Shown in pieces: positions 1-64,000 of a DNA stretch of 64,000 nt (positions within the stretch are counted from its first letter, which is position 1; every line of letters starts with the position of its first letter). The translations under genes and the position numbers were made by a program. Origin of the DNA: Rhodobacteraceae bacterium Alg238-R152 (GTDB taxonomy: Bacteria > Pseudomonadota > Alphaproteobacteria > Rhodobacterales > Rhodobacteraceae); contig UNRJ01000006.1 in assembly GCA_900537125.1 (NCBI GenBank), positions 1-64,000 of the forward strand, read 5' to 3'. The notes beneath the pieces are model-generated. The model had not been told where the DNA came from and searched no databases. It saw nothing but the letters and a program-made list of their open reading frames with translations.

Positions 1-601
<601 letters not shown>

Positions 602-1014
602 AAAAGCAATTGCTTGCTTATCCTTGACGTTCGAACCTCTGCACATCGCATCCAGGAGGCTAATCCTGAATGCACTCATACCGTTTGGTTGTGCTTCAGT
701 TTCCAAAGAAACAAAAGCCGTCCAAACAGTGAAGCTGTTGAAACTCTATCATCGACCTCGAAAGGCCTAAGAGCCGATATGCAGGTGTTTGTTCATCGAA
801 ATGAACCAAACCGCCCTCATATCTCTTCAGTGTATTCTATTTTCAAACAACGTCGGAACCGAAGCCCCAGAGACAAAATCAACCGACCGCGCTACTAACT
901 TACTAGCGCAACCCGCTGACAATCCTCAATCTTTTTTGAAACTTCCCAATCCAGAGCCTCGCTCCGATCCAGTCCGTCCCGCCGTTGTGCGCCTCAGCGC
1001 CGCCGGTGAAGGGG
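602..1014 (-). other. rrn leader (transcribed spacer upstream of 16S)
   Basis: About 410 bases lie between the predicted rrn promoter and mature 16S. I see no gene here. A boxA-like antitermination motif is readable on the minus strand at 695-713 (TGTTTCTTTGGAAACTGAA), which resembles the CTTTGAAAACTGA cores of other rrn leaders. This is inferred from position and similarity only. Confidence 0.5.
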
Positions 1015-1043
1015 GTTCTAAGGTTATACCAACAAAGCCGCAA
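1015..1043 (-). promoter_or_regulatory. Predicted rrn promoter
   Basis: On the minus strand a -35 hexamer TTGCGG (1038-1043) is followed after exactly 17 bases by TAGAAC (1015-1020) and a C-rich discriminator, as expected for a stringently controlled stable-RNA promoter. The tRNA-Glu promoter at 38805 has the same design (TTGCGC, 17 bases, TAAATA). No start site has been mapped. Confidence 0.6.
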
Positions 1044-1272
1044 GCGCTTTTTTCACCTTTCCGCAAAAAACAACCAACTTTCCACAAAATCCAACAATAT
1101 CAACACCCTAAGCAGACCGCCTCCGCAAACAAATACAAGAAACACAACAAACACAGTGAACAAATCACCCGCAGAGCCACTTATCCACAGACTCACACAG
1201 AGACTCAGGCCAGACTCACCTCGCAACACCAAACATAAACCCGCCTTAACCAGACAGACCCCGCAAAAAACA
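1044..1272. other. Strand-biased (A/C-rich) intergenic tract with one DnaA-box sequence
   Basis: The plus strand from about 1050 to 1260 is nearly G-free. It contains one exact DnaA box TTATCCACA at 1181-1189. No convincing gene is seen; the open frames here look like by-products of the skewed composition. It lies directly upstream of the rrn promoter and might act as an upstream activation region. Confidence 0.35.
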
Positions 1273-1315
1273 ACGTCGGTAATACGGCAGTATCGCAGCT
1301 GTATCCCAACGGTGC
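1273..1315 (+). repeat. 43-bp element with 11-bp period, copy 1
   Basis: ACGT is followed by three 11-mers, CGGTAATACGG (1277), CAGTATCGCAG (1288) and CTGTATCCCAA (1299), then CGGTGC. The same architecture recurs at 7979 (plus) and 54215 (minus). It lies about 130 bp upstream of the GNAT gene. The 11-bp spacing of GGTAT-like cores fits a tandem operator read on one face of the helix. The binding protein is unknown. Confidence 0.6.
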
Positions 1316-1445
1316 AGAGATGAGGCAGGAAGACTGGCCTTTCGAAACGGTGAAGACAAAGGCCGATGGGGAGCTCAATCGTTAGGCGCTTGAGCCTAAA
1401 AGCGCTACGCTGGCGCAGCCCCATATCTTACACATCGGAACCGTC

Positions 1446-1958
1446 ATGACTGTGACACTGGAATTTGTCTCCGCCCTGCCCGACCCAGATGCTTTTGAGA
1501 CACTCATGCTGGAATACTACACCATCATGGCGTCCAAGCTATCGGATGCCGGGGGACCGAAGCTGTCTGCCGACGCACTCGCGCGGGACACACTTACCCA
1601 TATGCCGGAGCTGCTGCCGCCCGATGGGCGCACCTTACTGGCGCATGACGAGGCTGGCAGATTGATTGGCTGCGGCGTCTTGCGCAAAGTGCGGCCAGAT
1701 GCGGCGGAACTGAAGCGCATGTTTGTGCGTCCCGAGGCACAGGGTCTTGGGCTGGGACGCAAATTGTTTGAGATGCGGATCGACGCGGCCCGGGAGATGG
1801 GCTGCAGCACTCTCTATGCGGACACTGTCAAAGGCAATCGCGCCATGTTGTCGATGTATGAGCGACTTGGGTTTGACTATATCCCCCGCTATCCCGAAAA
1901 CGCCAACCCGCCTGGTCTTGGTCCCTATCTGGTGTATCTGGAACGTCGCGTCACATAA
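1446..1958 (+). CDS. GNAT family N-acetyltransferase
   Basis: A 170-residue protein of the GNAT fold, predicted to transfer an acetyl group from acetyl-CoA to an amine or amino acid. The acetyl-CoA-binding motif A is visible as RPEAQGLGLGRKL at about residues 96-108 (Q-x-x-G-x-G type), preceded by the beta-4 strand AELKRMFV. It is followed by a C-terminal MYERLGFDYIPRY segment typical of the subfamily. Length is normal. The substrate cannot be told. It stands alone, with copy 1 of the 43-bp element upstream and the convergent ABC-like gene 24 bp downstream. Confidence 0.88.
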   Translation: MTVTLEFVSALPDPDAFETLMLEYYTIMASKLSDAGGPKLSADALARDTLTHMPELLPPDGRTLLAHDEAGRLIGCGVLRKVRPDAAELKRMFVRPEAQGLGLGRKLFEMRIDAAREMGCSTLYADTVKGNRAMLSMYERLGFDYIPRYPENANPPGLGPYLVYLERRVT

Positions 1959-1981
1959 GCCGGTGCGCCTGATCTCATCGA

Positions 1982-4900
1982 TCAGGCGTCTTCTTTGGTG
2001 TCATTGCTCTGTTTGGGCGCGCCCACGTAGCCCGACACCGCTTGCAGGATGCGGAAAGCTGTTGAGGCGTCGTTTTCGACCACGGCCATGAACTCACTTT
2101 CGCCCAAACGCAGCATCTCCAGGTCGGTCTTGGCATACATGTCGAGCGCCCGCTTCTCTTTGCGCAGCAACGCCAGTTCGCCAACCAAAGTCCCTGCCCC
2201 AGCTTCGGCCACCACATGGGATTCTCCATCCGGGGTGCTGTAGCCCAACCCCGCTTCCCCCTCGAGGATCAGATATGCGCCATCAGACGGATCATCCCCC
2301 ATATGGAAGACATACTCCCCGGCGGGCGCACTGTGCCACTGTGCCCCAAAAGCCAGCAGACGCATTTGCCGACGGGACAGCCCGGCAAACATATCCGCAG
2401 AGGTCAAGGCGCGCATTTTGCGGCGCAAGTCGGCACTGGCCGCATTATCGGTGTCATCCACCGCAGCCACACCGCTGTCTTTCAGGCGACCATGTTCCAG
2501 CTCCAACACAAGATCAAAGCTGTCCGCATCCTCAAATTCCTCTTCGAGATAGAGGAAAGTGGTGTTGGGCAGCAACTCGCGCAGGTTGGCGATGGTATGT
2601 GCTGCCTGACCTTCGTCATGATTTGCCAAGCATCGGTTGAGGATCATCACATCCGGTTTTTTGATTGCTGCGCGACTGATGGCGAGGGGTTCAGAGAACG
2701 CGGCCGGAAGACCCGCTCCGCCAATGCCCGTCGGCACAGCAAACAACAGCTCGGCCACCTCTTGTTTCATGCCGGCCTCAGCCAAAGTTTGCGCAACAAT
2801 ATCGCGAATTTGCTCTGCACGAGGACCAGCAGAGGCGGCCAACTTGCCAAAGATCGCGTTTTCCAAAACCGTGAGGCCGGGGGCGTAGCGGTCTTCGCGC
2901 AGCGGCGCAAAGTACACCGCTGTCCATTCCGACAGCTTTTGCGCCTCAACGTGGCGCAATTCCAGAATAGTTTGTTTGAGGTCTTCGCCAAAACCCGCGC
3001 CAATGCGTTCTGCGGACACCAGCAGCGGCAGCGAAATCATTTGCTCCAGCTCTTCCTGGGTCATATTGGCCAGCCGGACGTCGCGGCTTTTGGCAAAAAG
3101 TTCCACGTTGCGGGTGAAGTCGTCCGGATCAAAGCCAAGCTGTTGGAATAGCGGGTGGTCGGTGCCATCCACGCCAAAGGTCTGGTTCAGCATCTCCACA
3201 ACTTCGCGGCTCATACGCAGGATGCTCTCTTCGATGCCAAGCTCTTGCAGCAGTTTCAGGAATTCGCTGATACGTTGCTCTCGACCGTCGGTGATGACCT
3301 GACGCGGGGTAGCAAAGAACAGGTTGGCGGCCACCGGCAGCGCCGGGTTGTATTGCTCCCGATCAAAGCGGAAGTAAGATTTGGTCAGGCCCGCCTTATC
3401 CAACGCCTCACGAATTTGCGGCCGCAGATCCACAAGGGTTTGCGCCAGTTCGGCGTGGTCACTTTCGACAAATGGCTGATCAAGCCCCTTGCGGAACAGC
3501 GCGTTGCCCGCACCGGTGGCATCCATCACGGCAACCCACCATGCGTGCACATCATCTTCGTTGGCCAAATCCCCCAGCGTCGGGTTCACCCAGTCGGAAT
3601 AGAGCCGATCGAGACTGTTGCCTGTGCGCTTGGACTCATAGGCCCGTTTTTTCTCTTCTGCCTCGCCCATTGGATCCGGGCGGTCTGTGATTGGTCTCTG
3701 CTTCAACGGCATCAGCACGTTGTCGCCAAAAGTGCCTTCAAACACATAGGGCGACGGATCAGCGTAGCCAATGCGAGTGGCAATCACCCGCTGGTGCAGA
3801 TCATTGAGTTTCACCCCGCCAATTTCCAACGCGCCACTCAGCGGTGTGATTTCTCGGGTGAACAGTTCAGCCACCGCGCGGCGTTCTTCGGCGTCTTGTG
3901 AGCGGATGCCGATCACCGCACCTTGGCGCACAGTGGTAGAGATGTTTTCCAGTACGCTGTCCCCATCATGGTCGCGCACATAGACGTCTTTGAGAACAAT
4001 ATCGCCGGTCAGACGTGGGATGTCCTCGGGCTCGTTTTCAATCAGCTCTTCATCCACCATGCCCGACGGACCAAAGCGGTCGCCAATCAAATGCCAGCGC
4101 AGGGACAAGTCCGCCACACGGTTGTAATAGTTCAAAAGCTCTTTCCACGGAGAGGAGAGATCTTTGTAGGCGGCAAGCGCCGCAACCAGCGCGCCAAGCG
4201 TCACCTGGCCACGGATCACCAGAAGGCCGCCAACGAGATAAAAGAAGAAAGGTGTCAGTTGCGTGATGAAGTTGTTGAGGAACTTCATGAAAAACTTCTT
4301 CTTGTAGATCGACAAGCGGATCAGGAAGAGCGTTCCCAGACGTCTGGTGACCTGCGACAGGCGATAGCGCCAGCCGCCGTTGCCACGCAGCTCTGGCGTG
4401 CCGGTGGCGGTTTCGCCAATCTCTGCTGCGAGGTGGCGAACCTGTACAATGCGGTCTTTGTTCAACAGGTTGATCTGCCGCTGCAACTTGGGAATGATCC
4501 AGGCTTGCAAGGGGATCAGCGCGATGGCCGCAAGACCAAACCAGACGTTTTGCAGAAACAAAAAGGCCAGAATGGTCAACATCTGTCCGGCCTGCATCAC
4601 CGGCAGGCTGATCGCATCGCCCATCATGCCCCCCAGCGGCTCGGCTTCCGCTGTCACCATACTGACCATCTCGCCTTGTGAGGTGCGGCGCAGATACGGC
4701 TGAGGGAATCGAGTGATGCGCGAAATCAGAGTGAAGCGATAGCGGCGCAACATGCGCTCAGACAGCACACCTTTCATTGTGTTGATGCGCATTTTCATCA
4801 GCCCGTGCACCAGCACCGCCAGCAAAAACAGGAAGCTGAGCATGATCAGGTAGTTTTCCTGCGTCATCTCCCAATTGTACACGTCAATATAAGAGGTATC

Positions 4901-5095
4901 TGCATCAATCGCGTCGTTGATGATACGTTTGGGCAGCTCCAACGTCAGGAACTGCAGCGGGAAAAGGCACACCGTGAGCGCCAAAAGGGCCATCTGGTCA
5001 CGTTTCGAATACTTCCAGATGAAGGCAAATAATGAGCGTTCTATACCGTCTACTCCCGGTTTGCAGCACGGGCTTCGCGCCGTCCCATTTGGCAA
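1982..5095 (-). CDS. ABC-exporter-like membrane protein with degenerate ATPase and C-terminal cyclic-nucleotide-binding domain
   Basis: About 1037 residues. An exporter-type transmembrane domain occupies roughly residues 20-330 (helices around LALTVCLFPLQFLTLELPKR, NYLIMLSFLFLLAVLVHGLM, QMLTILAFLFLQNVWFGLAA). A nucleotide-binding-like domain follows, but the Walker A lysine motif is absent: GAVIGIRSQDAEERRA stands where GxxGxGKST should be. The LSGGQ signature is replaced by AAFSEPLAISRAA and Walker B ends in VMILNRC without Asp-Glu. About 300 extra residues separate the two halves of this domain. A CNMP-binding fold is at the C-terminus (MFAGLSRRQ to RLGESEFMAVVEN, including GTLVGELALL). The start is uncertain: an upstream stop forces TTG at 5095 or an ATG at residue 35-36. 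A regulatory or scaffold role is more likely than active transport. Confidence 0.85.
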   Translation of the reverse strand: MPNGTARSPCCKPGVDGIERSLFAFIWKYSKRDQMALLALTVCLFPLQFLTLELPKRIINDAIDADTSYIDVYNWEMTQENYLIMLSFLFLLAVLVHGLMKMRINTMKGVLSERMLRRYRFTLISRITRFPQPYLRRTSQGEMVSMVTAEAEPLGGMMGDAISLPVMQAGQMLTILAFLFLQNVWFGLAAIALIPLQAWIIPKLQRQINLLNKDRIVQVRHLAAEIGETATGTPELRGNGGWRYRLSQVTRRLGTLFLIRLSIYKKKFFMKFLNNFITQLTPFFFYLVGGLLVIRGQVTLGALVAALAAYKDLSSPWKELLNYYNRVADLSLRWHLIGDRFGPSGMVDEELIENEPEDIPRLTGDIVLKDVYVRDHDGDSVLENISTTVRQGAVIGIRSQDAEERRAVAELFTREITPLSGALEIGGVKLNDLHQRVIATRIGYADPSPYVFEGTFGDNVLMPLKQRPITDRPDPMGEAEEKKRAYESKRTGNSLDRLYSDWVNPTLGDLANEDDVHAWWVAVMDATGAGNALFRKGLDQPFVESDHAELAQTLVDLRPQIREALDKAGLTKSYFRFDREQYNPALPVAANLFFATPRQVITDGREQRISEFLKLLQELGIEESILRMSREVVEMLNQTFGVDGTDHPLFQQLGFDPDDFTRNVELFAKSRDVRLANMTQEELEQMISLPLLVSAERIGAGFGEDLKQTILELRHVEAQKLSEWTAVYFAPLREDRYAPGLTVLENAIFGKLAASAGPRAEQIRDIVAQTLAEAGMKQEVAELLFAVPTGIGGAGLPAAFSEPLAISRAAIKKPDVMILNRCLANHDEGQAAHTIANLRELLPNTTFLYLEEEFEDADSFDLVLELEHGRLKDSGVAAVDDTDNAASADLRRKMRALTSADMFAGLSRRQMRLLAFGAQWHSAPAGEYVFHMGDDPSDGAYLILEGEAGLGYSTPDGESHVVAEAGAGTLVGELALLRKEKRALDMYAKTDLEMLRLGESEFMAVVENDASTAFRILQAVSGYVGAPKQSNDTKEDA

Positions 5096-5226
5096 AGGCT
5101 ACCAATGGAGGTGGGGCCTGTTCAAACGGATTCTTACTGGAAGTTTGGCAGAGTGAAAACAGAGGTTTGCTGTTCCCTGATTCTCCCGCTAGTCTCTTTT
5201 CAGAACTTAGGATGGGGCAGAGGTCT

Positions 5227-5610
5227 ATGGACCAGATCACGACAGTCTTGTTGCTGGTCGCGGCATTTCAGATCAAACACTTGGTGGCGGATTTTTTCCT
5301 ACAGAACGCCAAGATGATCATGGGCCGCGAGAAATACTGGCACATGGGACGCACACAGCATGCGGGCATCCATGCGGCGTTTTCTGTTGTGGTTTTGGCG
5401 CTGTTTGGTGCCAACCCAATGCTGATTTTCTGGATGGTGCTCATAGAGTTCATCGTGCACTTTCACATCGACTGGGCCAAGGCGCGCTATTCTGTGGATC
5501 GCGAACTGCGTCCCGATCAGCCGCTCTACTGGTATGCCATGGGCACCGACCAAGCGCTGCACCAGTTGACCTATCTTGTGATGATCTGGGCGCTGTTTGC
5601 CTGTCAGTGA
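5227..5610 (+). CDS. DUF3307 domain-containing membrane protein
   Basis: A protein of 127 residues starting MDQITTVLLL. The FQIKHLVADFFLQ segment followed by a tyrosine/histidine-rich stretch (KYWHMGRTQHAGIH) and further hydrophobic helices is characteristic of the DUF3307 family of small integral membrane proteins of unknown function. Three to four membrane segments are visible. The start is taken at 5227; an in-frame ATG at 5212 is an alternative. The open frame reaches much further upstream, but that part overlaps the divergent gene and lacks family character. Confidence 0.8.
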   Translation: MDQITTVLLLVAAFQIKHLVADFFLQNAKMIMGREKYWHMGRTQHAGIHAAFSVVVLALFGANPMLIFWMVLIEFIVHFHIDWAKARYSVDRELRPDQPLYWYAMGTDQALHQLTYLVMIWALFACQ

Positions 5611-5617
5611 AGGCTGA

Positions 5618-6394
5618 CTAGGCTGTAAAAATATCCACGATGGCGTGGATATCATGCGTTTCACTCACCACAAATACCCGTATTTTTTGTCCCGACGGAG
5701 CTGTCACGATCACTTGTACTGATGTTTCCACCAAAGCTGGAGACAGGAAACGTGCGCGCAGTTCTTGGATTTTCTTGTTTGGATGCACGTGCACAAAGGC
5801 CGCTTCCGCCAAAGCACAAAGCAACATGCCTGGGGCAATCACATCACCAAAGCCAGCCGTTCGTGCGGCACCAGCATCAACGTGCAACGGATTGGGGTCG
5901 TTGGCGAGCTTAACATAGGTCGCGATGCACGCAGCACTGAGCGGCAAGGAGCTCAAAGTGATCGCCTCCTGCCCGATCATCCGTGGCTGCAGTTTGGGCG
6001 CACTCATGGCGCGGATGGTGATTGGTGTAAGGAAACGCACGCGGGTTTCCATCTCAGCGTCGGCACCGATCAGCTGAAAAGTGTATCGCGCAGCTAAGCT
6101 GTCACTTTCATTGAGCAGGACTACTTGTGTACCTGCGATCAGTGGATGGTCAAAGGGCGCGGTGAAGCGCTGAGATTCTTGTATGGCGTAAGTACCGTCA
6201 GGCGCAGAAAAACTATGCTGGACAGCCTTAAGCGCAGGGTCGCCCAACAGCAAGACAGCGCGGGTGAGTGGTTGGATGTCTAAAACGCGCGGGCTTAAAA
6301 GGTCGGAGAGAAGTTCGCGCAGCACCTTGCAATCCGCGGCGGTGACGCCCTTCTGCAACGTGAGGACAGCCTTGGAAACGTCAGGCTTGCTCAT
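5618..6394 (-). CDS. MaoC/FabA-like hotdog dehydratase, last gene of the ACP-KAS cassette
   Basis: 258 residues. The C-terminal half (about 150-258) is a MaoC-type hotdog with the hydratase motif region YVKLANDPNPLHVD and the following GFGDVIAPGMLL helix. These normally provide the catalytic Asp and His that hydrate or dehydrate a 3-hydroxyacyl/enoyl thioester. The N-terminal half looks like a diverged second hotdog without a clear active site. The gene overlaps the ketoacyl synthase gene by 14 bp on the same strand, so the product probably acts on the acyl-ACP made by that enzyme. The exact substrate is unknown. Confidence 0.75.
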   Translation of the reverse strand: MSKPDVSKAVLTLQKGVTAADCKVLRELLSDLLSPRVLDIQPLTRAVLLLGDPALKAVQHSFSAPDGTYAIQESQRFTAPFDHPLIAGTQVVLLNESDSLAARYTFQLIGADAEMETRVRFLTPITIRAMSAPKLQPRMIGQEAITLSSLPLSAACIATYVKLANDPNPLHVDAGAARTAGFGDVIAPGMLLCALAEAAFVHVHPNKKIQELRARFLSPALVETSVQVIVTAPSGQKIRVFVVSETHDIHAIVDIFTA

Positions 6395-7595
6395 ACGCTT
6401 TGGCTATCAAAGTGGCGTTGATGCCGCCAAAGGCCAGCGAATTGGACATCACAGCTTTGAGCGGCGTGGATTTGGCCACGTTGGGCACCGGTTCCAGGCC
6501 AATTTTGGGGTCCACCTCAGTGAAGTTGATGGTCGGCGGCACCGATTGGCGTCGCAAAGCGCCGATGGCAACGATCATTTCCAACGCGCCTGCTGCGCCC
6601 AGGGCATGTCCGTGCACCGGCTTGGTGGCGGAAATCTGCACACCAGCGAGATCGTCGCCAAACACCTCTCGCAGGGCAACCGCCTCATTAACGTCGTTGG
6701 CAACTGTTCCAGTTCCATGAGCGTTTACATAGCCAATATCCTCAGGGGCAAGATTGGCTGTCTTGAGGGCCATGCGCATACAGGTTGCTGCGCGGGCGGG
6801 ATTGGGCCGTAGAAGATCTCCGGCGTCCGAATTTGTGCCAAAGCCAACCAACTCACAGAGAATAGGGGCGCCACGCTCTTGTGCGCTTTCTAGGCTTTCA
6901 AGAACAAGGATGCCGGCACCCTCTCCTAAAATCATACCATTGCGGTCTTTGCTGAACGGACGGTTCACATCGGCGGTCATCACGCGAAGGAGTTCCCAGA
7001 CCCGAAACACGCCACTTTCCAGACAACCTTCGGAACCGCCCGCAATACAGCGGTCGACTTGGCCAGCCGCGACCATTTGGTAGCCCATGCCAATGGATTG
7101 GCTGCCAGAAGAGCAGGCTGTGGCGAGGCAGAGCGCGGGGCCAGTGGCCCCAAACTCCATCGAGACCCAGCTTGCAGCGGCGTTGTTCATAATTTTTGGC
7201 ACCGACATTGGATCAAGCCGCATGGAGCCTTCGCGGCCAAGTTTGAGATAGTTGATGTTGAGGGTTTGCCCTCCCCCAAAACCGGACCCAATCGACACCC
7301 CGCAGGCTTCGCCAAAGTGTTCCTCTGACAGACCGGCCTGAGCCACAGCTTCGCGGGCGGCAGTCAGGGCGTATTCAGCCACCGGTTCGCGCATGCGATG
7401 GGGTTTGTCGCCCAACACTTGCGCCAAGTCGGCTTTGGACAGGCGGGCTGCGGTTTTCACACGCTGCGCATCTAGATCGTCAAAATGGATGGATTTGACA
7501 CCTGACATGCCAGTCTGTGTTGCGTCGGTTAGAACGTCGGCTCCGATGCCGCAGGCGGAGACGGCGCCTTGGCCGGTGACAACGACGCGCCTCAC
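6381..7595 (-). CDS. Beta-ketoacyl-ACP synthase (FabF/FabB type)
   Basis: 404 residues, the usual length for KAS I/II. The Cys-His-His triad is readable: Cys161 in ATACSSGSQ, His293 in NAHGTGT and His330 in KPVHGHALGAAGA. It would condense an acyl primer with malonyl-ACP. The start is a GTG that overlaps the TGA of the upstream ACP gene (GTGA), indicating translational coupling. KPVHGH is unusual compared with the K-S-x-T-G-H of housekeeping FabF. Together with its private ACP and dehydratase, this suggests a dedicated secondary acyl chain rather than bulk fatty-acid synthesis. Confidence 0.92.
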   Translation of the reverse strand: MRRVVVTGQGAVSACGIGADVLTDATQTGMSGVKSIHFDDLDAQRVKTAARLSKADLAQVLGDKPHRMREPVAEYALTAAREAVAQAGLSEEHFGEACGVSIGSGFGGGQTLNINYLKLGREGSMRLDPMSVPKIMNNAAASWVSMEFGATGPALCLATACSSGSQSIGMGYQMVAAGQVDRCIAGGSEGCLESGVFRVWELLRVMTADVNRPFSKDRNGMILGEGAGILVLESLESAQERGAPILCELVGFGTNSDAGDLLRPNPARAATCMRMALKTANLAPEDIGYVNAHGTGTVANDVNEAVALREVFGDDLAGVQISATKPVHGHALGAAGALEMIVAIGALRRQSVPPTINFTEVDPKIGLEPVPNVAKSTPLKAVMSNSLAFGGINATLIAKAYEQA

Positions 7596-7861
7596 GCCTC
7601 AGAGGCCTGGTGTTCTTCGATTTTGGAGATCGCGAGATCCAGCAGATCTTGCACCGTCACCACGTCGGTCAACTCGTTGTCCACCGAGACATACGCGCCG
7701 TATTTTTCCTCAATCGCCATGAGGATCATCACAAAATCGGCCGACTGGATGTCCAGCTCCTCAAGTTTCTTTTGTGGTGTGATTTCAGAAGGTTCCACCA
7801 TGCCTTCCTGCGCAACCATCTGCAGCAATTCTCGGGTCAGCGTGTCGCGATCGGTGCTCAT
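7592..7861 (-). CDS. Acyl carrier protein
   Basis: 89 residues starting MSTDRDTLTRELL, with Shine-Dalgarno GGAAGGA 6 bases upstream. The phosphopantetheine attachment serine is in LDIQSADFVMIL; the usual D-S-L-D is modified to QSAD, so this is a divergent, probably dedicated ACP. The surrounding helices (KLEELDI, AIEEKYGAYVSVD, TVQDLLDLAI) match the ACP fold. First gene of a three-gene operon with the ketoacyl synthase and hotdog dehydratase. Copy 2 of the 43-bp element is about 120 bp upstream. The open frame extends to 8023, but the extra N-terminus is not ACP-like. Confidence 0.9.
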   Translation of the reverse strand: MSTDRDTLTRELLQMVAQEGMVEPSEITPQKKLEELDIQSADFVMILMAIEEKYGAYVSVDNELTDVVTVQDLLDLAISKIEEHQASEA

Positions 7862-7978
7862 CGGCGTCCTTCCAGTCGTCAAAGTCTTTATGCAATCACC
7901 CACCAAAAAAGTGGCAAGTGTGTTGAGTTTAGAAGGCAATTCGGAAAGTTTCCAGACGGAACTTTGGGCGCATTTTGC

Positions 7979-8021
7979 ACGTCGGTATTGCATCGGTATC
8001 GCGTCTGTATCGCGGAGGTGC
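7979..8021 (+). repeat. 43-bp element with 11-bp period, copy 2
   Basis: ACGT, then CGGTATTGCAT (7983), CGGTATCGCGT (7994) and CTGTATCGCGG (8005), then AGGTGC. This is the most regular of the three copies. It lies between the rhodanese gene and the ACP operon, upstream of the latter but in the opposite orientation. By eye it matches copy 3 at about 35 of 43 positions and copy 1 at about 32. Confidence 0.65.
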
Positions 8022-8043
8022 AAAAATTGACATGCACGTCAGG

Positions 8044-8436
8044 CTACATGCCGGGATCAACCGGCTCAATCACCGTGCCACCGCCCTCTACCCAGTCTTT
8101 GAAGCCACCCAGATTATGGACCTCGGCGTAGCCCATGTCCTTGAGCAGCTTGCCCGCCAGCGCGGCGCGGCCACCAGAGGCGCAGTGCAGGATCACCGGC
8201 CGGTCAAATTGCAGCTCCGGGTCATGGAACGGCGTGGCGGGATCGGCGCGGAACTCCAACATGCCGCGTGGAATGTGGTGACTGCCTTCCGCGCGGCCAT
8301 TGGCGGCGAGCTCCGGCGCGTCACGCACATCCAGCAGCAGCGCACCGGCGGCGACTTTGGCCTGCGCCTCAGGGATGGTGATTTTGGGAACAACGGCATG
8401 CGCGGCTTGCACAAGATCAGCGGCGGTGGTTGGCAT
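8044..8436 (-). CDS. Rhodanese-like domain protein
   Basis: 130 residues starting MPTTAADLVQ, with Shine-Dalgarno GAGGAG 8 bases upstream. A single rhodanese domain: the entry motif LLLDVRDAPELAANGRAEGSHHIP and the active-site loop HCASGGRAALAGKLL with the catalytic Cys, followed by the exit motif GYAEVHNLGGFKDWVEGG. It would move sulfane sulfur or act as a persulfide carrier, probably in the cytoplasm since no signal peptide is visible. It begins about 80 bp downstream of the terminator of the structured-RNA region. Confidence 0.9.
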   Translation of the reverse strand: MPTTAADLVQAAHAVVPKITIPEAQAKVAAGALLLDVRDAPELAANGRAEGSHHIPRGMLEFRADPATPFHDPELQFDRPVILHCASGGRAALAGKLLKDMGYAEVHNLGGFKDWVEGGGTVIEPVDPGM

Positions 8437-8514
8437 CGGGAGACTCCTCTGGTGTGTGTGCCAAAGGGTAAGCATGGGGCGGGCGCCTGTTAAGAGGGCA
8501 TCGCAAAGCTATGA

Positions 8515-8586
8515 CAAAAAAGAAGGCGCCAGGTGATGAGCGGCAGCGGATCCAAACACGACCCATGCCCACGACCTGACGCCTTC
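8515..8586 (-). terminator. Rho-independent terminator closing the structured RNA
   Basis: On the minus strand GAAGGCGTCAGGT (8586-8574) pairs with ACCTGGCGCCTTC (8534-8522) over 13 positions with one G-U pair, followed by six T. It ends about 80 bp before the rhodanese start, so it separates the upstream RNA from that gene or attenuates it. Confidence 0.65.
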
Positions 8587-9047
8587 GTTTTGAATGTGCA
8601 CACCGCCCGGTTGGGCCAAGTAGCAGACACATTCATTGCGCGCTGTCCCGATTTTCCGGCTTCCGAAGAAGCCGTGATGTGGCCCCAAACGGGGCCCATC
8701 CCATCCGGGCCAGTGCAGCGGGATTTACTTGCGCTGCCCCCTTGGACGTCCCGGTCCAAAACGATCAGCGCACGCACTCCCCCCAAACCGACGCTCAAAG
8801 CACCGTGTAGGTGAGGCGCACTGCACGTGCCTACCCTCTACGTGGTGTTGTCCCTTCTTCCCATCGGCCACCGCTCAGGCATATGTGCCACCGTCCTGTG
8901 CTGCGTTGACACGCCACCGTAGGATGCGAGTGGCAGGTCAGCGTGCATATTTCGGCCAGCTATCCGTCGCGTGTTCCAGCGGGGGTGGCTTTGACAAGCC
9001 TTGCGAGTTGGGCCGGATGACCGGCCCTGCCCCGCCCCGATAACTGG
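8515..9047 (-). ncRNA. Candidate large structured RNA of unknown family
   Basis: No gene is convincing in this 1.1-kb gap, but the minus strand can form many exact helices in series. First domain: CCAGTTATC (9047-9039) pairs with GATAGCTGG (8964-8956). Inside it GCGGGG (9035-9030) pairs with CCCCGC (8984-8979). Inside that are two perfect hairpins at 9010-9027 and 8987-9000, forming a three-way junction. Further hairpins are at 8742-8759, 8715-8737, 8681-8696 and 8657-8674, and a nested one at 8592-8634. It ends in a terminator at 8515-8586. I could not match it to RNase P, tmRNA, SRP or 6S RNA by their conserved motifs. The 5' end is unknown. It could be an independent RNA or a long leader of the rhodanese gene. 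Confidence 0.45.
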
Positions 9048-9370
9048 AGTGCTTAAAGCATATCTCCGGAAAACCTCAGCGTCCCGCGCCGGACCTTGCG
9101 ATCCCTTGCGTTGGATTAAGACTGGGTCAGAGAGGCCGAGTCGGGCAAGAGATTTTTGTAGGCCACTGGGGGTAAGGCGCTGGGGAAGCTTGGGGATTTC
9201 CTGTGGATAAGCTGGGGATGGGTTGGGAAAGGTGAGATTTGTGGGGGATTTGGGGGAGGATGGATATTTATGCGTGCCGCATGGGCTGAATTGGGGTGGG
9301 ACAGGTTGCGGGCGGTGTGGCGGACGTGTTTGGCGGGTGTTTTGATGGTTGTGGCTCGCAATAGAGGGGA
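9048..9370. other. G-rich intergenic tract with one DnaA-box sequence
   Basis: No gene seen. The plus strand is G/T-rich from about 9170 to 9350 and holds one exact DnaA box (TGTGGATAA at 9202-9210, complement TTATCCACA). A similar skewed tract with one box lies upstream of the rrn promoter. The function is unknown. Confidence 0.3.
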
Positions 9371-9430
9371 GCGCCTGACCCTGAGTGGGTGCTGAAAACG
9401 CCCTCCCGTGGGGAGGGTCGGGCGTCTCGG
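9371..9430. repeat. Palindromic intergenic repeat (family P), copy 1
   Basis: GACCCT, a short spacer ending TGAAAACG, then the hairpin CCCTCCCGTGGGGAGGG and TCGGGCG. The outer GACCCT pairs with the AGGGTC at the far side. Sister copies lie near 11281, 14971, 18359 and 19481. Confidence 0.65.
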
Positions 9431-9530
9431 AATTGAACCAGTGGATCAATTCAGGCCTGAACGGGCGAAGGCTATGGGCTGATTTGAGTTAAGACCGATT
9501 GCACTGAAGTGTCGAAACTACGTTTGGCCA

Positions 9531-10064
9531 TCAATATGAAGCTTCATATGCTACAAAAAAACGCTTCAGAACCATCAATAGAGACAAGAAAAAATGGAAC
9601 GACAAAAAAATCAAGGCACCGTCCAATACACTTACTTGGTTCGGGTCCTTTCCCGTCGGGTCCATAAGACACTCGAATGCAAAGAGAAACAGAGCCAAGG
9701 CGCTTATTAAGATAAGATATGACGTGTTTGCGCTGAAGCCGCGCAAGAACTCATTGAACACGTCATCCTTTTTTTGCCTGACACTGGCTTCAATTTTTGG
9801 CAGCTCGCGGTAGCTATCGGATCGTCTTAGCGTAAACAGCCCTATCTGTGCACTGAACAACAATGCCGAGAAGATTGCAAACACAGTTACCAACAAGTCT
9901 CGCAACTCAACGGAGATCGAAGCGGAGCTTCGAAAAAAGGGGACACTGGCAGCGGCGGGAACGAGGAAAAACACTACGAAATTTATTAGATTAACAATCC
10001 AGCCATCATCGAAAATGCTTCGAAAATGAGAATGTACAATTGCAAAAATATTAATTTTTCCCAA
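9531..10064 (-). CDS. Unrecognised four-helix membrane protein, second gene of an AT-rich pair
   Basis: 177 residues with four hydrophobic segments at about 21-43 (INFVVFFLVPAAASVPFF), 55-78 (DLLVTVFAIFSALLFSAQIG), 113-133 (TSYLILISALALFLFAFE) and 147-172 (LIFLSFHFFLSLLMVLKRFF). A charged loop with RQKKDD lies between the second and third. No family was recognised. The start overlaps the end of the upstream gene by 14 bp, so the two are probably co-translated. The composition is clearly more AT-rich than neighbouring genes, which suggests acquisition by transfer. A small multi-helix membrane protein coupled to a soluble partner is a common arrangement in defence and toxin modules; that role is inference only. 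Confidence 0.6.
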   Translation of the reverse strand: MGKINIFAIVHSHFRSIFDDGWIVNLINFVVFFLVPAAASVPFFRSSASISVELRDLLVTVFAIFSALLFSAQIGLFTLRRSDSYRELPKIEASVRQKKDDVFNEFLRGFSANTSYLILISALALFLFAFECLMDPTGKDPNQVSVLDGALIFLSFHFFLSLLMVLKRFFVAYEASY

Positions 10065-10968
10065 GACCTATCTCCTTCACAACTCCCTCAATCAAGTCGT
10101 CTGTGATTTCAAAAAAATCTTCTTCCTTTGGATGCCCGCCAATCTTTTTTACTTCGTCATCCAAGTCGATTAAGCCCGTTCCTCTTGCGGGGCCGCTAAG
10201 GGCCACAGTACGGCTGCGTCCCTTCTCACCAACAGCCACGGTTGCATATGCGTGGTCGTAACTCTGTCCACCGAACTCTCTACCTGACGCCTTTTCCCCC
10301 TTAAAGCGCCCCATCAAATCGCCGAGCAAACCAAATTTCTCCCCCCTCTGGGACGAAATTCGAACATCAATGTTAACCACATTAGAGTTATCTGTTGAGA
10401 GTTGCCTGCTAGCTACATCTCCGTTCGACTGTTTTTTGAGTGTCACAGCGGTAACTGGAGCCGACTGGTACTCTTGTAAATGAGTTGGAACAATCGGTAG
10501 TACTTTTATGACTTTGTTTTGCCACACACTTTTGCCGTACTTTGTGAATTCACTTAGCATTAGACCATTGCAAGAATGCTGGCCAAATGACTGAACTGCC
10601 CAAATCGCATAGTTCCCTTTTGTGGGAACCCAAAGGCGGCTTAGAAGCGGGACGATTTCAATGTCTGAAGCTTTTCGATCATAGTTCGTGCTTCTTGTCT
10701 TGCCATCGACGATGCGACTACCAAAGCCCGTTCTTCCATACTCAATCTTAAACTGAAACCCATCAGGCAGTTCCTTGAAACTGTCAAAGTACCATCGACG
10801 CCCGATAGCTCCAGCAACCTTCGACTTTTCATTCGCGATAGCGAATGCCTTTGCACAATCACGCAAAGTGGGTTTTTTTAGTTCTGACACGCAATGCGTG
10901 GGCTTACGAGGCGAGTTAAAGGAAACCTGATAAAGGTAAACTCCGACGTTTGGCTTAAACACTCTCAA
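10051..10968 (-). CDS. Unrecognised soluble protein, first gene of an AT-rich pair
   Basis: About 305 residues, no signal peptide or membrane segment. The N-terminus (VGVYLYQVSF) looks like a buried beta strand, the middle has alternating aromatic and polar stretches (GNYAIWAVQSFGQHS), and the C-terminal third is charged (EEDFFEITDDLIEGVVKEIG). No catalytic motif was recognised. The start is TTG at 10968 or GTG two codons later; no strong Shine-Dalgarno is present. AT-rich like its partner, and bounded by palindromic repeats on both sides. The product may sense or regulate the membrane protein encoded downstream; this is inferred from coupling only. Confidence 0.6.
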   Translation of the reverse strand: MRVFKPNVGVYLYQVSFNSPRKPTHCVSELKKPTLRDCAKAFAIANEKSKVAGAIGRRWYFDSFKELPDGFQFKIEYGRTGFGSRIVDGKTRSTNYDRKASDIEIVPLLSRLWVPTKGNYAIWAVQSFGQHSCNGLMLSEFTKYGKSVWQNKVIKVLPIVPTHLQEYQSAPVTAVTLKKQSNGDVASRQLSTDNSNVVNIDVRISSQRGEKFGLLGDLMGRFKGEKASGREFGGQSYDHAYATVAVGEKGRSRTVALSGPARGTGLIDLDDEVKKIGGHPKEEDFFEITDDLIEGVVKEIGLGKN

Positions 10969-11057
10969 TAACTTTCAATATTAAATTGCATTTCTTTCCC
11001 CCGGTTATCCTATAGGTAACCCCGCTCCGATGCTAGAAAAACTGTTTCATTGCAAAC

Positions 11058-11200
11058 CCGGATCTCTGATCCGGATCGCGCCCGACCCCGCCCCCCAGGG
11101 CGGGTGCGATTTTGCAACGACTGCGCCAGACAGGTCGTGGGGGATCTGCGGATAGGGATGCGCCTAGTGGAGAGCCGCCCTCGGGGTCGGGCGCGATCCT
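11058..11200 (-). repeat. Palindromic element with 18-bp terminal inverted repeats (family Q), copy 1
   Basis: Read on the minus strand: GGATCGCGCCCGACCCCG (11199-11182) at one end and its exact complement CGGGGTCGGGCGCGATCC (11090-11073) at the other. An internal hairpin CCCGCCC TGGG GGGCGGG and a CGGATC tail complete it. A second copy in opposite orientation is at 14794-14938. It has the look of a small non-coding MITE-type or extragenic palindromic element. Confidence 0.65.
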
Positions 11201-11280
11201 AGCGGGAGGTGGCGAACTGCGTTTCCCAATAGCCATCAGCACCATCGGAAACGCACACCATTTGGCTCCAAGACCGGCCC

Positions 11281-11340
11281 GCGACCCTGGGTGGGGGTGA
11301 AGCCCCCTCCCGTGGGGAGGGTCGGGGGCTGGTCGGCCTT
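11281..11340. repeat. Palindromic intergenic repeat (family P), copy 2
   Basis: GACCCTGGGTGGGGGTGAAG followed by the CCCTCCCGTGGGGAGGG hairpin and GTCGGGGG. It lies downstream of lepA, beyond its terminator. The rest of 10969-11522 holds family Q copy 1 and two hairpins and no gene. Confidence 0.65.
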
Positions 11341-11398
11341 GCCGACCTAATTGCGGATCAAACCTTGGCGGTTTGGGTTTTGGGGCTGAGGATGAAGG

Positions 11399-11423
11399 AA
11401 AGGCCGCTCATTGGAGCGGCCTT
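11399..11423 (-). terminator. Terminator downstream of lepA
   Basis: AAGGCCGCTC and GAGCGGCCTT form a 10-bp perfect stem with a five-base loop; on the minus strand it is followed by TTCCTTC. A second exact hairpin GCGAAGGC / GCCTTCGC lies closer to the gene at 11471-11489. Confidence 0.6.
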
Positions 11424-11522
11424 GGGGGATTGGGGTTGGCGTGGTGAGCCATAAGGAACGGGGTGCGCCCGCGAAGGCGTGGCCTTCGCTTCCGCGCACT
11501 CGCGCTCGAAACTGGGCGACTT

Positions 11523-13340
11523 TTAGTCGTCCATTTTGAGCGCGGAAATAAATGCCTCTTGTGGAATATCCACCCGGCCAAATTGGCGCATCTTTTTCTT
11601 ACCGGCTTTTTGCTTATCCAGCAGCTTACGTTTGCGCGACGCGTCGCCGCCGTAACATTTGGCGGTCACGTCTTTGCGCAGGGCAGAGAGTGTCTCACGC
11701 GCGATGACTTTGCCGCCGATGGCCGCCTGGATCGGAATTTTGAACATGTGGCGCGGGATCAGGGTTTTGAGCTTTTCACACATCGCCCGGCCACGCTGTT
11801 CTGCGCGGTCGCGGTGCACCATCATGGAGAGCGCGTCGACCGGCTCGTCGTTGACCAGCACCGACATCTTCACAAGGTTGTCCTCGCGGTAGCCCTCCAT
11901 CTGATAGTCAAAGGAGGCATAGCCTTTGGTCACGGATTTCAGACGGTCGTAGAAGTCAAACACCACCTCGTTGAGCGGCAGATCATAGACCGCCATCGCA
12001 CGAGAGCCGGCGTAGGTCAGATCAAGCTGAATGCCGCGGCGGTCTTGGCAGAGTTTGAGCACGTCGCCGAGGTAGTCGTCCGGCACAAGGATGGTGGCCT
12101 TGATGCGCGGTTCTTGCAGGTGGTCGACCTTGGACATGTCGGGCATGTCAGCTGGGTTGTGCAGCTCGATCATCTCGCCAACGGTGTTGTCCTTGCCCTT
12201 CATATAGACGTGATAGATCACCGAGGGCGCGGTGGTGATGAGCTCGATGTTGTACTCACGCTCGATCCGGTCGCGGATGACTTCGAGGTGCAAGAGGCCA
12301 AGGAAGCCACAGCGGAAGCCAAAGCCCAGCGCGGCGGAGGTTTCCATTTCGAAGCTGAAGGATGCGTCGTTCAGGGCCAGCTTGTCGATGGCATCGCGCA
12401 GGTCTTCAAATTCGGCGCTGTCGACCGGGAACAGGCCACAGAACACCACCGGCTGGGCAGGCTTAAAGCCGTCTAGAGCCACCTCAGTGCCGTTGCGGTC
12501 ATTGGTGATGGTGTCACCCACGCGGGTGTCACGCACCTGTTTGATCGAGGCGGTCAGGAAGCCAATCTCACCCGGGCCGAGGCTGTCGACCATCTCCATT
12601 TCGGGGCGGAACACGCCAACGCGGTCCACGGAGTGCAGGGTGTCATTGGACATGAACTTGACGCGCTGACCCTTTTTCAGGGTGCCGTCCATGATCCGGA
12701 CAAGCACGATCACGCCGAGATAGGCATCATACCAACTGTCCACCAGCATGGCTTTCAGAGGCGCGTCGAGCGTGCCTGTGGGGGCGGGCAGGTCTTTGAC
12801 AATGGACTCCAGCGTTTCGTGGATGCCCTGGCCGGTTTTGGCAGAGACCTGGATGGCGCCGGTGGCTTCGATGCCAATCACGTCTTCGATTTGTTCCGCC
12901 ACGCGGTCACAATCAGAGGCGGGCAGGTCAATTTTGTTGAGCACCGGCACGATCTCATGATCGGCTTCCATGGCGTGATAGACATTGGCCAGAGTCTGCG
13001 CTTCAACACCTTGCGAGCTGTCGACCACCAGAAGCGAGCCTTCGACCGCACGCATGGAGCGGGAGACTTCGTAGGCAAAATCGACGTGGCCGGGAGTGTC
13101 GATGAGGTTGAGCACATAGGTCTCGCCGTCATCGGCCTTGTAGTCGATGCGCACGGTGTTGGCTTTGATGGTGATACCACGCTCACGCTCGATGTCCATG
13201 CTGTCGAGCAGCTGTTCCTTCATGTCGCGGTCCTGCACCGTGCCCGTCTCCTGGATGAGGCGGTCAGCAAGGGTGGATTTGCCATGGTCGATGTGGGCGA
13301 CAATGGAGAAATTGCGGATTTTGGACAGATCTGTGCTCAT
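11523..13340 (-). CDS. lepA: Elongation factor 4 (LepA), back-translocating GTPase
   Basis: 605 residues from [20 protein letters not shown]. GTPase motifs are present: G1 [10 protein letters not shown]2 [11 protein letters not shown]3 DTPGHVDF, G4 NKIDLP, G5 SAKTG. Domain II, the EF-G-like domains ([14 protein letters not shown]) and the LepA-specific C-terminus ([19 protein letters not shown]) follow. The protein binds ribosomes and assists stalled translation or subunit assembly. Length fits the usual 600. The frame is open to 13463, but only the start at 13340 gives the conserved N-terminus. Confidence 0.98.
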
Positions 13341-13427
13341 GCAGCGGGATATGAGGGGGAATCTTGTATTGGTCAAGCAGCGCTGTAGGGTGCGGGGCGG
13401 GTTATTTGGGTAAATGCGGGGTTTTGG

Positions 13428-14738
13428 GTGGTGGAAGACGTGAAGTTTGAGAGCTGGGACCATCTGGAAGAGTGGCTGAAGACTCAGGATGTGCGAGTGA
13501 GCCAGGCCTTTGCCGCGCGTTCAGCTTTACGGTCTTTGCCGGCGGCGATGGCGCTTGTGGATCAAACCTTCAGGGGTAAAGCCGGGGGCCAGTTCCTTTT
13601 GGCTTGCCTACGTGCGACTCTCACATCTGGGGTAACAAGCACTTGCTCACCCGTAAATGTGAACAATGTAAGAGTGGCAGCACTCTCAGCCTCCCACTCC
13701 GCTTCCCTCGCCAACTCCCACTCCGCCCTTTCGAAAGCCACCGCCTCAGCCTGCAACTCTGCCGCCCACTCGGCCCGCTCCGCCGCGGTTTCCATTCGCT
13801 CCGACACTGCCAATACTACCGCCGCCCACGCCGCCTGCTCCGCCGCCATCTCTACTCGGTCAGTCTCCGATCAGTCCTTCTCCGCAGCCCTCTCCGATGG
13901 CGAGACCCTCCGGGCAGGTGAATTGTTTGAGACTTTTAGCGCACCACTTTGGCTGGATCACACACCGGAGTCCGCTCTTTTGGCAGGCTGGGAACGTTTT
14001 CAGACGAGGAACGATCCACAAGGTGTTTGGGTGTTTTGGGAGAAGTGGTACCGCAGCATGTTTGAGGGAGCCCCCATGGATTGGGACCTGCAATTGCAAG
14101 CGGCGCTGATTGACGATAAGTTCTGGAAGGAAGGCCCGGAAGCAGTGGCGCGAGCCATTCGAGAAATCGAACAGGAACTCTCTGGCCCAGCCCCACTAGA
14201 AGAGAACGTCTTGCGAAAGCACGTTGAGCACCTTCTAAAAAATCCGGTGCTCTCGGAGGCTACCGCCCTCAATAGTGCTGAAACGATTGAGCGGACGATT
14301 TCAGATTTCTTAAAGGAGGCTCCCGCGAATTGCCTGCCGGAGGATTTGAAACACCTTGAAGCGTTGCCGCAGCACTTCAAAGCTATTGCGCGTATGATCG
14401 GAAGCCGAACCAGCAAAAACCAGAAGGAAAACCAACTCACCGATGAGATTTCCAAGCTGCATGCACGTGTGGCCGCGTTGGAAAAGGAATTGGCCGTTGC
14501 CAAAAGCAAGGAATTGAAAGGGGCCATTTCCCAAGAGGCGGCGAAGTCCTTTGGCAAAACGATTGGCAGCCCATTATTCTGGAGCGGCGCTGCTGTGAGT
14601 GTCGGCTATTTCTTTGGCGTGGCTCCGAGCGATATGACTTTGGAAAATTTCCGCAACTATGTGGAAGAGTTGTTGCGCGTTAACGTGGAAACTGCCCCCG
14701 CCGATCAGCCGCAGCTGCCATCCAGTATCGACGTTTGA
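13428..14738 (+). CDS. Hypothetical protein with Ala/Ser-rich heptad repeats and C-terminal coiled coil
   Basis: 436 residues, family not recognised. An N-terminal helical segment ([14 protein letters not shown] to [10 protein letters not shown]) is followed at about residues 80-155 by a low-complexity stretch of Ser/Ala heptads (for example [17 protein letters not shown]). Then come a Trp-rich middle ([16 protein letters not shown]), a coiled coil near 342-372 ([17 protein letters not shown]), and a short hydrophobic patch ([16 protein letters not shown]) that may touch or span a membrane. The GTG start at 13428 is uncertain; another GTG follows at once and a third at 13440. It is divergent from lepA and bounded downstream by family Q copy 2. 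The function is unknown. Confidence 0.7.
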
Positions 14739-14793
14739 GAGAAAATCCAGAGAGCTGCGCCGTAAGATGGCCATCATTGGCTAGCGGCAACAA

Positions 14794-14938
14794 AGGATCG
14801 CACCCGACGCCGAGGGCGGATCTCAGTCTATCTCCCGCCTATCCGCAAACTCAAAACGTGCGGTCTGTTGACACCTCGCAAAATCGCCCCCGCCCTGGGG
14901 GGCGGGGTCGGGTGCGATCCGGATCATAGGCGATCCGG
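14794..14938 (+). repeat. Palindromic element with 18-bp terminal inverted repeats (family Q), copy 2
   Basis: GGATCGCACCCGACGCCG (14795-14812) and CGGGGTCGGGTGCGATCC (14903-14920) are inverted repeats matching at 17 of 18 positions. The inner hairpin is identical to that of copy 1. Where copy 1 has GCGCCC paired with GGGCGC, this copy has GCACCC paired with GGGTGC, a compensatory pair change. No gene lies between 14739 and 15328; the rest of that gap holds family P copy 3 and unremarkable sequence. Confidence 0.65.
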
Positions 14939-14970
14939 TAAGGGCTTTTCTAACTTGGACGCAACACTAA

Positions 14971-15035
14971 GAGCCGCGCCTGACCCTGGGTGGGGGCTGA
15001 AAGCGCCCTCCCGTGGGGAGGGTCGGGCGCGGCTC
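14971..15035. repeat. Palindromic intergenic repeat (family P), copy 3
   Basis: The most complete copy. GAGCCGCGCC at the left end is the complement of GGCGCGGCTC at the right end, enclosing GACCCTGGGTGGGGGCTGAA, then GCG and the CCCTCCCGTGGGGAGGG hairpin. The whole can fold into one long cruciform or RNA hairpin. Confidence 0.7.
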
Positions 15036-15328
15036 GGCTTTGCCGAGCAATATGACTTCTGTTGTTGGCGATCCAAATCATTGCCAAACCCGTGATCGTC
15101 CACCTATCTGCCTCCCCTGCCCCACAATCATGTGACCATAAAACCGCTGGCCTTTGCCTTTCACCACAGCTAAAGACGCCGTCCCGCGCACTTCTGTTGT
15201 GCACGGCTGCACGGTTTTTCTGAGCACAACCCTTGATAACGCGCTTCCCTGACCCGAAATTCTGGGTCAGGATTGGGGCACGCGCGGGATCCTTAAAACG
15301 CGCCCCCTTATTGTCAGGGAAGACATTT

Positions 15329-16987
15329 ATGCGCCGGCGATTGACCACTTTGATGTGTGCGGATTTGGTAGGGTACTCGGCCCTGATGGGCGAGGATGAG
15401 GCATTGGCTGTGGCCTCTGTGCAGGAGCTGCGCAAGAAACATCTGGAACCGGTTGCGGCGGACCATGGCGGCGAGGTGCTCAAACGCATGGGTGACGGCT
15501 GGATTCTGTCTTTTCCAAGTGTTGAGGAAGCGCTGGATTGCGCCGAAGAGGTGCAGAGCAGCCTTGTCGAGCATGAGGTGATCAAGCTGCGCATTGGCTG
15601 TCACATTGGTGAGATTGTCGAAGATGAGGCGGATTTTTACGGCAATGGCGTGAACATCGCCCAGCGGATTGAAACCGAAGCGCCTCCCGGTGGGGCGATG
15701 TTCTCCGAAGATCTGTTTCGCGCCCTGTCCGAAGAGCGTCAGGACGAGCTGAAAGATGTCGGCATGTTCAATCTCAAAAACATTGCCAAGCCCATCCGGC
15801 TGTACCAATGGCGGCCAGCTAACCTGACGACGGCACCGGACAAAGGCACCTTGCCGTCGGTAGGGTTCGAGAAGTTTGTCGCCGCACCGGAGACACCGGA
15901 AAGTGCCGCGATTGCCGATGATCTGCATGACGGGTTGGTGCAGCTGTCGCTGAAACGCACGGGTGTGACCACGGTCGATGCGGACAATCTGGAAAACACT
16001 CCGCCGGATTACCTGATCCGTGGGCGGCTGCGGGTGGCTGGCAAGCGCGCACGATTTACAATGAGCCTTATCCTGCGGGAAGAGATGCAGACACTGTGGA
16101 CCGGCACCTATGAGGGCGATCCAAGTGACCCGTTTGCCTTTGTCGATGATATCATGCCCCGGCTTGAAGGCGATGTGCGCATACAAACCATACAGCGCGA
16201 CGGGGACCGGCTTGCACATCTGAGCCTTAATCAGTTGAGCGTGTCTGAATTGCGCGCCCGGGCGGCCTCACATTTCTTCAAACAAACCATCGCGGACTGG
16301 GAAGTGGGTCTTGCCGCTTTGGACAGGGCTGTGTTGCTCAGTCCAGGAGATGGCATGTCTTTGGCGATGCGGGCACAGAGCCGGTTGAACCTTGGCGGGG
16401 TGATGTTCACCAACGAACCCCCTGAGGTGCTGGACCAGCTCGGCCGCGATCTGGATGTGGCGGTGGCGGAGTGCTCTACCAGTGACTTCGTGTTCTGGGC
16501 GCGGGGCGCGTATCGCCTGAAGGTGAAACGCGATTTGACCGGAGCAGCGTCCGATATAGCCCGCTCCCGCGAGATCAATCCAAACTTCATTGGAGTGGTG
16601 GATCTGATTGCGCAGAAAGCGTTTTTGGAAGGGGACTATGATGGCGCCTTGGAAGCCTTGACCGCTTATGAGGAAATGGGCAGCGGTGACCCGTTCCGGG
16701 TGAACCGGCTGTGTTTCAATGCGCGGATTTTGTTGGGCGCGGGTGAGGCTGAGGCGGCACATGTGGCGGCGCTTGAAGCGGCGGATTTGAGCCCGATGGA
16801 TCGTGGACTGCAACTGCTCAAGGCGCTGACCTGTGAGAAGGTTGGTGACGAAGCGGGGCTTGAGGCGGCGCGAGCTGCGGCGCGCACTCTGGAAAAAGCG
16901 CCTTCGGTGACTGTCAATCGGCTGGTGTTGCCAGATGAGCTGCAATGGTTGAACGACGCGCTGCATCCTGAGGCGGAGCCGGTGTGA
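15329..16987 (+). CDS. Class III adenylate/guanylate cyclase domain fused to TPR-type regulatory region
   Basis: 552 residues from MRRRLTTLMCADLVGYS, with Shine-Dalgarno GGGAAG upstream. The N-terminal 170 residues are a class III cyclase catalytic domain with metal ligands Asp12 (ADLVGYS) and Asp56 (RMGDGW) and the transition-state Asn/Arg in GNGVNIAQRI. A TolB/FlgO-like beta segment with DYLIRGRLRVAGKRARFTM follows, and then helical TPR-like repeats (LLSPGDGMSLAMRAQSRLNL, SREINPNFIGVVDLIAQKAF). No membrane segment is visible, so it should be a soluble cyclase making cAMP (or cGMP). A cyclic-nucleotide-binding protein is encoded 10 kb away; a link is conceivable but unproven. Confidence 0.88.
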   Translation: MRRRLTTLMCADLVGYSALMGEDEALAVASVQELRKKHLEPVAADHGGEVLKRMGDGWILSFPSVEEALDCAEEVQSSLVEHEVIKLRIGCHIGEIVEDEADFYGNGVNIAQRIETEAPPGGAMFSEDLFRALSEERQDELKDVGMFNLKNIAKPIRLYQWRPANLTTAPDKGTLPSVGFEKFVAAPETPESAAIADDLHDGLVQLSLKRTGVTTVDADNLENTPPDYLIRGRLRVAGKRARFTMSLILREEMQTLWTGTYEGDPSDPFAFVDDIMPRLEGDVRIQTIQRDGDRLAHLSLNQLSVSELRARAASHFFKQTIADWEVGLAALDRAVLLSPGDGMSLAMRAQSRLNLGGVMFTNEPPEVLDQLGRDLDVAVAECSTSDFVFWARGAYRLKVKRDLTGAASDIARSREINPNFIGVVDLIAQKAFLEGDYDGALEALTAYEEMGSGDPFRVNRLCFNARILLGAGEAEAAHVAALEAADLSPMDRGLQLLKALTCEKVGDEAGLEAARAAARTLEKAPSVTVNRLVLPDELQWLNDALHPEAEPV

Positions 16988-16994
16988 GGCAGGG

Positions 16995-18251
16995 TTAGCC
17001 TTGCCGCAACCGTCTGGCGGCCAGCCAGCTGAGTGCGGACATCACTGCGGCGGTGAAGAGACAGAGCCAAAGGCCACCGATCTGATAACTGACGCCAGAC
17101 AGGAGTGTGCCTAAGAGGCGCCCTGCGGCGTTGGACATGTAGTAAAAGCCAACATCCATGGTGACGCGCTCATCGGATGTGAAGGCGAGGATCAGGTAGC
17201 TGTGTACCGAAGAGTTCACGGCGAAGACAAAGCCGAAGATCAGCAACCCCAGGATCAGGATGGCGGTGAGCGCGTTGGAGGTGTCGAGCAGCAACACAGC
17301 GGCGGTGAGGACCAGCGGGACCAGGGTTAAGTAGCCAACCCAGGTTATGGCTTTCTGCACCACCTCGTCCGTGGTGGAGTCGGCGGCTCGCAGAATGCGC
17401 GGAGCGTTGCCTTGCACAGCGCCGTAGAGAATGATCCAGACTGCCATGAAGATACCGATGGTGAAGAAGGCCTCGCGACGGCCCTCCGCAGTGCCATCCG
17501 ACAGGACAGCGTTGAAGTAGACTGGAATGCCGACGACAAACCAGACGTCACGCGCGCCGAAGAGGAACATGCGGGCGAGGCTCAGGCGATTGACGTTTTT
17601 GTCTTTCGAGAACACCTGAGAGAACTTCGCCTTCCTGGAGCCTTGCGGCAGGCCAGATGGCATGAAGATCACGACACCGGTGAGGATCACGGCCAAGATA
17701 ATCGCCATGCCCCAGACCGAGGCTTGGAAACCCCAGATCGCCAGCAAGGCGGCACCAAGAAAGAAGCCGCAGCCTTTCACAGCGTTTTTGGAGCCAGTCA
17801 GAAGGGCCACCCAGCGGAACAGTCCCCCGCCGTCTTTGGGGGCGAGCAATTTCACGGCGGATTTGGACGACATTTTGGAGAGGTCTTTGGCCACGCCAGA
17901 AGCACCTTGTACGCACATTACGAAGATCACAGAAGCGGTCACGCCCCAAGCGGGATCGAGTTGCGCGAGCGCAATCAAGGCGGCGATTTGGATGGTGAGA
18001 CCAGCATAGAGCGTGGAGGTCAGGCCAAAGCGGGCAGCCACCCAGCCTGCCGACAGGTTGGTGACAATCCCCATGACCTCATAAAGCAGAAAGAGGTAGG
18101 CCAATTGGATCGGGGAGAAGCCCAAGCCGTTGAAATGCAAGAGAACCAACATCCGCAAGGCCCCATCGGTGAGCATGAAAGCCCAATAGGCGGCGGTAAC
18201 GGTAATGTAGGCGGCGAGGCCGTCTGGCTTCTTGGTCTGGGCGTTGGTCAT
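16995..18251 (-). CDS. arsJ: ArsJ, MFS exporter of 1-arseno-3-phosphoglycerate
   Basis: 418 residues with about twelve hydrophobic helices, an MFS carrier. Assignment to ArsJ rests on its place directly behind a second-type GAPDH gene in an arsR-acr3 operon and on family-like segments (MLTDGALRMLVLLHFNGLGF, SGVAKDLSKMSSKSAVK). In the known pathway, GAPDH joins arsenate to glyceraldehyde 3-phosphate and ArsJ exports the unstable product, giving arsenate resistance without a reductase. A 166-bp gap holding family P copy 4 separates it from the GAPDH gene. Confidence 0.87.
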   Translation of the reverse strand: MTNAQTKKPDGLAAYITVTAAYWAFMLTDGALRMLVLLHFNGLGFSPIQLAYLFLLYEVMGIVTNLSAGWVAARFGLTSTLYAGLTIQIAALIALAQLDPAWGVTASVIFVMCVQGASGVAKDLSKMSSKSAVKLLAPKDGGGLFRWVALLTGSKNAVKGCGFFLGAALLAIWGFQASVWGMAIILAVILTGVVIFMPSGLPQGSRKAKFSQVFSKDKNVNRLSLARMFLFGARDVWFVVGIPVYFNAVLSDGTAEGRREAFFTIGIFMAVWIILYGAVQGNAPRILRAADSTTDEVVQKAITWVGYLTLVPLVLTAAVLLLDTSNALTAILILGLLIFGFVFAVNSSVHSYLILAFTSDERVTMDVGFYYMSNAAGRLLGTLLSGVSYQIGGLWLCLFTAAVMSALSWLAARRLRQG

Positions 18252-18358
18252 AGCGGTCTCTGAGGGTCGCGCCCGAGCCTAGGTGGGCGCAAAGAACAAT
18301 TGGATTGCCACCCGGCCCCACCAAAATCAACGATAGTGGCTGATGCGACGCTGCTTAT

Positions 18359-18406
18359 GCGCCCTCCTGGGGGGAGGGTCGGGTGCGGCCCGTGCCTGAT
18401 GGCACG
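18359..18406. repeat. Palindromic intergenic repeat (family P), copy 4, inside the ars operon
   Basis: GCGCCCTCCTGGGGGGAGGG followed by TCGGGTGCGG and then a separate hairpin CGTGCC TGAT GGCACG. It sits between the GAPDH and arsJ genes. On the minus-strand transcript it forms a strong stem that could stabilise the upstream message or reduce arsJ expression. Confidence 0.55.
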
Positions 18407-18417
18407 AGCCAAGGATT

Positions 18418-19428
18418 TTACAAGCTGGCGAGAACCATGCGGGTCACGTCAGCCAAACGGAAGGCGTAGCCCCATTCGTTGTCATACCACGCGTAGATTT
18501 TCACGTGTTTGCCATTCACCACGCGTGTGGAGAGCGCATCAACAATGGTGGAACGGTCATCGTTGGTGAAGTCGCAAGACACCAGCGGGCGGGTTTCGTA
18601 GCCCAAAATACCCTCTAACTCGCCAGCGGCGGCTTCGGCAAAGAATCCGTTGACCTCTTCTGCCGTGGTGTTTCGGCCAACATCAAAAACCATATCGGTG
18701 AGCGACGCGTTGAGCAGCGGTACGCGCACGGCGTGCCCGTCGATTTTGCCAGCCATGTCGGGGAAGATTTGAATGATCGCCTTTGCGGACCCCGTGGTGG
18801 TTGGGATCAGACTGTTGAGCGCGGAACGCGCACGGCGTGGATCTTTGTGGGCCTTGTCTACAATCACCTGTGTGTTGGTCACATCGTGAATGGTGGTGAA
18901 GCTGGCCTGTTCGATGCCCAGTTTTTCCCGCATCACTTTGACAACCGGCGCAATGCAGTTGGTGGTGCAGGAGGCCGCCGTGATGACCTTGTGCACCTCT
19001 GCGTCGTAGGTATCGTCATTCACGCCGTAGACGATGTTGGCTGCGTCGTCCTCTTTCACAGGAGCAGAGACCACGACCTTTTTAACGCCCGCGTCAAAGT
19101 ACGGCTGCAGCTTTTCGTTGGTCTTGAAGACGCCAGAACAATCCACCACCAGATCAACGCCAAGCTCTTTGAGTGGCAGATCCTCAATCTTCCATGCGGC
19201 GGTTTTGCGCATTTTGTGACCATCGATGGTGATGCTGTCTTCGCCAAAATCAAAGTCCGCACGCCAGCGGCCATGCACCGTGTCGAACTCCAATAGATGG
19301 GCATGCAGGTCCGCACCGCCGACTGGGTCATTGAGCAAAACAATTTCGGCGTCCAGACCAAGGTCAAAGAAGCTGCGGATCACCAGCTTGCCCATGCGAC
19401 CAAGGCCATTGATTGCGATTTTTGTCAT
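18418..19428 (-). CDS. Arsenate-associated glyceraldehyde-3-phosphate dehydrogenase (ArsJ partner)
   Basis: 336 residues, full-length GAPDH. The NAD-binding start IAINGLGRMGKL, the active-site Cys in ITAASCTTNCIAPV, the His in the following IHDVTNTQ segment and the C-terminal AWYDNEWGYAFRLADV are all present. The position between acr3 and arsJ points to arsenic detoxification rather than glycolysis: it would form 1-arseno-3-phosphoglycerate from arsenate. GRMGKL, where housekeeping enzymes usually have GRIGR, and the Q-V-I-V-D-K segment suggest a specialised paralogue. Confidence 0.92.
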   Translation of the reverse strand: MTKIAINGLGRMGKLVIRSFFDLGLDAEIVLLNDPVGGADLHAHLLEFDTVHGRWRADFDFGEDSITIDGHKMRKTAAWKIEDLPLKELGVDLVVDCSGVFKTNEKLQPYFDAGVKKVVVSAPVKEDDAANIVYGVNDDTYDAEVHKVITAASCTTNCIAPVVKVMREKLGIEQASFTTIHDVTNTQVIVDKAHKDPRRARSALNSLIPTTTGSAKAIIQIFPDMAGKIDGHAVRVPLLNASLTDMVFDVGRNTTAEEVNGFFAEAAAGELEGILGYETRPLVSCDFTNDDRSTIVDALSTRVVNGKHVKIYAWYDNEWGYAFRLADVTRMVLASL

Positions 19429-19480
19429 CAGAAATTCCTCAATTTCTATCCCCGGTGAGACATACCCAGAGGGCGGCGGC

Positions 19481-19528
19481 CGACCTCGGGGGGAAGCAAA
19501 GCGCCCTCCCGTGGGGAAGGTCGGGCGC
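19481..19528. repeat. Palindromic intergenic repeat (family P), copy 5, inside the ars operon
   Basis: CGACCTCGGGGGGAAGC, then AAAGCG and CCCTCCCGTGGGGAAGG, then TCGGGCG. The first arm differs from the other copies in the same direction as the last (CGACCT with AGGTCG), so pairing is kept. It lies in the 129-bp gap between acr3 and the GAPDH gene. Confidence 0.6.
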
Positions 19529-19557
19529 TGCCCGGACCTGACGGCCCGCGCTAGGGG

Positions 19558-20607
19558 TTACGGAAACCAACCACGAGTGCGATTGGCAAAAGCAACAAGA
19601 GACAGCATGACCGGCACTTCGACCAGCACGCCGACAACGGTGGCCAAGGCAGCACCTGAGCCCAGACCAAAGAGCGAGATGGCAACGGCGACCGCCAGCT
19701 CAAAGAAGTTAGAGGTGCCAATCAGGGCACAAGGGGCGGCCACTTCAAATGGCACCTTCCACAGGCGCGCCGCCCCATAAGCAATGAAGAAGATGCCATA
19801 GGTCTGGATCATCAACGGGATCGCGATCAGCAGGATGTTGAGCGGTTGGCTCAGGATCACCTGCGCCTGAAAGCCAAAGAGCAGGACCACAGTGAGCAAC
19901 AGACCACTTACAGATGTCGGGCGGAGTTTATCGCGGAAGGCGTCGACGGCAATGTCACCACCCTGCCCCATCAGGCGTTTGCGGGTGATCACGCCAGCCA
20001 CCAGCGGCAACAGGATGTAGAGCACCACCGACAACAGCAACGTGTTCCACGGCACGGTGATGTTGGTCACCCCCAGCAAGAAGGCCACAATCGGGGCAAA
20101 GGCAAAGACCATGATCACATCATTCACGCTGACCTGCACCAATGTGTAATTGGCGTCTCCGCGCACCAGATTGGACCATACAAACACCATGGCGGTACAG
20201 GGCGCAGCGCCCAGAAGAATCACGCCAGCGAGATACTCACTTGCGGTTTGCGGATCGATCCAAGGGGCAAAGATGTGTTCAAAGAACAAAACGCCCAGCG
20301 CAGCCATGGTGAAAGGTTTGATCAACCAGTTCACAACAACCGTGATGACCAAGCCTTTGGGTTTGCGGCCTACATCAGCCAACGCGCCAAAGTCGATGCC
20401 CACCATCATCGGGTAGACCATCGCCCAGATCAGCACCGCGACTGGCAGGTTTACGGACGCGATCTCCAAGCTGGCGAGCCAGCTAAAAAGGCTTGGGAAC
20501 AGGCTGCCCAGCGCCAGCCCCGCGGCAATGGCCAAGGCTACCCAGAGCGACAGCAAGCGTTCAAATGTGCCAAGACCGGCGTCAAGTTTTTCGCTATGGT
20601 CACTCAT
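19558..20607 (-). CDS. acr3: Acr3-family arsenite efflux permease
   Basis: 349 residues from [13 protein letters not shown]. Ten hydrophobic helices of the BART/Acr3 fold are visible. The family-conserved Cys in [14 protein letters not shown] and the Glu in [20 protein letters not shown] are present, together with the second Glu in [12 protein letters not shown]. It exports As(OH)3 across the inner membrane using proton motive force. The start ATG overlaps the arsR stop (ATGA) and has AAGGGGA upstream. An in-frame ATG six bases earlier is a less likely start. Confidence 0.95.
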
Positions 20608-20948
20608 GCGCATTCCCCTTCGCGACAGGTGAGATCTTCGATCAAAGGCTGACACAGTTCCGGTTGGCCGCCGCAGCAGTCTTCCAGAAGGAACCCCAAC
20701 ATGCCGCGCATGCCGTCGGTGTCGGCAAAGTAGCGGATGACGCGGCCTTCACGCTGATTGCGCACAAGCCCCGCCTGTAAAAGCACCGAGAGATTGGCCG
20801 ACAGTGTGTTTTGGCGCACATCCAATGCGCCCGCGATATCTCCGGCGCTCATGCCAGTGTCCCCTGCCGTCACAAGAAGACGGAAAGCTTCCAAGCGGGT
20901 TTGCTGAGAGAGGGCCGAAAAGGCGGTGAGGGCTGACGTCATATCCAT
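20604..20948 (-). CDS. arsR: ArsR-family As(III)-responsive repressor
   Basis: 114 residues, a winged-helix repressor of the SmtB/ArsR type. The recognition region is [20 protein letters not shown], followed by the wing [11 protein letters not shown]. The metal site is the C-terminal type: Cys91 and Cys92 in EDCCGG and Cys99 in PELCQP, with extra Cys108 and Cys113. This resembles ArsRs that bind As(III) with a CC plus C set near the C-terminus. It heads the operon arsR-acr3-GAPDH-arsJ, and its start codon lies inside a large palindrome that should be its operator. Confidence 0.95.
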
Positions 20949-20974
20949 AAATCATGAATTATGGATATGACGTC
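20935..20974. promoter_or_regulatory. Probable ArsR operator overlapping the arsR start
   Basis: A 40-bp palindrome: GACGTCATATCCATA (20935-20949) is exactly mirrored by TATGGATATGACGTC (20960-20974) around an A/T-rich centre. Both possible arsR start codons fall in the left arm, so repressor binding would cover the very beginning of the gene and the promoter end. Autoregulation is inferred. Confidence 0.7.
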
Positions 20975-21043
20975 TGAGTCGCAAGCAAAACATTGAGGTT
21001 TTCTGCCCGCACAGCGTGAACCTTTTGTGACAGGTGCGGCGGG

Positions 21044-21511
21044 TCAGTCAAAAACGTCGACGGGACGATCTTCGAGCATGGTCTCCATGGAGAAGAACCC
21101 CGTAACGGTGTCGAGCTCGTAGCCTGTGGTCAAACGGCGGTAGACGGCATCATACCCCGACATGCCCGACGTGATGATTTTGAGCATATAATCCCAGTCA
21201 CCACCAATCCGGTGCATTTCTGCGACTTGCGGAATGCGCGCGACATGGGTTTTGAAGCCCTCCGCCCAGTCCATGGAATGATTGCGGGTGCGCACCATGA
21301 CAAACACGGTCAGGTCGAGCCCCAATGCAACGGGATCGATGCGCATGCGAGACCCCAGCAGGATCCCATCTTCTTCGAGCCGTTTCAGCCGTCGCCAAAG
21401 TGCGTTTTGAGACAGGCCAACACGGTCAGCGATCTCCCGCTGCGACAAAGAGGCGTCTCGTTGCAAGACATCCATAATCCTGCGATCAATTTGGTCAAAT
21501 CCCTTATCCAT
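21044..21511 (-). CDS. Lrp/AsnC family transcriptional regulator
   Basis: 155 residues from MDKGFDQIDRRIM. The N-terminal helix-turn-helix (DASLSQREIADRVGLSQNALWRRLKRLEEDG) and the C-terminal RAM ligand domain with GGDWDYMLKIITSGM are clear. Divergent to the class V aminotransferase gene with about 100 bp between them, so it probably controls that gene in response to an amino acid. An ATG three codons upstream (21520) is an alternative start. The effector cannot be told. Confidence 0.92.
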   Translation of the reverse strand: MDKGFDQIDRRIMDVLQRDASLSQREIADRVGLSQNALWRRLKRLEEDGILLGSRMRIDPVALGLDLTVFVMVRTRNHSMDWAEGFKTHVARIPQVAEMHRIGGDWDYMLKIITSGMSGYDAVYRRLTTGYELDTVTGFFSMETMLEDRPVDVFD

Positions 21512-21615
21512 ACCGATCATATGACCACAAATTCTAGCATTTGGCGATGATAAAGAGGTCAATTTTTCGAATATTCAGGGGTAGTCTCCTATGCAACGCG
21601 AACATGAGGACCACC

Positions 21616-23022
21616 ATGACTGATCTGACCGCCCCCTTTGATAGATTTGCAAACACTCTGAAAACAGCGGCAGCCCCGCAGGAACTCTTGCGGGATGGGC
21701 TGATTGGCGGGGAAGCCTATATCGACACGCCATCCGGGCCAAAGAAACTGGTCTATGCAGATTATGTGGCCTCCGGGCGGGCGCTGCGACAGGTCGAAAT
21801 GTTCGTGATGGAAGAGGTGCTGCCGTTTTATGCCAACACCCACACCGACGCGTCTTTCTGCGGGGCGCGCATGGGGGCGCTGCGTGAAGGCGCGCGGGAG
21901 GTCGTGCGGACCCATTGTGGCGCGCGGGCCGGTGAGCATGCGGTGATCTTCTCTGGCTCTGGCGCAACAACCGGCTTGAACCAGCTGATGCACCTGATGG
22001 GCGTCGGCGCGGGTGACACCGTTTTGGTAGGGCCCTATGAGCACCACTCCAACCTGCTGCCGTGGCGTGAAAGCGGTGCGGATGTGATTGAAGTGCCCGA
22101 AGGCGATTTGCCCGGACCGGACCGCAAAATTCTGACCCAGCTGCTCACGGAGCGGGGGGCCACAGGCCGTGTGATCGTGGCGCTCAGCGCCGCGGCCAAT
22201 GTGACAGGGGTATGCACGGATGTGGCGGCGCTGACCCGGCTGGTCAAACACCATGGGGGGATCATGGTGTGGGACTACGCCGGGGGCGGGCCTTACTTAG
22301 CGATGGAAATGACGCCAGCGGAAGGCGTAGAAATCGACGCTCTGGTGTTTTCGCCGCACAAATGCATTGGCGGCCCCGGTGCCAGCGGCGTTCTGGTGAT
22401 GCGTCAGGATCTGGCCTGTGCCCGTGTGCCCTACCGTCCGGGTGGTGGCACGGTGGCGTTTGTGAACGCACATCAACATGACTACGTGGCCAAACTGGAA
22501 CAGCGTGAAGAAGGTGGCACCCCCAACGTGGTGGGGGACATTCGCGTGGCGCTGGCGCTGAAGGTAAAAGAGGCCATTGGCCAAGAGATGATGACCGCGC
22601 GCAACGCGGTGCTGACCGCGCGGGCCTTTGCGGCTTGGGGAAACGAGCCTCGGCTGAAGGTTTTGGCACCTGAGCGTCAGGAACGTCTACCGATCCTGTC
22701 GTTTGTGCCGCTGAACGCTTACGGTGAGCGGATTGACCACAACGACTTCACGCGGGCACTGTCAGAGCAATTTGGCATTCAAGCGCGCGGAGGCTGTTCC
22801 TGCGCGGGGCCCTATGTGCATGAGCTGTTAAAAATTGGCGACCACCAGTCTTCGGCCATTCGAGATGACATCTTGCAAGGTCCAGGGAAAGCCAAACCCG
22901 GCTTTGTACGTCTGAATCTGAGCGTGTTGATGACAGACGAGACCGTCAATTTCATCCTGTCGTCGGTGGCCGAACTCGCCCGCAGCTGGGACCTTGACGC
23001 ACAAGAGGCGCTGGCAAGCTAA
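21616..23022 (+). CDS. Class V aminotransferase / cysteine desulfurase-like PLP enzyme
   Basis: 468 residues from MTDLTAPFDRF, with GAGGA just upstream. PLP fold type I: cofactor residues in GSGATTGLNQL, the His in GPYEHHSNLLPWRE, the Asp in VWDYAGGGPY and the Schiff-base lysine in FSPHKCIGGPG. A C-terminal GGCSCAGPY places Cys residues where NifS/SufS-type desulfurases carry their sulfur acceptor, so sulfur transfer from cysteine or selenocysteine is possible. A divergent Lrp regulator favours an amino-acid substrate. No scaffold (IscU/SufU) gene is next to it. The product is therefore left at family level. Confidence 0.85.
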   Translation: MTDLTAPFDRFANTLKTAAAPQELLRDGLIGGEAYIDTPSGPKKLVYADYVASGRALRQVEMFVMEEVLPFYANTHTDASFCGARMGALREGAREVVRTHCGARAGEHAVIFSGSGATTGLNQLMHLMGVGAGDTVLVGPYEHHSNLLPWRESGADVIEVPEGDLPGPDRKILTQLLTERGATGRVIVALSAAANVTGVCTDVAALTRLVKHHGGIMVWDYAGGGPYLAMEMTPAEGVEIDALVFSPHKCIGGPGASGVLVMRQDLACARVPYRPGGGTVAFVNAHQHDYVAKLEQREEGGTPNVVGDIRVALALKVKEAIGQEMMTARNAVLTARAFAAWGNEPRLKVLAPERQERLPILSFVPLNAYGERIDHNDFTRALSEQFGIQARGGCSCAGPYVHELLKIGDHQSSAIRDDILQGPGKAKPGFVRLNLSVLMTDETVNFILSSVAELARSWDLDAQEALAS

Positions 23023-23438
23023 AGCGTTGTTGCGCGATATTTGAAGGCGCCGGAACCACGGGCAATGACCTCGCCGGTTTCGTCCGTGATGGTGCCTTCG
23101 GCAAAGAAGGTTTTGGCGCCGCCGCCGGTGCGCCAGCCTTCTGCAATCAGACCTTTGCCTTTGGGGCGCGACAAGAAGTTGGTGGTCAGCGACAACGTGA
23201 GCGCCAATTTCTTAAGCTCGGGTGTGCCGGTGTAGCAGCCCGCAAACCCCATCACAGTGTCCAGAAGCGTGGCGTAGATGCCGCCGTGGGGAATGCCTGC
23301 GCGGTTCATCAGGTGTGGCGCGATGGGCAGTGCAAGCCGGGCATAGTCCACATCCCAATGAGTGAGCTCAAAGCCAAGGTGCTTCTGCAGATCGTAGGGG
23401 GCTTCGTCCAAGGCCGGATCAAGTGGTGCGTGGGGCAT
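23019..23438 (-). CDS. PaaI-family hotdog thioesterase
   Basis: 139 residues from MPHAPLDPALDE. The hotdog helix motif NRAGIPHGGIYATLLDTVMGFAG carries the HGG expected in PaaI/YbgC-like acyl-CoA thioesterases. The C-terminal strand segment GLIAEGWRTGGGAKTFFAEG completes the fold. It would hydrolyse aromatic or aliphatic acyl-CoA. A TTG five codons upstream is another possible start. It overlaps the convergent aminotransferase by 4 bp and is the last gene of a minus-strand run that begins near 29.6 kb. Confidence 0.85.
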   Translation of the reverse strand: MPHAPLDPALDEAPYDLQKHLGFELTHWDVDYARLALPIAPHLMNRAGIPHGGIYATLLDTVMGFAGCYTGTPELKKLALTLSLTTNFLSRPKGKGLIAEGWRTGGGAKTFFAEGTITDETGEVIARGSGAFKYRATTL

Positions 23439-23477
23439 GTCAAAGGCTTTCAATATTGCGTCGCAGATCGTGTACTG

Positions 23478-24263
23478 TCACACGGCGGTCAAACCACCAT
23501 CAATGGCAATCGCCTGTCCGGTCATGAAGCTATTGTCTGGCGCATTGATCCACAACATCGCTTGCACAACCTCTTCCGGCTTTGACACGCGGCGCATGGG
23601 CACACGGCTGGCGATGTGCGTCATCGCATCCTCTCGAGTAAGACCAGAGCGCTCACCAACAATGTCTGCCATTTCATCGACCATAGGCGTGGCGGAGAAC
23701 GACGGGCAAATCGCATTCACCCGGATGCCGCGCGTGGCGTTTTCGTCGGCGGCGGCTTTGGTCAGGCCCACCACGGCGTGTTTGGCCGCCGAGTAAAGCG
23801 ACAGATGGCCGGAACCAACCAGCCCTGCGGCGGAGGCCACATTGAGGATCGCGCCTGCGCCCGCCTTTTGCATTAGCGGGATCTGATACTTCATGCAGAG
23901 GAACACGCCTTTGGCGTTCACGTTCATCATCAGGTCAAAGTCCTCGGTGGTGAGGAACTGCAGTGGCCGCACGTCGTGACCGATACCGGCATTGTTGATG
24001 CCGATGTCCAGCGCCCCGAAGGTCTTTGCGATGTTGGCGACATGGGCCGCGACCTGAGTTTCGTCGGCGACATCGACCACGTCCGCGACCACCGCGACGC
24101 CTTTGGCGCGCAGGCCGTCTGCGACGGTGGCAAGTTGGTCTGCGTTGATGTCCGACAATCCCAGCTTGGCGCCCTGCTCCGCAAAACGCTCCGCCGCCAT
24201 GGCCCCAAACCCGCTGGCGGCGCCAGTGATCATCACCACTTTATCCTGAAACATCTTATCCAC
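23478..24263 (-). CDS. SDR-family NAD(P)-dependent oxidoreductase
   Basis: About 261 residues. Rossmann motif ITGAASGFG, NNAG motif in GINNAGIGHD, catalytic Ser in NVASAAGLVGSG and YSAAK active site, with a C-terminal MTGQAIAIDGGLT typical of classical SDRs. The start is put at a GTG (24263) because GGAGGT lies 8 bases before it; an ATG three codons later (24254) is also possible. The gene overlaps the end of the phosphotransferase gene, so they form one operon. The substrate is unknown, possibly a hydroxyacyl or alcohol intermediate. Confidence 0.9.
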   Translation of the reverse strand: MDKMFQDKVVMITGAASGFGAMAAERFAEQGAKLGLSDINADQLATVADGLRAKGVAVVADVVDVADETQVAAHVANIAKTFGALDIGINNAGIGHDVRPLQFLTTEDFDLMMNVNAKGVFLCMKYQIPLMQKAGAGAILNVASAAGLVGSGHLSLYSAAKHAVVGLTKAAADENATRGIRVNAICPSFSATPMVDEMADIVGERSGLTREDAMTHIASRVPMRRVSKPEEVVQAMLWINAPDNSFMTGQAIAIDGGLTAV

Positions 24264-25281
24264 GTTTGGTGACCTCCAACCCTGCCATGGCAAACATTGG
24301 CACAAAACTGCCGAGCTTAGCGGCGCGTTCGGGATCGGACGCATTGCCGTCCAGCGCGCGCTTTTTCACACCCTGAATGATCGCGCCCATGCGGAAGAAG
24401 CAGAAGGCGAGGTAGAAGCCAAATTTCTCGATGCCCGGCAGGCCCATGCGTTTACAGTAGGCGGCGATGAAGTCTTCGTCGGTTGGCAAGCCCAGCGCAG
24501 CTCGGTCCACGCCAGCAAGCCCCCTGCCCTCGTTGCCCGGTGGCATTTGCCACTGCATGATCACGGCGGCGAGATCGGCATAGGGGTGGCCGATGGTGGA
24601 GAGTTCCCAATCCAGCACCGCCACCACTTCGGGGCGGTCTTTGGCAAAGAGCATATTGTCGATGCGGTAGTCACCATGCACCAGAGTGCGCTTGCCATCA
24701 TCGTCCGGGATATTGGCCGCGAGCCAGTCGATCAGATGATCCATCTGCGGGATCGTTTCTGTTTCGCTGGCGCGGTACTGCTTGGTCCAGCGGCCGACCT
24801 GACGCTCAAAATAGTTGCCCTCGGGGCCGTAGTCGCCAAGGCCGACGGCGTCGATGTCAACGGAGTGGATGGCGGCGAGCACGCGGCCCATCTCGTCGAT
24901 GACTTGGGCGCGTTGGTCGTTGGTGAGTTCTGGCAGGCGCGGGTCATCAAAATTTCGGCCTTCCACAAAGTCCATGACGTAGAAAGCGGAACCGATGACG
25001 TCGTCGTCTTCGCACAAGAGGTGCATGTTCGCGACAGGGACGTCTGTGTCAGCCAGCGCCTTTTGCACGCGGAATTCGCGGTCTACGGCGTGGGCGGATT
25101 TCAAGAGCACTCCGGGCGGTTTGCGGCGTAAGACGTACTGACCAGAGGGGCTGTCTAACTGGAAGGTCGGATTGGATTGGCCAACATCAAATTTCGTCGC
25201 CTCGACGGGGCCTTCAAAGCCGTCGAGATTGTCGGCTAGCCAGCGCGCTACGACGTCTGTGTCCAATGAAGTTGCGTCCAT
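24256..25281 (-). CDS. APH-type phosphotransferase family protein (acyl-CoA dehydrogenase-associated type)
   Basis: 341 residues. The kinase-like catalytic loop LVHGDYRIDNMLF and the following DWELSTIGHPYADLA are intact, as is the N-terminal GQSNPTF / YVLRRKPPG lysine region. This subgroup usually lies beside fatty-acid or CoA-ester degradation genes and is related to the ACAD10/11 kinase domain, which phosphorylates 4-hydroxy acids or their CoA esters. The neighbouring SDR, thioesterase and CoA ligase fit that context. Sequence alone does not define the substrate. Confidence 0.9.
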   Translation of the reverse strand: MDATSLDTDVVARWLADNLDGFEGPVEATKFDVGQSNPTFQLDSPSGQYVLRRKPPGVLLKSAHAVDREFRVQKALADTDVPVANMHLLCEDDDVIGSAFYVMDFVEGRNFDDPRLPELTNDQRAQVIDEMGRVLAAIHSVDIDAVGLGDYGPEGNYFERQVGRWTKQYRASETETIPQMDHLIDWLAANIPDDDGKRTLVHGDYRIDNMLFAKDRPEVVAVLDWELSTIGHPYADLAAVIMQWQMPPGNEGRGLAGVDRAALGLPTDEDFIAAYCKRMGLPGIEKFGFYLAFCFFRMGAIIQGVKKRALDGNASDPERAAKLGSFVPMFAMAGLEVTKRG

Positions 25282-25304
25282 TTTAGTCTCCTCCCGAGGC
25301 CCAC

Positions 25305-25976
25305 TTAGCTGTAGGTCAGCATCTCGTCTTGATTGCTGCCGTCAATATGCGGGGTGTCGTTGAACCCGTTGAGCCAGGTGTTCCCTTTGGCCATCACCAG
25401 CCGGGCCACCGCGCAGTTTTTGACCTGCAATTGCAACAGGATCATCTGTTCTGCGGGTGCATCCAATACGTCGGCAATGGTGCGCCCGATGGCACCACCA
25501 GAGCTGACGGCCAAAGGCGTTTTGGCGTTGGAAGCCGCGACAATGGCGCGGGCCTCACGGACACGATCTGTAAAGGCGGCAAAGCTTTCCGGTGGATTGT
25601 CAATCTCACCACGCTGCCATTCCATCACTGTGTCGCGCAAAATCCGAAAATGGGTTTTGCGGTCATCATGCAAACCCGCTGGCTTGTCGTCGCGGTTGGC
25701 GTAGCGGGCTTCGAGGAGCCCGCCAAAATCAAATTCGTTCCACCCCGGGACTACGATGGGCGTCAATCCAGTTTGCAAGGCACTTTCGATGCCCTCCCAC
25801 GTCTGGCGATGGCGCTTTTGCGCGCCGATGAACACCACGTCCGGTGTGACACCTTGGCGCTTGAGCGCTGCGCCCAGCGCTTGGCTTTGTTGATGGCCGC
25901 GCTCCGACAGATTGTCATAGTCTGCCGCGCCAAAACTGGCTTGCGCGTGGCGAATGAGGTGGAACATCTGGCTCAT
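25305..25976 (-). CDS. Histidine phosphatase superfamily protein
   Basis: 223 residues from MSQMFHLIRHAQASFG. The RHA variant of the RHG phosphohistidine motif is at residues 9-11. The second His region and Arg-containing loops (RHRQTWEGIESAL, SSGGAIGRTIADVL) fit a phosphoglycerate-mutase-like phosphatase, although the second catalytic His is replaced by GGA here. The start ATG overlaps the stop of the upstream oxidoreductase gene (ATGA), so it is translationally coupled. The substrate is unknown. Confidence 0.85.
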   Translation of the reverse strand: MSQMFHLIRHAQASFGAADYDNLSERGHQQSQALGAALKRQGVTPDVVFIGAQKRHRQTWEGIESALQTGLTPIVVPGWNEFDFGGLLEARYANRDDKPAGLHDDRKTHFRILRDTVMEWQRGEIDNPPESFAAFTDRVREARAIVAASNAKTPLAVSSGGAIGRTIADVLDAPAEQMILLQLQVKNCAVARLVMAKGNTWLNGFNDTPHIDGSNQDEMLTYS

Positions 25977-26962
25977 GACATGCGGGCCTGTAGGCGCTCC
26001 CACGCGGCAATGTATTCACGCTCAAAGCGGGTCACCAATTCAGCAGTGGGCAGCACATCTTTCACCGCGCCAATGCCCTGACCGGAGCCCCAGATGGTTT
26101 TCCATGCTTTGGGTTTGTCGCGATCATCGCCAAAGTCCATTGTGGACACGTCGCCTTCGGGCAAGTTATCTGGGTCCATACCGGCATTGGACACGGAGCC
26201 TTTCAGATAATTGCCCGACACGCCGGTGAAGAGCGAAGAATAGACAATGTCTTCCGCGCCACTGTCGACAATCATGTCCTTGTAACCTTGCTGCGCGTTG
26301 GCTTCTTCGGTCGCGATAAAGGGCGAGCCGATGTAGCCAAGATCTGCCCCCATAGCTTGCGCGGCCAAGAGCGACGCACCGGTGCCAATGGAGCCTGACA
26401 GCAGCAGCGGGCCATCAAACCATTCACGGATTTCGCTAATGAGAGCCAGCGGGTTTTGTGGGCCTGCGTGGCCACCGGCGCCTGCGGCCACGGCAATGAG
26501 GCCATCTGCGCCTTTCTCAATCGCCTTTTTGGCAAACTTGTTGTTGATGATGTCGTGCAGGGCAATGCCGCCACAATCATGGGCAGCTTGATTGACCTCC
26601 ACCCGTGCGCCAAGCGAGGTGATCCAGATCGGCACTTTGTGTTTGTGACAGAGCTCGATGTCACGTTCCAAGCGTGTGTTGGACCGGTGCACAATCTGAT
26701 TAACCGCAAACGGCGCAGCTGGACGGTCTGGGTTTTCTTGATTGTGACGATCGAGTTCTTCGCGAATGTGCGTGAGCCAGGTATCCAGAAGGGGGTGTTC
26801 GCCATCGCCTTCACGGGCGTTTAACGCGGGGAAACTGCCTATGATGCCTGCCTTACACTGGGCGATCACCAGCGCAGGGACGGAAATGATGAACAATGGC
26901 GAGGCAACTGCGGGGATGCGCAGACCTTGCAGGGCCTTTGGAAGGTGGCTGTCACCAGACAT
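25973..26962 (-). CDS. Nitronate monooxygenase-family FMN oxidoreductase
   Basis: 329 residues, a TIM-barrel flavoprotein of the 2-nitropropane dioxygenase / FabK-like group. Visible are the N-terminal IPAVASPLFIISVPALV, the FMN-phosphate region AVAAGAGGHAGPQNP and LLLSGSIGTGASLLAAQAMGAD. It oxidises nitronates or acts as an FMN-dependent reductase. Shine-Dalgarno CAGGAG precedes the ATG. It is coupled to the downstream phosphatase gene. Confidence 0.9.
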   Translation of the reverse strand: MSGDSHLPKALQGLRIPAVASPLFIISVPALVIAQCKAGIIGSFPALNAREGDGEHPLLDTWLTHIREELDRHNQENPDRPAAPFAVNQIVHRSNTRLERDIELCHKHKVPIWITSLGARVEVNQAAHDCGGIALHDIINNKFAKKAIEKGADGLIAVAAGAGGHAGPQNPLALISEIREWFDGPLLLSGSIGTGASLLAAQAMGADLGYIGSPFIATEEANAQQGYKDMIVDSGAEDIVYSSLFTGVSGNYLKGSVSNAGMDPDNLPEGDVSTMDFGDDRDKPKAWKTIWGSGQGIGAVKDVLPTAELVTRFEREYIAAWERLQARMS

Positions 26963-27070
26963 GTGGAACTCCTGTTGTTGGTGTCAGGATAAGGCCGGTT
27001 GTGCGCCGCTCAAGCAAGAGATGGGCGACGTGACATGACGTCACTTTTGGCAGCGGGTTGGCGTGGCTTG

Positions 27071-27101
27071 CGGAGGTTGGATGCCTCCGGCGGGGATATT
27101 T
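27071..27101. repeat. Small hairpin motif CGGAGG...CCTCCG with GGCGGGGATATTT tail
   Basis: CGGAGG (27071-27076) pairs with CCTCCG (27084-27089), followed by GCGGGGATATTT. I recall similar CCTCCGGCGGGGATATTT-type motifs between genes in Roseobacter genomes, but could not check this. It lies in the 156-bp gap between the alpha/beta hydrolase and oxidoreductase genes. Confidence 0.4.
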
Positions 27102-27118
27102 GGGGACTGTGAATGGGC

Positions 27119-28009
27119 TTAGGGGGGCAGGAACCGGCGAATTTGATGGGCGACCTCGGCGGGTTTTTGGTGCAGGAGCCAATGGTCTGCATCCGCGAGG
27201 GTTCGAATGGTGAGATTGGCGCAGTGGTCTTCCAAGGCTGCGTAACATTCCGGCAGCAGTGCAGTGTCGTTTTGCCCCCACAAAAGCAGGTGCGGCATCG
27301 GAACGTGCAATGCGGCAGCAGGAAGTTTGGGAAGCTCAGACTCAGGCAGAGTTTCCCCGGGTATAGCCACCCTGAGGAAAGACGCGCGGTACCAGTTGAC
27401 CATGCCACGGATTTGGTCGGCACCGCCCCATGCAGCGCGGTAGGCGGCCAGTTTTTTCTCCGTCATCCACGACATGTCCATGTGTTTGGAGAAGATATCC
27501 AGCATGCGGGTATGGTTGTTTTCCGCAAGTTTGACCTCTGATCCGGGTGCACGCAGCCAGTCTATATATTGGCTGGCTTCTGATTGCGCGCCACCTGCGG
27601 CCAAGGCGCGTTGGAACGGGATGGGGTGCACGCCATTGGCGATGATCAGGGTCTGGAACCGGTCGGGATGGCGAAAGGCGAGGCCATAAGACACAGCGGC
27701 ACCCCAGTCGTGCCCAAGCACGGCAGCAATTGGGCTGTTGGGACTGTAATGATCCAGAACGGCGGCAGCGTCTGCAACCAGCTTGGCGGCAGAGTAGTGT
27801 TCCACCTCCTTGGGGCGCCAGCTTTGCCCATAGCCACGTTGATCCGGTGCTATGCAGAAATAATCTGCTTCCAGATAGGAGATCAGATCAGCATACGCCC
27901 CAGAATATTCCGGGAAGCCGTGCAGCATCAGGATGGCCGGATTGGAGGGATCGCCGGCCACAGCCACGTGGAACTCGTGGCCCGCGATTTTTAAGGTCTC
28001 GCTGCGCAA
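27119..28009 (-). CDS. Alpha/beta hydrolase, epoxide hydrolase / haloacetate dehalogenase-like
   Basis: 296 residues. Oxyanion motif LHGFPEYSGAY, nucleophile elbow LGHDWGAAVSYG with Asp as nucleophile, acid region LLWGQNDTAL and catalytic His in LADADHWLLHQKP. An Asp nucleophile points to epoxide hydrolases or fluoroacetate-type dehalogenases rather than serine esterases. The start is a TTG three bases after the stop of the CoA-ligase gene, with no clear Shine-Dalgarno, so translational coupling is likely. The substrate is unknown. Confidence 0.88.
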   Translation of the reverse strand: MRSETLKIAGHEFHVAVAGDPSNPAILMLHGFPEYSGAYADLISYLEADYFCIAPDQRGYGQSWRPKEVEHYSAAKLVADAAAVLDHYSPNSPIAAVLGHDWGAAVSYGLAFRHPDRFQTLIIANGVHPIPFQRALAAGGAQSEASQYIDWLRAPGSEVKLAENNHTRMLDIFSKHMDMSWMTEKKLAAYRAAWGGADQIRGMVNWYRASFLRVAIPGETLPESELPKLPAAALHVPMPHLLLWGQNDTALLPECYAALEDHCANLTIRTLADADHWLLHQKPAEVAHQIRRFLPP

Positions 28010-28012
28010 GGC

Positions 28013-29638
28013 TCAGGCCATGTCCGGCAATTTGTAGTCGGCAAATTGTTTGCGCAGGGTCAGTTTAGAGACTTTGCCTGTGGCCGTCAGCGGCAGTTCA
28101 TCGACAAAGACCACATCGTCTGGCAATTGCCATTTGGCGAAGTGTTCGCGCAGTAGGTCCATCAACGCGCTTGGGTCAGGCGTGCCGTCTGGCGATGGGA
28201 CCACCACCAATAGCGGGCGTTCGTCCCATTTGGGATGTGCCACGGCAATCACTGCACAGCTGGCCACGTTTGGGTGGGCCATAACTGTATTTTCCAGATC
28301 AAGCGAAGAAATCCATTCACCACCAGATTTGATCAGGTCTTTGGCCCGGTCGGTGATGGTCAGGTAGCCATTGGCGTCGATGGTGGCGACATCACCGGTG
28401 CCAAACCAGCCCTCAGAGTCAAAGGCGGTTGCGTTAGCTTCTTCATTCTCAAAATAACCAGACGTGATGGCATTGCCGCGCACATAAAGCTCGCCAGCAG
28501 CGGCGCCGTCATGGGGCAAGCGCTGGCCGTCTTCATCGACAATTTTGAGATCCACGCCAAAGACCCGGCGGCCTTGTTTGGATTTGATAGCGATACGCTC
28601 TTCCATCGGCTTGCTGTCCAGATGCGCTGGCAAGTTGCCTTGGGTGCCAATCGGAGACATTTCGGTCATGCCCCAGGCATGGCAAACATTCACGCCGCCT
28701 TCCTCAAAGTATTGGATCATCGACGCGGGGGCCGCAGAGCCGCCGACCACCATGTCACCCAAACCGTCCGGCATACGCCCCTGATTGGCGATCTCACCTT
28801 GCAGACCAAGCCAGACTGTGGGCACGCCCCAAGCGGAGTAGACCTTTTCTGTATCCATCAATTTGAACAGGCTTGGGCCGTCCAAAGCGCCGCCGGGGAA
28901 GATCAGCGACGCGCCGGTGAGCGGCGCGGCATACGGCAGGCCCCAAGCATTGACGTGGAAGAGCGGCACCACAGGCAGGATGCGTTTGCCCGGTTGCAGC
29001 GCGGCGGGCAGCGAGAGACCCACCATCATCGCATGCAGCACGGTGGAGCGGTGTGTGTAAAGCGTGCCTTTGGGATTGCCGGTGGTGCCGGAGGTGTAGC
29101 AAAGCCCTGCGGCGGTCTCCTCGGGGAAATCTGGCCAATCAAAGTGCTCAGACTGCCCCTCAAGCAGCTCTTCGTAACACAGGTAATCCCCCTCGGGCAT
29201 ATGGGCCCGGTCGGTCATCACCACCACCTTGAGACCCTCCGGCCATTGGGCACGCAAGGCAGCAACAATGGGCACAAAGGTGGTGTCAACAAACAGCATC
29301 GTGTCATTTGCGTGGGTGATGATGTAGGTCATTTGCTCTGCCGACAGGCGCGGGTTGATGGTGTGACACACCCCGCCCGCACCAGAGATGGCGTAATAGA
29401 GCTCTAGGTGGCGATAGCCGTTCCAGGCCAATGTGGCGACCCGGTCGCCCAACGTCATGCCTTGCGCAGTCAAACCATGCGCCAACTGCGCCACGCGTTT
29501 GGCCGTCTGCGCATAGCTTTGACGGTGAATATCACCTTCGGTGCGGACCGACACCACCTCGCCATCCGAGTGGATTTCCGCCGCGTAGCTTAGAATGTCC
29601 GCAATCTTCAGCGGACGCATCATCATGGACCCTTGCAT
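28013..29638 (-). CDS. Acyl-CoA synthetase (AMP-binding family)
   Basis: 541 residues from MQGSMMMRPLKIAD, with AGGGGAGGG upstream. ANL superfamily motifs: the P-loop YTSGTTGNPKGTLYTHRS, AWGMTEMSP, and the hinge/acyl-adenylate region GWFGTGDVATIDANGYLTI with RAKDLIKSGGEW. The catalytic lysine lies in LPLTATGKVSKLTLR. It activates a medium- or long-chain carboxylic acid to its CoA ester. It heads the minus-strand run of hydrolase, oxidoreductase, phosphatase, phosphotransferase, SDR and thioesterase genes. Confidence 0.94.
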   Translation of the reverse strand: MQGSMMMRPLKIADILSYAAEIHSDGEVVSVRTEGDIHRQSYAQTAKRVAQLAHGLTAQGMTLGDRVATLAWNGYRHLELYYAISGAGGVCHTINPRLSAEQMTYIITHANDTMLFVDTTFVPIVAALRAQWPEGLKVVVMTDRAHMPEGDYLCYEELLEGQSEHFDWPDFPEETAAGLCYTSGTTGNPKGTLYTHRSTVLHAMMVGLSLPAALQPGKRILPVVPLFHVNAWGLPYAAPLTGASLIFPGGALDGPSLFKLMDTEKVYSAWGVPTVWLGLQGEIANQGRMPDGLGDMVVGGSAAPASMIQYFEEGGVNVCHAWGMTEMSPIGTQGNLPAHLDSKPMEERIAIKSKQGRRVFGVDLKIVDEDGQRLPHDGAAAGELYVRGNAITSGYFENEEANATAFDSEGWFGTGDVATIDANGYLTITDRAKDLIKSGGEWISSLDLENTVMAHPNVASCAVIAVAHPKWDERPLLVVVPSPDGTPDPSALMDLLREHFAKWQLPDDVVFVDELPLTATGKVSKLTLRKQFADYKLPDMA

Positions 29639-29858
29639 ATGGCCCTCCCCTGCCAATGAGTGTCTGTTTGTAAATCACGTTACGCGCAAGTTCTGCGATT
29701 TCAAAAGGCTGCTTGAAAAGTGTCGTCACGTCGCGGAGCGGCGCACCCACGCTCCGCGCCATTCCATGGCTGTGCAAATGCGCACAATCTTGTTGCGGGA
29801 CCGCGAGTGTTTGTGGCGACCTTGCTGCCCTATCTTGGTCAGCGAAAGGAGACACGTC

Positions 29859-30770
29859 ATGTCTATCAGACCCGTCTTGGAGACTCGCAAAGCCGTTCCC
29901 GCAATGGAAGGCGCAGGCGTGCATATCAACCGTGTGTTTGGGTTTCAGGACCCAAAAGAGCTTGACCCGTTTTTGATGATGGATCATTTCCGCAATGATG
30001 ATCCGCGCCAGTATGAGAAAGGTTTTCCCTGGCATCCCCATCGCGGAATTGAAACCATCACCTATGTGATTGAGGGCGCGGTGGAGCATCAGGACAGCCT
30101 GGGCAACACCGGCAATCTGAAATCTGGTGATGTGCAGTGGATGACTGCTGGCCGGGGGATTATGCATCAGGAAATGCCGACACCGGATGCCAATGGTATG
30201 AACCACGGGTTCCAGCTTTGGGCCAATCTGCCGCGTGATTTGAAAATGACCGATCCGCGGTATCAGGATGTCGGAAGTACGGAGATCCCGGAAATCATCG
30301 ACGATGACGGCACCAAGGTGCGGATTATCATTGGTAATTTCTGGGGCAAAACCGGACCGGTGGATGGCATATCCGCCGATCCAATGTTTCTGGATGTGAC
30401 GGTGCCTGCGGGGGTGAAGAAGACCTTCCCAATTGACACTCGGCGGCGCGCCTTCGCGTATGTTTTTGAGGGTGATGCAGCTTTTGCGGATGCCAGCCAA
30501 CCTACCGGTATCCTGTTGGAAAAGGAGGTGGCGGGTGAAGAGCTCAACATTCGCGACATGAGCGGGGATCGGACCCTCATTCGCTTTGGCAACGGCGATG
30601 AAGTCACGGTTCAGGCGGGCGAACAAGGGGTGCGTTTCCTGCTGATCTCCGGTCAACCGATCCAAGAGCCGGTGGCTTGGCACGGACCAATTGTGATGAA
30701 CACGCAGCAAGAGCTGCAACAGGCCTTTGCCGAGCTGCGCAACGGCACGTTTATCAAACCAGCGCATTAA
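29859..30770 (+). CDS. Pirin family protein
   Basis: 303 residues from MSIRPVLETRKAVP, with Shine-Dalgarno AAAGGAG. Bicupin pirin: the metal-binding set HPHRGIETITYVIEG, the following EHQD and QWMTAGRGIMHQEMP are intact, so iron binding and quercetinase-type activity are possible. The C-terminal cupin (AYVFEGDAAFAD) is less conserved, as usual. Divergent from the CoA-ligase gene, with its own terminator. Confidence 0.95.
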   Translation: MSIRPVLETRKAVPAMEGAGVHINRVFGFQDPKELDPFLMMDHFRNDDPRQYEKGFPWHPHRGIETITYVIEGAVEHQDSLGNTGNLKSGDVQWMTAGRGIMHQEMPTPDANGMNHGFQLWANLPRDLKMTDPRYQDVGSTEIPEIIDDDGTKVRIIIGNFWGKTGPVDGISADPMFLDVTVPAGVKKTFPIDTRRRAFAYVFEGDAAFADASQPTGILLEKEVAGEELNIRDMSGDRTLIRFGNGDEVTVQAGEQGVRFLLISGQPIQEPVAWHGPIVMNTQQELQQAFAELRNGTFIKPAH

Positions 30771-30776
30771 ATCACT

Positions 30777-30805
30777 TGGCCAGAGGGAACTTGTCTCTCT
30801 GGCCA
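30777..30805 (+). terminator. Terminator after pirin gene
   Basis: TGGCCAGAG and CTCTGGCCA form a 9-bp stem with an 11-base loop, followed by TTTCTT. It lies between the convergent pirin and TetR genes and could serve both. Confidence 0.65.
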
Positions 30806-30840
30806 TTTCTTAGGAGCAGGTCAAAGCGCTCCCAAGCCCC

Positions 30841-31428
30841 CTAGGCCCCAACCGCCTTGCGCACCATGCCCCAGTAGATCTGCTCCACCTCTTCCAGCGA
30901 CAGCCGTCCGCCTTCGCGGAACCAGGTGTTCACACCGGTCAACATGGCAATCACTGCCATCGTCGCAATTTTGGGATCACTGACCTCAAAGTCGCCATTG
31001 TCCACACCTGCGCGTAGAATGGCTTCCAACCCATCTTCATAAGACCGCCGCAAAGCTTCGATGATGGTGAAGTTCTCAGGGGTCAGATTGCGCAGCTCCA
31101 TATAGGCAATAAACACCTCTTCGGGCCGCTCGGAGTGAAACCTTAGGTGCAAGCGCGTGAAGCTTTCCAGCGCATCAATTGGTGTGGCGCCGTCCGGCCT
31201 ATCATTCCACGCCGCAAGCAGTTCAGTCATATGGGCCTGCATCAGATCAAACAGAAGGCTCTGTTTGTCGGGCGTGTAGTTGTAGAGCGCCCCAGCCTGT
31301 ACCCCAACCTCACGGGCAATTTGGCGCATCGAGACCGCCGCATAGCCATGTTGGGCAAAAAGCTTGAGCGCCGCGTCGCGTACGCGCGGGCCGGTGATGT
31401 CGGAATGTGAGCCAGTGGTTCTTGCCAT
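30841..31428 (-). CDS. TetR family transcriptional regulator
   Basis: 195 residues. N-terminal TetR helix-turn-helix: RVRDAALKLFAQHGYAAVSMRQIAREVGVQAGALYNYTPDKQSL-type sequence at residues 15-58. The C-terminal ligand domain is of the kind seen in regulators of acyl-CoA metabolism. An imperfect inverted repeat lies just upstream of the gene. It may control itself and the nearby CoA-ligase run; the ligand is unknown. Confidence 0.92.
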   Translation of the reverse strand: MARTTGSHSDITGPRVRDAALKLFAQHGYAAVSMRQIAREVGVQAGALYNYTPDKQSLLFDLMQAHMTELLAAWNDRPDGATPIDALESFTRLHLRFHSERPEEVFIAYMELRNLTPENFTIIEALRRSYEDGLEAILRAGVDNGDFEVSDPKIATMAVIAMLTGVNTWFREGGRLSLEEVEQIYWGMVRKAVGA

Positions 31429-31443
31429 GCCTCACAATTATCT

Positions 31444-31455
31444 GAACATACGTTC
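31444..31455. promoter_or_regulatory. Possible TetR operator
   Basis: GAACATACGTTC: GAAC and GTTC arms around a four-base centre, 16 bases upstream of the TetR gene. The setting fits autoregulation. Short and unproven. Confidence 0.35.
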
Positions 31456-31555
31456 GTTTAAAACCCCGCTGTGAGGTATGCGCCCACAGCGATCGCGACT
31501 TGTGTGGCCCCGCTGCCATAGGTCATAAAGCGGTGACCCAAACACGGACCTCAAA

Positions 31556-31792
31556 ATGCTGCCAGCTCGCACCCTCAGTTTTGTCATTCTGTCGCTTTGC
31601 ACACTGAGCGCCTGCGGAGAGGTGCCGGGTATGGAGGTATCCAACGATGCCGCTTTGGAAGCGGCCCCGTATCCGGAGATATTGCCGCAACACGCCTTGC
31701 CGCAGGTGCCCAGCGGGCGGTTGACCGAGACCAGTGAAGCCGAATTGGACGCGCGTGGTGCGCGGCTCCAAAACCGCGCAAAAAATCTTTAG
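31556..31792 (+). CDS. Small lipoprotein of unknown function
   Basis: 78 residues. A signal peptide (TLSFVILSLCTLSAC) ends in the lipobox LSAC-G with Cys at about residue 20. The mature part is about 58 residues, acidic and proline-rich (APYPEILPQHALPQVP), with a charged C-terminal helix. It probably sits in the envelope. It precedes hom by 100 bp on the same strand. Confidence 0.75.
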   Translation: MLPARTLSFVILSLCTLSACGEVPGMEVSNDAALEAAPYPEILPQHALPQVPSGRLTETSEAELDARGARLQNRAKNL

Positions 31793-31892
31793 AGCTTGCA
31801 CCACAAGCCGCGCGTTGCACAGCGCCTCAAGAGCCGCTAAACGGCAAAGCGACATATTCAATGACAACTCTCCTGCATAGAGGTAGCCCATC

Positions 31893-33191
31893 ATGACCAC
31901 TTCCCAGCCTACTCCGCTTCGCCTTGGGATTGCCGGTTTGGGCACCGTGGGCGTGGGCGTTGTGAAAATCATCCGCCAGAAAGCTAACGTATTGGCCGCG
32001 CGCACCGGACGTCCCGTTGTGATCACTGCCGTGAGCGCCCGCTCCAAAGACAAGGACCGCGGCGTATCGCTGGCGGGCTATGCCTGGGAAGACGACCCGG
32101 TGGCGCTGGCAAAACGCGACGATGTGGACGTGTTTGTCGAGTTGATGGGCGGCGACGAAGGGCCTGCCAAAGACGCTATTGAGGCGGCGCTGGCGCTGGG
32201 CAAAGACGTTGTGACCGCCAACAAGGCGCTGCTGGCGCATCATGGTCAAGCACTGGCGGAAACCGCCGAAGCCAAAGGTGCGGTGATCCGGTTTGAGGCC
32301 GCCGTGGCGGGGGGCATTCCGGTGATCAAGGCGCTGACCGAAGGTCTGGCGGGCAATGACATCACCCGCGTGATGGGGGTGATGAATGGCACGTGCAACT
32401 ACATCCTGACCCGGATGCAGGACGCGGGCCTGCCTTATGATGAGGTTTTTGCCGAAGCAGACGCGCTTGGTTATCTGGAAGCTGATCCTACGCTCGATGT
32501 GGGGGGGATTGATGCCGGTCACAAGCTGTCCCTGCTGTCCTCCATTGCCTTTGGCACCAAAGTTGATTTTGACGGCGTCGAGCTGGAAGGCATTCAGCGC
32601 ATTTCCATCGAAGACATCAATCAAGCCGCAGAGCTGGGCTTCAAAATTAAACTGTTGGGCGTGACCCAGATGACCGGCCGTGGCTTGGAGCAACGCATGT
32701 CACCGTGCCTTGTGCCCGCAGACAGCCCCTTGGGTCAGCTGCAAGGTGGCACCAATATGGTGGTGATTGAGGGCGACGCCGTCGAACAGGTTGTGCTGCG
32801 CGGCCCAGGGGCCGGTGAAGGCCCAACTGCCAGCGCGGTGATGGGTGACGTGTGTGACATCGCCCGCGGCATCCGTCTGCCAACCTTCGGGGTTCCGGCA
32901 GAGATGCTAACCACCGCCAAATCGGCACAGTCCAATTCGCCAGCGCCTTACTACCTGCGCCTTGCGCTTGAGGATCGTCCAGGCGCCATGGCCAAGATCG
33001 CCACAGCTTTGGGTGACAATGGCATCAGCATCGATCGAATGCGCCAAACCCGCCATAACGACGCGCATGCACCTGTGTTGATCGTGACCCACAAAACCCA
33101 ACGCAGCGCCTTGGACGCCGCTGTTGTGGCGATGCACGACACGGGTGTGATGGCGGCGGATCCCGTTGCCCTGCGTATCGAAGCGGTGTGA
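31893..33191 (+). CDS. hom: Homoserine dehydrogenase
   Basis: 432 residues. The N-terminal NAD(P) domain begins LRLGIAGLGTVGVGVV. The catalytic domain has the family signature around EADPTLDVGGIDAGHKLSLL, with Lys in ITAVSARSKDKDRG and VVTANKALLA. A C-terminal ACT domain (RLALEDRPGAMAKIATALGD) would give feedback control by threonine. It reduces aspartate semialdehyde to homoserine on the path to Thr and Met. Shine-Dalgarno GAGG precedes the ATG. In related genomes hom is expected next to glpX and recJ; here a large surface-protein gene lies between hom and glpX. Confidence 0.97.
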   Translation: MTTSQPTPLRLGIAGLGTVGVGVVKIIRQKANVLAARTGRPVVITAVSARSKDKDRGVSLAGYAWEDDPVALAKRDDVDVFVELMGGDEGPAKDAIEAALALGKDVVTANKALLAHHGQALAETAEAKGAVIRFEAAVAGGIPVIKALTEGLAGNDITRVMGVMNGTCNYILTRMQDAGLPYDEVFAEADALGYLEADPTLDVGGIDAGHKLSLLSSIAFGTKVDFDGVELEGIQRISIEDINQAAELGFKIKLLGVTQMTGRGLEQRMSPCLVPADSPLGQLQGGTNMVVIEGDAVEQVVLRGPGAGEGPTASAVMGDVCDIARGIRLPTFGVPAEMLTTAKSAQSNSPAPYYLRLALEDRPGAMAKIATALGDNGISIDRMRQTRHNDAHAPVLIVTHKTQRSALDAAVVAMHDTGVMAADPVALRIEAV

Positions 33192-33418
33192 GACCGCCGC
33201 CGGAGCCACACGCCCAAATATAGTAAATTTTGAATAAACGTCGATCCAATGTACACTTCCTGGTGTGGTAGTGGGTTAACGATTCTACTTTTAACGCGCT
33301 TTTGGTGCACAGCTTTTTTGCGCCAATAGGTTCTGCCACATTGAATTTTACGTACTGGTTGCCACCCGTTTTCGGCTGGCTGACCCTTTGTCAAAAAAAT
33401 CCATTGGGGGAGAACGTT

Positions 33419-35791
33419 ATGCCGAGGGCTGTTAGATGGGGGAATTGGTTTAAGAAACCTGTTTTGTTTGGCACTAACGGGGATGATTTCCTCTCGCTGG
33501 AGGGGGGAAATCTGCCCGGTAGAATTTTTGCCGGTTCTGGCAACGATACGCTGATTGGTGGCAATCGCGATGATTGGCTTTTTGCCGGGTTTGGCAATGA
33601 TTTGGTGTTTGGCGGAGGTGGCAATGATTGGGTCTTTGCCGGTCGCGGAAACGACACCATTTCTGGCGGCGAGGGCTACGACAAAATCCATGGCGGCTTT
33701 GGCACAGACACGGCAGTTTTTGAAGGGTCCGTTTTTGGCTACAAATGGGAAAGCGGTTGGTTCCGCAAGCTCTATGTAAAAGATATTGACGTAAGCGACG
33801 GCAATACGGCAACTGACACTCTGCACAGCATCGAAATCTTGCAATTTGACGATTACGCCTTTGAGGTACGGGGCGATAACGGCGCGCTTATATTAGGTGA
33901 CGACGCCAGCACAGATGAGGACTCGCCGGTTGTCATCTCCTTTGAGGCCTATGATTTTGACGGCGGCATCGTCACGGTGTCTTCGGTTGGAGCATCGTCA
34001 GGTGCATTGACACTTATTGGCAGCAGCCCTCTGTCCCAAGGTATGGGGGTTGGCGCAAGCTTCAGCTACAGCTTTGATCCCACAGCTGCCTTCAACTACC
34101 TTGCAGTAGGGGAATATGGCACCGCAACCATCACAATTGTGATCGACGACGGGCAAGGAAATCAAACCACAGAAACCCTCGACGTGACTGTGGCAGGCGT
34201 GAACGACGCACCAACCATCACAGGTGTGACAAACGTGGTTGGTGACCTGTTTGAGGACACGGTAACCGCTGCCAACGGTGTTGTCTCCGCATCTGATCCG
34301 GACACCAGCGACGATCTGACCTTTACCAGTGGCGCTGGCACGTATGGCACATTTTCAATTGATCCTGTCATAGGCGCTTGGACCTACGCTCTGAACAACG
34401 CCTCCACATCTGTTCAGGAATTGGGTGTTGGTGAAAGCTTGGTGGACACAATCTCAGTTGACGTTGCCGACGGCAACGGCGGCACAGACACAGTGGACAT
34501 CTCACTTACAATCTACGGCACAAACGACGATCCGGTGATCAGCGAGATCACCTATGATGCTGACACGGTGACCGAAGATGGCCCGGTGCAAACAGCAACG
34601 GGAGACGTGGTCGCGAGCGATGTCGATAAAAATGACACGCTCAGCTATAGCATCGTTGGCAGCGGAACCGGAACTTACGGCACTCTGACGCTCAACCCAA
34701 CAACAGGCGCATGGAGCTATGTCCTGAACAACGCTGCCGCAGCAGTGCAGGCCCTGGCTGCAGGCCAAACCGAAACCGAAACCTTTGACGTTCTGGTCAG
34801 TGACGGCAACAGCGGATTTGACACACAAACCATCTCAATCGATGTGAGTGGCGCCAATGATGCGCCTGTGATCAATGGCACGCTGTATAATGTTGCAGAG
34901 GTAACGGAGGACGGCGGTCTCACGGCGCGGGGTTTCATCGATGTTACCGAGATCGATGCCAGCGATACCCTGCGCTATGTTGTGCTGGGCAGTGACACCA
35001 GTGGTTTTGGCACTTTAACCGTCAACCCCGACGGCACCTGGAGCTATGCGCTCAACAACGACAGCGAATTGGTGCAAGGGTTGAATGCCAGCGACACCCG
35101 CACCGATACCTTCAATGTTGCAGTGATTGACCCCAGCAACGCCTTCGACACCACAACCATATCCGTCACCATCTACGGCGCTGACGACGTCAATCCAGAT
35201 GGCGGTGGTGGCGATGGGGGAGCAGGTGACCCGCCCCCTCCGGCCTCCTCGACCATCACCTTTGAAGGTCAGCCAAACGGCGCTTCTTTTGAAGGCGCTG
35301 CAGGTGGTGTGCAGTGGTCCTCTGGCTGGGCCACGTTTGATTCTACTTTGTTTGGGCAACAAGGCGGCGGCGGCCGCGGCGGCGGACAGCTCGACACCGG
35401 CATTGCCAACGGCGCCACCAGCGGCACCATGGTGGTTGTTGGAGACAGCGGGGTGATGCTTGAAGGCGATTTTGTCGACACGTTTGATTTTGAAAGCGCG
35501 CAAATCACCTCGGCGTTTAACGAGGGTATGCAGCTTACGGCCACCGCTTTTGATCAGTCCCTTCAATATACTGAAACAAGCCCCGGCGTCTGGGAATACG
35601 TCGAGGTCTTCACAAGTCTTGGTTCAGAGACCTTCACACTATCGACGGCCGGGCCTTCGCTTGTGGAGTTTGACGATGCCATATTTGATGCTGTGGATCG
35701 GGTGGTCTTGACCACCAGCGGTGGCACGCCCCTGCCGATCCCACTGACTGGCGGTCAATTTGTCATGGACGACGTGACCATATTGGTCTGA
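33419..35791 (+). CDS. RTX/VCBS repeat surface or secreted protein
   Basis: 790 residues from MPRAVRWGNWFKK, with GGGGGAG upstream. The N-terminal 20-110 region has calcium-binding RTX nonapeptides (AGSGNDTLIGG, GGGGNDWVFAG, GRGNDTISGG). Then come about four VCBS/cadherin-like domains of about 100 residues, each with the YGTFSIDPVIGAWTYALNN-type signature and an ANDAP or TNDDP junction. A Gly/Pro linker (PDGGGGDGGAGDPPPP) leads to a C-terminal beta-rich domain of about 180 residues that I do not recognise (TITFEGQPNGASFEG). No Sec signal is visible; export by a type I system is the usual route. Probable role in adhesion or biofilm. No type I exporter gene is in the window. Confidence 0.88.
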   Translation: MPRAVRWGNWFKKPVLFGTNGDDFLSLEGGNLPGRIFAGSGNDTLIGGNRDDWLFAGFGNDLVFGGGGNDWVFAGRGNDTISGGEGYDKIHGGFGTDTAVFEGSVFGYKWESGWFRKLYVKDIDVSDGNTATDTLHSIEILQFDDYAFEVRGDNGALILGDDASTDEDSPVVISFEAYDFDGGIVTVSSVGASSGALTLIGSSPLSQGMGVGASFSYSFDPTAAFNYLAVGEYGTATITIVIDDGQGNQTTETLDVTVAGVNDAPTITGVTNVVGDLFEDTVTAANGVVSASDPDTSDDLTFTSGAGTYGTFSIDPVIGAWTYALNNASTSVQELGVGESLVDTISVDVADGNGGTDTVDISLTIYGTNDDPVISEITYDADTVTEDGPVQTATGDVVASDVDKNDTLSYSIVGSGTGTYGTLTLNPTTGAWSYVLNNAAAAVQALAAGQTETETFDVLVSDGNSGFDTQTISIDVSGANDAPVINGTLYNVAEVTEDGGLTARGFIDVTEIDASDTLRYVVLGSDTSGFGTLTVNPDGTWSYALNNDSELVQGLNASDTRTDTFNVAVIDPSNAFDTTTISVTIYGADDVNPDGGGGDGGAGDPPPPASSTITFEGQPNGASFEGAAGGVQWSSGWATFDSTLFGQQGGGGRGGGQLDTGIANGATSGTMVVVGDSGVMLEGDFVDTFDFESAQITSAFNEGMQLTATAFDQSLQYTETSPGVWEYVEVFTSLGSETFTLSTAGPSLVEFDDAIFDAVDRVVLTTSGGTPLPIPLTGGQFVMDDVTILV

Positions 35792-35810
35792 TTCCTGTTT
35801 TGAACCAAAA

Positions 35811-35837
35811 CCCCGGCGGCCTCAGGTTGCGCCGGGG
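35811..35837 (+). terminator. Hairpin after the RTX/VCBS gene
   Basis: CCCCGGCG (35811-35818) and CGCCGGGG (35830-35837) form an exact 8-bp stem 20 bp after the stop codon. There is no T run, so termination would be weak or Rho-assisted. Confidence 0.5.
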
Positions 35838-35885
35838 ATAGGCCTGCGCTATTGCGGTGTTACACGTGTTCAAAAGGATTTATTC

Positions 35886-36860
35886 ATGTCCCAGAAGCCG
35901 GAATTTCACGATCGCTTGTTGTCCCTTGGTTTGGCCCGCGTCGCGGAACAAGCTGCGATTGCCTCTGCCGCGCTGATCGGCAACGGTGACGAGAAAGCCG
36001 CCGACCAAGCCGCTGTGAACGCCATGCGCGAACAGCTCAACCTGCTGGACATTGCAGGCGTTGTGGTCATTGGGGAAGGCGAGCGCGACGAAGCGCCGAT
36101 GCTGTTCATTGGCGAAGAAGTGGGCACCGGAAACGGCCCTGGTGTGGATATTGCGTTGGACCCGCTGGAAGGCACCACGCTGACCGCCAAAGACATGCCC
36201 AATGCGCTGACCGTCATTGCCATGGGCCCACGCGGCTCCATGTTGCACGCACCAGACACCTATATGGACAAGCTGGCGATTGGTCCGGGTTACCCGGAAA
36301 ACGTTGTCTCGTTGGAGATGAGCCCGAAAGAGCGTGTCGAAGCTCTGGCCAAAGCCAAAGGCTGCGACACCGCCGACATCACATTGTGTATCCTTGAGCG
36401 CCCACGTCATGAAGACATGATTGCCGAAGTGCGCGCCACCGGCGCTTCGATCCGTCTGATCACCGATGGCGACGTCGCAGGCGTCATGCACTGTGCCGAA
36501 GCTGAAGAAACCGGCATCGACATGTATATGGGCCGTGGCGGCGCACCTGAAGGTGTTCTTGCGGCAGCGGCTTTGAAATGCATGGGTGGTCAGATGTGGG
36601 GCCGTCTGGTGTTCCGCAACGATGACGAGCGCGCGCGTGCTGCAAAAACCGGCATTACCGATCTGGATCGTGTGTATTCCCGCGACGAGATGGTCACCGA
36701 AGACGTGATTTTTGCTGCAACCGGTGTGACCGGTGGCTCGCTGTTGCCCGCCATCAAACGCACCCCAGGCTGGGTGGAAACCGAGACGCTGTTGATGCGC
36801 TCCAAGTCCGGATCGGTGCGGCGCATGACCTACCGCGCACCGGTGGATCAGACTTCTTGA
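35886..36860 (+). CDS. glpX: Class II fructose-1,6-bisphosphatase
   Basis: 324 residues, full length. GlpX motifs: VVIGEGERDEAPMLFIGEEVG (lithium-sensitive phosphatase metal site), DIALDPLEGTTLTAKDMPNA and MGRGGAPEGVLAAAALKCMGG. It hydrolyses fructose 1,6-bisphosphate in gluconeogenesis (or also sedoheptulose bisphosphate). Followed by a strong terminator, then recJ. Confidence 0.97.
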   Translation: MSQKPEFHDRLLSLGLARVAEQAAIASAALIGNGDEKAADQAAVNAMREQLNLLDIAGVVVIGEGERDEAPMLFIGEEVGTGNGPGVDIALDPLEGTTLTAKDMPNALTVIAMGPRGSMLHAPDTYMDKLAIGPGYPENVVSLEMSPKERVEALAKAKGCDTADITLCILERPRHEDMIAEVRATGASIRLITDGDVAGVMHCAEAEETGIDMYMGRGGAPEGVLAAAALKCMGGQMWGRLVFRNDDERARAAKTGITDLDRVYSRDEMVTEDVIFAATGVTGGSLLPAIKRTPGWVETETLLMRSKSGSVRRMTYRAPVDQTS

Positions 36861-36902
36861 TCGCAGATCACACAGCTGCATGATTGGGCCACGCGCCCTG
36901 AT

Positions 36903-36928
36903 GGCCCGCCTCTTTGGCGGGCCTTTTT
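36903..36928 (+). terminator. Terminator between glpX and recJ
   Basis: GGCCCGCC and GGCGGGCC form an 8-bp G/C stem with a five-base loop, followed by five T. recJ starts 20 bp later, so recJ depends on read-through or a promoter within this spacer. Confidence 0.8.
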
Positions 36929-36947
36929 ATAGATAAAAGGCCCTGAC

Positions 36948-38693
36948 ATGACTGATTTCCTTGGTGTTTCCGAAAGCTTGACCGGACGGCGCTGGGTGGG
37001 ACCGGATGTCGAAACCACCCGTGCAGCAGAACAGCTGGCCCAAGACACCTCCTTGCCGCCCGCCCTGTGCGCCGTGTTGGCACGCCGTGGGGTGACGGCT
37101 GGAGAGGCCGCGAGCTTTCTGGAGCCCAAATTGGTCGATTTGCTGCCGGACCCGCGCAGCATCAAAGATATGGACGTGGCCGCGACGCGGTTTTTACAGG
37201 CCGTCAAAGCACGGCAACGTATCGCTGTTTTTGCCGATTATGATGTTGACGGCGGCACCTCGGCTGCCTTGCTGATAACATGGCTGCGGGCCTTGGGACT
37301 CCCCGCCACGCTCTACGTGCCGGACCGAATTGACGAGGGCTATGGCCCCAACGAAGCCGCCATGGCAGATCTTGCCAAAGCACATGATCTGATTGTCTGT
37401 GTTGATTGTGGCACACTCAGCCACGCGCCAATTGCCGCCGCCAAAGGCGCGGATGTGGTGGTGTTGGATCACCACCTGGGCGGGGAAACCCTGCCAGACT
37501 GCGTGGCCGTGGTGAACCCAAACCGACAGGATGAAAGCGGCGACCTTGCACATCTTTGTGCCGCCTCAGTGGTCTTTTTGATGTTGGTGGAGGCCAACCG
37601 TCAAATGCGCGAGGCTGACGGCACGCGCGGGCCAGACTTGATGTCCATGCTCGATCTTGTGGCGCTTGGAACGGTCGCAGACGTGGCACCGTTGATCGGC
37701 GTGAATCGTGCTTTGGTGCGGCAAGGCTTGAAGGTCATGGCACGGAGGGATCGCCCCGGTGTGGTTGCCTTATCTGACGTCAGCCGCATGGACAGCGCCC
37801 CCAACAGTTACCACCTTGGGTTCTTATTGGGGCCACGGGTGAACGCAGGGGGCCGTATTGGACAAGCAGATCTGGGCGCACGTTTGTTAGCCACGGACAA
37901 TCCGCATGAAGCAAAGGCAATGGCGGAACGGTTGGACGAACTCAACACCGAGCGGCGCGACATTGAGACAGCTGTTCGCGCCGCCGCGACGGCACAAGCC
38001 GAGGAACGGGGGCTGGACGCGCCATTGGTCTGGGCGGCTGGCGAAGGTTGGCATCCAGGTGTGGTTGGCATTGTTGCCTCCCGCTTAAAGGAGGCCACCA
38101 ACCGGCCCGCAATTGTGATCGGCCTTGATGGTGACGAAGGCAAAGGCTCCGGCCGCTCGATTTCCGGCGTCGACCTTGGCGCTTCTATTCAGAAACTTGC
38201 CGCTGAAGGCCTGTTGGTCAAAGGTGGCGGACACAAGATGGCCGCCGGCCTCACCGTGGCCCGAGATCAATTGGAACCGGCAATGGCACGGCTCAGCGAA
38301 ATGCTGGCCAAACAGGGGGCGGGAGACGCGGGACCGGCGGATCTGAAACTCGACAGCCTACTGATGCCCACCGGCGCTACCGTGGACCTGATCAACGACG
38401 TCGACAAAGCCGGACCGTTTGGTGCGGGGGCCCCGGCCCCGCGGTTTGCCTTTCCGGATGTGGAAATACGCTTCACCAAACGGGTGGGCGACAGCCACCT
38501 GAAACTCACTTTTGGCGATGGCTTTGGCGCACGCATCGATGCCATTTCCTTTGGCGCGTATGACACCGCATTGGGCCCGGCACTCGAATCGCATGGCGGC
38601 GCGCGCTTCCATCTGGCGGGGCGGCTTGAAATCAACACATGGGGCGGTCGGCAATCGGTGCAGCTGCGCCTTGAGGACGCCGCGCGTGCCTGA
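36948..38693 (+). CDS. recJ: Single-stranded-DNA-specific exonuclease RecJ
   Basis: 581 residues. DHH motifs: ADYDVDGGTSAALL, VCVDCGTL and VVLDHHLGGETLP. The DHHA1 part has RVNAGGRIGQADLGARLL and ISGVDLGASIQKLAAEGLLVKGGGHKMAAG-type sequence (positions about 400-440), and a C-terminal OB-like domain follows. It degrades ssDNA 5' to 3' in recombination and mismatch repair. SGRSI-SGVDLG and GGGHKMAAG are intact, so it should be active. Length is normal for alphaproteobacteria. Confidence 0.97.
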   Translation: MTDFLGVSESLTGRRWVGPDVETTRAAEQLAQDTSLPPALCAVLARRGVTAGEAASFLEPKLVDLLPDPRSIKDMDVAATRFLQAVKARQRIAVFADYDVDGGTSAALLITWLRALGLPATLYVPDRIDEGYGPNEAAMADLAKAHDLIVCVDCGTLSHAPIAAAKGADVVVLDHHLGGETLPDCVAVVNPNRQDESGDLAHLCAASVVFLMLVEANRQMREADGTRGPDLMSMLDLVALGTVADVAPLIGVNRALVRQGLKVMARRDRPGVVALSDVSRMDSAPNSYHLGFLLGPRVNAGGRIGQADLGARLLATDNPHEAKAMAERLDELNTERRDIETAVRAAATAQAEERGLDAPLVWAAGEGWHPGVVGIVASRLKEATNRPAIVIGLDGDEGKGSGRSISGVDLGASIQKLAAEGLLVKGGGHKMAAGLTVARDQLEPAMARLSEMLAKQGAGDAGPADLKLDSLLMPTGATVDLINDVDKAGPFGAGAPAPRFAFPDVEIRFTKRVGDSHLKLTFGDGFGARIDAISFGAYDTALGPALESHGGARFHLAGRLEINTWGGRQSVQLRLEDAARA

Positions 38694-38804
38694 TCAACGC
38701 CGCCGTTGACCCCATATTTCCAGTGAAAACTGGACACTATTGGGAACGGAACTCTGGCCCTGACCCGGCCCGCAAAAATTTCCATATGCTGGGCAAATTT
38801 CCAC

Positions 38805-38833
38805 TTGCGCCCGCGTCGTGGTTTCACTAAATA
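38805..38833 (+). promoter_or_regulatory. Predicted tRNA-Glu promoter
   Basis: TTGCGC (38805-38810), exactly 17 bases, then TAAATA (38828-38833), 18 bases before the first tRNA. The layout matches the rrn promoter at 1015-1043. Confidence 0.6.
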
Positions 38834-38851
38834 CGCCTCACGCTTCGGCAT

Positions 38852-38926
38852 GGCCCGTTCGTCTATCGGTTAGGACGCCAGGTTTTCAACCTGGAAAGAC
38901 GAGTTCGATTCTCGTACGGGCTGCCA
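38852..38926 (+). tRNA. tRNA-Glu (TTC), first copy
   Basis: 75 bases including an encoded CCA. Cloverleaf: acceptor GGCCCGT with ACGGGCT, anticodon arm CCAGGTTTTCAACCTGG with anticodon TTC, and T arm CGAGTTCGATTCTCG. First of two identical genes 47 bp apart. Confidence 0.97.
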
Positions 38927-38973
38927 GTCGAAGCGGGTTCCAAGGACCAAGTCTAAGGAACCAGACACAGTGT

Positions 38974-39048
38974 GGCCCGTTCGTCTATCGGTTAGGACGC
39001 CAGGTTTTCAACCTGGAAAGACGAGTTCGATTCTCGTACGGGCTGCCA
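38974..39048 (+). tRNA. tRNA-Glu (TTC), second copy
   Basis: Identical in all 75 bases to the first copy, CCA included. No separate promoter was seen in the 47-bp spacer, so both are probably cut from one transcript. Confidence 0.97.
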
Positions 39049-39179
39049 CGTTTCTCTAACTCACATACACATTTACATCGTTCAGATCGATTCTGCTGGG
39101 CGTATTGTATGGCGCACGCGCACCCAAAAGCGCGCCCACCCAGATGATGGACACGCCTTTGAGCAATGGCCACGTCAGA

Positions 39180-40655
39180 TCAGCCCCAATCGCGGCAGAC
39201 GTATTTGATCTCGGTGAACTCTTCCATTCCCAGCCGCGCGCCTTCGCGGCCAAGACCGGATTGTTTGGTGCCACCAAAGGGAATCGGCGCGCCGGTCACC
39301 TTGGTGCGATTGACCGCCACCATGCCATATTGCAAGGCACGGCTGAGCCGGTAAATACGGCGCGGGTCATGGCTGTGTACATAGGCCACCAAACCGTACT
39401 CGCTGTCATTGGCCCAGGCGACCACCTCCTCCTCGCTGTCAAACAGCGCGATTGGCGCTACCGGACCAAATGTTTCCTCTGACATGATCAGCGCCTCTGC
39501 AGCAACGTCCGTCAACACGGTAGGTTCAAAGAACAGCGTGCCCAACGCGTGTCGCTTGCCTCCACACGCCAACGTCGCCCCTTTGGCCAGCGCGTCAGCC
39601 ACATGCTGTTCTTGCTTTTTGACCGCATTCTCGTTCATCAGTGGGCCAATATCGGGATCGTCCATGCCAACCCCAACGCTAAGCGCTTTGGTGGCGGCGA
39701 CAAACTTAGTGCAGAACTCATCGTAGATCGCACGCGCCACAAAAATGCGATTTGCCCCAAGGCAATCCTGACCTGACGTGGCAAATTTGGCTTTGATGGC
39801 TTCATCCACCGCCACATCAAGATCTGCATCTTCAAACACGATCACCGGCGCGTGCCCGCCCAGTTCCAAAACCAGACGTTTCACGGTTTCCGCTGATTGG
39901 CGATAGAGCAACTTACCCACATTGGTAGACCCAGTGAAAGACAGAGCCCGTACACGCGCATCACGTGTCCATGGCTCTACCACGGTGGGCGCAACGCCTG
40001 TCACGACGTTAAACACCCCGACAGGAATGCCGGCACGCTCCGCCAGTTCTGCCAACGCCAGCGCGCTATAGGGGGTTTCACCAGAGGGGTGCGCCACCAC
40101 GGTGCACCCTGCCGCAAGCGCGGCGGCCGCTTTGCGTGTCAACATCGCGGAGGGGAAGTTCCATGGTGTGATCAGCGCGGCAACCCCCACTGGTTCCCGC
40201 CACAGCTCCACCTCCGCGTCTGGCAGATGACTGGTAACGCCCTCAATATTAGGGCGTTTGGCTTCCTCAGAATAGAATTCCACAAAAGCTGCGCCATACT
40301 CGATTTCACCGCGCGCTTCAGAGATCGGCTTGCCCTGTTCCAGCACCATGATGCGCGCGAGGTCTTCTTTGTGTTCCAGTTGCAGCTCAAACCAACGGCG
40401 CAAAATGGCTGCACGCTCTTGTGGCAATAACGCAGCCCAAGCCGGAAACGCTGCTTGTGCCGCATCTACAGCAGCAGTGGATTCTTCGGCTGACATCGCG
40501 GCCACGCCACCTAGGTGCGTGCCGTCTGCCGGGTTGGCAACCGCAAAACTGTCGCCGTCTTTGGCCGCCTGCCATTTGCCATTGATATAGGAAAAGGACC
40601 GTACAAGGGCCTTGTCGGTGATGTCAGCCCGAGCGGAAAGTGCGGTTTGTGTCAT
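39180..40655 (-). CDS. NAD(P)-dependent aldehyde dehydrogenase, succinate-semialdehyde dehydrogenase type
   Basis: 491 residues from MTQTALSARADITD, with GAGGAG upstream. ALDH motifs: ITPWNFPSAMLTRKAAAALAAG, catalytic Glu in LELGGHAPVI, catalytic Cys in SGQDCLGANRIFV and C-terminal PFGGTKQSGLGREG. It would oxidise succinate semialdehyde or a related acid aldehyde. An AsnC regulator gene lies directly upstream on the same strand. In ectoine-degrading roseobacters an asnC-ssd pair belongs to the ectoine cluster, but no other ectoine genes are in this window. GQDC instead of GQTC is a small oddity. Confidence 0.9.
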   Translation of the reverse strand: MTQTALSARADITDKALVRSFSYINGKWQAAKDGDSFAVANPADGTHLGGVAAMSAEESTAAVDAAQAAFPAWAALLPQERAAILRRWFELQLEHKEDLARIMVLEQGKPISEARGEIEYGAAFVEFYSEEAKRPNIEGVTSHLPDAEVELWREPVGVAALITPWNFPSAMLTRKAAAALAAGCTVVAHPSGETPYSALALAELAERAGIPVGVFNVVTGVAPTVVEPWTRDARVRALSFTGSTNVGKLLYRQSAETVKRLVLELGGHAPVIVFEDADLDVAVDEAIKAKFATSGQDCLGANRIFVARAIYDEFCTKFVAATKALSVGVGMDDPDIGPLMNENAVKKQEQHVADALAKGATLACGGKRHALGTLFFEPTVLTDVAAEALIMSEETFGPVAPIALFDSEEEVVAWANDSEYGLVAYVHSHDPRRIYRLSRALQYGMVAVNRTKVTGAPIPFGGTKQSGLGREGARLGMEEFTEIKYVCRDWG

Positions 40656-40737
40656 GCTGGGTGTCTCCTCTAATTTAGGAGAAAATGCCGGAAGCGGACA
40701 GAAGATTTGTCCGAAGTTTACGCGGTTCACAGAGGAT

Positions 40738-41226
40738 TTAGCTGTGCTCAGAGGCGCCCAGTAGAATATCAAACGGAGGGGCGCCGTGCTCCTTCACCGG
40801 CTTAGTCACGATGTAGGTAAAATAGCGCGACAGCCCGATGCGGGCGTCGAGCATTTCGTCAATCAAGCGTTGATAGGCGTCAATATCGCTGGTCACAATT
40901 TGCAGAAGGTAATCAAAGCCCCCGCCAAGCGCCCAGCACGCCGCAACCTCATCGTAGCGCTGCATCGCCGCCTCAAAGGCACGAAAACTTGCCGCGGTGT
41001 GATCGGCGATTTCAGCGGAGACAAACACGGTGACGCTGGGGGCAAGCTTCTTAAGATTGATGCGCGCCCCGTAGCCTTCGATCAGGCCAGCTTTTTCCAG
41101 CTTTTTCAGCCGGTCCCAGCAGGGAGTTGGCGACAGGCCAATTTTGTCTGCCAAAGCCGCTTTGGTAATGCGGCCTTCGCGCGTCAGCACGGACAGGATT
41201 TGAATATCGCGATCGTCCAGCTTCAT
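40738..41226 (-). CDS. Lrp/AsnC family regulator (possible DoeX type)
   Basis: 162 residues. HTH region GRITKAALADKIGLSPTPCWDRLKKLEKAG, then RAM domain with ACWALGGGFDYLLQIVTSDIDAYQRLID. The extended C-terminus (IGLSRYFTYIVTKPVKEHG) resembles regulators of ectoine degradation, from memory of that family. It lies 82 bp upstream of the aldehyde dehydrogenase gene and probably regulates it. Confidence 0.9.
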   Translation of the reverse strand: MKLDDRDIQILSVLTREGRITKAALADKIGLSPTPCWDRLKKLEKAGLIEGYGARINLKKLAPSVTVFVSAEIADHTAASFRAFEAAMQRYDEVAACWALGGGFDYLLQIVTSDIDAYQRLIDEMLDARIGLSRYFTYIVTKPVKEHGAPPFDILLGASEHS

Positions 41227-41527
41227 GGCCGTGCCCCAGCCTCATGCAAGGTGGAGAACACATCCGGGCGCAGGTCCAGGTCATATGGTCGCGTGGTCAA
41301 AATCATAGCCAGACAGCGTTATCAGGCCCCAATTGCCATCGGCAAGCCCAATCATGTCATGCGCCAACACTGTGGGCAAAAATCCCATAAATCTAACGAT
41401 CGCAAACCTGCGCTTAACCACTGACTCTTCATTAACCAATTCGAACTACGGTTTTTCCGTGTCGTTATCACCGCGCCAGCCAAACCGATTCTCTCTTCAT
41501 GGCGCGGTTCGTAAGGGAATGGGATCT

Positions 41528-41740
41528 ATGACAAAAACACATTTGTCAGTCTGGGTACTACCACGCAGTCCATCGCAAGACGCGCGCCCTCCAGCGCGTC
41601 GGGCAAACCGCACGGGGGCGTTTATTGTCGCCGCCTGCGGGGATGAGGATTTTGCGGTGACTCCCAAGGCTTCCAGCAACAAAAATCGCCGCATCTGGCC
41701 ACACACAGCGCCAACCCGGCCACGTCGCCTAGCGCGTTAA
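41528..41740 (+). CDS. Possible small basic protein
   Basis: 70 residues from MTKTHLSVWVLPRS, with an AAGGGA stretch upstream. The sequence is Arg/Ala/Pro-rich (ARPPARRANRTGAF) with no family match. A longer reading from 41333 is less likely. The remainder of 41227-41743 shows no gene or clear RNA. This may be spurious. Confidence 0.3.
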   Translation: MTKTHLSVWVLPRSPSQDARPPARRANRTGAFIVAACGDEDFAVTPKASSNKNRRIWPHTAPTRPRRLAR

Positions 41741-41743
41741 GCA

Positions 41744-42244
41744 CTACAGCTCTGGCGGGACATCCACGGCTGGTGCGCTTGGCTTGATGTCCACCAATGG
41801 TGTGCCATCAAAACAATCGATCGCATCGATGCCAATGACGCCCTTTGCCAAATCCAACGATGTGATCCGCACGGCCGCCAGGGAAATTGGGTTCACCCGA
41901 TTGGGTGAGCGTAAGGCAAACGTTCCCCGGGCTGTATTATGATGCCGGGGACGTTGGGTGATCAAATCGCGCCGCGCCTGATGCATCCAATAAAACAGCA
42001 AAATCCCCTGCCCCACTTCCAATCCAGTTAGCCCTTTGACAAAGCCCGGCTCCAAAATAACCCGTGCGCCTTGGTCAGTTTCCCGCGCTCGGGTCACGTT
42101 CTTGGGGCAATCACCACGCTGCCACGGGGTTTCGATCCTGCCAATAAAGCGCAGCTGCGCATCTACGCGCTCCATAGGATCAAAAGACAGGCAGTCTTCA
42201 CCCTCGCGTTGTTCTGGGAAAGCAGTTGTTGAGGGCTCTGTCAT
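41744..42244 (-). CDS. trmO: TrmO-like tRNA (t6A37) N6-methyltransferase, UPF0066 family
   Basis: 166 residues from MTEPSTTAFPEQ. UPF0066/TsaA signatures: FIGRIETPWQ at the start of the beta barrel, GTFALRSPNRVNPISLAAVRI and DCFDGTPLVDIKP. These proteins use SAM to methylate the N6-threonylcarbamoyl adenosine at position 37 of tRNA-Thr. Length fits single-domain members. It lies downstream of the oligopeptide ABC operon but is separated by a terminator. Confidence 0.88.
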   Translation of the reverse strand: MTEPSTTAFPEQREGEDCLSFDPMERVDAQLRFIGRIETPWQRGDCPKNVTRARETDQGARVILEPGFVKGLTGLEVGQGILLFYWMHQARRDLITQRPRHHNTARGTFALRSPNRVNPISLAAVRITSLDLAKGVIGIDAIDCFDGTPLVDIKPSAPAVDVPPEL

Positions 42245-42326
42245 GGTGGGGTTCCTTGGATGTCGCACGCACTCTGCCAGCAGACCCAAATTGATACCAG
42301 CATCTGCTTGGTCGCACCCTGAAATG

Positions 42327-42354
42327 AAAACGCCGCTCCTGAGAGCGGCGTTTT
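42327..42354. terminator. Bidirectional terminator after the peptide ABC operon
   Basis: AAAACGCCGCTC and GAGCGGCGTTTT are an exact 12-bp inverted repeat with a four-base loop, with A and T runs at both ends. It lies 4 bases after the ATPase gene on the minus strand. Confidence 0.88.
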
Positions 42355-42358
42355 CTGA

Positions 42359-44077
42359 TTATACAATCTCGTCTTCGAGACCTTCTGTGGAAAGCCCTTC
42401 TAGCTTGGGCATCAAACTCAAAAGCTCCCGCGTGTAGGCCTCTTTGGGTGAAGCAAACAAGGTTTCGGTGTCGGCCACCTCCACCATCTGCCCCTGACGC
42501 ATCACGCCGACGCGGTCACACATCTGGCGCACCACCGGCAGGTCGTGGCTGATGAACAGCATGGTCAGACCGAGATGTTCCTGAAGATCTTTGAGGATGT
42601 TCAAAATCTGCGCCTGAATCGACACGTCGAGCGCCGAGGTTGGCTCGTCACAGATCAGGAAGCGCGGCTGTGTTGCCAAAGCGCGTGCAATCGAGATCCG
42701 CTGACGCTGGCCGCCGGAGAACTCATGCGGGTATTTGCGCCCTGCATCAGAGCCCAAGCCCACACGTTCCAGAAGCTCATCCACACGGTGCTGAATGGCG
42801 TCCCCTTCCAGAAGCTTGTGGTGCTTCACCGGCTCCGCAATGATCTCATCCACACGCATACGCGGGTTGAGGCTGGAGAACGGGTCCTGGAAGATCATCT
42901 GGATCTGACGGCGGTAGCTTTCCAAATCCTTGGCGGTTTTGAGCTCTGTGATCTCTTCATCATCAAAGAAGATCTTACCACCGTTGGTCTGATACAGCGT
43001 CGCAATCATGCGCGCGACGGTGGACTTACCAGAGCCACTTTCCCCGACGATGCCAAAGACCTCACCTTCGCGGATGTCAAAGCTGACCTTATCCGCTGCG
43101 GTGAAGTATTTGCGCCGCGACGGGATAATCGCATTGCGGGCCAAGAAAGTCTTGGTCAGCCCTTCAACTTTTAGCAGCGTACCGGATTTCGTCGGCTCTG
43201 GACGCTCCCAATTACGGGCCAAATCGTCGATGTGGAACGCAATTTGGCGACCGCCGTAAGACAGCTGCGGGAAGCGGTGCACTTTCAGCGTTGGACGCGG
43301 CACAGCGGCAATGAGCGATTTGGTGTACTCATGCGCCGGCGCGCCAAGCACCTGTTCTGTTGTGCCACTTTCCACAACCTGCCCCTGATACATCACGGTC
43401 ACCTTATCGGTGGTGTCCGCGATAACCCCCATGTCGTGGGTGATCAGGATCACGCCGGTCTGACGCTCCCGCGCCAGCTCTTTGATCAACTCAAGGATCT
43501 GCGCCTGGATCGACACGTCGAGCGCCGTGGTCGGCTCGTCCGCAATGATCACATCGGGCTCTGAGCACAGCGCAAGCGCAATCACCACCCGCTGACGCAT
43601 GCCGCCGGAGAACTGGTGTGGGTATTGATCGATCCGCTCAGAAGGGCTGGGAATGCCAACCCGATCGAGAAGTTCAATCGCGCGCTTTTTGCTGTCCGCA
43701 TCAGACAGCTTGAGGTGGAATTGGATGGTTTCCACCAATTGCTGGCCAACGGTCAGAAGCGGGTTGAGCGAGGTCAGCGGGTCTTGAAAGATCATAGAGA
43801 TCTTCGCGCCCCGCAGCGCCCGCATGCCATCCGCATCGCGCCCGTTGATGTGCTCACCTTTGAAACTGACGGTGCCTTCGGCGATGTGACCGGGGCGCTC
43901 CAGCAACCCCATTACGGCGGCGCCGATGGTGGATTTACCCGCGCCGGATTCCCCCACAAGACCGTGGATTTCCCCCGGCTCAACCGCAAGATTGGCTTTG
44001 TTCACCGCCACAAACAATTTTCGGCGGGTTGGGAAATGGACCGAAAGGCCCTCGATATCTAGGACTGTATCGCTCAT
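42359..44077 (-). CDS. Dipeptide/oligopeptide ABC transporter, fused double ATPase
   Basis: 572 residues with two complete ATPase domains. The first has Walker A GESGAGKST (about 43), signature QFSGGMRQR and Walker B VIIADEPTTALDV. The second has GESGSGKST (about 345), EFSGGQRQR and FLICDEPTSALDV. This is a DppD-DppF fusion (Gsi/Yej type) that powers import of peptides or similar solutes. The ATG overlaps the permease stop (TGATG). Last gene of the operon. Confidence 0.95.
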   Translation of the reverse strand: MSDTVLDIEGLSVHFPTRRKLFVAVNKANLAVEPGEIHGLVGESGAGKSTIGAAVMGLLERPGHIAEGTVSFKGEHINGRDADGMRALRGAKISMIFQDPLTSLNPLLTVGQQLVETIQFHLKLSDADSKKRAIELLDRVGIPSPSERIDQYPHQFSGGMRQRVVIALALCSEPDVIIADEPTTALDVSIQAQILELIKELARERQTGVILITHDMGVIADTTDKVTVMYQGQVVESGTTEQVLGAPAHEYTKSLIAAVPRPTLKVHRFPQLSYGGRQIAFHIDDLARNWERPEPTKSGTLLKVEGLTKTFLARNAIIPSRRKYFTAADKVSFDIREGEVFGIVGESGSGKSTVARMIATLYQTNGGKIFFDDEEITELKTAKDLESYRRQIQMIFQDPFSSLNPRMRVDEIIAEPVKHHKLLEGDAIQHRVDELLERVGLGSDAGRKYPHEFSGGQRQRISIARALATQPRFLICDEPTSALDVSIQAQILNILKDLQEHLGLTMLFISHDLPVVRQMCDRVGVMRQGQMVEVADTETLFASPKEAYTRELLSLMPKLEGLSTEGLEDEIV

Positions 44078-45018
44078 CACTGCAACCTCGGGTTCAATGC
44101 ATCACGCAGCCAGTCACCCAACAGGTTCACAGACAGCGCCAGGGCCAAAAGCGTGACGGATGGGAACAAGATGATCCACCACTCGCCAGAGAACAGGTAG
44201 CCTTGTCCAATGCGGATCAAGGTGCCCAGTGAGGGTTGCGTGGGTGGTGCGCCCACACCGAGGAACGACAGTGTTGCCTCAGCGATGATTGCCAACGCCA
44301 GCGAAATGGTCGCAATGACCAACACAGGCGAGAGTACGTTTGGCAGGATGTGACGCAGCATGATGATGCCACGGCCACGGCCAATCATACGCGCGGCCTG
44401 CACGTATTCTTTGTCTTTCTCCACCAAGGTTGCGCCGCGTACCACACGGGCAAACTGCACCCAGTCAGACAGGCCAATCGCCACAATCAGCACCCAGATG
44501 GCCATCTGATCATGGTGCTGAATTGGGATTACACCCTTGGCAATCCCGAAGATCAACATTGCCACCAGAATGGCCGGGAAGGTCAGCTGTACATCCGCGG
44601 CCCGCATAATGATGGTTTCCACCCAGCCACCAACGTAACCGGCCACAAGGCCCAATGTGATGCCGAGCACCATGGCAAAGCTCACAGCGGCAAAGCCAAC
44701 AAACAGTGACACGCGCATGCCGTAGAGAATGGTGGAGAACACGTCGCGACCTTGGTCGTCTGTACCCAGCCAGAAGACATCGCCAGTGAAGTCATTGGGT
44801 GCCATCGGCGCGGTGAAGCCGTTCATCAGATCCAAAGAGCTTGGATCAAATGGATTGTGAGGGGCGATCAGCGGCGCAAAGGCGGAGCTCAACACCAGAA
44901 GCATCACCACAAAGAACGACACAATTGCCACCGGCGAGCGGCGGAAGTTGTAGACAAAATCGCTGTCCATAGCCTTCGCAAGGCGGGACTGCGGAGCGGT
45001 TGAAGTTTGGTCAGACAT
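44077..45018 (-). CDS. Peptide ABC transporter permease, DppC type
   Basis: 313 residues. An N-terminal cytoplasmic tail and a first helix (VAIVSFFVVMLLVLSSAFAPL) precede the periplasmic stretch ending WLGTDDQGRDVFSTILYGMR, a hallmark of the DppC group. The EAA loop (YVQAARMIGRGRGIIMLRHILPN) contacts the ATPase. Six helices in all. It overlaps both neighbouring genes by one base in TGATG junctions, so the operon is tightly coupled. Confidence 0.95.
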   Translation of the reverse strand: MSDQTSTAPQSRLAKAMDSDFVYNFRRSPVAIVSFFVVMLLVLSSAFAPLIAPHNPFDPSSLDLMNGFTAPMAPNDFTGDVFWLGTDDQGRDVFSTILYGMRVSLFVGFAAVSFAMVLGITLGLVAGYVGGWVETIIMRAADVQLTFPAILVAMLIFGIAKGVIPIQHHDQMAIWVLIVAIGLSDWVQFARVVRGATLVEKDKEYVQAARMIGRGRGIIMLRHILPNVLSPVLVIATISLALAIIAEATLSFLGVGAPPTQPSLGTLIRIGQGYLFSGEWWIILFPSVTLLALALSVNLLGDWLRDALNPRLQ

Positions 45019-45998
45019 CAGTGCGCCCCCTTCCCATCCGTGCGCAGGCGCGGATCAATTGCGAAATACAGCAAGTCAACAATCAGGTTGATGCCGACAA
45101 ACATCACGGAGATCAGCATCAGGTACGCGGCCATCACCGGGATGTCGACAAACTGGATGGCGTTGATGAATAGCAGGCCGACACCGGGCCACTGGAACAC
45201 GGTTTCGGTGATGATCGCAAAGGCGATGATCGACCCAAGCTGCAGGCCAGTTACTGTGATCACCGGCACCAGCGTGTTTTTCAACGCATGGCGGAAGTTC
45301 ACTGTGCGCTCTTTTAGACCACGGGCGCGGGCGAAGCGGACATAGTCCTGCCGCAGCACTTCTAGCATCTCAGAACGCACAAGCCGCATGATAAGGGTCA
45401 TTTGATAGAGCCCCAACGTGATCGACGGCAGGATCAAGGCTTTAAGCCCCGACGAGGTCAACAACCCCGTGCTCCACCACCCAATATGGGTGACCTCCCC
45501 GCGCCCAAATGAGGGGAGCCATCCCAGCTCCACAGAGAACAGGTAGATCAATAAGATACCTATGAGGAAGGTGGGCAGGGACACCCCTATGAGCGAGACT
45601 GACATGATCATATTGGCGAGGAAGCCATCTTTGCGAATGGCGGTAAACACCCCAAGCCCGATGCCAATACTGATCGCCAAGAAGCCGCTGACTGCGGCCA
45701 ATTCCAGCGTCGCCGGCGCGCGTTCCACCAAAATTTCCGCCACTGGCCGACCTTGGCGAAAGCTTACGCCAAAATCGCCCTGCACGGCTTTTTCAAGAAA
45801 CTTGTAGTATTGTACAGGAAAGGGCTGATCCAGCCCCAGATCCGCCCGTAGGCGGGCGATGTCAGCATCGGTGCGTTCCTGACCAAGCATGTTGTCGATT
45901 GGATCCCCGACAAACCGAAACATGCTGAAGGCCACAAGGCCTACGACCAGAAGAACCAACGCGGACTGTAGTACTCTTTTTAAGACATACGTCAGCAT
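45018..45998 (-). CDS. Peptide ABC transporter permease, DppB type
   Basis: 326 residues. Typical DppB start MLTYVLKRVLQSALVLLVVG, the segment DLGLDQPFPVQYYKFLEKAVQGDFGVSFR, the EAA loop (DYVRFARARGLKERTVNFRHALKN) and a C-terminal LLYFAIDPRLR. It pairs with the DppC-type permease to form the channel. Separated from the binding-protein gene by about 110 bp containing a hairpin. Confidence 0.95.
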   Translation of the reverse strand: MLTYVLKRVLQSALVLLVVGLVAFSMFRFVGDPIDNMLGQERTDADIARLRADLGLDQPFPVQYYKFLEKAVQGDFGVSFRQGRPVAEILVERAPATLELAAVSGFLAISIGIGLGVFTAIRKDGFLANMIMSVSLIGVSLPTFLIGILLIYLFSVELGWLPSFGRGEVTHIGWWSTGLLTSSGLKALILPSITLGLYQMTLIMRLVRSEMLEVLRQDYVRFARARGLKERTVNFRHALKNTLVPVITVTGLQLGSIIAFAIITETVFQWPGVGLLFINAIQFVDIPVMAAYLMLISVMFVGINLIVDLLYFAIDPRLRTDGKGAH

Positions 45999-46069
45999 CA
46001 CTGCGTCCCTTTATTTTTTATTGGCGCGAGCCTTGCGCTCTCAAAGGGCGCAGGTCAAGTGCAGCGCAC

Positions 46070-46096
46070 GAGGCAGCGAACATTGCCCGCTGCCTC
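46070..46096. other. Hairpin between binding-protein and permease genes
   Basis: GAGGCAGCG and CGCTGCCTC form an exact stem (46070-46078 with 46088-46096). On the minus-strand transcript it is preceded by an A-run and lacks a T-tail. Such hairpins behind binding-protein genes often protect the upstream message and lower permease expression; on the plus strand it would read as a terminator. Confidence 0.5.
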
Positions 46097-46110
46097 ATTT
46101 TTAGGCAGTA

Positions 46111-47676
46111 TTATTGCACATTCACCCACCGCAGGATAAAGAAATTATCCGGGCGTTGTGTCAGGGAGACATTGTCCCGTGTGCCCCAAACCAGAGGTTG
46201 TACGTACATCGGCACATAGGCTGTTTCCGCCTGCAGAATCGCCGCGGATTCGTCGAGCATCATCTGGCGTTTGCCGTCATCAATCTCCGATTGGATCATC
46301 GGCAACATCTCGTCGATCTTGGCGTTGGAGTAGCCACCAAAGTTCCAGCTGCCGAGTTTCTTCTCGGAGTTTGGTGTGTGTGCCAAGAAGCGGATTGGGT
46401 GCTCCGCATCAAACGTGCCTGGGGACCAGCCCAGCAGATACATGTCGAAGTTATCCGCACGCAGCTCTGGCCAGTAGTTCGACACCGGCATCGCGTCCAG
46501 CTGGGCATCAATGCCAACTTTTGCAAGCATCGCGGTCACTGCCTGACAGACTGCCTCGTCATTCAGGTAGCGATTGTTTGGGCATTTCAGACCAAAGGAG
46601 AAGCCGTCAGCATAACCCGCTTCAGCGAGCAAAGCCTTGGCACCGTCCACATCATAAGCTGGGCGGTCCATATTGGCCGAGGAGTAGCCGCGCATTGCCG
46701 GGCTGACCAGCTGACTGGCCGGTTCGGCATTGCCACGCATGATGGTCTTCAGGATTGCGTCAACGTTCACCGCTTTGGACACGGCTTCCCGCACGCGGGC
46801 GTCCTTGAACGGGTTTGGTTTGCCCGCATCCGCGCCGTATTTCAGCACGTCAGACTCTTGAGCAAAGCCCAACATGATCACGCGCGCTTCGATACCCTGA
46901 ATGACTTGCACGCCATCCTGACCTTGCAGACGCGCAGCATCCTGAATCGGCACCGGGTTGATCATGTCCACTTCACCAGATAGCAGCGCCGCCACGGCTG
47001 TGGCCGGGTTCTGGATCGGGGTAAATTCTGCCACGGTGATATTGTGCGTGGCTTCGTCCCACCAGCCGCCAAAAGGCTTAAGCTGTGTGCGCAGGCCTGG
47101 CTCACGCTCAGTGACCATAAACGCGCCAGTGCCGTTGGCGTTTAACGTGGCGTAGTTGCCGTTTTCCTTGTCCGGCAGCGCCGCATTGTTGGCTTCGGCC
47201 CAGCCTTTGTCCACGATCATCCAGTTGGCAATGCTATCCGGGAAAATTGGGTTGGGCGCTTTGGTCAAAATGTCGACTGTCTTGCTGTCCACCACTTTGA
47301 CTTCAGAGACCGGTGCAAACCAGCTGCGAGTGTCAGACACTTCATTGGACGCACGCTCATAGGAGAACAGCACGTCCTCTGCGTCAAAGCTGCTGCCATC
47401 GTGGAAGGTTACACCGTCGCGCAGATGAAAGCGCCAGCCTTCGCCGTCGCCAATTGGTTCCCAGCTGGTCGCCAGTGCAGGCTCAATCGACATATCCTGC
47501 CCACGACGCACCAAGCCTTCGTAGACGTTGTTCAAAAAGCCCAGAACCGGTGCAGAGTTCACCGCATGTGGGTCCATGGTTTGCGGGTCGGTGGTGCCGG
47601 CCCATTTGAAATCTTCGGCTGCGACAGGTGCAGCACAAACGGCGGCCAAGACGGCCGCGCTCAACATATGTCTCAT
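46111..47676 (-). CDS. Peptide ABC transporter substrate-binding protein
   Basis: 521 residues from MRHMLSAAVLAAVCAAPVAA, a Sec signal peptide cut near AEDFKWAG; GGGGAA lies upstream. Family 5 solute-binding protein: SIEPALATSWEPIGDGEGWRFHLRDGVTFHDG-type segment near residues 60-95, DARVREAVSKAVNVDAI and the C-terminal ILQAETAYVPMYVQPLVW. Periplasmic, first gene of the operon, sets substrate specificity (peptides, or possibly nickel or opines). The exact ligand cannot be read from the sequence. Confidence 0.95.
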   Translation of the reverse strand: MRHMLSAAVLAAVCAAPVAAEDFKWAGTTDPQTMDPHAVNSAPVLGFLNNVYEGLVRRGQDMSIEPALATSWEPIGDGEGWRFHLRDGVTFHDGSSFDAEDVLFSYERASNEVSDTRSWFAPVSEVKVVDSKTVDILTKAPNPIFPDSIANWMIVDKGWAEANNAALPDKENGNYATLNANGTGAFMVTEREPGLRTQLKPFGGWWDEATHNITVAEFTPIQNPATAVAALLSGEVDMINPVPIQDAARLQGQDGVQVIQGIEARVIMLGFAQESDVLKYGADAGKPNPFKDARVREAVSKAVNVDAILKTIMRGNAEPASQLVSPAMRGYSSANMDRPAYDVDGAKALLAEAGYADGFSFGLKCPNNRYLNDEAVCQAVTAMLAKVGIDAQLDAMPVSNYWPELRADNFDMYLLGWSPGTFDAEHPIRFLAHTPNSEKKLGSWNFGGYSNAKIDEMLPMIQSEIDDGKRQMMLDESAAILQAETAYVPMYVQPLVWGTRDNVSLTQRPDNFFILRWVNVQ

Positions 47677-47910
47677 GACAATTCCCCTGTTCTTCGATCC
47701 GCGACGATTGCGCGGGTGCATGAAACAGTGTCACTCCATGCGGGGCCCAAAAGCAAGGTCAGCACACATTTTTGTGAACATGTTAAGCCGTTTCTTTCTA
47801 AGGGTTTTCCTGACTGGTGAATAAATCAGACATTCCGAGGAAGGTTTCATTGGGCAGACTGGGCAGCCTGTGCCACCTTCACAATGCAGTTTATTAATTT
47901 AGGTGATGAC

Positions 47911-48642
47911 ATGATTGAAGTGACCGACGCAGGCGGACAGGGATTTCTCGAGGTCCGTATGACAGCCCCAATTACTGAAAACGATTATACTGACGTGCTC
48001 ACCCCGGCAATTGACCACGCCATTGAGCAGTCTGAGAATATACGTCTCTTGGTGATATTGGACGGCGGCCCCGGAGATTTTACAGCAGGCGCCATGTGGC
48101 AGGACAGTCGCATGGGATTCAAACATTGGCGTGGATTTGACCGCTGTGCCATTGCGACCGATGACGCCACAATGAAGCGCCTGATATCAGTGTTTGGCGT
48201 TCTGATGCCCTGCCCGGTTGCAATGTTTGACCTATCTGAAGCCGAAGATGCCCGTCGGTGGCTGCGTGAAAGTCTTGGCTCTATTCAGATCGATGCGCTG
48301 GATGACAGCACCGTCTGCGTGCGTCTGATGGGTAAACTCGACAGCGAGATCTACGAGGGTAAATCCGAAGATCTGGACAACCTTCTGGCAGGAAAAAGCC
48401 AATTTGGTTTGGTTATTGACCTGCGGGAGTTTGACGGCTGGCAAGGACTGGGTGCTTTGAGGGATCACTTTGCCCTTGCGAGCGCGCATGTGAAGCAATT
48501 GACCCGCGCCGCCATCGTGGGTGATGCCGGTTGGCAAAATATGGCGTCCAAAGTGGGCAAACACGCCTTTGGGGTGAATGCACAGCATTTTGGTGCGGAT
48601 GACTTTGACAGGGCCGTGGCCTGGGTTCAGACGGGCGCATAA
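47911..48642 (+). CDS. Tandem SpoIIAA/STAS-like (DUF3478-type) protein
   Basis: 243 residues from MIEVTDAGGQGFLEV, preceded by AGGTGA. The sequence divides into two similar halves of the SpoIIAA-like fold: the first from EVRMTAPITENDYTDVLTPAI to IRLLVILDGGPGDF, the second from CVRLMGKLDSEIYEGKSEDL to FGLVIDLREFDGW. An ATG nine codons earlier (47884) is possible but has no Shine-Dalgarno. The family is poorly understood; a lipid-binding or regulatory role is suspected. It is convergent with tuf. Confidence 0.75.
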   Translation: MIEVTDAGGQGFLEVRMTAPITENDYTDVLTPAIDHAIEQSENIRLLVILDGGPGDFTAGAMWQDSRMGFKHWRGFDRCAIATDDATMKRLISVFGVLMPCPVAMFDLSEAEDARRWLRESLGSIQIDALDDSTVCVRLMGKLDSEIYEGKSEDLDNLLAGKSQFGLVIDLREFDGWQGLGALRDHFALASAHVKQLTRAAIVGDAGWQNMASKVGKHAFGVNAQHFGADDFDRAVAWVQTGA

Positions 48643-48662
48643 TTCCCCCGCATTCTCTAAGC

Positions 48663-48689
48663 AAAAAGGCCGCCCATTGGGCGGCCTTT
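48663..48689. terminator. Bidirectional terminator between the SpoIIAA-like gene and tuf
   Basis: AAAAAGGCCGCCC and GGGCGGCCTTT form a stem of at least 10 bp with a short ATT loop and A/T runs on both sides. It can end both convergent transcripts. Confidence 0.88.
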
Positions 48690-48723
48690 CCGTAGTCTGT
48701 CGTAAGAATTACGCTAGGCGCAA

Positions 48724-49899
48724 TTACTCAACGATTTTAGATACAACACCGGAACCCACGGTGCGGCCGCCTTCGCGGATCGCGAAGCGCAGGCCTGCTT
48801 CCATGGCGATTGGTGCAATCAGCTCAACGTTGAACTTCAGGTTGTCACCAGGCATCACCATTTCGGTGCCCGCTGGCAGCTCAACGGTGCCGGTCACGTC
48901 GGTGGTCCGGAAGTAGAACTGTGGACGGTAGTTCGCGAAGAATGGCGTGTGACGGCCACCTTCATCCTTGGTCAGGATGTAGGCTTCGGCTTCGAACTTG
49001 GTGTGTGGGTTCACGGAACCTGGGGCACAGAGAACCTGACCACGCTCAACAGCTTCACGGTCGATACCGCGCAGCAGGGCGCCAACGTTGTCACCAGCTT
49101 CACCGCGGTCCAGCAGCTTGCGGAACATTTCAACACCGGTACAGGTGGTGGTCTGGGTGTCTTTGATGCCAACGATTTCGATGCTGTCGCCAACATTGAT
49201 CACGCCACGCTCAACACGGCCAGTTACAACGGTACCACGACCAGAGATCGAGAACACGTCTTCGATTGGCATCAGGAACGGCTCATCTACAGCGCGTGGT
49301 GGCTGTGGGATGTAGCTGTCAACTGCGGCCATCAGCTCAGCGATTTTCTCGGAACCGATGTTGTCGTCACGGCCTTCCAGAGCTGCCAGAGCGGAGCCTG
49401 CAACGATAGGAATATCATCACCTGGGTAGTCGTATTCGTTCAGCAGTTCACGGATTTCCATTTCCACCAGCTCGAGCAGCTCTTCGTCGTCAACCTGGTC
49501 CACTTTGTTCATGAAAACAACCATGGCAGGAATACCAACCTGGCGGCCCAGCAGGATGTGCTCACGGGTCTGTGGCATAGGGCCATCAGCCGCGTTCACA
49601 ACCAGGATCGCGCCGTCCATCTGCGCCGCACCGGTGATCATGTTTTTCACATAGTCAGCGTGGCCTGGGCAGTCGACGTGGGCGTAGTGACGCGCGTCGG
49701 TTTCATATTCCACGTGCGCGGTGGAGATGGTGATACCACGGGCTTTTTCTTCTGGCGCGCCGTCGATTTCGTCGTACGCTTGGAACTCACCGTATTGCTT
49801 GGTGATCGCTGCAGTCAGCGTGGTTTTGCCGTGGTCAACGTGACCAATGGTGCCGATGTTGCAGTGCGGTTTACTGCGCTCAAACTTTTCCTTAGCCAT
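48724..49899 (-). CDS. tuf: Elongation factor Tu
   Basis: 391 residues, standard length. G motifs: [27 protein letters not shown] and SAL. Domain 2 and 3 signatures are normal ([27 protein letters not shown]). It delivers aminoacyl-tRNA to the ribosome. It stands alone here without fusA or rpsJ, so it is probably one of two tuf copies, as is common in this family. Confidence 0.99.
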
Positions 49900-49993
49900 C
49901 TCGGGCGCCTTCTCATTGTGGTTGGGTCACATTGACCCGTTTTCCTCTACCGCGCGCGACATATGACCTTGCGCGAAAAAAATCAAGCCTGCT

Positions 49994-50629
49994 TTAACCC
50001 TGACGCTCTTTATGCTCCTGCATACGTTGCCGCATTTCCTCGTTCTCGTTATCTTTCCAACACTTGGCGAGGTCTGCTGCGGACACGTCATCCACAAGAC
50101 ACGCGCGGTTTTTGTGCATCCATTCCTCAATCTCACGTGCCGCGTTGTAAGTCACGTTGGCCATCTGTTCTTCAGCGGTCATCGAGAATCCACTGGACGC
50201 AACCAGGGAAGAGCCGGTGAAGGATTCCAGCACAAAAATTTCTTTGGCCTCCTCATTAAACTTGCCCCCGGCCCGGTCATCCCAAGCTGTTACGGAGATT
50301 ATAATCGCCGACTTGGGCTGCAGGATTAGCGGCACCCCTTTTTGCGCCAGCGCATACCCGTTGATGTTCACGCCAAAGTGCACCAGCCGGGTGCCGTCGT
50401 AGCGCGCCACGCCCATGCGGGCGTCGATTGCGTTTTTCATCGAGGCAATAAACGCTTCCGTATCGGCTTCACGCGACAAAGGGCCTTTCTTAATGTCTGG
50501 CGCCACCACAATATTGTGCCCCAGCACAAAATCACCCAGATCCAGTATCTCGTCGGTGACGTCTTTGGTGGGCACCGTACAAGACACCAGCGCGGCCAAT
50601 GCCGCGATGCATGCAACCAGTCTGAACAT
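49994..50629 (-). CDS. Hypothetical lipoprotein
   Basis: 211 residues from MFRLVACIAALAALVSC, with lipobox ALVSC, Cys at residue 17 and GGGGA upstream. The mature part has an alternating beta pattern (KSAIIISVTAWDDRAGG, EIFVLESFTGSSLVASSG) and a charged helical end (ENEEMRQRMQEHKERQG). No family was recognised. Divergent from the P450 gene, with about 125 bp between the start codons. Envelope location is inferred from the signal. Confidence 0.78.
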   Translation of the reverse strand: MFRLVACIAALAALVSCTVPTKDVTDEILDLGDFVLGHNIVVAPDIKKGPLSREADTEAFIASMKNAIDARMGVARYDGTRLVHFGVNINGYALAQKGVPLILQPKSAIIISVTAWDDRAGGKFNEEAKEIFVLESFTGSSLVASSGFSMTAEEQMANVTYNAAREIEEWMHKNRACLVDDVSAADLAKCWKDNENEEMRQRMQEHKERQG

Positions 50630-50755
50630 AGGCATTTTCCCCGTCGATCTTCGTCTTAAATTAAACGCTGACATATCGGATTGCATTTGCACGTGCAATC
50701 AAAGGCTTTGTCAGTTGAGGTCTCTCCTCTATCTTGGTGTGTAAGGAGAACCACG

Positions 50756-52138
50756 ATGTCTCAGCCCGCGCCCGCCGCAACCGATCCCACCAAGCCGCTG
50801 CCTGTGCACGCGCCGCTGGCAACTGAGCCTCTTGGGCTGCTGGGTTCCCTCAAAGCCGCGCGCAGCAACCTTTTGACAATCCTGCCGGAACTTGCCGTGC
50901 GCCAGCCCATGGTGTCCGGGCGCACGGGCCTGCGCTGGCACATGGTGATGGACCCTGGCGCGATCCGACGTATCTTGCTTGAGCGTGTGGACGATTACCC
51001 AAAATCCAAGGCCACAAAAAACATACTGCGCCCCGCAATTGGCGACAGCCTGTTTGTGGCCGAAGGCGCCCACTGGCGCTGGCAACGCCGCGCCGCTGCT
51101 CCTGTGTTCACCCATCGCAACATTACCAACCTTGCCCCCGTGATGGCGCAGGCGGCAGAACGCGCCGCTGATCGGATCGCGACCTCTCAAGGCGTTGAAG
51201 TTGATATGATGAATGAAATGGTGATGACCACCTTTGACGTGATCAGCGAGGTCACCTTCTCTGGCGACGGCAGTTTTGACAGTGGCAAGGTCCATAACGC
51301 CATCGATGCCTATATCGCCGAGGCGGGCAAAATCTCGCTCCTGGACATGTTGGGCGTGCCGGATTGGGTGCCCCGTCCAGGTCGTTTTATGTCGGGTCAC
51401 GCTTTGGATGAAATGAAACAGGTGGCCGACCGCGCCATAGAAGCCCGCAAGGCCCGTGGCGCTAAAGTCACGCCAGACCTCTTGGACTTGCTCCTCGCTG
51501 GTGCGGATCCTGAAACAAAAAAAACCATGAACACAGCGGAGCTACGCGACAACCTGCTGACTTTCATTGTCGCCGGACACGAGACTACGGCGCTCACATT
51601 GGCGTGGGCCCTGTACCTCTGTGCCTTTGACCAAGAGGTTCAAGACAAAGCCCGCGCTGAAATCGCACAGGTTTGTGACGAAGGCCCCATCACAGGAGAC
51701 CAAGCACTAGAGCTGACCTATGTGCGCCAGATCATCGATGAAACCCTGCGGCTTTACCCGCCTGCCGGCATCATCTCTCGCACGGCGCAAGCCCATGACA
51801 TGCTGTGCGCCCGCGAAATCCGCCCCGGCGACACCGTGATGATTCCGATCTACGCTTTGCAACGCAATCGCCTGCTGTGGGAGGACCCCGACGCCTTTAA
51901 TCCGGAGCGCTTTGCAGATCGCAAAGCCATCGACCGCTACGCATACCTGCCTTTTGGCGATGGCCCCCGCATCTGCATTGGCGCAAGCTTTGCCATTCAG
52001 GAAGCGGTGATTGTACTGGCCACGCTTTTGCGTCGGTTTCGGTTTGACTTGGTAGACGGCAAGCCCCCCAAGCCGGTGATGATCCTGACATTACGGCCGG
52101 AAGGTGGAGTGTGGCTGCAGGCAGCCCCCATTAAGTGA
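50756..52138 (+). CDS. Cytochrome P450
   Basis: 460 residues from MSQPAPAATDPTKP, with Shine-Dalgarno AAGGAG. I-helix AGHETTALTL, ExxR in DETLRLYPPAG, and the heme-binding loop FGDGPRICIGASF with Cys407. The soluble, bacterial form has no N-terminal anchor. The segment FVAEGAHWRWQRRAAAPVF matches the C-helix of P450s related to CYP fatty-acid or terpene hydroxylases. No ferredoxin or reductase gene is adjacent, so redox partners must come from elsewhere. The substrate is unknown. Confidence 0.95.
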   Translation: MSQPAPAATDPTKPLPVHAPLATEPLGLLGSLKAARSNLLTILPELAVRQPMVSGRTGLRWHMVMDPGAIRRILLERVDDYPKSKATKNILRPAIGDSLFVAEGAHWRWQRRAAAPVFTHRNITNLAPVMAQAAERAADRIATSQGVEVDMMNEMVMTTFDVISEVTFSGDGSFDSGKVHNAIDAYIAEAGKISLLDMLGVPDWVPRPGRFMSGHALDEMKQVADRAIEARKARGAKVTPDLLDLLLAGADPETKKTMNTAELRDNLLTFIVAGHETTALTLAWALYLCAFDQEVQDKARAEIAQVCDEGPITGDQALELTYVRQIIDETLRLYPPAGIISRTAQAHDMLCAREIRPGDTVMIPIYALQRNRLLWEDPDAFNPERFADRKAIDRYAYLPFGDGPRICIGASFAIQEAVIVLATLLRRFRFDLVDGKPPKPVMILTLRPEGGVWLQAAPIK

Positions 52139-52171
52139 CCTGATGAGCGCTGCCCCAAACGCGCCTTGCGC

Positions 52172-52378
52172 TCACTGGCTGACGTACTCCAACAGATCAC
52201 CGGGCTGACAATCCAATTCCTGACAAATCGCATCAAGCGTATTAAAGCGAACACCTCGCGCCCGGCCAGACCGAAGCACAGACAGATTTTGCTCTGAGAT
52301 TCCAATCTTCGCTGCAAGCTCTTTGGAAGTCATTTTGCGCTGTGCCAAAGCGACGTCTAGGCGCACGACAATGGGCAT
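52172..52378 (-). CDS. XRE/Cro-type HTH regulator paired with DUF2975 protein
   Basis: 68 residues, almost entirely one helix-turn-helix: RLDVALAQRKMTSKELAAKIGISEQNLSVLRSG-type fold, then ARGVRFNTLDAICQELDCQPGDLLEY. Close in form to YozG-like regulators. It starts two bases after the stop codon of the DUF2975 gene, so the two are translated together. Confidence 0.9.
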   Translation of the reverse strand: MPIVVRLDVALAQRKMTSKELAAKIGISEQNLSVLRSGRARGVRFNTLDAICQELDCQPGDLLEYVSQ

Positions 52379-52379
52379 C

Positions 52380-52919
52380 TCAAATCACCTCCTGATGGTC
52401 TTGCCACAAGGCAGCACCCAACACAAAAGCACGCGACATAAACGTGGCAAGCAAAGCCGCGATAGCGATCGATATTTCAGTTGATCCTAAGGAGACCTCG
52501 AGCGCCTTCATCCCTTCGGGGAAATGCCACGTTGCGACAACTGTCGCGATGGTATGCCCGACGATTCCCCAAATCAACATGGCCCACAACAGACGTGCGG
52601 CTTTGCCAGCTGACGTGCTTGCCTCACTGAGAGCGGCTTGCGTGAGGGCCGTGAAAATTTGCCTCCCCCGGAAAACAACCGCGATCCAAATGCCAACTTG
52701 GACCAACAATATCAGCGTCAGAGCAACCGCTTGCCATGGCTTCAAGACATCGCTTGCGTAGCCCGCCGCAGCGGCGAGGATCTGGCCGATCTGCTGCGCG
52801 TCAACAAACAGCCAAATGACCACCGCAGCCGCAGCCGCCACCAGAGCAACCAAAATTAGCAACAACACGTGCCCCAACAGAGTTGCAGACCGCACAACAG
52901 AGTTTTCTTCGACTTTCAT
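52380..52919 (-). CDS. DUF2975-like four-helix membrane protein
   Basis: 179 residues with four hydrophobic helices (LLGHVLLLILVALVAAAAAV, WQAVALTLILLVQVGIWIAV, LLWAMLIWGIVGHTIATVVA, ISIAIAALLATFMSRAFVLG). It ends AALWQDHQEVI, like the charged tail of DUF2975 proteins. DUF2975 genes are typically followed by a small XRE regulator, exactly as here. The pair may sense a membrane or envelope state. The family assignment is by pattern and partner. Confidence 0.75.
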   Translation of the reverse strand: MKVEENSVVRSATLLGHVLLLILVALVAAAAAVVIWLFVDAQQIGQILAAAAGYASDVLKPWQAVALTLILLVQVGIWIAVVFRGRQIFTALTQAALSEASTSAGKAARLLWAMLIWGIVGHTIATVVATWHFPEGMKALEVSLGSTEISIAIAALLATFMSRAFVLGAALWQDHQEVI

Positions 52920-52995
52920 CCTTTACCACCCAATAATTAATGTTAAACATGAATTTATGAAGCTTTTACATACACTCTCAGCAAGGTCAATTGAA

Positions 52996-53571
52996 ATGTT
53001 CAAACCCCTATGCCTTTACGGTCTCGCCTCCCTTATCTTGGCTGGATGCAGCGCCATTTCTCCCAGCGGCCTCGTCGCCGCCGCTCGACTTGATCCCTTA
53101 GAAACAAACCCAAATGATATATCGATTGCTGTTGGCGTGCCTGAGGTGCTGCACTTAGCGAACGGGGATGCGCAGTTGTTTTTCGGCTTTGCACCCGACG
53201 GGACAAACACGCCATCCCCGGTAGGAACAACGGTGCCACTCACGGTTTCGACTGAGACCGGCCCCCTTACGCCCATCGCGGGCCAAGCGATCTACGTTTT
53301 TGGGTTTGCCACATCAGAGGCCGCGCAACTGTCAGCAGTTCAAGATCGAATGAAGGCACTAAAAGAGCAGGGAGTTATGGGAACTGGCACGCTGAGCGTT
53401 GCGATCACTGGTGGCTGCTTAACCGGCACCTTGGACGACCTGCCCGTCGCGACTTGGATACAAACGTCTCCGGACAGCGGATTTGCCCAACTCACCCGTC
53501 CAACCGACTTTTTGGACACCCTGCCCCTGCAAGAGCGGTTGCAATTGATCGAGAGACTGCAGCCTTGCTGA
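52996..53571 (+). CDS. Hypothetical lipoprotein
   Basis: 191 residues from MFKPLCLYGLASLILAGCS; the lipobox LAGC puts the lipidated Cys at residue 18. The mature part is beta-rich and contains Gly/Thr stretches (VGTTVPLTVSTETGPLT) and two cysteines (GGCLTGT near 148 and the terminal Cys) that may form a disulfide. No family recognised. Divergent from the DUF2975 gene. Confidence 0.72.
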   Translation: MFKPLCLYGLASLILAGCSAISPSGLVAAARLDPLETNPNDISIAVGVPEVLHLANGDAQLFFGFAPDGTNTPSPVGTTVPLTVSTETGPLTPIAGQAIYVFGFATSEAAQLSAVQDRMKALKEQGVMGTGTLSVAITGGCLTGTLDDLPVATWIQTSPDSGFAQLTRPTDFLDTLPLQERLQLIERLQPC

Positions 53572-53693
53572 GATGGTCTCGCTGGATGAGGGGCTGATCT
53601 TCAACTCGCGATTTTGGGCCACACCTCGTGGCATCTATTTTGGCAGGCGGCGCCACCAGGCTGGCGCAATAGGGCGTCGCAGCATTCGAGGGA

Positions 53694-53993
53694 TCAAGCA
53701 CGCAAATCAATCGCGCGCCCTTCCAGCGTATCAGTGAGGCCTTCAAATGCATAAGTCGCGCGCGGCCTAAATCCGCTCGAAGCGCACCAGTCGATGTATT
53801 TCGTGTTCAGCGCCAAAATAACATCAACCTCTTTCTGGCCTTCAGAGGAGGTCACCTCAAAGGAGACGCTTTCAGACGGCTCCTCGTCATCCTTCCAGGC
53901 CCAACACCCTTCCACAAAATAGATACCTTCGGCCTCACTTCGGCAGGCGTCCCAATAGGCGCGTTCCGCTCCGTGTGCGATCCAGTCTGACAT
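53694..53993 (-). CDS. Small hypothetical protein
   Basis: 99 residues from MSDWIAHGAERAYWD, with Shine-Dalgarno GAGGGAG 7 bases upstream. Acidic, with several Trp and Cys (GCWAWKDDEEPSES, DWCASSGF); no signal or membrane segment. No family recognised. Copy 3 of the 43-bp element is about 220 bp upstream in the same orientation. The rest of 53994-54298 contains no other visible gene. Confidence 0.6.
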   Translation of the reverse strand: MSDWIAHGAERAYWDACRSEAEGIYFVEGCWAWKDDEEPSESVSFEVTSSEGQKEVDVILALNTKYIDWCASSGFRPRATYAFEGLTDTLEGRAIDLRA

Positions 53994-54214
53994 TGTGCCA
54001 CTCCCTCAGTAAGGTCCACAGGAGCGTCAGCCCCTCTCTTACCGAGATTGCGATGGGGCGGTGGTTTTGCCTTGAGGCAATGCGTCAATCATTTCGGAAT
54101 ACGCGACAAATAGATTATGATCGATCTTTACATACCGCACCAAGCACCCAACCCAAACGCGCAGAATCGCATCCGTTCGTGACCGCACCGACCGTTGCTT
54201 TTTGCCCAAAACGC

Positions 54215-54257
54215 GCACCACCGCAAAACAGTCGTGATACCGACATAATACCGACGT
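54215..54257 (-). repeat. 43-bp element with 11-bp period, copy 3
   Basis: Read on the minus strand: ACGT, CGGTATTATGT (54253-54243), CGGTATCACGA (54242-54232), CTGTTTTGCGG (54231-54221), then TGGTGC. Same length and phase as the copies at 1273 and 7979. It lies just beyond the parC terminator and upstream of the small gene at 53694-53993. Confidence 0.65.
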
Positions 54258-54269
54258 GGGTTTTGACAC

Positions 54270-54294
54270 AAAAACGGGGGCGCAACGGCCCCCG
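54270..54294 (-). terminator. Terminator after parC
   Basis: On the minus strand CGGGGGC and GCCCCCG form a stem around a short loop, followed by GTTTTTGTG. It lies 5 bases after the parC stop codon. Confidence 0.75.
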
Positions 54295-54298
54295 AAAT

Positions 54299-56647
54299 TT
54301 ATGTGTCGAACTTGTAATCTTTGGGGAACCCGTAGGGGGCTTTCTTGCCGACCCCGGCCCGTTTTCCAAGCCAATCAGACAGGTCCGGCTCATGCCGCGT
54401 TTTACCGCTGCCGCCCATGGACCAAGTCAGACCATTTTTCCACTCAAACGTGGTTATGTCTGACAATCCGCCGTCTAGCTCCAGCGTACCCTGACGCCCA
54501 CGTGCCATGTTATACTTCTGAATTCGCACACCTTTTCCGCGCCCAAGCTCCGGCATTTCATCAATAGGGAACACCAGGAAACGTCCGTTTTTGGACACCA
54601 CCGCCACGTGATCGCCCGCCACTGGATGACAGATCATCGCGCGGTTATCGTCTTTGACGTTCAACACCTGTTTGCCGGTCCGGGTTTGCGCAATCACGTC
54701 TTTCTCAGGCACCACAAAACCATCGCCTGCGCTACTGGCAACCAGCAGTTTACGATCGGGCTTGTGGACGAAAATATCAACGATTTCAATGTCATTTGGC
54801 AGATCAACAATCAAGCGCACAGGTTCCCCCATGCCACGTCCGCCCGGCAAGTTTGCCGCGCTCAACGTGTAGAAGCGACCATTAGAACCAAACATCAAAA
54901 GCCGGTCCGTGGTCTCCGCATGGAAGATAAAACGCGGCCCATCACCGTCTTTGAACTTCAACTCACGTTTCAGATCAATGTGGCCAGACATTGCCCGGAT
55001 CCACCCCATTTCAGAGCAGACAATGGTGATCGGTTCCCGATCAATCATCGCCTCAATGGGCACCTCTTCAACCTCAGCCGCCTCAGAGAACACCGTGCGC
55101 CGCGCGCCACCTTCATAGTCTTTTCCGAAGGTTTTCTTAGCCTCTTTCAGCTGCTCGGAAATGCGCTGCCATTGCAGATCATCACTTCCCAAAAGCGCAA
55201 CGATTCCAGCGCGTTCCTCCAGAAGCGCATCGCGTTCACGAACCAACTCCAACTCTTCCAAACGCCGCAAACTGCGCAGGCGCATGTTGAGAATGGCTTC
55301 GGCCTGCACCTCGGTGAGCTGCGTCTCGCCGGAGCCGGGTAGCGGCGATTTGTAGTCCTTCTCATCCTGCGCACGTGGATGATCCAGATCCCAGTTTTCC
55401 GCCATCAGCGCTTGTTTGGGCGCGTCATCGTAGCGGATGATATCAATCACACGATCCAGATTGAGGAAGGCAATGATGAAGCCTTCCAACACTTCCAACC
55501 GGTGATCGATTTTCTCCATCCGGTGTGTGGACCGCCGGATCAATACCTCACGCCGGAAATCCAAGAACGCCCGAAGAACTTCCTTCATAGAGCAGACTTT
55601 TGGCGTCACCCCATCAATCAGAACGTTCATATTGAGCGAGAACCGAATCTCCAAATCACTGCTGCGATACAGCATGTTCATCAGCACATCCGGCTCAACG
55701 TTCTTGCTTTTGGGCTCCAAGATCACGCGAATGTCATCTGCCGATTCATCGCGCACGTCAGCAAGAATTGGAACCTTCTTGGTCTGGATTACCTCCGCCA
55801 ACTTTTCAATCAGTTTAGATTTCTGAACCTGATACGGAATTTCGGTGACCACAATCTGCCACTGTCCACGCCCTAGGTCTTCTTTCTCCCACTTACAGCG
55901 CAAGCGGAAAGACCCACGGCCCGTGCGATAAGATTGCGCGATGCTTTCCGGCGGCTCAACAATTACGCCCCCGGTTGGGAAGTCCGGTCCCGGCACGTAG
56001 TTAAGCAACGTGTCTTCGCGCACATCCGGCGTTTTGATCATATGCAAACAGGCGTCGCACAGCTCACTGATATTGTGCGGTGGAATATTGGTCGCCATAC
56101 CCACAGCAATGCCGCTCGACCCGTTTGCCAAAAGGTTTGGGAATGTTGCGGGCAGCACCACAGGTTCACGTAGGGTTCCGTCGTAATTCTCTCTGAAATC
56201 AACGGCATCCTCGTTGAGACCTTCCAAAAGGGCCTCAGCCACGGAGGTCATCCGCGCTTCTGTATATCGGCTCGCAGCCGGGTTATCCCCGTCAATATTG
56301 CCAAAGTTACCTTGACCATCAACCAGCGGATAGCGGACGTTAAAGTCCTGCGCCAAACGCGCCATTGCGTCGTAAATTGCCGCATCGCCATGAGGGTGAT
56401 AGTTGCCCATCACGTCGCCGGAAATCTTCGCCGACTTCCGGAAGCCCCCGCTGGCGGAAAGTTTCAATTCGCGCATGGCGTAGAGGATGCGGCGGTGGAC
56501 TGGTTTCAGCCCGTCCCGCGCATCAGGCAAAGCACGGTGCATAATAGTGCTAAGCGCATAGGTCAGATAGCGGTCGCCAATGGCGCGCCGCAGCGGCTCG
56601 GTCACAGTCTGTGCTGGAAGGTCGTCGTCTTCGATCAAGTCAGTCAT
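54299..56647 (-). CDS. parC: DNA topoisomerase IV subunit A
   Basis: 782 residues. Catalytic Tyr128 in [10 protein letters not shown], the conserved start [35 protein letters not shown] (residues 19-53) and a C-terminal beta-pinwheel ([21 protein letters not shown]) shorter than that of GyrA. With ParE it decatenates daughter chromosomes. The quinolone-target loop reads [10 protein letters not shown], so the positions equal to E. coli Ser80 and Glu84 are Ala89 and Asp93. Confidence 0.96.
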
Positions 56648-56806
56648 ACCTGCTGATAGCTTTTGCCGTCCCGCCGGTAAAGGAGATGCGAGGGAACACT
56701 CGCGATTTTTTCCCCGACATGCTAAGATGTCTGCAGTGTAAACCTTTCGTAGAACCTGTTAGCCGACACTGGTGTGTAAACAGGTGATTCTCCTGGGGGT
56801 TGAATT

Positions 56807-57424
56807 GTGAACAAGTTTGTATTTCTAAGTCTTGCATTGTTGGGTTGGGTATTTTGGGAATTGAGCGGTGGCTCTGATTTTAAACCCAAATCGCAAATCC
56901 AAATGGCCAAGGAAAAAACACCTCAACACGCCGAAGACACACAGGTCGTCTCTCGGGCAGCTCTGTCTGTGCCGATCATTCAGGCTTCGGCAACAACAGT
57001 CTCCGCTCAAACCGCTGCCACTTCTGAGCTTCTGCCAGCAACATCCACCGCGATCTCTGCTGTCGAAGATCAGCCCCTGGGGGTGCCGGTCGTCGTTGCC
57101 TCACTGGCCACTGGCCTGGAAGTTTTTGCGACTCCCGGCGTACCGGCTTTGACACCCCCAACGGCAACAGATGCGACCATTGAAAATACGGTTGCCCTTG
57201 CGTTGGAGCCCCAACAGACGAAAGACTTTCGTCGGGTACGCGGCTCCCGCGTGAACATGCGCGGTGGTCCCGGCACGTCTTACAGCGTGCTAATGGTACT
57301 GCCACGAGACAGCCAAGTAGAAGTGCTGCGTGATAATGGCTCCGGCTGGGTGAAATTGCGTGACAATGACAGTGGTCGTATTGGCTGGATGGCTGCGAAA
57401 ATGCTTGTGGCGCCTACCGAATAA
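56807..57424 (+). CDS. SH3b-domain envelope protein
   Basis: 205 residues from a GTG start with GGGGGT upstream. An N-terminal hydrophobic stretch (KFVFLSLALLGWVFWELSGG) acts as anchor or signal. A long Ala/Thr/Ser/Pro linker (about 35-140) leads to a C-terminal bacterial SH3 domain (VRGSRVNMRGGPGTSYSVL to IGWMAAKMLV). Such proteins bind peptidoglycan or cell-wall partners. No catalytic domain is present. Divergent from parC. Confidence 0.85.
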   Translation: MNKFVFLSLALLGWVFWELSGGSDFKPKSQIQMAKEKTPQHAEDTQVVSRAALSVPIIQASATTVSAQTAATSELLPATSTAISAVEDQPLGVPVVVASLATGLEVFATPGVPALTPPTATDATIENTVALALEPQQTKDFRRVRGSRVNMRGGPGTSYSVLMVLPRDSQVEVLRDNGSGWVKLRDNDSGRIGWMAAKMLVAPTE

Positions 57425-57467
57425 GCCCCCTAGTCTAGCACCAAAATGCCGGACACAAGGGACCCAA

Positions 57468-58301
57468 ATGCCAAAAAAATCCATTTTGATTACAGGATGT
57501 TCGTCCGGTATCGGTCTCTGCTCAGCCCATTATCTCAAAGCGCGTGGTTGGCAGGTTTTTGCCTCTTGCCGCAAAATTGAAGACTGCCAACGACTGAACA
57601 GGGAAGGCTTCTACAGCCCCCGGATAGAGCTGCGCGACACCGACAGCATTCGCGAAGGCTTGCAAGAGGTGCTTGACCTAACCGGCGGAACCTTAGATGC
57701 GCTATTCAACAACGGCGCACGTGGCATGCCCGGAGCGGTGGAGGACCTGCCAACGAGCGCCTTTCGTGATCTCATGGAAAGCAATGTGGTTGGATGGCAC
57801 GATCTCACCCGGCAAGTGATTCCGGTTATGCGCGCACAAGGCCATGGGCGCATTGTGCAAAATTCGTCCGTGCTGGGCTATGTGTCGATGCGCTACCGCG
57901 GCGCCTATGTCGCCAGCAAACACGCGCTTGAGGGTCTCACCGACAGTCTGCGCATAGAGATGCGCAACACCCCAATTCACGTCAGCCTGATTGAACCCGG
58001 CCCCATCACCTCAGACATGCGCAAAAATAACGCGGCGCAATTTTTTGAATGGATCGACTGGGAAAACTCTGCTTTTGCGGAAGACTACCGAACGGGATTG
58101 GTCAAACGATTCTCTGAAAAGAAAGCGGGGTTGGACCCATTTGAGCTCCCAGCTGAAGCAGTGTGTAAAAAGCTACTTCACGCACTTGAAGCGCGACACC
58201 CTCGTGCACGGTACCGTGTGACAACGCCTGCCCACATAATGAATACACTGCGTCGGGTGTTACCCACGCCTTTGCTCGACTGGGTGATCGCCAAGGGGTA
58301 A
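57468..58301 (+). CDS. SDR-family oxidoreductase
   Basis: 277 residues from MPKKSILITGCSSGIG, with AGGG upstream. Cofactor motif TGCSSGIG, NNGA in ALFNNGARGMPG (instead of NNAG), catalytic Ser in IVQNSSVLGYVSM and YVASK. The long C-terminal extension (PAHIMNTLRRVLPTPLLDWV) is common in SDRs acting on lipids or steroid-like substrates. It lies directly after the SH3 gene on the same strand. Confidence 0.92.
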   Translation: MPKKSILITGCSSGIGLCSAHYLKARGWQVFASCRKIEDCQRLNREGFYSPRIELRDTDSIREGLQEVLDLTGGTLDALFNNGARGMPGAVEDLPTSAFRDLMESNVVGWHDLTRQVIPVMRAQGHGRIVQNSSVLGYVSMRYRGAYVASKHALEGLTDSLRIEMRNTPIHVSLIEPGPITSDMRKNNAAQFFEWIDWENSAFAEDYRTGLVKRFSEKKAGLDPFELPAEAVCKKLLHALEARHPRARYRVTTPAHIMNTLRRVLPTPLLDWVIAKG

Positions 58302-58380
58302 TGAGACGTTGTGTCAAAGGTGGTTCAGTTTCAGGCCATGACAAGTTACACCAATGCCACCGCTGAAGATGGAGACCCCT

Positions 58381-58584
58381 ATGGCCAATGATCCCCTTTT
58401 CTGGTTCGCCGCCGTCGCGTGCCTTATCGTTCTATTTATTCTGCTTGTTGGGATTGGTGGGTTTGCCAAAGGAGGTGAATTCAACAAGAAATATGCCAAC
58501 AAAATCATGCGCCTTCGTCTTCTTGCACAGTTTGTCGCTGTCATTTTGATCGTTGGCTTTGTTTGGTTGCGCAGCGGAGGTTGA
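58381..58584 (+). CDS. Twin-transmembrane (HIG1-like) small membrane protein
   Basis: 67 residues from MANDPLFWFAAVACL, with ATGGAGA upstream. Two hydrophobic helices (FAAVACLIVLFILLVGIGGF and LLAQFVAVILIVGFVWL) flank a charged loop GGEFNKKYANKIMRLR. The arrangement resembles the HIG1 / hypoxia-induced family, which in alphaproteobacteria can associate with cytochrome oxidase. It ends 4 bases before the adenosyltransferase gene, so they share a transcript. Confidence 0.85.
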   Translation: MANDPLFWFAAVACLIVLFILLVGIGGFAKGGEFNKKYANKIMRLRLLAQFVAVILIVGFVWLRSGG

Positions 58585-58588
58585 GCAC

Positions 58589-59161
58589 ATGGTTGTCCTC
58601 AATAAGATTTACACCCGTACCGGCGACAAAGGCACCACCGCTTTAGGGAATGGCGATCGAGTCGCCAAACACGACGCGCGTGTCGCCGCCTACGGTACAA
58701 CCGACGAACTCAACGCCTTTCTTGGCGTGACCCGCATACATGCGGACGGGGAGGTCGACGCGGCTCTTGCCCGCATTCAAAATGATCTCTTTGATCTTGG
58801 CGCTGATCTTTGCCGCCCAGACATGGCCAAGGATGCCGACGCCGAATATCCCCCCCTGCGGATTGTGTCGTCACAAGTACAGCGCCTTGAGGACGAAATT
58901 GACGCGATGAATGTGCATCTGGAACCTCTGCGCAGCTTCATTCTGCCTGGTGGCACCGCGCTCGCTGCGCAGCTTCACGTTTGCCGCACCGTTGCGCGGC
59001 GTGCAGAACGCTTGTCCGTGGAATTGGCCCAAGCCGAAGACATCAACGCGGATGTTGTGACTTACCTTAATCGTCTGAGTGACTGGTTCTTTGTTGCCGC
59101 CCGCATCGCCAACGATGACGGTCGGTCTGATGTCCTGTGGGTGCCAGGGGCGAATCGCTAA
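58589..59161 (+). CDS. Cob(I)yrinic acid a,c-diamide adenosyltransferase, PduO type
   Basis: 190 residues from MVVLNKIYTRTGDKGTTAL, with GCGGAGG upstream. PduO signature: TRTGDKGTTALGNG (ATP site), VAAYGTTDELNAFLG, FILPGGTALAAQLHVCRTVARRAER and a C-terminal YLNRLSDWFFVAARI. It transfers the adenosyl group of ATP to cob(I)alamin, making coenzyme B12 for enzymes such as methylmalonyl-CoA mutase. Length is normal. Confidence 0.95.
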   Translation: MVVLNKIYTRTGDKGTTALGNGDRVAKHDARVAAYGTTDELNAFLGVTRIHADGEVDAALARIQNDLFDLGADLCRPDMAKDADAEYPPLRIVSSQVQRLEDEIDAMNVHLEPLRSFILPGGTALAAQLHVCRTVARRAERLSVELAQAEDINADVVTYLNRLSDWFFVAARIANDDGRSDVLWVPGANR

Positions 59162-59199
59162 TTGGTTGATTGCTGCCGTTAGCGCCAACAATTCAGTTG

Positions 59200-59218
59200 A
59201 CGTAAATTCCCCTTACGT
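59200..59218. promoter_or_regulatory. Possible operator upstream of etfBA
   Basis: ACGTAA and TTACGT as an exact inverted repeat with a seven-base spacer, in the 247-bp region before etfB. Such a site could bind a regulator of acyl-CoA oxidation. Unproven. Confidence 0.35.
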
Positions 59219-59408
59219 AACTTTTCTGCGCCGCGGAAACATTCTTGCAAAAAACGTGGCGTGAAAACGCTGATACGCGACGTCGTTGCCCTAAAACGTG
59301 ACGATTTTGCTCTGTTTCGCCAGCGTTGCACACTATATCAACGCGGTGAGAGCATTCCGATGAGCTGCCTTTAGGCGGCTTTGACAAACTTTGAGGAGTC
59401 CTACGCCC

Positions 59409-60167
59409 ATGAAGGTACTAGTACCTGTCAAGCGCGTGATTGACTACAATGTGAAGGTCCGCGTGAAAGCGGACGGCACAGGTGTCGATCTCGCCAACGT
59501 GAAAATGTCCATGAACCCGTTTGATGAGATTGCCGTTGAAGAGGCTATCCGCCTGAAGGAAGCGGGCAAAGCGGACGAAATCGTCGCAGTTTCCATCGGC
59601 GTCAAGCAAGCTCAGGAAACCCTGCGCACCGCCCTGGCCATGGGCGCCGACCGCGCGATCCTGGTTGTGGCAGCTGACAGCGTTGATCAAGATATTGAGC
59701 CGTTGGCCGTTGCCAAAATCCTCGCCAAAATTGTCGAGGAAGAACAGCCGGGCCTAGTTCTCTGTGGTAAACAGGCGATCGACAACGACATGAACGCAAC
59801 CGGCCAGATGTTGTCTGCGCTGCTGGGCTGGTCCCAAGCGACCTTCGCTTCCGAAGTAGACATCGATGGCGACAAAGCTGTTGTAACACGTGAAGTGGAT
59901 GGCGGCCTGCAGACCATCAAAGTTTCCACTCCAACCATCATCTCCGTAGATCTGCGCTTGAACGAGCCGCGCTATGCGTCTCTGCCAAACATCATGAAGG
60001 CGAAGCGAAAGCCGCTGGATGAGAAGACCGCAGACGACTACGGTGTGGACGTCACTCCGCGCCTTGAGGTTGTCAACACCTCCGAACCGTCTGAGCGTGC
60101 CGCAGGCATTATTGTCGGCTCCGTAGACGAGCTGGTCGAGAAACTTAAAGAAGCGGGGGCTGTATAA
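59409..60167 (+). CDS. etfB: Electron transfer flavoprotein beta subunit
   Basis: 252 residues from [19 protein letters not shown], with GAGGAG upstream. The beta-subunit signature [19 protein letters not shown], the AMP site region [22 protein letters not shown] and [11 protein letters not shown] are all present. With EtfA it carries electrons from acyl-CoA and other dehydrogenases to ETF:quinone oxidoreductase. The TAATG overlap with etfA shows coupled translation. Confidence 0.98.
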
Positions 60168-61096
60168 TGGCTGTTCTTCTTCTCGCAGAAGTTACCAATG
60201 GCGCTTTGGCGTTGGATGCCACTGCCAAAGCAGTGTCGGCCTCCAAAGCACTGGGTGACGTAACCGTCCTAGCCGCTGGCGCATCCGCAGCAGCAGCAGG
60301 CGAAGCAGCTGCCAAAATCGACGGCGTGGCCAAAGTTCTGGTTGCTGAGGACCCCTCTTTGGGCCACCGCTTAGCAGAGCCAACAGCGGCCTTGATTGTG
60401 TCCCTCGCAGGTGACTACAGCCACATCGTGGCGCCAGCCACCACCGACGCCAAAAATGTCATGCCACGCGTGGCTGCGCTTCTGGATGTCATGGTATTGT
60501 CGGATGTCACTGCCGTCGTCGACGCTGATACCTTTGAGCGCCCGATTTACGCTGGCAACGCGATTCAAACAATAAAATCCAACGATGCAACCAAAGTCAT
60601 CACCTTCCGGACATCCACCTTTGATGCCGCTAGCGAAGGCGGTTCTGCGTCTGTGGAAACCGTTGGCGCTGCTGACAACCCTGGCCTGTCCGAGTGGGTT
60701 GAGGATAAAGTAGCTGCGAGCGATCGCCCAGAGCTGACCTCTGCCGGTGTGGTTGTGTCTGGTGGCCGTGGTGTTGGCTCGGAAGAAGACTTCAAAATCA
60801 TCGAAGCTCTGGCCGACAAACTGGGTGCCGCCGTTGGTGCGTCGCGTGCGGCGGTTGATTCCGGCTACGCGCCAAACGACTGGCAGGTTGGTCAGACCGG
60901 CAAGGTGGTTGCACCTGAACTGTACATCGCCGCAGGCATCTCCGGCGCCATTCAGCACCTTGCAGGTATGAAAGACTCCAAGATCATTGTTGCGATCAAC
61001 AAAGATGAAGAAGCGCCGATTTTCCAAGTGGCAGATTTTGGTCTTGTCGCAGATCTGTTTGACGCTGTGCCTGCGCTGACCGAAAAACTCGGCTGA
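60167..61096 (+). CDS. etfA: Electron transfer flavoprotein alpha subunit
   Basis: 309 residues. The C-terminal FAD domain has [45 protein letters not shown], and the signature [35 protein letters not shown] spanning about 247-281. The short N-terminal domain is typical. It forms the heterodimer with EtfB. Followed by a strong terminator. Confidence 0.98.
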
Positions 61097-61121
61097 GACA
61101 ATCTACGCAATTAGAACTTAG

Positions 61122-61150
61122 AAGGCCCGCCGCTTTGGCGGGCCTTTTTC
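61122..61150 (+). terminator. Terminator after etfA
   Basis: AGGCCCGCC and GGCGGGCCT form a 9-bp stem with a five-base loop, followed by TTTTC. It may also serve the convergent DUF6473-type gene. Confidence 0.88.
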
Positions 61151-61166
61151 ATTGAATGTGGCGAGC

Positions 61167-61994
61167 TCAGAGCAAGCCGGACAGCGACCTTTCAAGGGCC
61201 TCTGCCGCTTCTTGATGAGCGGCAACACCCAGCATACGTTGGGCGGCAACACGTTCCATGTCCGTACACCGCATGCCATCAACCCCTTGTGCCTGGGCCT
61301 CATTGCTGACCACAACTTCGACAACGTCATCGACCATCGGCCGCAATTCTTCAATCATCAGACGATCAACAAACAACGGATCTGGTCCCAAGCCGCTTGT
61401 TCCCATGGCCGTATCTGGTGCATGGTCTGCAACCCACACCAGAACAATTTTGCCCCCAATGGTATTCAGCAACAGCTTCATACGCGCACTCCACGCCATG
61501 CGAAGTTCATCCCGTACCATCGCGTACCGGTCAGGAGCACGCGCGCACAGAGTTCCAAGCATGTGCCGCGTAAAGTGAAACTCACTGAAGTCAATTTCGT
61601 TGAACACCATCTGCATCATGTTGGACGCGCCGATGAAGCGGTCGTTGCGACGTGGATGCACCTTATAGTACCTGTTGGACATATTCTGCGCGCCCATGAC
61701 CTGTATGACGGTAACTTCCGATCGCTGCGCATTATTCATCACAGAAGGCTCTGCCAGAAACGCATCGATACCCGCGTTTACATAGCCAAAGTTCACACAG
61801 CTTATCGGCAGAGCTTCATCAAGGAGACTCACAAAAGGCTGCGGAACAAATTTGCCGTATGTCTCCGTTCCACCAAGAAACGCGACAAAGGGAGCATCCA
61901 GCTCCTTTTTGGGACCACGAAACAATAAACGCGATTCCCCATATTGGCACGGCTCGTAATTGAGCTCAGTGCCCGACATCTTCTCGTAAGACAT
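61167..61994 (-). CDS. DUF6473-like protein
   Basis: 275 residues from MSYEKMSGTELNYEPCQYG; a TTG nine codons earlier is a weaker start. Characteristic stretches are LLFRGPKKELDAPFVAFLGG, TETYGKFVPQPFVSLLDEAL and NFGYVNAGIDAFL. These are typical, as I recall, of a Rhodobacteraceae family (DUF6473) often linked to polysaccharide or surface functions. The GGTETYG and DAFL segments hint at an SGNH-like or nucleotide-sugar fold, but no catalytic set is certain. The function is unknown. Confidence 0.75.
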   Translation of the reverse strand: MSYEKMSGTELNYEPCQYGESRLLFRGPKKELDAPFVAFLGGTETYGKFVPQPFVSLLDEALPISCVNFGYVNAGIDAFLAEPSVMNNAQRSEVTVIQVMGAQNMSNRYYKVHPRRNDRFIGASNMMQMVFNEIDFSEFHFTRHMLGTLCARAPDRYAMVRDELRMAWSARMKLLLNTIGGKIVLVWVADHAPDTAMGTSGLGPDPLFVDRLMIEELRPMVDDVVEVVVSNEAQAQGVDGMRCTDMERVAAQRMLGVAAHQEAAEALERSLSGLL

Positions 61995-62155
61995 TTTCTC
62001 ACCACTACTTTTCTCACCCAATAACGAGAATCGCCGAAAGCCCTTGCGAAAAAGCTAATGAGCGACTTTGAGGCAAGTTTTAGCGGCCATGCCCTCTTGC
62101 AGCGCCCACACACGCAGGCCTATGGTCAGCCAAACATTTTGTGAGGGCATCAAAC

Positions 62156-63031
62156 ATGGACATCAAGTCGATTGGCATCGTTGGCGCAGGCCAGATGGGC
62201 AACGGTATTGCGCATGTGATGGCGCTAGCTGGATATGATGTTCTTTTGAATGATATCAATCAGAACGCGCTAGAAGCGGCCGTTGCGCGTATCGATAGAA
62301 ACCTCGAACGTCAGGTTGGAAGAGAGACAATTTCTGCTGCGGAGAAAGCCGCCGCGATGGAGCGCATTCAAACCACTCAAAAACTCCCTGAACTTGGTGG
62401 AACCGACCTCATCATCGAGGCAGCTACCGAGAGAGAGGAGATCAAGAATCAAATTTTTGACACTTTGATACCCCATCTCGGGGTGGACACACTGCTCACC
62501 TCTAACACCTCCTCGATTTCCATCACCCGCTTGGCATCGCGCACAGATCGCCCGGAACGTTTTATGGGATTCCATTTCATGAATCCGGTGCCAATGATGC
62601 AGCTGGTTGAATTGATCCGAGGTATTGCCACCGATGAGGCGACGTTCAAAGCTTGCCACAACATCGTAGAGCGCCTTGGAAAAACTGCGGCAAGCGCCGA
62701 AGATTTCCCCGCGTTCATCGTGAACCGCATCCTGATTCCGATGATCAACGAGGCTTGTTATACGCTCTATGAAGGGGTGGGAAATGTGGCCTCTATTGAT
62801 AACGCCCTAAAGCTTGGCGCCAATCACCCTATGGGCCCGCTGGAACTGGCGGACTTTATTGGCCTGGACACATGTTTGGCGATCATGAACGTGCTGCATG
62901 AGGGCTTGGCGGACACAAAGTATCGCCCGTGCCCACTTCTGACAAAATATGTGGAAGCGGGCTGGCTGGGACGCAAAACGAAACGCGGTTTTTATGACTA
63001 CCGCGGTGAGACGCCGGTCCCGACGCGCTGA
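62156..63031 (+). CDS. 3-hydroxybutyryl-CoA dehydrogenase
   Basis: 291 residues from MDIKSIGIVGAGQMGNGIAH, with GTGAGGG upstream. NAD motif GAGQMGNGIA, catalytic Ser/His region TSNTSSISITRLA and MGFHFMNPVPMMQLVELI, and the C-terminal domain signature NRILIPMINEACYTLYEGV with HPMGPLELADFIGLD. It interconverts 3-hydroxybutyryl-CoA and acetoacetyl-CoA. Its location near etfBA fits short-chain acyl-CoA oxidation. Confidence 0.96.
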   Translation: MDIKSIGIVGAGQMGNGIAHVMALAGYDVLLNDINQNALEAAVARIDRNLERQVGRETISAAEKAAAMERIQTTQKLPELGGTDLIIEAATEREEIKNQIFDTLIPHLGVDTLLTSNTSSISITRLASRTDRPERFMGFHFMNPVPMMQLVELIRGIATDEATFKACHNIVERLGKTAASAEDFPAFIVNRILIPMINEACYTLYEGVGNVASIDNALKLGANHPMGPLELADFIGLDTCLAIMNVLHEGLADTKYRPCPLLTKYVEAGWLGRKTKRGFYDYRGETPVPTR

Positions 63032-63045
63032 ACCACAACGAGAAA

Positions 63046-63065
63046 AGCGAGGCGCCTGCCTCGCT
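63046..63065 (-). terminator. Terminator between convergent genes
   Basis: AGCGAGGC and GCCTCGCT form an exact 8-bp stem with a four-base loop. On the minus strand it is followed by TTTTCTCG, so it chiefly ends the acyltransferase transcript. Confidence 0.7.
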
Positions 63066-63095
63066 TATGCTGCCAATCAAACTCGAAAGTTGTGT

Positions 63096-63983
63096 TTAGT
63101 CGTTTTTGCCGAGATCAAGTGTGTGTTGGCGCAACCAAGCCATAAATCCACGAGGGTCACTGTGAAGGGCTTCCATTTGTTCTTCGGTCAACGGTGTACC
63201 AATGATCGGTGCCTGAGGCTTGTTGCAAGAGCGCACAATTTCATGCAGCAGCAATCCTTGGCGCAAGATTGAAGAGAGTTTGTTGGCGATCTGATAAGCG
63301 CGGCTGTTGCGGCCGGGGTAGTAAATCGGCACAACCGTTGCGCCAGAACGCCGAATAAGCTGCGCCGTAAAGACGTTCCATTCCTGCTCAATCGCCGGGC
63401 CAAACCAGGTCTCTGAACTCATCACCACACCTGATGGAAACAGCGCGACAACGCCACCGTCCTTGAGATGCGCCATAGCCTTTGCACGCATTTCAACCAT
63501 CTTGCGTTGCGCCTCAGGGTCATGCGGGAAAGGCACCGGGATCATAAAGCTAGACGCAGCCTCATCCAGGCCGGTGAGTACCGAACGGGTCAGGATGCGA
63601 TAGTCTTCTCGTACACGGCCAATAAGATCGGCAAAAATCATGCCGTCGACCATACCATGTGGGTGGTTTGCGACCACAACCACTGGTCCATCTTTTGGAA
63701 TATTCTGAAGCTGCTCCATGGGGGTTTGCAGCTCAATGCCCATAACGTTCAGCGCCCCGCGCCAGAATTTCTGACCACGGTACTTTTCATTGTCGTGTTC
63801 AAACTTGTTGACCATACGGAGGATCTTAAGCTTGCCAGTCATCCACTCGATGGCCCGGATGGCAAATGAGGTCCACCGATCATCGAACGAATTTGCATAG
63901 GTCAACGTGCGGCGGTCGTAGGTTTGACCTTCCGTTTCGGTTGCAGGCTTCCCAACCTGCGCCTCTGGCACCGTGTCTACCAA
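63096..63983 (-). CDS. 1-acyl-sn-glycerol-3-phosphate acyltransferase-like (PlsC family) protein
   Basis: About 295 residues visible. The acyltransferase motif NHPHGMVDG (His-x4-Asp), the following FADLIGRVREDYRIL, and the PSGVVM block with GATVVPIYYPGRN fit LPLAT-type enzymes of phospholipid or ornithine-lipid synthesis. The start is a TTG at 63983 with GGAAGA upstream, but the frame stays open to the window edge, so the true N-terminus may lie outside. A specific acceptor cannot be read. Confidence 0.85.
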   Translation of the reverse strand: MVDTVPEAQVGKPATETEGQTYDRRTLTYANSFDDRWTSFAIRAIEWMTGKLKILRMVNKFEHDNEKYRGQKFWRGALNVMGIELQTPMEQLQNIPKDGPVVVVANHPHGMVDGMIFADLIGRVREDYRILTRSVLTGLDEAASSFMIPVPFPHDPEAQRKMVEMRAKAMAHLKDGGVVALFPSGVVMSSETWFGPAIEQEWNVFTAQLIRRSGATVVPIYYPGRNSRAYQIANKLSSILRQGLLLHEIVRSCNKPQAPIIGTPLTEEQMEALHSDPRGFMAWLRQHTLDLGKND

Positions 63984-64000
63984 GTCTGTCTTCCTATGCC

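Follow-up and report, generated by a model that had tools for sequence, protein, structure and literature searches.

Oriented, evenly spaced arrays of 11-bp repeats in Shimia and some other Rhodobacteraceae: candidate docking sites for a chromosome-organising protein

The first 64,000 nucleotides of contig UNRJ01000006.1 from Rhodobacteraceae bacterium Alg238-R152 (here, the window) contain a 43-bp sequence in three copies, and the question raised by this locus is whether these copies are operators of a few local genes or members of a larger family with a different role. The three copies that had been described in an initial annotation are present at the positions and on the strands reported there, and each is 43 bp long and gap-free. 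They and the genes next to them are:

1273-1315, + strand: array copy 1, with units at 1275-1285, 1286-1296 and 1297-1307 and a degenerate unit at 1308-1315
7979-8021, + strand: array copy 2, with units at 7981-7991, 7992-8002 and 8003-8013 and a degenerate unit at 8014-8021
54215-54257, - strand: array copy 3, with units at 54245-54255, 54234-54244 and 54223-54233 and a degenerate unit at 54215-54222
1-601, - strand: 5' part of the 16S rRNA gene, with copy 1 on its upstream side; the copies at loci L013 and L011 are likewise placed
8044-8475, - strand: rhodanese-domain gene; copy 2 follows its 3' end
54299-56647, - strand: parC (topoisomerase IV subunit A); copy 3 follows its 3' end

Pairwise identity is 32/43 for copies 1 and 2, 35/43 for copies 2 and 3, and 30/43 for copies 1 and 3, close to the values estimated by eye. 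When each copy was held out in turn, it ranked third window-wide under a profile of the other two, with scores of 34.0, 45.2 and 40.8, and the next-best scores in the window under these two-copy profiles were 15.6-16.2. Under a profile of all three, the copies score 57-61 and the maximum over 100 simulated windows was 16.6. We conclude that the copies in the window are not due to chance. The proposed period of 11 bp, i.e. one helical turn, was confirmed, with units starting at core offsets 2, 13 and 24, and a degenerate one at 35. By contrast, the GGTGC sequence previously described as a separate end is the degenerate fourth unit of a four-unit array, because other species keep this unit as CGTCGGTGC or CGTCGGTAT. 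All three copies lie between genes, as had been noted; copy 1 is 130 bp before the GNAT gene and ~670 bp upstream of the 16S rRNA gene, while copies 2 and 3 are found just after stop codons, i.e. 22 bp past that of the rhodanese gene and 41 bp past that of parC, respectively. Elsewhere in the window, a 1037-aa open frame (1982-5095, - strand) with an ABC-transporter membrane domain and a cyclic-nucleotide-binding domain adjoins the ACP, beta-ketoacyl synthase and MaoC genes.

The initial annotation had proposed a scan of this genome and its relatives. With a sequence-only model of the three copies, the window's genome (G000, 4.27 Mb; other G numbers denote relatives, and L numbers array loci) gave 84 matches, 82 of which have E<=0.003, and many further copies were found in relatives. 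In the genome profile search, copies 2 and 3 have E values of 9.4e-12 and 2.3e-11, respectively. None of the 84 copies is inside a gene predicted by a simple codon-based gene caller. After realignment, the consensus of the 84 copies is ACGTCGGTATTRCGTCKGTATCRCGACTGTTTTGCGGAGGTGC followed by an A/T tract, and the shared core consists of four 11-bp direct repeats of CGTCGGTATYR. The copies in the window are the edge of something larger.

Among named genomes, exact matches to the pattern were detected at at least 109 loci, all in Shimia or unclassified Rhodobacteraceae. In a scan of 60 genomes, 21 of the 24 other Shimia species had 40-85 matches each (counts near 84 are lower bounds), and outside the genus one of 35 genomes had a single match. 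The remaining three Shimia species, G005, G009 and G012, had one weak match each and still only 1-2 matches at E<=10; thus, the arrays are dispensable in Shimia. In a ParC tree, the root of which is uncertain, G005 and G012 group together as sisters within array-bearing species, and this position points to a loss of the arrays in these two species. The three nearly array-free species retain parC and the rhodanese gene and offer a natural comparison in the search for the binding protein. In a survey of the family in which 17 candidates were scored per genome, so that copy numbers are lower bounds, 20 of 295 genomes matched; two of these are Shimia, leaving 18/293 outside the genus, and seven genomes of other genera had 16-17 matches among the best 17 candidates scored. 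In a survey of the class with 13 candidates scored per genome, three of 385 genomes matched, all in Rhodobacteraceae. The letters of single units vary by species and genus, and mostly four CGTCGGTATYR units at 11 bp persist. By eye, many copies in G316, which belongs to another genus (L362-L391), have a common longer right arm of approximately GACCCGAACGGTGGGTT...GTTAA...GGATTTCGA, while in some this arm is different, which would be consistent with several subtypes. In a search of the open-licence literature on intergenic or strand-biased repeats in Shimia, Rhodobacteraceae and Roseobacter, including the letters CGTCGGTATC, none of the papers listed describes the element. In total, the arrays are a real and unusual element family.

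The arrays keep both their place and their sequence. Nine other Shimia assemblies yielded 110 copies, 102 of which are at the same place and in the same orientation as a copy in G000 and none of which is inverted; by assembly, this ranges from 17/17 (N1E20) down to 1/4 (CNT1-13L.2). Among the top-scoring copies, 21/30 in G017 and 19/30 in G023 (one by a weak 74-bit match) are at the same place; a further two and three, respectively, received an inverted score, in every case from a weak match (65-134 bits). In G316, 5/30 were scored as being at the same place, three of them clearly, and one as inverted. Conservation of place thus decreases with the distance between species. We then compared sequences in 101 orthologous pairs chosen by the exact pattern on the relative's side only (48 distinct G000 loci are found among all those matched). 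Of the 34 specified core positions, three of which are two-letter positions, 3.6% deviate from the pattern in G000, while the six free core positions differ at 36%, the flanks at 22% and 28%, and the best aligned stretch at 14%. Intact cores were found in 31 pairs, compared with 0.006 expected at the rate of the right flank. These comparisons indicate that the core is under purifying selection.

The parC and rhodanese loci were chosen by protein and not by array. At the parC locus, 39-41/43 positions of the core are kept compared with 46-52/60 in the 3' flank, the terminator side being similarly conserved (35-43/43), and copy 3 is found at the same place and in the same orientation in six relatives. 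At the rhodanese locus, 35-38/43 core positions are kept compared with 38-43/60 in the flank, and copy 2 is found at the same place in G007, G010, G016 and G021. In G018, the rhodanese copy has lost exactly one 11-bp unit with the rest remaining in phase (core, 27/43; flank, 34/60). In more distant species, the two gaps hold other array variants, inverted arrays or none.

Relative to genes, the arrays tend to follow stop codons. For the 80 copies in G000 for which both neighbours are known, 35 gaps are convergent, 18 are ++, 21 are -- and six are divergent, compared with 48/305 convergent and 83/305 divergent among background gaps of >=60 bp (array sites included); thus, convergent gaps are favoured and divergent gaps avoided (Fisher p 4e-7 and 9e-5, respectively). 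Divergent sites are similarly rare in G316 (1/29), G023 (2/27) and G017 (1/29), after 1, 3 and 1 copies, respectively, that were called inside genes had been set aside. In G000, stop codons are closer to the arrays (median, 43 bp) than starts are (median, 105 bp). Because both orientations relative to the neighbouring genes occur (18 ++ and 21 --), the arrays are expected to act on DNA and not on RNA; an RNA element was rejected on the basis of these orientations and because no Rfam family matches the array. In 150 of the 161 neighbouring proteins, which were scanned for domains, we detected 229 Pfam families, the commonest of which, the ABC transporter, occurs in nine. Judged by the 25 commonest of these families, the genes neighbouring the arrays gave no candidate for a binding protein, and among 10 of the 12 neighbours of the six divergent-gap copies that were scanned none was convincing. 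One copy (L033, at ~425.7 kb of contig C4 of G000) adjoins a gene for a BrnA-type antitoxin.

Along the chromosome, the arrays are spaced more evenly than expected. In G000, the mean interval is 47.8 kb with a coefficient of variation (CV) of 0.67 (73 intervals; the single copy on contig C12 gives none), compared with a CV of 0.92 expected from uniform simulation (p 0.0014). The CV is 0.65 in G017 (p 0.0002 against uniform simulation), 0.58 at 35.9 kb on contig C18 of G023, and 0.67 at 45.9 kb in G316, with none of 5000 uniform simulations being as even in the latter two. Across genomes, the average interval is 36-50 kb.

Moreover, the arrays are oriented. The local GC skew read in the direction of the array is positive for 74/84 copies in G000; it is positive on both sides of the array in 65/80 and on neither side in 2/80, and it is still positive in 18/21 cases where both neighbouring genes run opposite to the array. 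Four copies linked to rrn operons all go against this rule, and the 16S rRNA gene adjoins three of the four. The copies at L009 and L011, which are at other contig ends of G000, hold the same 43 bp as copy 1 of the window, so that three rrn-linked copies are identical, as if copied with the operon. Without the rrn-linked copies, 74/80 (92.5%) are on the G-rich strand, while composition alone predicts 61.3 (p 4e-5). Polarity as a pure effect of composition, which predicts ~77% of copies on the leading strand compared with the 92.5% observed, was rejected; by the same token, only part of the strand bias needs a function. Agreement with the skew drops to 64/84 when it is pooled with loci within 90 kb. 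In other genomes, local skew was positive for 27/30 sampled copies in G017, 27/30 in G023 and 28/30 in G316 (82/90 altogether), and for 17/20 copies from four further genera. In G017, in which dnaA is at 71 kb of contig C1, array orientation largely tracks the skew of sampled 20-kb stretches, both where this skew flips near 1.0 Mb of contig C2 and across local inversions. Around this flip (0.8-1.2 Mb), there are eight copies, i.e. 20 per Mb, which equals the overall density; on this one contig, the arrays thus showed no enrichment towards the probable terminus. Judged from GC skew, the G-rich strand is probably the leading strand.

Finally, the core is embedded in phased A/T arms. In a profile of 79 copies, A/T peaks are present at -5, -15, -26, -38 and -49 from the core on the left, and at ~+47 and +67 from the core start on the right, with a peak at +58/59 in G017 and G316. 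TTAA words cluster at ~-27 and -16 on the left, and the phase has p values of 2e-12 (left) and 6e-6 (right). Both arms have a best period of 10.25-11.25 bp in each of four genomes (G000, G017, G023 and G316; p<=0.01 against shifted copies). They mirror each other about core position 20.5-21 with r values of 0.76 in G000, 0.83 in G017 and 0.54 in G316, and with an r of 0.25 at 19.5 in G023; because mirror centres recur every 5.5 bp whenever both arms have the same period, the match to the midpoint of the core is worth only ~1 in 5. Core and phased arms make up a site of ~130 bp. In the window, arms were placed as follows, the phasing being that of the family profile and not of the single copies:

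7929-7978, + strand: left arm of copy 2
8022-8070, + strand: right arm of copy 2, reaching into the rhodanese gene at 8044
54258-54307, - strand: left arm of copy 3, overlapping the end of parC at 54299

Because of this combination of placement, even spacing, strand bias, conservation and phased arms, we favour an oriented docking site used chromosome-wide over a gene operator. We consider it likely, with a probability of roughly one half, that the arrays are one-way docking arrays for a predicted dedicated, sequence-specific protein that would organise or segregate the chromosome. With the repeats spaced by one helical turn, approximately four protein units would be aligned along the same side of the helix, and their binding would draw the A/T-phased arms into a ~130-bp bend or wrap. 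Given the asymmetry of the array and its preference for the G-rich strand, the complex would also have a direction and point from the origin to the terminus, as do FtsK-orienting sites (PMC7901474). The predicted protein could steer a translocase, load or stop a loop-forming complex, or anchor the chromosome.

The main rival is DNA gyrase because the arms have the shape of the gyrase motif of E. coli. The arrays would then be strong gyrase sites, with the 43-bp core at the DNA gate and the arms wrapping the two GyrA C-terminal domains, so that positive supercoils would be removed at regular intervals downstream of genes; we regard this reading as unlikely. The E. coli motif has a central 36 bp and two 47-bp flanks with a GC periodicity of 10.75 bp and is symmetric about the cut (PMC6379681); it is degenerate, its recognition being considered indirect, and gyrase cuts are concentrated downstream of strongly transcribed units, an enrichment that is stated not to be encoded in the sequence. 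Core and arms of the array match this motif in size and period, the arms being periodic in four genomes and mirrored about the core midpoint in three, and the copies follow gene ends. The E. coli motif, the strong gyrase site of Mu and BIME-2 share with the arrays a length of ~130 bp and a centre with two A/T-phased arms of ~10.75 bp. However, the array core is kept base by base (positions of up to 2 bits, with the 3.6% departure given above), while the gyrase motif is degenerate and has no base-specific core of direct repeats; the enrichment of cuts downstream of genes is not in the sequence; the mirror match to the core midpoint is worth only ~1 in 5, as described; and the strand bias is left unexplained. 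Moreover, gyrase is general in bacteria, yet the arrays are found in 20/295 genomes of the family.

It is improbable that the copies derive from a miniature mobile element, either domesticated or a relic, for which insertion between genes and onto one replication strand would account for both the places and the bias. The dispersal of the copies, their patchy distribution over genera and the long right arms common to copies in G316 would fit such an origin, and a strand bias is expected of elements that use the lagging-strand template (PMC6006769). The copies have no terminal inverted repeats, in agreement with the initial annotation (flank complementarity of 4.38, compared with 4.39 for re-paired flanks), and six copies formed no hairpin beyond that of shuffles (z -1.05 to 0.45), which argues against a mobile element; on the same two results, a hairpin, inverted-repeat or single-strand element was rejected. 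Phage and plasmid records gave no match to one 44-nt core at E 0.01, which fits a role on the chromosome. One exact hit was obtained in a viral collection (L432); its contig shares 81% identity over 3.2 kb with part of contig C1 of G017 and, because of this identity, is probably host DNA. Also against a mobile element are the same places in close relatives, the strong selection on the core and the even spacing.

The two other alternatives fare worse. A function as Chi-like sites, or as other sites for replication or repair that are read in single-stranded form at a fork or break, would agree with the strand bias along replication, but is very improbable: the helical phasing of the arms indicates double-stranded, bent DNA, and Chi-like sites are octamers and far more numerous than the ~80 copies of 43 bp. 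Still less credible is the proposal of the initial annotation that a PhoB/OmpR-type response regulator uses the copies as tandem operators for the GNAT gene, the ACP-KAS operon and a small gene; although 11-bp direct repeats on one helix face in intergenic DNA suit it, the copies avoid divergent promoters (6/80 compared with 83/305), favour convergent gaps and follow stop codons, the 150 scanned neighbours share no evident function, and the operators of one regulator are not expected evenly every 48 kb or along a replication strand, features that have no place in that model.

As docking arrays for a dedicated protein, the arrays can be compared with several known systems. The E. coli KOPS, GGGNAGGG, is split only 61 to 29 between strands in the same stretches of DNA. 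KOPS are among the octamers termed AIMS (PMC5993296); like AIMS and KOPS, the arrays are distributed chromosome-wide, biased to the leading strand (74/80 in G000; 82/90 in G017, G023 and G316) and pointing from the origin to the terminus, as judged for the arrays from GC skew, but they have a 43-bp core of 11-bp units instead of an octamer. The parC centromere of plasmid R1, to which ParR binds, consists of 11-bp direct repeats, and in this class of centromere the DNA wraps round the bound protein (PMC9426499). The arrays share with it the rows of ~11-bp direct repeats; however, R1 parC is carried on a plasmid and usually precedes parM, while the arrays are ~80 dispersed copies. REP and BIME sequences are multi-copy and intergenic as the arrays are, but REPs are palindromic and often clustered (PMC6006769), while the arrays are non-palindromic, single, evenly spaced and place-keeping. 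Sites such as parS and matS are, as proposed for the arrays, dispersed on the chromosome for a dedicated protein. Of these, parS sits round the origin and matS in the terminus, whereas the arrays are spread genome-wide.

To our knowledge, bacterial chromosome sites for dedicated organising proteins are few and mostly confined to the origin or the terminus. We tentatively suggest that some Rhodobacteraceae may possess an undescribed system of chromosome organisation, in which ~80 one-way docking arrays, placed at near-regular average intervals of 36-50 kb and read by a dedicated protein, would mark direction and distance along each replichore in the manner of oriented loop anchors. The natural presence and absence of the arrays within Shimia, with many copies in 21 of 24 species and almost none in three, makes such a system directly testable. 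If it exists, a conserved, directional and even array that extends over the whole chromosome would offer a new approach to the question of how DNA is measured and ordered in bacteria.
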